The notes under the pieces are model-generated. The model was not told the origin of the DNA. It did not search any database and was given only the letters and a program-made list of their open reading frames with translations. The position numbers and the translations under genes are program-made. This document shows positions 1-35,239 of a stretch of 35,239 nt of DNA, in pieces. The stretch comes from Actinomycetota bacterium (GTDB taxonomy: Bacteria; Actinomycetota; Thermoleophilia; Gaiellales; Gaiellaceae): assembly GCA_020029625.1 (NCBI GenBank), contig JAIBJP010000001.1, forward strand, positions 1 through 35,239, read 5' to 3'. Positions within the stretch are counted from its first letter, which is position 1, and the number at the start of each line of letters is the position of its first letter.

Positions 1-380
1 TGCGGGTTGTGGGCGACCTCCCACGGATGGCCGTCGGGGTCGACGAAGATTCCCGAATAGCCGCCCCAGAAGGTCTTGCCGCCCGGCCGGGCGATCCGCG
101 CGCCGGCCTTCTCTGCCTCGGCGATGACGGCGTCCACCTCCTCCGGAGAGCGGACGTTGTGCGCCAGCGTGACGCCGCCCCAGCCGCCGCTGTCCTCGAC
201 TCCGCTCTCCTCGGCGAGCTGATCCCGTCCCCAGAGGGCGACGATCATGCCGCCGGCCTGGAAGAAGACGACGTCGTCCGCGGGCGCCGCGCCCGTGCGC
301 CAGCCGAGGGCCTCGTAAAAGGCGCGCGTGCGAGCGAGATCCGCCACTCCGAGCGTGACGAGGCTCAGCCGCTGTTCCAC
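1..380 (-). CDS. VOC/glyoxalase family protein (runs off the window start)
   Basis: Minus-strand translation VEQRLSLVTLGVADLARTRAFYEALGWRT...VVFFQAGGMIVALWGRDQL...FVDPDGHPWEVAHNP is typical of the VOC fold; GTG start. Confidence 0.85.
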   Translation of the reverse strand, partial: MEQRLSLVTLGVADLARTRAFYEALGWRTGAAPADDVVFFQAGGMIVALWGRDQLAEESGVEDSGGWGGVTLAHNVRSPEEVDAVIAEAEKAGARIARPGGKTFWGGYSGIFVDPDGHPWEVAHNP

Positions 381-384
381 CGGG

Positions 385-846
385 TCAGCCCTGTGCTGGC
401 GGCCGGGCCGGCGTGTGCAGCAAGTTCTCGACGCCGCGGACACCCCGCACCTTGCGGACGCGTGCCTCCAGCGCCTCGACGAGCTCGGGACGGTCGACCT
501 CGCCGCGGAGGAAGACGACGCCGTTCTCCGCGTTGATGTTGATCCGGCCCTTGGGGACGTCGCGATTGCGGAAGACGATCGACTCGACCTTGTCCACGAG
601 GGTCGCGTCGTCGAGCTCGCCGGCGCTTCCGCGCGTGTGCCTCGCGCGCTCGACGAAGCCGCGCGCGTCCGCCGAGACGTGGTGGACGAGCTTGCGGCCC
701 CGCCTGGTCCCGTGCTTGGCGAGCGAAAGGGCTTTGTCGCGCGTGACGTGCCTGCGCCTGCGGCCCTGCTGCGAGTCGAGGTAGTAGGCAAGCGCCGCGC
801 CCCCAGCCGCGGCGGCGAGATAGAACGGGAGCTGGCGGGAACGCAT
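385..846 (-). CDS. BON domain-containing protein with N-terminal hydrophobic segment
   Basis: ORF MRSRQLPFYLAAAAGGAALAYYLDSQQGRRRR...DKVESIVFRNRDVPKGRININAENGVVFLRGEVDRPELVEALEARVRKVRGVRGVENLLH; BON-like C-terminal part. Confidence 0.8.
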   Translation of the reverse strand: MRSRQLPFYLAAAAGGAALAYYLDSQQGRRRRHVTRDKALSLAKHGTRRGRKLVHHVSADARGFVERARHTRGSAGELDDATLVDKVESIVFRNRDVPKGRININAENGVVFLRGEVDRPELVEALEARVRKVRGVRGVENLLHTPARPPAQG

Positions 847-931
847 GACGGAACCTCCGGGTCGAGAGCGGCTATCCCTTAGGCCAGCCTACCCCGGAAC
901 CTCTCCGCACCTCAAGGTGTAGAAGGGAGCA

Positions 932-1495
932 GTGGAGGGCCGTCCACTACCCGAGTCAGAGCTCGTCGAGCGAGCAAAACGGGGCGATCAAGGCGCCTAT
1001 GGACAGCTCGTGCAGGCATATCAGGGGATCGCGTTTCGCACGGCGTATCTCGTTGTCGGGGATGCAGCCGAGGCGGAAGACGCGGCCCAGGAGGGATTCG
1101 TGAAGGCCTACTACGCGATTCGACGTTTTCGTTCCGGAGCGCCCTTTCGGCCCTGGATCCTCCAGATCGTCGCCAACGAAGCTCGCAACCGCCGCAGGTC
1201 CGCGGGCCGGCGGGCCGGTCTCGTCATGCGGACGGCTGCGCATGCTCCCTCGGGGGAGGCGGCCCCCTCCCCCGAGGCGGCCTTGATCAGCGGCGAGGAT
1301 CAAAGGACGCTCCTCGCCGCTGTGAACAAATTGAGAGAGGAAGATCGCCTGGTCATCGCCTGCCGCTACTTCCTCGAGCTTTCGGAGGAAGAGACCTCGA
1401 ACGTACTCGGTTGGCGCCGCGGGACGGTCAAGTCGCGGCTCTCGCGGGCGCTCGACCGGCTCCGCGCCGAGCTGGGAGAGAAGGCATATGCCTGA
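932..1495 (+). CDS. RNA polymerase sigma factor, ECF/sigma-70 family
   Basis: Region 2 (YGQLVQAYQGIAFRTAYLVVGDAAEAEDAAQEGFVKAYYAIRRFR) and region 4 (LSEEETSNVLGWRRGTVKSRLSRALDRLR); GTG start. Confidence 0.93.
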   Translation: MEGRPLPESELVERAKRGDQGAYGQLVQAYQGIAFRTAYLVVGDAAEAEDAAQEGFVKAYYAIRRFRSGAPFRPWILQIVANEARNRRRSAGRRAGLVMRTAAHAPSGEAAPSPEAALISGEDQRTLLAAVNKLREEDRLVIACRYFLELSEEETSNVLGWRRGTVKSRLSRALDRLRAELGEKAYA

Positions 1496-2228
1496 GCTCG
1501 AGCTCGCACTGACCGACCTCGGCCGGCACGTCGAGTTTCCGCCGACTCCCGACGTCACGCCGCGTGTGCGCGAGCGGTTGGCCGAGCGGCCGGAGTCGCG
1601 GCGGGGGTTGACTCGCCGCCGCGGGCTGGCGCTGGCCTTCGCGCTTCTTGCCGTTGCAGTGGCGGCGGTGCTGGCCGTCCCGCAGACGCGAGCGGCGATC
1701 CTCGAGTTCTTCCACCTGCGCGGGGTGACCATCGAGCGCGTGGGCGAGCTCCCCACCGTTCCGCTCCAGCGGGACTTCAACAAGCTCTTCCTCGGCGAGA
1801 AGGTCTCTCTCGACGAGGCGCGCGACCGAGCGGACTTCGAGGTCGTCGTTCCGGAAGCCCTCGGCGATCCCGACGGCGTGTACTTCCAGGAGTCGCCGCC
1901 CGGAGGAATGGTCTCGCTGGTCTATGGGACGCCTGAGCATCCGCACGCGCTCTTCACCCAGTTCCGTGGGTCGGTCGAAGAGGTGATCTTCAAGAAGACC
2001 GCCGCAGGGACGCAGATCGATTCGGTGCGGGTGGGCGGGGAGCCGGGCTACTTCCTGTCCGGAAATCCTCACGACTTCTCGTACCTCGACAGGCGCGGTG
2101 AGTACCGCCAGGAGATCGTGCGCCTGGCCGGAAACACCCTCCTGTGGGAGCGCGGGCTGCTCACCCTGCGTCTGGAAGCGGACATAAACGAGCAAGAAGC
2201 ACTGAAGATCGCCCGCTCGGTGCACTAA
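1488..2228 (+). CDS. Single-pass membrane protein overlapping the sigma factor; putative anti-sigma/DUF4367-like partner
   Basis: ATG overlaps the sigma factor stop; one TM helix (GLALAFALLAVAVAAVLAV) followed by an extracellular domain. Partner role inferred from overlap. Confidence 0.6.
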   Translation: MPELELALTDLGRHVEFPPTPDVTPRVRERLAERPESRRGLTRRRGLALAFALLAVAVAAVLAVPQTRAAILEFFHLRGVTIERVGELPTVPLQRDFNKLFLGEKVSLDEARDRADFEVVVPEALGDPDGVYFQESPPGGMVSLVYGTPEHPHALFTQFRGSVEEVIFKKTAAGTQIDSVRVGGEPGYFLSGNPHDFSYLDRRGEYRQEIVRLAGNTLLWERGLLTLRLEADINEQEALKIARSVH

Positions 2229-2282
2229 AGATCAACCAGATGGGGGACATCCGGAACGCCCTCGCGACCGAATCCTGAGGTC

Positions 2283-2492
2283 ATGAGCACGACGGCTGCG
2301 GAACTCGACCTCGACCTCGACGCGGAAACCGAGCGGGTTCTCCTCTGGCGCGAGGAGGAGCTCGAGCGTGTCGGGTACGGGCGCGAGACGGCGCGCGACC
2401 TGGCGGAGCGCACCTACGTCGATCTTCATCTGGCGATGGATCTGCTGCAACGAGGCTGCCCGGCGGACACCGCCGTGCGCATTCTTCTGTAG
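2283..2492 (+). CDS. Small conserved hypothetical protein (69 aa)
   Basis: Complete ORF MSTTAAELDLDLDAETERVLLWREEELERVGYGRETARDLAERTYVDLHLAMDLLQRGCPADTAVRILL in a gene-dense stretch. Confidence 0.6.
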   Translation: MSTTAAELDLDLDAETERVLLWREEELERVGYGRETARDLAERTYVDLHLAMDLLQRGCPADTAVRILL

Positions 2493-2495
2493 TAA

Positions 2496-2661
2496 GGGTC
2501 CCGTCCAGCAATGCCCGCCATCACTTCTGGCGGCTGCAAAGCGCCACCAGGCGTCGTCCTCGGTCGCCCGCGTATTTGAGTTCAATACGCGGACTCCCTG
2601 CGTCCTAGCCCGGCTCGCTTTTCGCGCGCCAGAAGCGGGGGAGCATCACTGGGCGGGACCC
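2496..2661 (+). ncRNA. Candidate structured RNA / intergenic repeat, family A copy 1 (upstream of lgt)
   Basis: Outer stem 2496-2514 with 2643-2661 (17/19 paired incl. one G-U), inner stem 2524-2532 with 2627-2635 (9/9), hairpin 2568-2576 with 2584-2592 (9/9). Shares GTCCTCGGTCGC (2556-2567) and CTCCCTGCGTCCT (2594-2606) with copies 2 and 3. Confidence 0.7.
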
Positions 2662-2698
2662 CGCACACTCCACCCGCCTCTTCATTCACACTTCGGGC

Positions 2699-3571
2699 GT
2701 GCCCCTGCTCGCCTCGATCCCGAGTCCCTCGAGCGGCGAGGTCCACCTCGGCGGAATTGCGTTGCACGCCTACGGCGTCATGCTGCTGCTCGGGATCCTG
2801 GCGGCGGTGTGGCTCACCGGAGTCCGCTGGACTCGGCGCGGCGGCGACTGGGATCTCGTCTTTCGCGTCGCCATGTGGGGCGTTGCCGGCGGAGTCGTAG
2901 GCGCCCGGCTCTACCATGTCCTCACGAGCTGGGGCGAGGTGCCGGACCCGAAGTGGCAAGGCGTCTTCGAGATCTGGAAGGGGGGTCTCGGCGTGTGGGG
3001 CGGGATCGCCGGCGGCGTCCTCGCGGGCGCGGTCGTAGTGCGTAGCTCCGGGAACTCGGTGTACGCGTTCATGAACGCCTGCGCGCCGGCGCTGCTGCTC
3101 GCGCAGGCAATCGGCCGCTGGGGCAACTACTTCAACCAGGAGCTCTTCGGCAAGCCGACCGACCTTCCCTGGGGGCTCGAAATCGCTGTCCAGAACCGGC
3201 CGCAGCAGTACATCAGCGAGCCGACCTTCCACCCGCTCTTCCTCTACGAGTCCTTGTGGTGCCTGCTCGGGGTGGGCGTCCTCCTCCTGATCGACCGGCG
3301 CTTTCGCATCCGCCCGCCCGGCCTCTTCGCTTTGTACGTGGCGTGGTACACGGCCTTTCGGACCTTCGAGGAGACGCTGCGCGTCGACCCCTCGCACGAG
3401 TACTTCGGCCAGCGGCTGAACTTCTGGGTCTCGATCGTCTTCTTCGCGCTCGCGGTCGTCGCGTTCGTCTGGTCGCAGAGGCGGAGCGCGGAGCCCAGAA
3501 GCCCTCACCGGCCGGCGGCGGTGCCCGAGGGACCGAGGATGGCCGTCCCCAAGGGCCGCGTCCGCCGGTAG
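2699..3571 (+). CDS. lgt: Prolipoprotein diacylglyceryl transferase
   Basis: HAYGVMLLLGILAAVWLTGVR..., GRWGNYFNQELFG, HPLFLYESLWCLLGVG, RPPGLFALYVAWYTAFRTFEETLRVDPS; GTG start. Confidence 0.95.
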   Translation: MPLLASIPSPSSGEVHLGGIALHAYGVMLLLGILAAVWLTGVRWTRRGGDWDLVFRVAMWGVAGGVVGARLYHVLTSWGEVPDPKWQGVFEIWKGGLGVWGGIAGGVLAGAVVVRSSGNSVYAFMNACAPALLLAQAIGRWGNYFNQELFGKPTDLPWGLEIAVQNRPQQYISEPTFHPLFLYESLWCLLGVGVLLLIDRRFRIRPPGLFALYVAWYTAFRTFEETLRVDPSHEYFGQRLNFWVSIVFFALAVVAFVWSQRRSAEPRSPHRPAAVPEGPRMAVPKGRVRR

Positions 3572-3598
3572 GGCTAGCATCGCGGTCCAGGTGACCAG

Positions 3599-4327
3599 AT
3601 GAGCGCCGTAGCGGTTCGCGACCTCGACCTGGACCTCGACTCGTTCGAGGGCCCTTTCGACCTGCTTCTGACGCTCGTTCTCAAGGACGAGCTCGAGCTG
3701 GCCGACGTCGAGGTCGCCGGAGTCGTGGCGGCGTTCGTGGAGCGCCTGGCCGAGCGGGCTTCGCCGGATCTCGAAGCTTGCGGTGAGTTCCTCGTTCTCA
3801 TGGCCGCGCTGCTCGAGCTGAAGGCGCGCGGGCTCTTCCCCGACGAGGACGAGCTTGCCTTCGACGATCTGGATCCCGAGGAGGCGGCGGGCGAGCTTGC
3901 GGAGCGACTCGCGCTCTACCGGCGCTTCAAGGCAGCCGCGGCCTGGCTGGAAGAGCGCCTCGCGGCGGAGTCGGATCGGTACTTCCGCCTCGGGCCTGCG
4001 CCCCTCGCTCCGGTCCCGGAACGGCCTTTGGCTCCCCAGGACCCGGTCGCGCTTGCCTCCGCTCTGAGGCAGCTCGCAGCCGATCCGCCTGCTCCCTCGC
4101 TCAGCCACCTGGAGCTCCGCTTCCCTCCGGTCTCGCTCTTCCTCGACCGCTTCCGGGCAGTCCTGAGCCGTCGCCGTCAGTTCGTCTTCGATCGTGAGGT
4201 GGACTCCCTCTCGCGGGTCGAGCAGGCAGTCGCGTTCCTCGCCCTCCTCGAGCTCCGCAAGGTTGGCGAGATCAAGCTCGGTCAGCCCGCCCCCTTCGAG
4301 CCGATCACCGTCTGGAGTGCTTCATGA
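3599..4327 (+). CDS. scpA: Segregation and condensation protein A
   Basis: FEGPFDLLLTLVLKDELELADVEVAGVVAAFVE...GEFLVLMAALLELKARGLFP; followed by scpB. Confidence 0.93.
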   Translation: MSAVAVRDLDLDLDSFEGPFDLLLTLVLKDELELADVEVAGVVAAFVERLAERASPDLEACGEFLVLMAALLELKARGLFPDEDELAFDDLDPEEAAGELAERLALYRRFKAAAAWLEERLAAESDRYFRLGPAPLAPVPERPLAPQDPVALASALRQLAADPPAPSLSHLELRFPPVSLFLDRFRAVLSRRRQFVFDREVDSLSRVEQAVAFLALLELRKVGEIKLGQPAPFEPITVWSAS

Positions 4328-4331
4328 GCTT

Positions 4332-4498
4332 AAGAGCCCCAATCACGATGAAGACCTGTGCCGCTGGGCCGCACTGGACGTCGCGATGCGTTGTCCTCGG
4401 TCGCGCCCGTATCTCTTTCGATACGAGCGCTCCCTGCGTCCTCGCCTCCCACCGCCCATCGCAGCCCAACGACGAGGCTCCATCGTGACCGGAGCTCT
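4332..4498 (+). ncRNA. Candidate structured RNA / intergenic repeat, family A copy 2 (between scpA and scpB; outer stem encloses the scpB GTG start)
   Basis: Outer stem 4332-4350 with 4481-4499 (15/19, including 8 contiguous bp TCACGATG/CATCGTGA), P2 CGCTGGGC (4362-4369) with GCCCAACG (4464-4471), P3 GCGATG (4383-4388) with CATCGC (4457-4462), apical hairpin GCGC-c-CGTATC/GATACG-a-GCGC (4403-4430). Invariant blocks at 4393-4404 and 4430-4442. Confidence 0.72.
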
Positions 4499-5081
4499 CA
4501 GGCTTGTCGAAAACCCGGTGGATCGGTTGGCGCGGACGCTCGAGGCGCTGCTCGTCATCGCTTCGAGCCCGCTCTCGATCGAGGAGCTGGCCGCTGCCTC
4601 GGAGGACGAGACGGAGCGAGTGGAGACGGCTCTCGGGCTGATCGCCTCCCGCTACCGGGAAGGCCGGAGCGGCATCGTCCTCGAGCACGTCGCAGGCGGC
4701 TATGCCTTCCGGGCTGCGCGCGAAGCGGCGGAGGCGTGCGCTCGGCTCGTCGAGCGGCCCGTGCAGCGCGGGCTCTCGCAGGCAGCTCTCGAGACGCTCG
4801 CCGTCGTCGCCTACCTCGGGCCGGTCTCGCGGCCGGAGATCGCGAAGATCCGCGGTGTGGCGGCCGATTCGGCCGTTGCCGGCCTGGTCGAGCGGGGACT
4901 GATCGCCGAGGCCGGGCGCGAGAGCGACGGTGGCGCCGTTCGCTACCGTGCGACGCCGCTCTTCGAGCGCGTCTTCGGGCTCTCCGGCCTCTCCGAGCTT
5001 CCGCGCCTGGACGATCTCGCGGAAGGCTCCGAAGAGCTGCGCTCGAGGCTCGAGGAAGTCGCCGGCCGCCGCGGCGCCTAG
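4485..5081 (+). CDS. scpB: Segregation and condensation protein B
   Basis: VTGALRLVENPVDRLARTLEALLVIASSPLSIEELAAA...LSQAALETLAVVAYLGPVSRPEIAKIRGV; GTG 4485 preceded by GAGG. Upstream in-frame ORF is the family A element, not ScpB. Confidence 0.92.
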   Translation: MTGALRLVENPVDRLARTLEALLVIASSPLSIEELAAASEDETERVETALGLIASRYREGRSGIVLEHVAGGYAFRAAREAAEACARLVERPVQRGLSQAALETLAVVAYLGPVSRPEIAKIRGVAADSAVAGLVERGLIAEAGRESDGGAVRYRATPLFERVFGLSGLSELPRLDDLAEGSEELRSRLEEVAGRRGA

Positions 5082-5084
5082 CCG

Positions 5085-5375
5085 CTACGCGTCCCGGACG
5101 ATCTTCTCGGCCTCCTCGCGGGTGAAGGCCCGCAGCGTCTCGGTGCGCACCTGCCCGTGGCGGGCGAGGTCGAGGAGGATCCCGTAGGCCGTCTCGTCGT
5201 CCGGCGCGTCGAAGATCTCAACGACGTCGTAGCGCCCGAGGGTCACGTAGATGTCCACTAGCTTCCCGCCGCGCTCCGCGATCACGCGCTCGCTCTCGTC
5301 GACCCGGTCGCGCCAGGCCGGCAGTCCGCCGATCCCCTGTGAGGTCCAGTTCATCAGCGAGATGTACGTCGGCAC
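5085..5375 (-). CDS. GYD domain-containing protein
   Basis: VPTYISLMNWTSQGIGGLPAWRDRVDESERVIAERGGKLVDIYVTLGRYDVVEIFDAPDDETAYGILLDLARHGQVRTETLRAFTREEAEKIV matches the GYD pattern; GTG start chosen over the upstream ATG. Confidence 0.85.
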   Translation of the reverse strand: MPTYISLMNWTSQGIGGLPAWRDRVDESERVIAERGGKLVDIYVTLGRYDVVEIFDAPDDETAYGILLDLARHGQVRTETLRAFTREEAEKIVRDA

Positions 5376-5397
5376 GGCAGGATGATGACAGGTCGCC

Positions 5398-6090
5398 ATG
5401 CGCCTCAACGCCTACCTGGCCAGGGCAGGAGTCGCCTCGCGGCGGGGAGCCGAAGAGCTCATCCGCGCCGGCCGGGTGCGAGTGAACGGCGAGGTCGCCG
5501 GCCTGGCGACCTTCGTGGAGTCGCAGGACACCGTCGAGGTGGACGGAAGCCCGATCGAGCCCGAGCCGCTGACCTACGTGCTCCTGCACAAGCCCGCAGG
5601 AGTGGTGACGACCGCTCGCGATCCTCAGGGTCGGCCCACGGTCGTCGGCCTCGTCAACCATGAGCGCCGTGTCGTCCCAGTCGGCCGCCTCGATGCAGAC
5701 ACCACCGGTGCGCTCCTGCTCACGAACGACGGCCCGCTCGCGCACCGGCTGATGCACCCGCGCTACGAGGTGGACAAGGTCTACGAGGCGGAAGTCGAGG
5801 GCGAGCCAAGCGCCGAGGCGCTCGCCGAGCTCGCCGATGGCGTCGAGCTGGAAGACGGGAGGACCTCGCCGGCGGAGGTCGACCGGCTAAGCCCTTCGCG
5901 CATCGAGCTGACGATCCACGAGGGAAAGAAGCATCAGGTCAAGCGGATGCTGCAGGCGGTTGGGCACCCCGTCCGCAGCCTCCACCGAAGCCGCTACGCC
6001 GCGCTTACGCTGGACGGCCTCGCACCCGGCGAGTGGCGCGAGCTCACACCCGACGAGGTGGCCAAGCTACGTACCCCAGGGACTCCATAG
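5398..6090 (+). CDS. rluB: rRNA pseudouridine synthase, RsuA/RluB family
   Basis: S4-like MRLNAYLARAGVASRRGAEELIRAGRVRVNG; catalytic VGRLDADTTGALLLTNDG. Confidence 0.92.
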   Translation: MRLNAYLARAGVASRRGAEELIRAGRVRVNGEVAGLATFVESQDTVEVDGSPIEPEPLTYVLLHKPAGVVTTARDPQGRPTVVGLVNHERRVVPVGRLDADTTGALLLTNDGPLAHRLMHPRYEVDKVYEAEVEGEPSAEALAELADGVELEDGRTSPAEVDRLSPSRIELTIHEGKKHQVKRMLQAVGHPVRSLHRSRYAALTLDGLAPGEWRELTPDEVAKLRTPGTP

Positions 6091-6676
6091 CCGTCCCGGC
6101 ATCGAGGTCGGGACGACGTCCTCGACGACGACGAGGCCGGTGAGCCGGTCCCAGAGGGTTCTTCCCTCGGGATCGGCGATCTTCCAGAGGCCACCGATCA
6201 GGGCAACCGTCGAGACCGTCGCCGCCAGGTCCCGCCAGTTCTCCTCCCTGTCGGTGAGCCCCTCATTCCCGTGCCAGCCGCGGGTCAACGTGTAGGCCTT
6301 GAACGCGGCGAGGAAGAAGGCCAGGGAGAGGCAGCTGCGCGCGACCGCCCTGACGAGGTGCGGCTCTCGTCCGGTCGCGTGCGAGAACACATGGATGTCG
6401 AGCGCCCGCATCCCCATGGTGTGCCCCGTGGAGAGGAAGTAGCCGAAATACGCGCCGACGACACCGAGGGCGAGTGCGTCCACCGTATACACGAGCGCGT
6501 CCCCCCAAAGCCCGCCGATCGCCCGGCCCACGGTCTCGATCACGCCGAGCGGGATGCTGACGATCAGAAAGGCGACGAAGACCAGGATCCAGTCGATCGT
6601 GGACGCGACCGTGCGTCGCCAGAGCGGAGCGGCGACGGCGCGGTACGTTCCGTCCGCCGGCTTGTAGACGGGCGCC
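6067..6676 (-). CDS. RDD family membrane protein (start uncertain)
   Basis: Frame open to the trpS stop: VYKPADGTYRAVAAPLWRRTVASTIDWILVFVAFLIVSIPLGVIETVGRAIGG...STGHTMGMRALDIHV...LWDRLTGLVVVED. ORF track starts at GTG 6543, which would cut the first TM helix. Confidence 0.7.
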
Positions 6677-6679
6677 GGT

Positions 6680-7660
6680 CTACGGAGCGACGAAACCGAC
6701 CCGCTCGTACGCCACGTCCAATGTCTCAGCTGCGATCAGCTCGGCCTTGGCAGCGCCCTCGGCGAGGATCGCGCGCAGCACCGGCTGATTGGCGCGCAGC
6801 TCTCCATAGCGCAGGCGGATCGGGTCGAGCAGCGCGACGACGGCTTCGGCGACGTCCTCCTTGAACTTTCCGTATCCCGTGCCGTCGTAGCGTGCCTCGA
6901 TTTCCTCGGGGGTCGAGCCGGTGGCGACGGCCATCATGTCGATCAGGTTCGTGATTCCAGGCTTGTCCTCGCTGCGGCGGACCTCTTTGCCAGAGTCGGT
7001 GACGGCCGAGCGCACCTTGCGCCGCAGCGTGTCCGGCGGATCGAGCAGCCCGACGGTTCCCTGCGGCGTCCCGCCCGTGGTCGACATCTTGCGGTCGGGC
7101 TCCTGCAGGTCCATGACTCGCGCGCCCACCTCGGGGTAGATCGCCTCGGGGAGCTTGAACGTCTCCCCGTAGCGCGAGTTGAACCGCTCGGCGAGGTTCC
7201 TCGTCAGCTCGAGGTGCTGACGCTGGTCGTCTCCGATCGGGACCTTGTCGGTCTGGTAGAGGAGGATGTCCGCGGCCATGAGCGCCGGGTAGGTGAAGAG
7301 GCCCGCCGAAACGGAGTCCTTGCCCTGGCTCTTGTCCTTGAACTGGGTCATGCGCCGGAGCTCGCCGAAGGTGGCGATGCAGCCCAGTAGCCAAGCGCAC
7401 TCCGCATGCTCCGAGACATGGCTCTGGACGAAGATCGTCGAGCGTTCCGGATCGAGCCCCGTGGCCAGGAGGATGGCCGCGAGATCGAGCGTGGCCTCCC
7501 GCAACGCCTCCGGATCCTGCGGCGTCGTGATCGAGTGGAGGTCGACGATGCAGAAGAAGGCGTCGCCGAGGTCTTGCGTCGCCGCGTACTGGCGAAAGCC
7601 GCCGCTGTAGTTGCCGAAGTGCTTCGCGCCGGTCGGCTGGATGCCCGAAAAGATCCGCAC
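6680..7660 (-). CDS. trpS: Tryptophan--tRNA ligase
   Basis: MRIFSGIQPTGAKHFGNYSGGFRQY...; KMSTT signature (DRKMSTTGGTPQGTV). Confidence 0.96.
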   Translation of the reverse strand: MRIFSGIQPTGAKHFGNYSGGFRQYAATQDLGDAFFCIVDLHSITTPQDPEALREATLDLAAILLATGLDPERSTIFVQSHVSEHAECAWLLGCIATFGELRRMTQFKDKSQGKDSVSAGLFTYPALMAADILLYQTDKVPIGDDQRQHLELTRNLAERFNSRYGETFKLPEAIYPEVGARVMDLQEPDRKMSTTGGTPQGTVGLLDPPDTLRRKVRSAVTDSGKEVRRSEDKPGITNLIDMMAVATGSTPEEIEARYDGTGYGKFKEDVAEAVVALLDPIRLRYGELRANQPVLRAILAEGAAKAELIAAETLDVAYERVGFVAP

Positions 7661-7697
7661 TGTGGGCCTTGATTATCCCTCACTAGACTGAGGGCGA

Positions 7698-9080
7698 ATG
7701 GCAGTTACAGGCTCCGTCTGGTCGCCGTCGTCCTGGCGCTCGTTTCCGGCGCTTCATCAACCGGAATGGCCGAGCGAGGAACGCGCCGAGGCGGCGCGCG
7801 CGCGCCTGGCATCCGTGCCGCCGCTCGTCTTCGCGGGTGAGGCCCGCAACCTGCGTGCTGCGCTCGCCGAGGTGGCCGCCGGGCGGGCCTTTCTCCTACA
7901 GGCAGGCGACTGCGCGGAGTCGTTCCACGACGTCTCCGCGATCCACATCAGGGAGAAGCTGAAAATCCTGCTGCAGATGGCGGCCGTGCTCACGTACGGG
8001 GCAACGCTGCCGGTGACGAAAGTGGGGCGGATTGCGGGCCAGTTCGCCAAGGCGCGCACCTCTCCCAGCGAGGAGGTCGGCGGCGAGGAGATCCCGAGCT
8101 TCCGCGGGCACATGATCCACGACGACGCTCCGACGGCGCCTGCGCGGATCCCGGATCCCGAGCGGATGGTGCAGGCCTACTACCACGCGACTTCGACACT
8201 CAACCTCGTGCGCGCGTTCACCAAGGGCGGCTTCGCCGATCTCACGCGCGTGCACGAGTGGACCCAGGAGTTCGTCGCGTCCTCGCCCGAGGGCCGCCGC
8301 TACGAGCAGCTGGCGGCGGAGATCGAGCGGGCGCTTCGCTTCATGGCCGCGTGCGGCATCGACGTCGTCTCTGAGCCGAAGCTCCACCAGGTGGACGTCT
8401 GGACGAGTCACGAAGGTCTCGTCCTCGACTACGAGGAGGCGCTCACGCGGCGCGACTCCACCACGGGCGACTGGTACTGCTGCTCAGGGCACATGCTCTG
8501 GATCGGCGAGCGCACGCGTGACCCGCACGGGGCGCACGTCGAGTTCTTCTCCGGCGTCCACAATCCGCTCGGCGTCAAGCTCGGGCCCACGGCGACTCCC
8601 GACGAGGCGCTCGAGCTCTGCGAGCGGCTGAATCCGGAGCGGATTCCCGGTCGCCTGACGCTCGTCGCGCGGATGGGAGCCGAGCAGGTCTTCGAGCTTC
8701 TGCCGCCCTTGCTTCGCTCGGTGCGTGAGGCGGAGCATCCGGTCGTCTGGGCGTGCGATCCCATGCACGCGAACGTCTTCAAGACGGAGTCGGGCGTGAA
8801 GACGCGCCGCTTCGACGCGATCATGGACGAGATCGAGGGCTTCTTTGCGGCCTGCAGGCTGGAGCGCGTCTGGCCGGGAGGCGTTCACATCGAGTTCACG
8901 GGCGAGGACGTGACCGAATGTCTCGGCGGCTCCGAGGCCGTCCTCGAGGAGCAGCTTTCCTCGCGTTACATGTCGCTCTGCGACCCGCGCCTGAACGCGC
9001 GCCAGTCGCTCGACCTCGCTTTCCGGGTGGCAGAGCTGATGCGCCACCCCGGCCGGGCCGCCGACGCCGTCGACGCGTAA
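7698..9080 (+). CDS. aroG: 3-deoxy-7-phosphoheptulonate synthase, class II
   Basis: SWRSFPALHQPEWP...LLQAGDCAESF...VTKVGRIAGQFAKARTSPSE...SGVHNPLGVKLGPT...VWACDPMHANVFKTESGVKTRRFD. Confidence 0.95.
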   Translation: MAVTGSVWSPSSWRSFPALHQPEWPSEERAEAARARLASVPPLVFAGEARNLRAALAEVAAGRAFLLQAGDCAESFHDVSAIHIREKLKILLQMAAVLTYGATLPVTKVGRIAGQFAKARTSPSEEVGGEEIPSFRGHMIHDDAPTAPARIPDPERMVQAYYHATSTLNLVRAFTKGGFADLTRVHEWTQEFVASSPEGRRYEQLAAEIERALRFMAACGIDVVSEPKLHQVDVWTSHEGLVLDYEEALTRRDSTTGDWYCCSGHMLWIGERTRDPHGAHVEFFSGVHNPLGVKLGPTATPDEALELCERLNPERIPGRLTLVARMGAEQVFELLPPLLRSVREAEHPVVWACDPMHANVFKTESGVKTRRFDAIMDEIEGFFAACRLERVWPGGVHIEFTGEDVTECLGGSEAVLEEQLSSRYMSLCDPRLNARQSLDLAFRVAELMRHPGRAADAVDA

Positions 9081-9081
9081 C

Positions 9082-10182
9082 GTGGCGCTTCGCCGGCTCG
9101 CGATCGTCGGCACCGGCCTGATCGGCGCCTCCGTCGGCCTCGCCGCCAAGCGGGCGGGGGTCGAGCACGTGTCCGGCTACGACGCCGATCCGGATGCTCT
9201 CGCCGTCGCGGCCGAGCGGGGGGCGGTCGACCTCGCGGCGGGAAGCCTCGTCGCAGCAGTCGAGGAAGCCGAACTCGCCATCGTCGCGACACCCGTCGCA
9301 AGGCTCGCGGAAGACGTCGGCGCAGTGCTCGAGGCCGGAGCCGGCGTGACCGTAACGGACGTGGGCTCGACGAAGGGGCGGCTGTGCGCCGGTGTCGAGG
9401 ATCGCTCACGGTTCATCGGCGGGCATCCGGTCTGCGGTTCGGAAGCTCGGGGGCCGGGCCACGCCAGCGCCGAGCTCTTCGAGGGAGCGACGTGGTTCCT
9501 CACTCCCGTCACCGAGACGGAGCCCGAGCGTTACCGACTGCTGCACGGGCTCGTGGCCTCGCTCGGCGCCGTTCCAGTGGCCATCGATCCCGAGGCCCAT
9601 GACCGTCTCCTGGCGCTGACGAGCCACCTGCCGCACGCACTTGCCAACGTCGTGCTCAACCACGCCGGGTCGCTGCGTATCCACGGACACGAGCCGTTGG
9701 CGGCAGCCGGGGGCTCGCTGCGCGACATGACGCGCGTTGCCGGCGCGAACCCGCGGATCTGGATCGACATCTTCATGGACAACGCGGGCGAGCTTCGCTC
9801 GGCCCTGGCCGAGCATCGGCGTCGCATCGAAGAACTCGAGCGGGCGCTCGACTCTCGGGATGCCGGCTGGCTGGCACGCTGGATCGGCGAGGCGGCCGGG
9901 AATCGGAGAAAGCTGCTCGAGGAGGCGTTCTCGGACGTGGGCGGGCTCCAGCGGGTGAGTGTGCACGTCCCCGACCGGCCCGGTGTTCTTTCAGGGATCA
10001 CGCAGGCCCTCGGCGCCGAGCAGATCAACATCGAGGACTTCGAGCTCCAGCATCTCTCGCCGGAGCGCGGTGGCACGCTGTCGGTGCTCGTCTCAGGCGA
10101 GACCGAAGCGCGCCGCGCGGCCGAGCTGCTCGAGGCCCAGGGTTACTCCGTGATCGTTTCGCCGGCCTTCGAGGACTCGTGA
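9082..10182 (+). CDS. tyrA: Prephenate dehydrogenase with C-terminal ACT domain
   Basis: Rossmann LAIVGTGLIGASVGLAAK; DVGSTKG; GGHPVCGSE; C-terminal VSVHVPDRPGVLSGITQALG. GTG start one base after the aroG stop. Confidence 0.93.
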   Translation: MALRRLAIVGTGLIGASVGLAAKRAGVEHVSGYDADPDALAVAAERGAVDLAAGSLVAAVEEAELAIVATPVARLAEDVGAVLEAGAGVTVTDVGSTKGRLCAGVEDRSRFIGGHPVCGSEARGPGHASAELFEGATWFLTPVTETEPERYRLLHGLVASLGAVPVAIDPEAHDRLLALTSHLPHALANVVLNHAGSLRIHGHEPLAAAGGSLRDMTRVAGANPRIWIDIFMDNAGELRSALAEHRRRIEELERALDSRDAGWLARWIGEAAGNRRKLLEEAFSDVGGLQRVSVHVPDRPGVLSGITQALGAEQINIEDFELQHLSPERGGTLSVLVSGETEARRAAELLEAQGYSVIVSPAFEDS

Positions 10183-11480
10183 CGGTGACGTCGGTCGAGG
10201 TCGAGCCGGCGGTGTCGCTGCGCGGGGACCTCGCCGTTCCCGGCGACAAGTCGATCACGCACCGGGCTCTTCTGCTCGGCGCGATTGCGGACGGAGAGAG
10301 CTCGCTCGCCGGGCTCGGCGTGTCCGAGGACACGCTCGCCACAGCCCGCGCCGTCGAGGTGTTGGGCGCGCGCGTCGAGCTCCACGGCGACCGCGCGAGC
10401 ATGGGCGGGGTCGGGCTCCGCGGCCTCCGTGTCCCGGACGGGCCGATCGACTGCGGGAACGCAGGCACCCTCATGCGGCTCCTTCCGGGCATCCTCGCGG
10501 GCCAGGAAGGGCGCTTCGAGCTCAGGGGTGACGAGTCGCTGAGCAGTCGTCCGCTTGACCGAGTGGCCGAGCCGCTGTCGCTGATGGGCGCGCATGTCGA
10601 GACGACCGAGGGCCACGCGCCGCTCGTCGTCGAGGGCCGCGGCAGCCTCGAGCCGATCCGCTATGAGCTCCCCGTCGCGAGCGCGCAGGTGAAGTCATGT
10701 GTGCTGCTGGCGGGGCTGTACGCTTCGCATGGCCGGACGGAGGTGATCGAGCCGGCGCCGACGCGGGATCACACCGAGCGCATGCTGGAGAGCGCCGGGG
10801 CGAAGGTGCGGCGGAAGCCGACCTCCGCCGCGGTCTGGCCTGCGGAGCGGCTGGCTCCGCTAGCACTGGAGATTCCGGGCGACTTCTCGTCGGCAGCCCC
10901 TTTTTTGGTGGCTGCGACGCTGCTGCCGGCGTCTCAGCTGCGGCTGCACGGGGTGGGGGTCAATCCGACGCGGACCGGGCTGCTAACCGTGCTCGAGCGG
11001 ATGGGCGCGCGGGTGGCGGTCTTCAACCGCCGGCCGGCCGGTGGTGAGCCGGTCGCGGACCTGGAAGTGGCCCACGCCGATCTCGTCGCGACGACCGTCG
11101 GCGTGAAGGAGGTGCCGACGCTCGTGGACGAGCTGCCGTTGTTCGCTCTCCTGGCGGGAATGGCCCACGGCGAGAGCGTCGTCAGAGGCGCGGCAGAGTT
11201 GCGCGTCAAGGAATCGGACCGGATCGAGTCTGTAAAAAACGTGCTCCGTCCTCTTGGAATTCGCATCGAAACGACGCATGATGGCTTCCGGGTGCGTGGG
11301 ATTCCCTCCCGCCCTAAGGGTGGGGGTGTGGTTGACGCGGCCGGAGATCACCGCATCGCGATGCTTGCCGCAGTGGCTGGTCTCGTCTCGCGTGAGGGCG
11401 TGCGCATCGAGGGCGCCGAAAGCGTGGCGGTAAGCTTCCCCGACTTCTTCGCGATGCTCGAGTCCATCGCGGTCAGGTGA
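10179..11480 (+). CDS. aroA: 3-phosphoshikimate 1-carboxyvinyltransferase
   Basis: VPGDKSITHRALLLGAIADGES; DCGNAGTLMRLLPG; KESDRIESV; GDHRIAMLAAVAG. Confidence 0.96.
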   Translation: MTVTSVEVEPAVSLRGDLAVPGDKSITHRALLLGAIADGESSLAGLGVSEDTLATARAVEVLGARVELHGDRASMGGVGLRGLRVPDGPIDCGNAGTLMRLLPGILAGQEGRFELRGDESLSSRPLDRVAEPLSLMGAHVETTEGHAPLVVEGRGSLEPIRYELPVASAQVKSCVLLAGLYASHGRTEVIEPAPTRDHTERMLESAGAKVRRKPTSAAVWPAERLAPLALEIPGDFSSAAPFLVAATLLPASQLRLHGVGVNPTRTGLLTVLERMGARVAVFNRRPAGGEPVADLEVAHADLVATTVGVKEVPTLVDELPLFALLAGMAHGESVVRGAAELRVKESDRIESVKNVLRPLGIRIETTHDGFRVRGIPSRPKGGGVVDAAGDHRIAMLAAVAGLVSREGVRIEGAESVAVSFPDFFAMLESIAVR

Positions 11481-11496
11481 GCAGGCGGGAGGACGG

Positions 11497-12132
11497 ATGA
11501 TCGTGGCCATAGACGGGCCGGCGGGGGCCGGCAAGAGCACGGTTGCGCGCAGCCTCGCCGACCGCCTGGGCTTCCGCTACCTGGACACGGGCGCCATGTA
11601 CCGGGCTCTCACGTGGCTTGCGCTCAACGACGGGGTCGATCTGGAGGATGGCTCGGCGCTTGGCTTGCTGGCCGAGGCCGCGCGGATCTCCTTCGACGGC
11701 GAACGGGTTCTCATCCGCGGACACGACGTGACGGAGGAGATCCGCCAGGCAGAGATCGATCGGGTCGTGTCCACGGTCGCCCGTCATCCGCAGGTCCGCG
11801 AGGTCATGCGTGACCGCCAGCGGGAGCTGGCCGAGCAGGGTGACGCGGTCATCGAAGGGCGAGACATCGGCACGGTCGTGTGCCCGGACGCCGACGTGAA
11901 GGTCTACCTGGTCGCCGAAGCCGCGGAGCGGGCGCGCCGACGAGTCGCCGACAGGCCCGAGATCGGTGCCGAGGCGCTCGCGACGGACTTGCGTCTGCGC
12001 GACCAGCGAGACGCGGCTCAGATGCAGCCGGCCCCGGACGCGGAGACGATCGACACGACCGAGCTCGACGTGGAGGAAGTCGTCGACAGGATCGAGCGCC
12101 TCGTCCAGGAACGCGCGAAGGCCTCGAAGTGA
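11497..12132 (+). CDS. cmk: Cytidylate kinase
   Basis: MIVAIDGPAGAGKSTVARSLADRLGFRYLDTGAMYRALTW...EGRDIGTVVCPDADVKVYL. Confidence 0.96.
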   Translation: MIVAIDGPAGAGKSTVARSLADRLGFRYLDTGAMYRALTWLALNDGVDLEDGSALGLLAEAARISFDGERVLIRGHDVTEEIRQAEIDRVVSTVARHPQVREVMRDRQRELAEQGDAVIEGRDIGTVVCPDADVKVYLVAEAAERARRRVADRPEIGAEALATDLRLRDQRDAAQMQPAPDAETIDTTELDVEEVVDRIERLVQERAKASK

Positions 12133-12809
12133 GCGCCTACAACTCCCTCGTCTACTGGACGATTGGCAAGGGCCTGTTCGCGACGTTCACGCGCTCGGTG
12201 ATGCGGCTGAAGGCCTACGGCCGGGAGCGCGTACCGCGTGAGGGCGGGGCCGTCCTGGCCGTGAACCACTTCTCCTATGCCGACCCCCCTGCGCTGGGAA
12301 CCGTCTGCCCGCGCCGGATCGTCTTCGTCGCGAAGGTCGAGTTGCACGGGGTTCCCGGCTTCGGCTCCCTGATGCGCGCGCACGGCGCGCTGGCGGTTCG
12401 CCGGGGGGAGTCCGACCGCGAGGCGCTCCGTCGCATGAGGGAGACGGTGCGCAACAACGAGCTCCTCGGCCTCTTCGTCGAGGGCACGCGGCAGAAGAGC
12501 GGTGTCCCGGGGGAAGCCAAGCCCGGCGCCGCGATGGTCGCGATCCAGGAGGGAGTGCCGGTCATCCCCGCTGCCATACACGGGTCCCAGTACTGGGAAT
12601 GGGGGAAGTGGCCGCCGGTCTCAGTCGCCTTCGGCGAGCCGATGCGATTCGACGAGTACCGGCGCAACTCGCGTGGCTACCGCGAGGCGACCGAGGAAAT
12701 CCAGTCCGAGATCCACCGGCTGTGGGCGTTCCTCGTCCGCATGCACGAACTCGGCCGGCCGCGCGCGACGCCGCCCAGGCGCGAACACGTTCCCGCGAAG
12801 ACGGGATGA
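12129..12809 (+). CDS. plsC: 1-acyl-sn-glycerol-3-phosphate acyltransferase family protein
   Basis: AVNHFSYADPPALG acceptor motif; FVEGTRQKSG; GTG 12129 overlaps the cmk stop. Confidence 0.9.
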   Translation: MSAYNSLVYWTIGKGLFATFTRSVMRLKAYGRERVPREGGAVLAVNHFSYADPPALGTVCPRRIVFVAKVELHGVPGFGSLMRAHGALAVRRGESDREALRRMRETVRNNELLGLFVEGTRQKSGVPGEAKPGAAMVAIQEGVPVIPAAIHGSQYWEWGKWPPVSVAFGEPMRFDEYRRNSRGYREATEEIQSEIHRLWAFLVRMHELGRPRATPPRREHVPAKTG

Positions 12810-12822
12810 GCTTCGTTCGCCT

Positions 12823-14130
12823 ATGAGCGCGCCGCTGCTCGGGACGGTCGCCGTCATCGGATTTCCCAACGTCGGCAAGTCGACGCTCGTCAACCGGCTG
12901 TCAGCGACGCGTGAGGCCGTGGTATTCGAGACTCCCGGGGTCACGCGCGATCGCAAGGAGGTCGTCTGCGAGTGGGCGGGGAAGCGCTTCATCCTCGTCG
13001 ACACCGGGGGCGTGGATGTCGCCGACCCGTCGCCGATCACGCGGGAGGTCGCGGAACAGGCTCGCCGTGCCGTGGAAGAGGCCGACCTCGTCGTGTTCGT
13101 CACGGATGCGAGGGCGGGTGTGACGCCAGGCGACGAGGAGATCGCCGCCATTCTCCGCCGGGCGCGCAAACCCATGGTCCTCGTAGCCAACAAGATCGAT
13201 GATCCCAGCCGCGACACGGATGCGCTCGAGTTCCACCGTCTCGGCCTCGGTGACCCCATCGCCGTCTCCGCGCTGCACGGCCACGGAACCGGAGACCTGC
13301 TCGACCGGATCGTGGCCGGGCTGCCGGGGGAAGCACGGGAGGAGGTCGGCGAGGAGGCGATCCGTGTCGCCATCCTCGGTCGGCCGAACGTCGGCAAATC
13401 GAGCCTCCTGAACTCTCTCGTCGGCCAGGAGCGCGTGATCGTCTCCGACGTTCCCGGGACGACCCGCGATTCGATCGACACGGTGCTCGAGCGCGGCGAC
13501 CGGAAGTTCGTCCTGGTCGACACGGCCGGGTTGCGTCGCAAGCGCCGGCAGCGGCAGGGCGTGGAGTACTACTCGGAGCTCCGCGCCATCCGGGCGGCCG
13601 AGCGCGCCGACGTCGCACTCGTCCTCGTCGACTCGAGCGAAGGGCTGGTCGACCAGGATCTCGCAGTGGCCGACATCGCCCGCACGGCCGGGTGCTCGAC
13701 CCTGGTCGTGCTCTCCAAGTGGGACATCGCGACGGTTGGGATCGAGGACGTTCGCGACCGTCTCGGCGAGCGCCTGCGCCAGCGGCCGCCGATCGTCGCC
13801 GTCTCGGCCCAGACGCGGCGAGGAGTCGGCAAGCTGCTCGATCGCATCGAGGAGCTCTACACGAAGCACACGAGCCGGATCGCCACCGCGGAGCTGAACC
13901 GCTTCCTCGGTGAGCTGCGCGAGCAGCGGCCGGGCCCGAGCCGGAACGGCCGCCGCCTCAACCTCCTCTACGGGACGCAGGTGAGCGTGCGCCCGCCCCG
14001 ATTTCGCCTCTTCGTCAACGATCCCGGCCTGTTGACGCGCGACTATGGCTACTGGGTCGAGAATCGCCTGCGCGATCATTTCGAGCTCTCCGGTGTGCCC
14101 GTGATCATCGACTTCGTGCGCCGCGCATGA
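12823..14130 (+). CDS. der: Ribosome biogenesis GTPase Der
   Basis: Two G domains (GFPNVGKSTLVNRL; GRPNVGKSSLLNSLVGQERVIVSDVPGTTRDSID) plus KH-like C-terminus. Confidence 0.97.
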   Translation: MSAPLLGTVAVIGFPNVGKSTLVNRLSATREAVVFETPGVTRDRKEVVCEWAGKRFILVDTGGVDVADPSPITREVAEQARRAVEEADLVVFVTDARAGVTPGDEEIAAILRRARKPMVLVANKIDDPSRDTDALEFHRLGLGDPIAVSALHGHGTGDLLDRIVAGLPGEAREEVGEEAIRVAILGRPNVGKSSLLNSLVGQERVIVSDVPGTTRDSIDTVLERGDRKFVLVDTAGLRRKRRQRQGVEYYSELRAIRAAERADVALVLVDSSEGLVDQDLAVADIARTAGCSTLVVLSKWDIATVGIEDVRDRLGERLRQRPPIVAVSAQTRRGVGKLLDRIEELYTKHTSRIATAELNRFLGELREQRPGPSRNGRRLNLLYGTQVSVRPPRFRLFVNDPGLLTRDYGYWVENRLRDHFELSGVPVIIDFVRRA

Positions 14131-15011
14131 AGGTCGTGGTGGTTGGAGCGGGGTCGTGGGGAACGACGTTCGGGGCGCTCCTCGAGGAGCGCGGCCACGA
14201 CGTGATCGTCGCAGGCCGGAGGCCGCCCCAGGTGCTCATCGCCGATGCGCCCGTCGCCGAAGCAGACCTCGTCTGCATCGCCGTGCCGAGCCGCGCTTTC
14301 CGGGAGGTTGTCGAGACGCTTCCCGGCTCGGCGCCGCGGCTGATCCTGACGAAGGGCCTCGACCCGGCGAGCGGCGAACGCCTCTCGCAGGTCGTCCGGG
14401 ACGCCCCGGTCGCCGTTCTCTCGGGCCCGAACCACGCCGAGGAGATCGCGGAGGGCCTGCCCGCTGCGGCCGTGCTCGCAAGCGAAGACCAGGAGCTCGC
14501 CGACGAGCTCCAGCACGCGATCATCTCGCCACGCTTTCGTGTGTACGTGAACACCGACCTCGTCGGTGTCGAGCTCTGCGCCGCGGCCAAGAACGTGATC
14601 GCGCTCGCCGCGGGGGCCGTCGACGGTCTCGGCCTGGGCGACAACGCAAAGGCCGCGCTCATCGCCCGCGGGCTCTCCGAGATGACCCGCCTCGGCGAGG
14701 CCTGCGGGGCGCGGAGCGAGACCTTCTCGGGTCTCGCTGGGATGGGCGATCTGGTCGTCACGTGCTGGAGCCGCCATAGCCGCAATCGGCGCGCCGGCGA
14801 GCTGATCGCCCAGGGAACCCCGCCCGAGGAGGCTGTCGAGTCGATCGGGATGGTTGTCGAAGGACTGACCACCGCCCCCGTGCTCCGCGATCTCGCGACG
14901 CGGCTCGGCATCGAGCTCCCCATCACGGAGGGTGTTTGCGCTGTGCTCGGCGGTGCCAGTCTCCAGGATCTAATCTCAGGTTTGATGGGCCGGAGGCCGA
15001 CAGATGAATAG
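14127..15011 (+). CDS. gpsA: Glycerol-3-phosphate dehydrogenase [NAD(P)+]
   Basis: MKVVVVGAGSWGTTFGALLEERGHDV; GPNHAEEIAEGLPAA; ELCAAAKNVIALAAG; FSGLAGMGDLVVTC. Confidence 0.96.
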   Translation: MKVVVVGAGSWGTTFGALLEERGHDVIVAGRRPPQVLIADAPVAEADLVCIAVPSRAFREVVETLPGSAPRLILTKGLDPASGERLSQVVRDAPVAVLSGPNHAEEIAEGLPAAAVLASEDQELADELQHAIISPRFRVYVNTDLVGVELCAAAKNVIALAAGAVDGLGLGDNAKAALIARGLSEMTRLGEACGARSETFSGLAGMGDLVVTCWSRHSRNRRAGELIAQGTPPEEAVESIGMVVEGLTTAPVLRDLATRLGIELPITEGVCAVLGGASLQDLISGLMGRRPTDE

Positions 15012-16479
15012 CGTGCGACTTCGCATCTTCATCGCGTTGCTCTTGAGCGTTCTCCCGATCGTCGGTTGCGGATCGGGCAGCGCGTCAGGACCTGCCGGCG
15101 CGTCGGTTGCACCGGCGAGCTCCGAGCTCTTCCTCACGATCGACACGAGCTTTGAATCGGACCAGTGGCAGGCGGTTCTAAGGCTTCTTTCGAAGTTCCC
15201 GGACGGAGACAAGGGCCTCGACTTCCTCTTCAAACAGCTGAGCGACCAGGGAATCGACTTCGAGCGCGACGTCAGGCCCGCCCTCGGGCCGGAAACGGAC
15301 ATCGTCGGCCTCGATCTCTCCGGCGAGCGCCAGTTCGTCGGTCTCACGAAGCCCGAGGATCCCCAAAAGTTGAAAGATCTCCTGGCGAAGTCCGACCAGC
15401 CGGTCGTCACTCGCGAGATCGAAGGCTGGACAGCTTTCGCCGACAGCGAGGCGATCCTCGATCGCTTCGAGCAAGAGGGAACAGAGGGCGCGCTTGCCGG
15501 TTCCGACGACTTCAACGACGCGTTCCGTGAGGTCGGGGATCCGGCCCTCGCGCGGCTCTACCTGAACGGAGCCGCGCTGCAGGAGAGCCTCCAGCACGAA
15601 GAGAGATTGCCACCCGGGGCCCTCGCCGCGCTCCTGCCGGGGGGCAAGGTCCCTTCGATCGCGCTCTCGGTCGAGGCCGATGAAAACGGTGTCCGCCTCC
15701 AGGGGGCCGCGAAACTCGCCGGCGACCATGGCGGCCTGGTGGCCGAGCCCTTCAAGGCCGAGCTGCCGAACAGAGTTCCCGCCGGGGCAGTCGTCTACAT
15801 CGGCTTCAACGACCTGGAGGGCCAGCTGTCCGCGTTGAAGGAGTTCTTGGCTCAGGTCAGGCCGGACTTCGACCGGGATCTCGCGCGCGTGGAAGCCGAG
15901 CTCGGGCTTTCACTCGAGGCAGATGTCTTTCCGCTTTTTTCCGACGAGAGCGCGCTCTACATCCGCCCGGGATTGCTGATCCCGGAAGTGACGCTGGTTA
16001 CGCAGGTGGATGACGAAAACATGGCGCTCGGGACGATGGAGAAGCTCATCTTCGAGCTGCGAACGCGTGTCGGTCTCGTCGAGCCGCCGGAGAAGGTCGA
16101 GATCGCCGGCGTGCCGGTGGTCGAAAGTCGCGTGAAGGGAGCCCCCGTCGCCGTTTACTACGCCGCCTTCGACGGCCAGCTCGTTGTGACGACCTCTCGC
16201 GACGGTGTCGCCGCGCTTCGCGAGGGCGACAACCGACTCGCGGACGACCCTGACTTTCGCGATGCCCTCGAAGCCGCCGATGTGCCCGACGAGACGACAG
16301 GCTTCGCTTACGTGAACCTCAAGGACGCTGTGGCAAATCTTCTCGGCTTCGCCGAGATGGGCGGGGCCACGCTGCCTCCCGAGCTGCAGGCGAACCTCGA
16401 GCCGCTCGACCAGCTCGTGTTCTACGGCTCGAAGGACGGGCGTACGCTCAAGTTCGCGGGCTTTTTCGGCGTCGACTAG
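15004..16479 (+). CDS. Predicted lipoprotein, DUF3352-like
   Basis: N-terminal lipobox-like signal MNSVRLRIFIALLLSVLPIVGCGSG; repeated FVGLTKPEDPQKLKDLLAKS / VAYYAAFDGQLVVTTSRDGVAALR patterns. Confidence 0.75.
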   Translation: MNSVRLRIFIALLLSVLPIVGCGSGSASGPAGASVAPASSELFLTIDTSFESDQWQAVLRLLSKFPDGDKGLDFLFKQLSDQGIDFERDVRPALGPETDIVGLDLSGERQFVGLTKPEDPQKLKDLLAKSDQPVVTREIEGWTAFADSEAILDRFEQEGTEGALAGSDDFNDAFREVGDPALARLYLNGAALQESLQHEERLPPGALAALLPGGKVPSIALSVEADENGVRLQGAAKLAGDHGGLVAEPFKAELPNRVPAGAVVYIGFNDLEGQLSALKEFLAQVRPDFDRDLARVEAELGLSLEADVFPLFSDESALYIRPGLLIPEVTLVTQVDDENMALGTMEKLIFELRTRVGLVEPPEKVEIAGVPVVESRVKGAPVAVYYAAFDGQLVVTTSRDGVAALREGDNRLADDPDFRDALEAADVPDETTGFAYVNLKDAVANLLGFAEMGGATLPPELQANLEPLDQLVFYGSKDGRTLKFAGFFGVD

Positions 16480-16491
16480 CCTTCGCCTTCG

Positions 16492-17745
16492 ATGTCCGCC
16501 AGAAGCTTCCTCTTCACGTCCGAGTCCGTCACCGAAGGCCATCCGGACAAGGTGGCCGACCAGGTCTCCGACGCCGTCCTCGACGCCGTCCTCGCTGACG
16601 ACGCCAACGGCAGGGTGGCTTGCGAGACCCTTGTCACGACCGGCCTCGTGATCGTCGCCGGCGAGATCACCACCGAAACCTACGTAGACATTCCGCGCCT
16701 CGTCCGGAGCCGGATCAAGCAGATCGGCTACGACCGCGCCAAGTACGGGTTCGACGCGGATACCTGCGGCGTCATGGTGGCGATCGACGAGCAGTCTCCC
16801 GACATCGCGCTGGGCGTCGACACGTCCTACGAGGTCCAGCACGACCCCGGCGACGATGACCCGCTCGACCGGGCCGGCGCTGGTGATCAGGGGATGATGT
16901 TCGGCTTCGCCTGCATCGAGACGGAGGAGCTCATGCCGCTCCCGATCATGCTCGCTCACCGGATCTGCAGGCGCCTGTCCGAGGTGCGGAAGGCGGAGAT
17001 CCTCCCGTACCTGCGTCCGGACGGAAAGGCGCAGGTGACGATCCGGTACGAGATCGACGAGCACGGCCACCAGCGGCCCGTGGAGATCGCCCGCGTGCTC
17101 GTCTCGACCCAGCATCGCGACGGCCTCGACGCCGACGCTCTGATCAAGCCGGACGTCATCGAGCACGTCCTCCATCCGATTCTCCCTCGCGAGCTCTACG
17201 ACGAGCGGCGCTTCGAGGAGCGCGACTTCGTGCTCGTCAACCCGACGGGCAAGTTCGTGACCGGAGGCCCGATGGGAGACACCGGGTTGACCGGGCGCAA
17301 GATCATCGTCGACACCTACGGGGGGATGGCCCGCCACGGCGGAGGCGCTTTCTCCGGCAAGGATCCGACGAAGGTGGACCGGTCGGCCGCCTATGCGGCG
17401 CGGTACGTGGCAAAGAACCTCGTCTCCGCGGGCCTGGCCGACCGTGTCGAGCTGCAGGTGGCCTATGCGATCGGCGTCGCCCATCCGGTCTCCATCGAGG
17501 TGGACTGCTTCGGGACCGAGCGCGTGCCGCTGGGAAAGATCGAGGAGCTCGTCCGCGAGCATTTCGACCTGCGGCCCGGAGCCATCCTCCGTGACCTCGA
17601 CCTGCTACGGCCGATCTATGCGAAGACGGCGGCCTATGGCCATTTCGGCCGCTCCGACCACGATTTCACCTGGGAGCGGACCGACAAAGCCGAGGAATTG
17701 CGCGTCGCAGCGGGCCTCACGGCTGAGGTTCCAGCCGCTTCCTGA
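16492..17745 (+). CDS. metK: S-adenosylmethionine synthase
   Basis: [64 protein letters not shown]. Confidence 0.98.
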
Positions 17746-17765
17746 ACGGGTAGAACCCAGGAATC

Positions 17766-18479
17766 ATGGCGATTGTCACGCCCGAGCGCAGGCGCGCGGA
17801 GCCTCCTCCGCCTACACCCCCGCAGTACGAGCCTCCCCGCCAGCGGCGCGAGGTCCCTTGGGGCCTGATCACGCTGGGCATCCTCGTCATCGCCATCTTC
17901 GGAGGCGTGAGCTGGGTCAGGGGTGTGATCCCGGACTTCCATAACCCGTTCGCCGAGACGACCGTCGACCGAAGCGGCCCGGCCGTTCTCAAGTCGATTC
18001 AGGATCTGAACGAGTACCACGCCGCCACCGGCAACTTCCAGCAGATCGTCGACCTGAGGAAGAGCAGTGCGCTGCCAGATTCGATTCTCGGCGAGCGTAC
18101 GCTTTTCGTCGCGGTCGGCTCGGTAGACGCGATCGTCGATTTCACCGAGGTCGGGCGCGGCGCAGTTCAGGTCTCCGACGACCGGCGGTCAGCCACGATT
18201 ACGCTCCCGCGTCCGCGGCTTTCCGACGCCCAGGTCGATGTCGGGAAAAGCTACGTCTACGACCGTGACAAGGGACTCTTCAACCAGATCGGCTCGCTCT
18301 TCGGGAGCACCACAGACGACCAGCGGCAGCTCTACACGCTTGCGCAACAGAGGATCCACGCAGCCGCGCAAAACGGCGCGGGTCTCGTCCCACGCGCCGA
18401 GGACAACACGCGCAAGATGCTCCAAAGCCTCCTTCGCGCACTGGGTTTCACCAGCGTCGCAGTGAATTTCCAGCCCTAG
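17766..18479 (+). CDS. Membrane-anchored DUF4230-like protein
   Basis: Single TM helix (GLITLGILVIAIFGGVSWV); FVAVGSVDAIVDFTEVG...VDVGKSYVYDRDKGLFNQIGSLFG. Confidence 0.7.
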   Translation: MAIVTPERRRAEPPPPTPPQYEPPRQRREVPWGLITLGILVIAIFGGVSWVRGVIPDFHNPFAETTVDRSGPAVLKSIQDLNEYHAATGNFQQIVDLRKSSALPDSILGERTLFVAVGSVDAIVDFTEVGRGAVQVSDDRRSATITLPRPRLSDAQVDVGKSYVYDRDKGLFNQIGSLFGSTTDDQRQLYTLAQQRIHAAAQNGAGLVPRAEDNTRKMLQSLLRALGFTSVAVNFQP

Positions 18480-18481
18480 CC

Positions 18482-26433: not shown

Positions 26434-27687
26434 GTGACCCAGACCGCCACCGAAACGCCCTTCGCCACAATCGAGGAAGCGCTCGAGGACGTCCGGCAGG
26501 GCAAGTTCGTCGTGGTCGTCGATGCAGCCGACCGCGAGAACGAGGGCGACCTCACCATCGCCGCTCAGTTCGCGACGCCGGAGGCGGTCAACTTCATGGC
26601 CACGCACGGTCGCGGGCTGATCTGCCTCTGTCTGACGGACGAGCGCTGCGACGAGCTGGCGCTGGAGCAGATGACCGATCGAAACGAGACTCCGTTCGGC
26701 ACCGCCTTCACCGTGTCGATCGAAGCCCGCGAGGGCGTCTCCACCGGGATCTCCGCCCAGGACCGGGCCCGCACGATCCAGGTTGCCATCGACCCGAGCA
26801 AGGGTCCCGAGGACCTCGTCCAGCCCGGCCACGTCTTCCCCCTTCGCGCCCGTGCCGGCGGCGTCCTCCAGCGGGCCGGGCAGACCGAGGCGGCCGTCGA
26901 CCTCGCGCGCCTCGCGGGCCTCAATCCCGCGGGCGTCGTCTGCGAGGTGATGAAGGACGACGGGACGATGGCGCGCGTGCCCGACCTCGTCGAGTACTGC
27001 GCCCGCCACGACCTCAAGATGATCACGGTCGAAGACCTGATCGAGTACCGCCGGCGCACCGAGAAGCTGGTGGAGCGGATGACCTCGGTCCGCCTCCCGA
27101 CGGCCTACGGGGACTTCAGCGCGATCGCCTTCCGGGAGAAGCTGACGGGCAAGCATCACGTCGCGCTCGTCAAGGGACACGTCGAGGGCGAGGAGGACGT
27201 TCTCGTCCGCGTCCATTCGGAGTGCCTGACCGGAGACGTCTTCCACTCGCTCCGCTGCGACTGCGGCGAGCAGCTCGAGCAGGCGCTCGCGCGGATCGGC
27301 TCCGAGGAGCGGGGAGTAGTCCTCTACATGGCGCAGGAGGGCCGCGGCATCGGCCTCCTCAACAAATTGAAGGCCTACGAGCTCCAGGAGAACGGGATGG
27401 ACACCGTCGAGGCCAACCTCGAGCTCGGTTTTCCGCCCGACATGCGCGAATACGGGATCGGCAACCAGATCCTCGCCGATCTCGGGCTCTCGACGATTCG
27501 AATCCTCACGAACAACCCGAAGAAGATCACGGGCATCGAAGGCTTCGGCCTGACCGTGGTCGAGCAGGTGCCGATCGAGATCTCGCCGAACGACGAGAAC
27601 CGCGGCTACTTGGAGACCAAGCGCACGAAGCTCGGCCACCGGCTCCACCACCAGGACCTCCGCTTCGAGGAGCCCGAGGGCGAGTGA
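26434..27687 (+). CDS. ribBA: Bifunctional 3,4-dihydroxy-2-butanone-4-phosphate synthase / GTP cyclohydrolase II
   Basis: VVVVDAADRENEGDLTIAAQ; RPGHVFPL-like QPGHVFPLRARAGGVLQRAGQTEAAVDLARLAG; HSECLTGDVFHSLRCDCGEQLEQAL; QEGRGIGLLNKLKAYELQ. Confidence 0.97.
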   Translation: MTQTATETPFATIEEALEDVRQGKFVVVVDAADRENEGDLTIAAQFATPEAVNFMATHGRGLICLCLTDERCDELALEQMTDRNETPFGTAFTVSIEAREGVSTGISAQDRARTIQVAIDPSKGPEDLVQPGHVFPLRARAGGVLQRAGQTEAAVDLARLAGLNPAGVVCEVMKDDGTMARVPDLVEYCARHDLKMITVEDLIEYRRRTEKLVERMTSVRLPTAYGDFSAIAFREKLTGKHHVALVKGHVEGEEDVLVRVHSECLTGDVFHSLRCDCGEQLEQALARIGSEERGVVLYMAQEGRGIGLLNKLKAYELQENGMDTVEANLELGFPPDMREYGIGNQILADLGLSTIRILTNNPKKITGIEGFGLTVVEQVPIEISPNDENRGYLETKRTKLGHRLHHQDLRFEEPEGE

Positions 27688-28217
27688 CGGAACGCGCTGT
27701 CGAGCACGCGGCCGGCGAGCTCCGCATCCCCGAGGGGGTCGGCGTGTACATGGGGTCGCCGAACGGCGCCCGCCGCTCGGTCGGGATCGTCGTCGGGCGC
27801 TTCAACGGGAACATCACGTCGCGGCTCCTGGACGGTGCGCTGGAGGCGCTCGGAGAGGCAGGGGTTCCGCGGGAGCGCATCGACGTGATGCCGGTCCCCG
27901 GAGCCTTCGAGCTTCCGCTGGGAGCGATGGCCCTCGCCAAGACACGCCGCTACGCCTGCGTGATCGCTCTGGGCTGCGTGATCCGGGGAGACACCCCGCA
28001 CTTCGAGTACGTCGCCGGCGAGGCGGCGAGCGGGCTCCAGCTCGCGGGGCTCGAGACGGGCGTCCCCGTCGCCTTCGGCCTGCTCACTTGCGACAGCCGC
28101 CGGCAGGCCGAGGAGCGGGCTGGAGGCGAGAAGGGCAACAAGGGCGCCGAAGCCGCGCGCACGGCCCTCGAGATGGCGGACACGCTCTCGCGCCTGCGTG
28201 CCTCGATCCCGCGCTAG
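27684..28217 (+). CDS. ribH: 6,7-dimethyl-8-ribityllumazine synthase
   Basis: IVVGRFNGNITSRLLDGALEAL; VPGAFELPLGA; ALGCVIRGDTPHFEYVAGEAA; GNKGAEAARTALEM; GTG start. Confidence 0.96.
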   Translation: MTERAVEHAAGELRIPEGVGVYMGSPNGARRSVGIVVGRFNGNITSRLLDGALEALGEAGVPRERIDVMPVPGAFELPLGAMALAKTRRYACVIALGCVIRGDTPHFEYVAGEAASGLQLAGLETGVPVAFGLLTCDSRRQAEERAGGEKGNKGAEAARTALEMADTLSRLRASIPR

Positions 28218-28254
28218 GCACTCGGGAGGCGCTGGCTATACTCAGCCGCTGACC

Positions 28255-28446
28255 ATGTCGAAGGTATGCGCATTCTGTGGGAAGGCCCCCGGCTTCGGTC
28301 ATAACCGGAGCCACTCGATGGTGGCGACGAAGCGACGGTTCAACCCGAACCTCCAGCGTGTGCGCATCCTCGTCGACGGGGTCCCGCGCCGGAGCTACGT
28401 CTGCGCGCGTTGCCTGAAGTCGGGCAAGGTTCAGAAGGCGCTCTAG
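28255..28446 (+). CDS. rpmB: 50S ribosomal protein L28
   Basis: MSKVCAFCGKAPGFGHNRSHSMVATKRRFNPNLQRVRILVDGVPRRSYVCARCLKSGKVQKAL. Confidence 0.95.
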   Translation: MSKVCAFCGKAPGFGHNRSHSMVATKRRFNPNLQRVRILVDGVPRRSYVCARCLKSGKVQKAL

Positions 28447-29978
28447 CCCCGCTGGCTCTCGCGCGGGCGGCGTTGGCCGCCCTCGAGGCGAGCAGGCAGC
28501 GGATCGACGATCTCAACGTCTACCCGGTCCCGGACGGGGACACGGGGACGAACATGACCGAGACCGCGCGAGCCGTCGTCTCGGCGCTCGAGCGCGGTGA
28601 GACGGACGTCGTGCGGGCCTCGCTCATGGGCGCGCGCGGCAACTCCGGGGTGATCCTCTCTCAGATCGTGCGTGGTGCGGTGGGCGCGCTGCCAGAGGAC
28701 GAGATCGACGCGCAGGTCCTCGCCCAAGCGCTGCGCGGCGCCAGCGACGCCGCGTACGCGGCTGTGCGGAACCCGCAGGAAGGGACAATGCTCACCGTCA
28801 TTCGCGAGCTGGCCGAGAAGGCTGAGGAGCTCGCCGCCGGTGGCGTCCCCCCCGACGAAGCTCTCGCCAAGCTCGTCGAGCACGGCGAGGCCGCTCTCGC
28901 CCGCACGCCGCAGCAGCTGGACGTTCTACGGCAAGCGGGAGTCGTCGACGCGGGGGGAGCAGGCGTCGTGGAGATCCTGCGCGGGATCGCGGCCCTTGTC
29001 CGCGGAGAGCCGCTCCCGGAGGGCCGCTCAGGCACCGGAGCGCTCCCGCTCGAGGCGGTGCACCTGGAGCCGTCCAAGTACCGCTATTGCACCTCCTTCT
29101 TCGTCGAGGGCGATGCAGTCGATCCGGAAGACTTCGAGGCGAAGCTCTCCGAGTTGGGCGATTCGCTGCTCGTCGTGGGCGCTCCGGGAGCGGTGAAGGC
29201 GCACGTGCACACGGATGACCCCGGGCGGGCCCTCGCACTCGCCACGGCCGCCGGCGAGGTCGAGGAAGTCGACATCAAGAACATGCACGTGCAGACCGCT
29301 CAGCGGACGCAGCGGCTCGAGCGGGAGGCCGGCGTCACCGGAGCAATCGCAGTCGTCGTCGGGGATGGGAACCGCCGGCTCTTCGAGAGCCTGGGCGCCG
29401 TTTGCGTGGACGGCGGCGAGACGATGAATCCCTCCACCGCCGACATCGCGGAGGCCATCGAATCGGTGCCCGAGAGCGCTGCGATCGTGCTTCCCAACTC
29501 AAAGAACGTCGTTTTGGCGGCCGAGCAGGCAGCGGAGTCAGTCGACAAGGAAGTGCTAGTCGTCCCGACGCACTCGCTCCAAGCCGGCCTAAGCGCTCTC
29601 GTCGCCTACGACGCAAAGCGACCGGCGGACGAGAACGCCATCGCCATGGCGGAAGCGGCGGCGGCGGTTCGGAGCGGCGCCGTTGCCCGGGCCTCCCGTA
29701 GCGCCTCGATGGGGCCGGTCGACGTCGAGCAGGGCCAGCTTCTCGGCCTCGTGGAAGGGGAGCCCCTCACGGCCGGCCCCGCGCTCGACCCCGTTGCGCG
29801 CGAGGTCGTCGAGCGGCTCTTACAGGCGGATCCCGAGGTGCTGACGATCCTCCTCGGTGAGGAAGCCGGCGACACCGATACGCTCGTCGACGGGATCCGA
29901 ACAGCACATCCGGGGCTCGAGGTCGAGGTGCACGAAGGCGGCCAGCCCCACTACGCGCTTCTGTTCGGAGCAGAATGA
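28410..29978 (+). CDS. fakA: DAK2/FakA-type fatty acid kinase catalytic subunit (start uncertain, overlaps rpmB)
   Basis: RIDDLNVYPVPDGDTGTNMTETARAVV; GARGNSGVILSQIVRG; VVDAGGAGVVEILRG. Confidence 0.9.
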   Translation: MPEVGQGSEGALAPLALARAALAALEASRQRIDDLNVYPVPDGDTGTNMTETARAVVSALERGETDVVRASLMGARGNSGVILSQIVRGAVGALPEDEIDAQVLAQALRGASDAAYAAVRNPQEGTMLTVIRELAEKAEELAAGGVPPDEALAKLVEHGEAALARTPQQLDVLRQAGVVDAGGAGVVEILRGIAALVRGEPLPEGRSGTGALPLEAVHLEPSKYRYCTSFFVEGDAVDPEDFEAKLSELGDSLLVVGAPGAVKAHVHTDDPGRALALATAAGEVEEVDIKNMHVQTAQRTQRLEREAGVTGAIAVVVGDGNRRLFESLGAVCVDGGETMNPSTADIAEAIESVPESAAIVLPNSKNVVLAAEQAAESVDKEVLVVPTHSLQAGLSALVAYDAKRPADENAIAMAEAAAAVRSGAVARASRSASMGPVDVEQGQLLGLVEGEPLTAGPALDPVAREVVERLLQADPEVLTILLGEEAGDTDTLVDGIRTAHPGLEVEVHEGGQPHYALLFGAE

Positions 29979-29994
29979 GCCGATACTTCGAGCC

Positions 29995-30390
29995 ATGGCG
30001 GGCGGCGAGCCCATCGAAGTCGTCCTCGTGGAGGACAACGACATCTTCCGCGAGGCGCTCGAGCTGATGCTCGAGGTGACCCCTGACATTCGCGTGGTGG
30101 CCGCGGTGGGCGACGGCGAAGCGGCACTCGAGGTGTGCCCGCGCATCGATCCCGACGTCGTCCTCGTCGACTACAGGCTCCCGGGCCTCGACGGCGTCGA
30201 GACGACCGCCGGGCTGCGATCCGTGTGCCCCGGCCTGTCGGTCGTCGTCTTGACGGCGGCGGCGGAGACGGGCGAGATTCAGGCCCTCATGGAGGCTGGC
30301 GCCGTGGCGTGCCTAACCAAGGACCGGGGGCTCGAGGAGATCGTCGGCGCCATTCGCGAGGCAGCCGGCCGCGGTGCGGCTATCGGCTGA
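29995..30390 (+). CDS. Stand-alone response regulator receiver (REC) domain protein
   Basis: VVLVEDNDIFREALELML...VVLVDYRLPGLDGVETTAGLR...VVVLTAAAETGE...AVACLTKDRGLEEIVGAIREA; no output domain. Confidence 0.88.
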   Translation: MAGGEPIEVVLVEDNDIFREALELMLEVTPDIRVVAAVGDGEAALEVCPRIDPDVVLVDYRLPGLDGVETTAGLRSVCPGLSVVVLTAAAETGEIQALMEAGAVACLTKDRGLEEIVGAIREAAGRGAAIG

Positions 30391-31237
30391 GAACACAGCT
30401 GTCGTCCTCGACTCGACGGCCGATCTGCCGGACCCTCGAGCGCGCCACCTCAACTGGCGCCTGGTGCCCCTCTACGTGCGCTTCGGCGAGGAGACGTTCC
30501 GGGAGTACGTTGACATCTCGGCGGAGGATTTTTATCGGAGGTTACGAGCAAGCTCGCAACCTCCGAAGTCATCTCAACCTTCTCCCGCCGACTTTGAAGA
30601 AGTCTTCGGTTCCCTCTCGGAATACGAACGGATCCTCTGTGTCGTCCTTTCCTCCAAGATCTCCGGGACGTACGAGAGCGCGCGCTTGGCGGCGGAACCG
30701 GCCGGCGAGCGCGTCAAGGTGATCGACTCGGGCGTGACTTCGGGCGGGACGGTTATCCTTGCCGACGCGATTCAGCGCCGCCTCGACCGGGGAACCGAGG
30801 AGAAAGAGATCGACGCGCTCGTGGACCGCTTCAAGCGTGAACGCGGGCTCCTCTTCACGGTCGACACGCTCGAGTACCTGATCAGGGGCGGCCGGATCGG
30901 CAAGGCGGCCGGCCTCGCGGGCCAGCTGCTGTCCGTCAAACCGATCCTCGTGCTCGACGAGGGCGAAGTGGCCCCGCTCAAGCGCGTCCGGGGGCGGAGG
31001 AAGGCAATCGCGGAAATGGAGCGGCTCTTCGTCGAGGGATCGCAGGACGGTTCGGGACTGCATGTCGGCGTCGCCCACGCCGATGCCCAGGAGGATTGTG
31101 ACGAGCTCGCTGGGCGCGTGCGCGCAGCCCGCCCGCACGCAGCGCTCGACCTCGTCCTGACGCTCGGGCCGGTGATCGGGACGCACGGCGGGCCCGGCAC
31201 GCTGGGTCTCTTTTGGTTTCAGGACGAGTCCGGCTAA
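30374..31237 (+). CDS. DegV family (FakB-like) fatty-acid-binding protein
   Basis: AVVLDSTADLPD...LVPLYVRFGEETFREYVDISAEDFYRRL...SQPSPADFEEVF...IDSGVTSGG...LEYLIRGGRIGKAAGLAGQLLSVKPIL; GTG start overlaps the REC gene. Confidence 0.92.
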   Translation: MRLSAENTAVVLDSTADLPDPRARHLNWRLVPLYVRFGEETFREYVDISAEDFYRRLRASSQPPKSSQPSPADFEEVFGSLSEYERILCVVLSSKISGTYESARLAAEPAGERVKVIDSGVTSGGTVILADAIQRRLDRGTEEKEIDALVDRFKRERGLLFTVDTLEYLIRGGRIGKAAGLAGQLLSVKPILVLDEGEVAPLKRVRGRRKAIAEMERLFVEGSQDGSGLHVGVAHADAQEDCDELAGRVRAARPHAALDLVLTLGPVIGTHGGPGTLGLFWFQDESG

Positions 31238-31249
31238 CGTAGCTGCCTC

Positions 31250-32170
31250 GTGCAGCATCTGGCTCATTGGGACGACGTCGAAGGGGTTCGTCGCGAAGCC
31301 GGTCACTTGGCCGGCACATGGCGCGACCTCGGGAGCGCCACCGGCACCTGGAGTGTCGGCCTGCAACGGATCGAGATCGACCCGGGCAAGTGGTCGACAC
31401 CCGCTCATGCCGAACTCGTCGAGGAGGAGATCTTCTTCGTGCTCGGCGGCTCCGGGATCTCCTGGCAGGACGGCGAGACGTACGAGGTCGGAGAGGGCGA
31501 CTGTCTCGTCCATCTCGCAGCCGAGGAGGCGCACACACTCAGGGCGGGTCCTGACGGCCTCGATGTTCTCGCCTTTGGAATGCGGGCTTATCCGGCCGGA
31601 ACTCTTCTCCCGCGGGCCGGCCTGGTCCGCATGGACCCGGCCACCGTCGATGCCTCGCCGGATCAACGGCGTCCGTGGGAGCGCGAGGCTGCGGCAGGTG
31701 AGCCCGAAGTGGGGGACTTCTCCGACCGGCCGAAGAGGATCGTCCATTTCGCCGCCGCGGACTTCCTCGAGGTGCGGGCGTCTCTGGATCGCGACCTGGG
31801 AAGGAGCGCCGGCTCCGAGCGAACCGGGCTTTGCCATGTGACGGTGGCCGCCGGGAAGCAGGGGGCGCCGCACCATTGCCACTCCGCCGAAGAGGAGATT
31901 TTCGTGATTCTGGACGGCGGTGGGACGCTCTACCTCGGTGACGAAGAGCACGCTGTCCGCGCGGGACACGTCCTCGGGCGGCCGCCGGGCACCGGCGTAG
32001 CCCACTCGTTTCGAGCCGGCGACGAGGGTATGACGTATCTCGCCTACGGAACCCGCGACACGAATGACATCGCGTACTACCCGCGTTCGAACAAGGTCAA
32101 CTTCCGCGGGATCAAGCTGATCGGCCGCATCGAGCGCCTGGATTACTGGGACGGCGAGCCGCCCGAGTGA
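31250..32170 (+). CDS. Two-domain cupin protein
   Basis: Cupin repeats: PAHAELVEEEIFFVLGGSGISWQDGETYEVGEGDCLVHLAAEEAHTLRAG and PHHCHSAEEEIFVILDGGGTLYLGDEEHAVRAGHVLGRPPGTGVAHSFRAG. Confidence 0.88.
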   Translation: MQHLAHWDDVEGVRREAGHLAGTWRDLGSATGTWSVGLQRIEIDPGKWSTPAHAELVEEEIFFVLGGSGISWQDGETYEVGEGDCLVHLAAEEAHTLRAGPDGLDVLAFGMRAYPAGTLLPRAGLVRMDPATVDASPDQRRPWEREAAAGEPEVGDFSDRPKRIVHFAAADFLEVRASLDRDLGRSAGSERTGLCHVTVAAGKQGAPHHCHSAEEEIFVILDGGGTLYLGDEEHAVRAGHVLGRPPGTGVAHSFRAGDEGMTYLAYGTRDTNDIAYYPRSNKVNFRGIKLIGRIERLDYWDGEPPE

Positions 32171-32175
32171 CATCG

Positions 32176-32250
32176 CACTCCTGAACGGCATGGCCCCGCC
32201 CGGCGAAGCCCGGCTACGCCCACGCCTGACTCAGCTGGCTGCAGGATGCT
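32176..32250 (-). repeat. Family B palindromic repeat copy 2 in a convergent intergenic gap
   Basis: Reverse complement AGCATCCTGCAGCCAGCTGAGTCAGGCGTGGGCGTAGCCGGGCTTCGCCGGGCGGGGCCATGCCGTTCAGGAGTG aligns end to end with the recG-internal copy with a 2-nt length difference. Confidence 0.75.
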
Positions 32251-32272
32251 GCGCCCGCGGCGCTAGGCCGTG

Positions 32273-32443
32273 CTACTTGCACTGTCCGTCGCCCCTCGGG
32301 CTTGCCTCCTTGGCCAGCGGCGCCCCAGAAGCGCGAGTCGTCTCGGACGGCGGGCCCGAGGACTGAAGCTCGGCGAGGCGAGCGCGCACCGCGTCCGCCG
32401 AAAGCCCGAAGACGATGGTTACGGTCTTACGGCTCTTGGCCAC
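32273..32443 (-). CDS. Small hypothetical protein (56 aa)
   Basis: GTG-start minus-strand ORF VAKSRKTVTIVFGLSADAVRARLAELQSSGPPSETTRASGAPLAKEASPRGDGQCK filling the gap between the cupin gene and recG. Confidence 0.45.
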   Translation of the reverse strand: MAKSRKTVTIVFGLSADAVRARLAELQSSGPPSETTRASGAPLAKEASPRGDGQCK

Positions 32444-32539
32444 GCGCCGAGTGTACGACTCGTCCGGCAGGCTTCCTATAGTGAAATCGTCCTGGCCCTC
32501 CTCGTGAGCATGCGCCCAGCGCTGGCCGGCTTTGCTGGC

Positions 32540-34753
32540 ATGGACCAACGTACGCCGGAGCCGAGGTTCAGAGTGGACGAAGAGGCCCCCGTGAGCACGC
32601 TCTCCGGCGTGGGCCCGAAGGTTGCCGAGCGGCTGGCGGCTCTTGGGATCGAGAGCGTCCGGGACCTCGCGGAACACGTTCCCCGCGACTTCCTGGACTG
32701 GTCGGAAGCGAGAGGGTTCGCGGCCCTTCGGCTCGGACAGGAGGCGACCGTCGAGTGCACGGTCGAGCGGGCGCGCCTCCGACCGACGCGGCGGCGCAAC
32801 CTGAAGCTCGTCGAGGCGGCGGTCGTTGACGGGGAGGGCGGCAGGGCGACGGCGGTCTGGTTCAACCAGGCCTGGCTGGCCGAGCGCCTCGTCCCCGGGA
32901 CGCGTGTCCTCGTCCACGGCCAGCTCCAGGCCGGCGGCACCTTCAAGGTGGAGCGGCACGAGCTGGCGGGGGACGGCGCGGGCCTGCACACGGTCGGGCT
33001 CGTCCCGCTCTATCCCGCGAGCGAGGCCGTCTCGACGACGAAGCTCCGGGAGCTGACCGAGCGTGCGCTGCCGCTCGTCCGCTGGTACGCCGACGCGCTT
33101 CCCGCGGAGGTGCGTCAGCGGGAGAAGCTTCCGCTCCGCGCCGATGCTCTCGCCGCTTACCACCGGCCGGCGCGCCTCGAAGACGTGAGAATTGCTCGAG
33201 AGCGGCTCGCCCTGGAGGAGTTGATCGTGCTCCAACTAGGCCTCCTCCAGCGAAGGCGCGAGCTCGAGGAGGAATCCGTCGCGCCTGCTCTCGACACCCC
33301 GGGGGAGCTCCTCACGGGCTACCGCAAGGCGCTTCCCTTCGCGTTCACGCCCGAGCAGGAACAGGCGATCGTCGAGATCGACTCCGACCTGCGCGGAACG
33401 CGGCCCATGCAGCGGTTGCTCCAGGGCGACGTCGGCTCGGGGAAGACCGTCGTCGCGCTCTACGCTCTCCTCCGTGCCGTCGAGCGTGGTCACCAAGGCG
33501 CGCTCATGGCTCCGACTGAGACGCTGGCGGAGCAGCACTACCTCACGGTCGAGCCGATCTGCGCGGCCCTCGGCGTGCGCGCCGCGCTCTTGACCGGCTC
33601 CGTGAAAGGCGAGATCGAGGACGCGGACCTCGTCGTCGGGACGCACGCCCTGATCCAGGAGGGCGTCGAGTTTCGCTCGCTGGCGGTAGCCGTCGTCGAC
33701 GAGCAGCACCGCTTCGGTGTCGAGCAGCGGCGCGCCCTGGCGCTCGCCTCCTCACGCTCCTGGGGCCAGGCTGGCAAGGGAGGCGAGCGAGCGGCGCGCT
33801 GCGCAGTGCAAAGCGGCACGGGCAAGCGCCGCGAGCGAAGCATCCTGTCGCCAGCCGGGCCAGGCGACGGCGGAGCCGGGCTCCGCCCGGCTGGGCGCGT
33901 CGCCGGCCAGGAGTGTGAGGCGCCTCACGTCTTGCACATGACGGCGACCCCGATCCCGCGCACGCTGGCGCAGACCGTCTACGGCGACCTCGATGTCACG
34001 GAGATCGCTCGTCCGCCCAGAGGTCGCCGACCGGTCGTCACGAGCTGGGTCTCCCACGAGCGCGCTGCCGAGGCGTACACGCGGCTCAGGCGCCACCTGC
34101 AGGAGGGACGTCAGGCCTACGTCGTCTGCCCGCTCGTCTCGGAGTCCGAGGCGATCGAAGCGCGCGCGGCCGAGCAGGAGGCCGAGCGGCTGCGGCAGGC
34201 AGAACTCCGCGACTTCCGAGTGGGCTGTCTGCACGGACGGATGCGACCGGCCGAGAGGCGCGCCGTCATGGAGGAGTTCAAGCGCGGCGAGCTGAACGTG
34301 CTCGTGGCGACTACGGTGATCGAGGTCGGGGTGGACATCCCGAACGCAACGATCATGATCGTCCAGGAGGCAGACCGCTTCGGGCTCGCACAGCTCCACC
34401 AGCTCCGGGGCCGGGTGGGTCGCGGCGCGGAGCAGTCCTACTGCTTGCTCGTCTCCCGCCCCAAGGAGGAGCTGACGGAGGAGGCGCAGCGGCGTCTGGA
34501 AGCGCTCGTGGAGACCTCGGACGGCTTCAAGCTGGCCGAGGTCGATCTCGAGCTGCGCGGCGAGGGCCAGCTGCTCGGAACGCGCCAGTCGGGGCTTCCC
34601 GACCTCAAGTTTGCGAGTCTGACGCGAGACCGGAAGCTGGTTGAGAAGGCGAGGCGATGGGCCGAGGAGCTTGCTACCGACGAGAGCGACGCCGTTCAGC
34701 CGCTTCGCCGACAGGCGGAGCGGCTGAATGAGGATCATCGCGGGTTCGCATAA
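32540..34753 (+). CDS. recG: ATP-dependent DNA helicase RecG with an in-frame repeat-derived insertion
   Basis: STLSGVGPKVAERLAALGIESVRDLAEHVPRDFLD; LLQGDVGSGKTVVAL; VVDEQHRFGVEQRRAL; HMTATPIPRTLAQTVYGDLD; LHGRMRPAERRAVMEEFKRGELNVLVATTVIEVGVDIPNA. GTG 32591 is an alternative start. Confidence 0.95.
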   Translation: MDQRTPEPRFRVDEEAPVSTLSGVGPKVAERLAALGIESVRDLAEHVPRDFLDWSEARGFAALRLGQEATVECTVERARLRPTRRRNLKLVEAAVVDGEGGRATAVWFNQAWLAERLVPGTRVLVHGQLQAGGTFKVERHELAGDGAGLHTVGLVPLYPASEAVSTTKLRELTERALPLVRWYADALPAEVRQREKLPLRADALAAYHRPARLEDVRIARERLALEELIVLQLGLLQRRRELEEESVAPALDTPGELLTGYRKALPFAFTPEQEQAIVEIDSDLRGTRPMQRLLQGDVGSGKTVVALYALLRAVERGHQGALMAPTETLAEQHYLTVEPICAALGVRAALLTGSVKGEIEDADLVVGTHALIQEGVEFRSLAVAVVDEQHRFGVEQRRALALASSRSWGQAGKGGERAARCAVQSGTGKRRERSILSPAGPGDGGAGLRPAGRVAGQECEAPHVLHMTATPIPRTLAQTVYGDLDVTEIARPPRGRRPVVTSWVSHERAAEAYTRLRRHLQEGRQAYVVCPLVSESEAIEARAAEQEAERLRQAELRDFRVGCLHGRMRPAERRAVMEEFKRGELNVLVATTVIEVGVDIPNATIMIVQEADRFGLAQLHQLRGRVGRGAEQSYCLLVSRPKEELTEEAQRRLEALVETSDGFKLAEVDLELRGEGQLLGTRQSGLPDLKFASLTRDRKLVEKARRWAEELATDESDAVQPLRRQAERLNEDHRGFA
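33750..33920 (+). repeat. 171-nt palindromic insertion inside recG, containing family B copy 3 (33839-33915)
   Basis: Arms CCTCACGCTCCTGG (33750-33763) and CCAGGAGTGTGAGG (33907-33920) pair at 13/14. Length is exactly 57 codons and the frame stays open. Confidence 0.8.
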
Positions 34754-35239
34754 GGGCGCCCGCATCTTCGCGCCCAAGGGGCGCGAAACGCGTCCCACGG
34801 GCGACCGGGTGCGCGAGGCTGTCTTCAACCTCGTCGGGCCGGTGGACGGGATGCGCGTGCTCGACCTCTACGCCGGCTCCGGAGCGATGGGGCTCGAGGC
34901 TCTCTCTCGGGGAGCGGAGCACGCGACCTTCGTCGAGGCCGACCGCGCCGCGGCCGAGATGGTCGTCCGCAATCTCGACAAGCTCGGGCTGACCTCGGCG
35001 ACCGTCCTGCGGGAGGACGCCGCGCGCCGGCTCGCGGCCGATGCGGGCTCGGGAAGGCGGTACGATCTCGTGCTGGTCGACCCGCCGTACCGCATGCTTC
35101 CTGACGTTTTGTCCATGCTCGCCACCTATCTACCGCCGGTCGTCGAGCCCGACGGTCTCGTCGTGGTCGAGTCGGACGCACGCGAGGAGCCCGAGCTGCC
35201 GCTCCCGAAGCGGACGAGCCGCCGCTACGGCTCCGTGCG
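34738..35239 (+). CDS. rsmD: 16S rRNA (guanine(966)-N(2))-methyltransferase RsmD (runs off the window end)
   Basis: MRIIAGSHKGARIFAPKGRETRPTGDRVREAVFNLVG...VLDLYAGSGAMGLEALSRGAEHATFVE...LVLVDPPYRMLPDVL. Confidence 0.94.

What the first reader, a model, noticed from the sequence alone, without database searches (positions are those of the whole stretch)
4332..4498. Candidate new structured RNA family: three ~165-nt elements with an invariant two-block core and covarying stems
The scpA-scpB gap is almost entirely filled by an element that recurs at 2496-2661 and 22714-22875. All three copies are 162-167 nt and in gene-sense orientation. They share GTCCTCGGTCGC and CTCCCTGCGTCCT exactly, flanking an apical hairpin whose stem changes in a compensated way (CCGCGTATT/AATACGCGG; GCGC-c-CGTATC/GATACG-a-GCGC; GCGT-c-CGTATT/AATACG-a-ACGC). 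The P2, P3 and outer stems differ in sequence between copies but all still pair. Conserved apparently unpaired blocks inside covarying helices is the signature of a functional RNA (ligand- or protein-binding core) or a structured mobile repeat. I do not recognise it as a named riboswitch.
Basis: partly seen in the sequence, partly recalled or inferred. Interest (0 to 1): 0.88.

Follow-up and report, generated by a model that had tools for sequence, protein, structure and literature searches.

The report
Mobile hairpin repeats in Thermoleophilia genomes
The three look-alike elements are copies of a previously undescribed family of ~165-base jumping DNA hairpins that has spread, in tens to more than a hundred copies per genome, between genes of soil and sediment actinobacteria (class Thermoleophilia); it is not a riboswitch, and the strand that folds well is the opposite of the one first read.

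Summary
In detail: three copies in the window, 46 in this 1.47-Mb genome, up to 150 or more in others, no Rfam match, and strong covariation. The elements are insertions. At fmt-rsmB the closest relative has the clean empty junction (...GGTA|AGCGCCC...), and the scpA-scpB gap is empty, without palindrome, in 29 other genomes. Ends are inverted repeats next to TA, often CTAG at stop codons, giving a 163-bp unit: a MITE-like element, working like RUP or ERIC. An IS630-family element in a relative shares the CTAG target and TAGTG-type ends, so an IS630-type transposase is the likely but unproven mover. The 'unpaired' blocks mostly pair with each other (GGTCGC/GCGTCC). Helix mismatches are mainly A.C rather than G.T, so the wobble-tolerant strand is the reverse complement: it folds better in 138 of 154 copies (mean 14 kcal/mol; flank control 77 of 154), whichever way neighbouring genes run. 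Orientation, variable gene context and empty orthologous sites argue against a cis-acting riboswitch. What the structured strand does (single-stranded DNA in transposition, or an RNA made by the element) is open.

The parts
4332..4498 (-). Element copy in the scpA-scpB gap (structured strand = minus); arms AGAGC..TCACGATG / CATCGTGA..GCTCT
   Evidence: empty in 29 other genomes; minus strand folds at -114.5 against -71.5 kcal/mol
4393..4442 (.). Conserved core of that copy: two blocks around the apical hairpin
2495..2662 (-). Element copy between a short ORF (stop TAG 2490-2492) and lgt; arms GGGTCCCGTCC / GGGCGGGACCC
2556..2606 (.). Core of that copy
22711..22882 (-). Element copy between fmt and rsmB; inserted after TA at 22709-22710; insertion relative to the empty site is 22711-22884 (174 bp)
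   Evidence: empty site in G006 (L389), independent insertion at the same junction in G010 (L407)
22772..22821 (.). Core of that copy
3599..4327 (+). scpA, upstream neighbour
   Evidence: Pfam SMC_ScpA
4485..5081 (+). scpB, downstream neighbour; its start codon lies in the right arm of the element
   Evidence: Pfam SMC_ScpB
2699..3571 (+). lgt, downstream of the first copy
   Evidence: Pfam LGT
21902..22711 (+). fmt, upstream of the third copy
   Evidence: Pfam formyl transferase N and C domains
22885..24072 (+). rsmB, downstream of the third copy
   Evidence: Pfam NusB + RsmB-F

Best explanation
The elements are non-autonomous miniature transposons (MITE-like, working like RUP, ERIC or Correia elements). 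Shown: each long-form copy is a ~163-bp imperfect palindrome with terminal inverted repeats next to TA, often in CTAG; there are 9 to 150 or more copies in the element-bearing genomes scanned with the model; copies have inserted into gene junctions that are empty in relatives. Because CTAG is often a TAG stop codon, copies sit exactly at gene ends, where insertion keeps the stop codon. Inferred: a transposase of IS630 type acts in trans on the ends, as proposed for RUP. Shown from sequence statistics: the helices are conserved as helices of one strand, the reverse complement of the strand first read, independent of neighbouring genes. Inferred: that strand has to fold, most likely either as single-stranded DNA during mobilisation or as an RNA of the element, with the core helix and its two bulges (purine-rich on that strand) as the recognition site for a protein. 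In operons the copies lie mostly so that the mRNA carries the less stable strand, as expected if a very stable mRNA hairpin is selected against.
For: Precise empty site at fmt-rsmB in the closest relative, and a second, independent insertion with different ends at the same junction in G010; empty scpA-scpB junction without palindrome in 29 genomes. Copy numbers 46, 49, 65, 102 and 150+. Ends: 104 of 167 non-redundant copies have inverted repeats of at least 11 of 16 bases, median length 163; near-identical copies in G016 end mostly at YTAG; a copy in G061 is flanked by CTAG on both sides and shares one CTAG with an IS630-family element whose ends are TAGTGTCCTGAG. Tandem arrays of 164-165 bp units. 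Strand: A.C 71 against G.T 15, 51 against 15 without the commonest site, 26 against 8 by site, the same for both gene orientations; the reverse strand folds better in 138 of 154 copies, flank control 77 of 154; the two variable core positions are helix G's that turn G-C into A.C on the read strand, i.e. G.U on the other. Operon orientation 46 to 20.
Against: No autonomous element with the same full terminal repeats was found; the IS630 likeness is limited to the target and the outermost bases. Only 18 copies keep TA at both chosen ends and 27 keep it at neither. The short Solirubrobacterales form (~80 nt plus unique arms after a stop codon, mostly in sense) has no clear TA-bounded repeats, so mobility is not shown for it. 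Conservation of the core across orders and even in another class is unusual for a MITE.
Confidence: 0.78

Rival explanations
1. A structured RNA family with a host function (3'-UTR or intergenic processing/stability element, or an antisense RNA made from the minus strand), spread by duplication.
For: Strong covariation, core 96% identical in copies found without using it, wobble-strand asymmetry, short forms in Solirubrobacterales placed 24-30 nt after stop codons in sense.
Against: Unrelated neighbouring genes, both orientations, variable copy number, empty orthologous sites, TA-bounded inverted repeats; no expression data; in operons the structured strand is mostly antisense.
Confidence: 0.12
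2. REP-like palindromes moved by a Y1 (RAYT) transposase as single-stranded DNA.
For: Intergenic hairpins with one functional strand, tandem arrays.
Against: Y1 transposases are absent from 7 of 10 element-bearing genomes, including the one with 150+ copies, and the five found are not flanked by elements. Replication-strand bias in G061 is weak, 35 to 21 by my count from the positions and GC skew.
Confidence: 0.04
3. Transcription terminators between genes.
For: Stable hairpin at gene ends; 29 copies lie between convergent genes.
Against: Copies lie inside the operons scpA-scpB and fmt-rsmB and directly upstream of rpsC in another class; no T-run follows the hairpin in the window copies; termination would not explain the conserved core.
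Confidence: 0.04
4. A cis-acting riboswitch or ligand-binding mRNA element, as in the first reader's main idea.
For: Conserved core within covarying stems; window copies in gene sense.
Against: Structure is on the other strand, copies are insertions next to unrelated genes, no Rfam match.
Confidence: 0.02

Closest known systems
RUP (Streptococcus pneumoniae) with IS630-Spn1
   Same: About 107-bp intergenic repeat, TA target, ends like an IS630-family element (PMC2229807); here TA/CTAG target and an IS630-family element with TAGTG ends in G061.
   Different: Here 163 bp, class-wide distribution, a conserved core with covarying helices, and only the outermost bases match the IS.
ERIC (Enterobacteriaceae, Vibrionaceae)
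   Same: Inverted-repeat element with TA at its ends, intergenic, tens to hundreds of copies, copy number varying by taxon, long stem-loop (PMC2229807, PMC10969869).
   Different: Different sequence and phylum; here a strand asymmetry of wobble pairs and a core kept across orders.
Correia/NEMIS elements (Neisseria)
   Same: About 105-155 bp, TA at the ends, hairpin; some transcripts with the element are cut by RNase III (PMC10969869, PMC2229807).
   Different: No sequence relation known to me; no RNase III data here.
REP / RAYT
   Same: Many extragenic hairpins near gene ends, tandem clusters (own knowledge of REP elements).
   Different: No Y1 transposase linked; several times longer; bounded by TA.

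Membership tests
MITE (miniature inverted-repeat transposable element) | 100-200 bp, no transposase gene, many intergenic copies | tested here: met
   median 163 bp; 46 copies in own genome, up to 150+ elsewhere; intergenic
MITE (miniature inverted-repeat transposable element) | Terminal inverted repeats | tested here: met
   at least 11 of 16 bases in 104 of 167 copies
MITE (miniature inverted-repeat transposable element) | Target-site duplication (TA) | tested here: inconclusive
   CTAG on both sides of the L424 copy and mostly YTAG ends in G016; TA at both ends in 18 of 104, at one in 59; left TA kept, right changed, at fmt-rsmB
MITE (miniature inverted-repeat transposable element) | Filled versus empty orthologous sites | tested here: met
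   fmt-rsmB in G006; scpA-scpB in 29 genomes
MITE (miniature inverted-repeat transposable element) | Autonomous partner with matching ends | tested here: inconclusive
   IS630 element in G061 shares CTAG target and TAGTG ends only; IS1595 candidate rejected
REP/RAYT | Y1 transposase flanked by the repeats | tested here: not met
Rfam RNA family | Match to one of 4227 covariance models | tested here: not met
   0 matches at gathering score in the window; only chance-level hits in permissive mode
Riboswitch / cis-regulatory leader | Conserved gene context in one orientation | tested here: not met
   neighbour orientations ++ 46, +- 29, -- 20, -+ 14; empty orthologous sites
Functional structured RNA | Transcript from the structured strand | not testable with these tools
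   no expression data available

The most novel reading that the evidence does not exclude
The minus strand of the element makes a functional RNA, or is used as folded single-stranded DNA, bound through the conserved core by a dedicated protein that moves the element: a miniature transposon whose mobility depends on a strand-specific folded nucleic acid kept by selection across classes of Actinomycetota.
Probability: 0.25. Interest if true: 0.85.

Novelty: new variant of a known kind. Interest (0 to 1): 0.6.

Why it matters
Bacterial MITEs are usually short-lived offshoots of one insertion sequence (own knowledge). This family keeps a 25-base core across orders, and in variant form in another class, while its arms change in a compensated, strand-specific way. 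That makes a testable case for selection on the folded strand of a miniature transposon. It also warns that covariation alone does not prove an RNA gene: inverted repeats of mobile DNA covary too, and the ratio of A.C to G.T mismatches tells which strand, if any, is the folded one.

Tried and rejected
Autonomous IS1595 partner: a transposase in G016 (L327) is bounded by element halves, but its 91% relative in G012 lies in other flanks, so it is an insertion into an element's apical loop, perhaps with an assembly artefact. Y1 transposase partner. Other insertion sequences with the same ends at 0.8-3 kb spacing, read from the listed positions (one list was cut): none. Viral contigs: no match. 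Replication-strand bias: weak, 35 to 21. Insertion into a pre-existing terminator hairpin as the source of the arms: junctions without the element have no palindrome. Reading the element as coding on its minus strand (ARTQGA..ARPRT): core spacing varies by single bases, so no frame is kept. Full-text searches: no paper found on such repeats in Thermoleophilia; subscription papers are not covered.

Full report
The gap-tolerant core pattern GTCCTCGGTCGC-N-CTCCCTGCGTCCT occurs 22 times in the own genome, a 1.47-Mb assembly about 78% complete, and 0 times in the reversed control. In 61 genomes of the same family and order, 21 have exact matches. A scan of named genomes stopped at 114 stretches, nearly all labelled Thermoleophilia, Solirubrobacterales, Gaiellaceae or unplaced Actinomycetota. 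Rfam has nothing.

A covariance model from 87 diverse copies finds 46 copies in the own genome, 150 (the cap) in the 4.6-Mb MAG FR_37, 102, 65, 56, 49, 44, 32 and 14 in seven others and, in the isolate Conexibacter sp. CPCC 205762, 9. Among 199 genomes drawn from the phylum, 9 match, including four of one family of another class, with the core variant GTTCTCGGTCGC / GCGGCC; one of these copies lies directly upstream of rpsC and another follows what reads as the end of rpmB (my reading of the sequence).

Structure. P2 covaries strongly: columns 31-97 and 34-94 are the two best of all column pairs, and the structure beats shuffles and slid versions clearly on paired cells, double changes and covariation score. 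The two blocks pair with each other, GGTCGC with GCGTCC. This helix looked invariant only because copies had been collected by the exact core. In 68 distinct copies found by their ends or by position, the core is 96% identical against 76% elsewhere, and its two variable sites are helix G's that mostly become A.

Strand. If an RNA or a single DNA strand is kept folded, G.U (G.T) should be tolerated and A.C should not. On the strand that was read, A.C outnumbers G.T 71 to 15. One apical site supplies 20 of these; without it the ratio is 51 to 15, and by site 26 to 8. Shared ancestry lowers the effective numbers, so the p-values should be taken loosely. The asymmetry is the same for copies in sense and in antisense to their neighbours (42:11 and 27:4), which argues against a gene-linked mutation bias. 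Folding says the same: the reverse complement is more stable in 138 of 154 non-redundant copies, by 14 kcal/mol on average, against 77 of 154 for flanking sequence. For the copy given in the finding the values are -71.5 (z = -5.1) and -114.5 kcal/mol (z = -11.3). On that strand the hairpin is almost continuous and the leftover bulges are purine-rich.

Mobility. In the closest relative by RsmB (85% identical) the fmt-rsmB junction reads ...CGCAGGTA|AGCGCCCGC...; in the window the same junction carries 174 extra bases after TA. A third genome, G010, has an independent element with different ends at this same junction. The scpA-scpB junction is empty in 29 other genomes, the genes close together or overlapping, with no palindrome. 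Recent copies in G016 end mostly at YTAG. In FR_37 a copy is bounded by CTAG on both sides and shares one CTAG with an IS630-family element with ends TAGTGTCCTGAG..CTCAGGACACTA; many copies of the family begin TAGTG. FR_37 also has tandem arrays of 164-165-bp units. A CTAG target explains why ends coincide with stop codons: for the long form the distance from stop codon to core peaks at 55-64 nt.

Two forms. Most copies are the ~163-bp form. In Solirubrobacterales many are shorter: the core starts 24-30 nt after the stop codon of a sense-oriented gene and is held by long, near-perfect arms whose sequence is unique to each copy. Polymorphic sites were not found for these, so their mobility is inferred from the shared core only.

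Function. In operons the orientation is 46 (++) to 20 (--), so the very stable strand is mostly kept out of the mRNA. This fits selection against an mRNA hairpin and does not fit a cis-acting mRNA device. The structured strand may act as single-stranded DNA during movement or as an RNA of the element; the data do not decide.

Comparison. Published bacterial MITEs such as RUP, ERIC and Correia share the size range, the TA at the ends, the stem-loop and the intergenic sites (PMC2229807, PMC10969869). The present family meets those features and differs by its wide conservation and strand-specific helices. It is therefore filed as MITE-like, with the mobilising transposase open.

Noticed in passing
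L327 2257-3299 (G016:C159): An IS1595-family transposase (frameshifted) sits in the apical loop of an element copy, flanked on both sides by the same element half in inverted orientation; possibly an assembly artefact.
   Followed up: partly
L424 1368-2530 (FR_37): IS630-family insertion sequence with ends in CTAG directly abutting an element copy; a second one with similar ends in L420 1368-2519.
   Followed up: partly
L292, L295, L362 8571-9014 (FR_37): Head-to-tail arrays of two or three elements with 164-165 bp spacing.
   Followed up: partly
L188 561-620 (G016): A core-less derivative that keeps only the two terminal arms.
   Followed up: no
L386, L387 (family f10 of another class): Variant elements directly upstream of rpsC and after an apparent rpmB, with core GTTCTCGGTCGC/GCGGCC.
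   Followed up: partly
window 24731-28217 and 16492-17745: A riboflavin (rib) gene cluster and metK without any FMN or SAM riboswitch match at Rfam gathering scores; gene names from my reading of the ORF translations.
   Followed up: no
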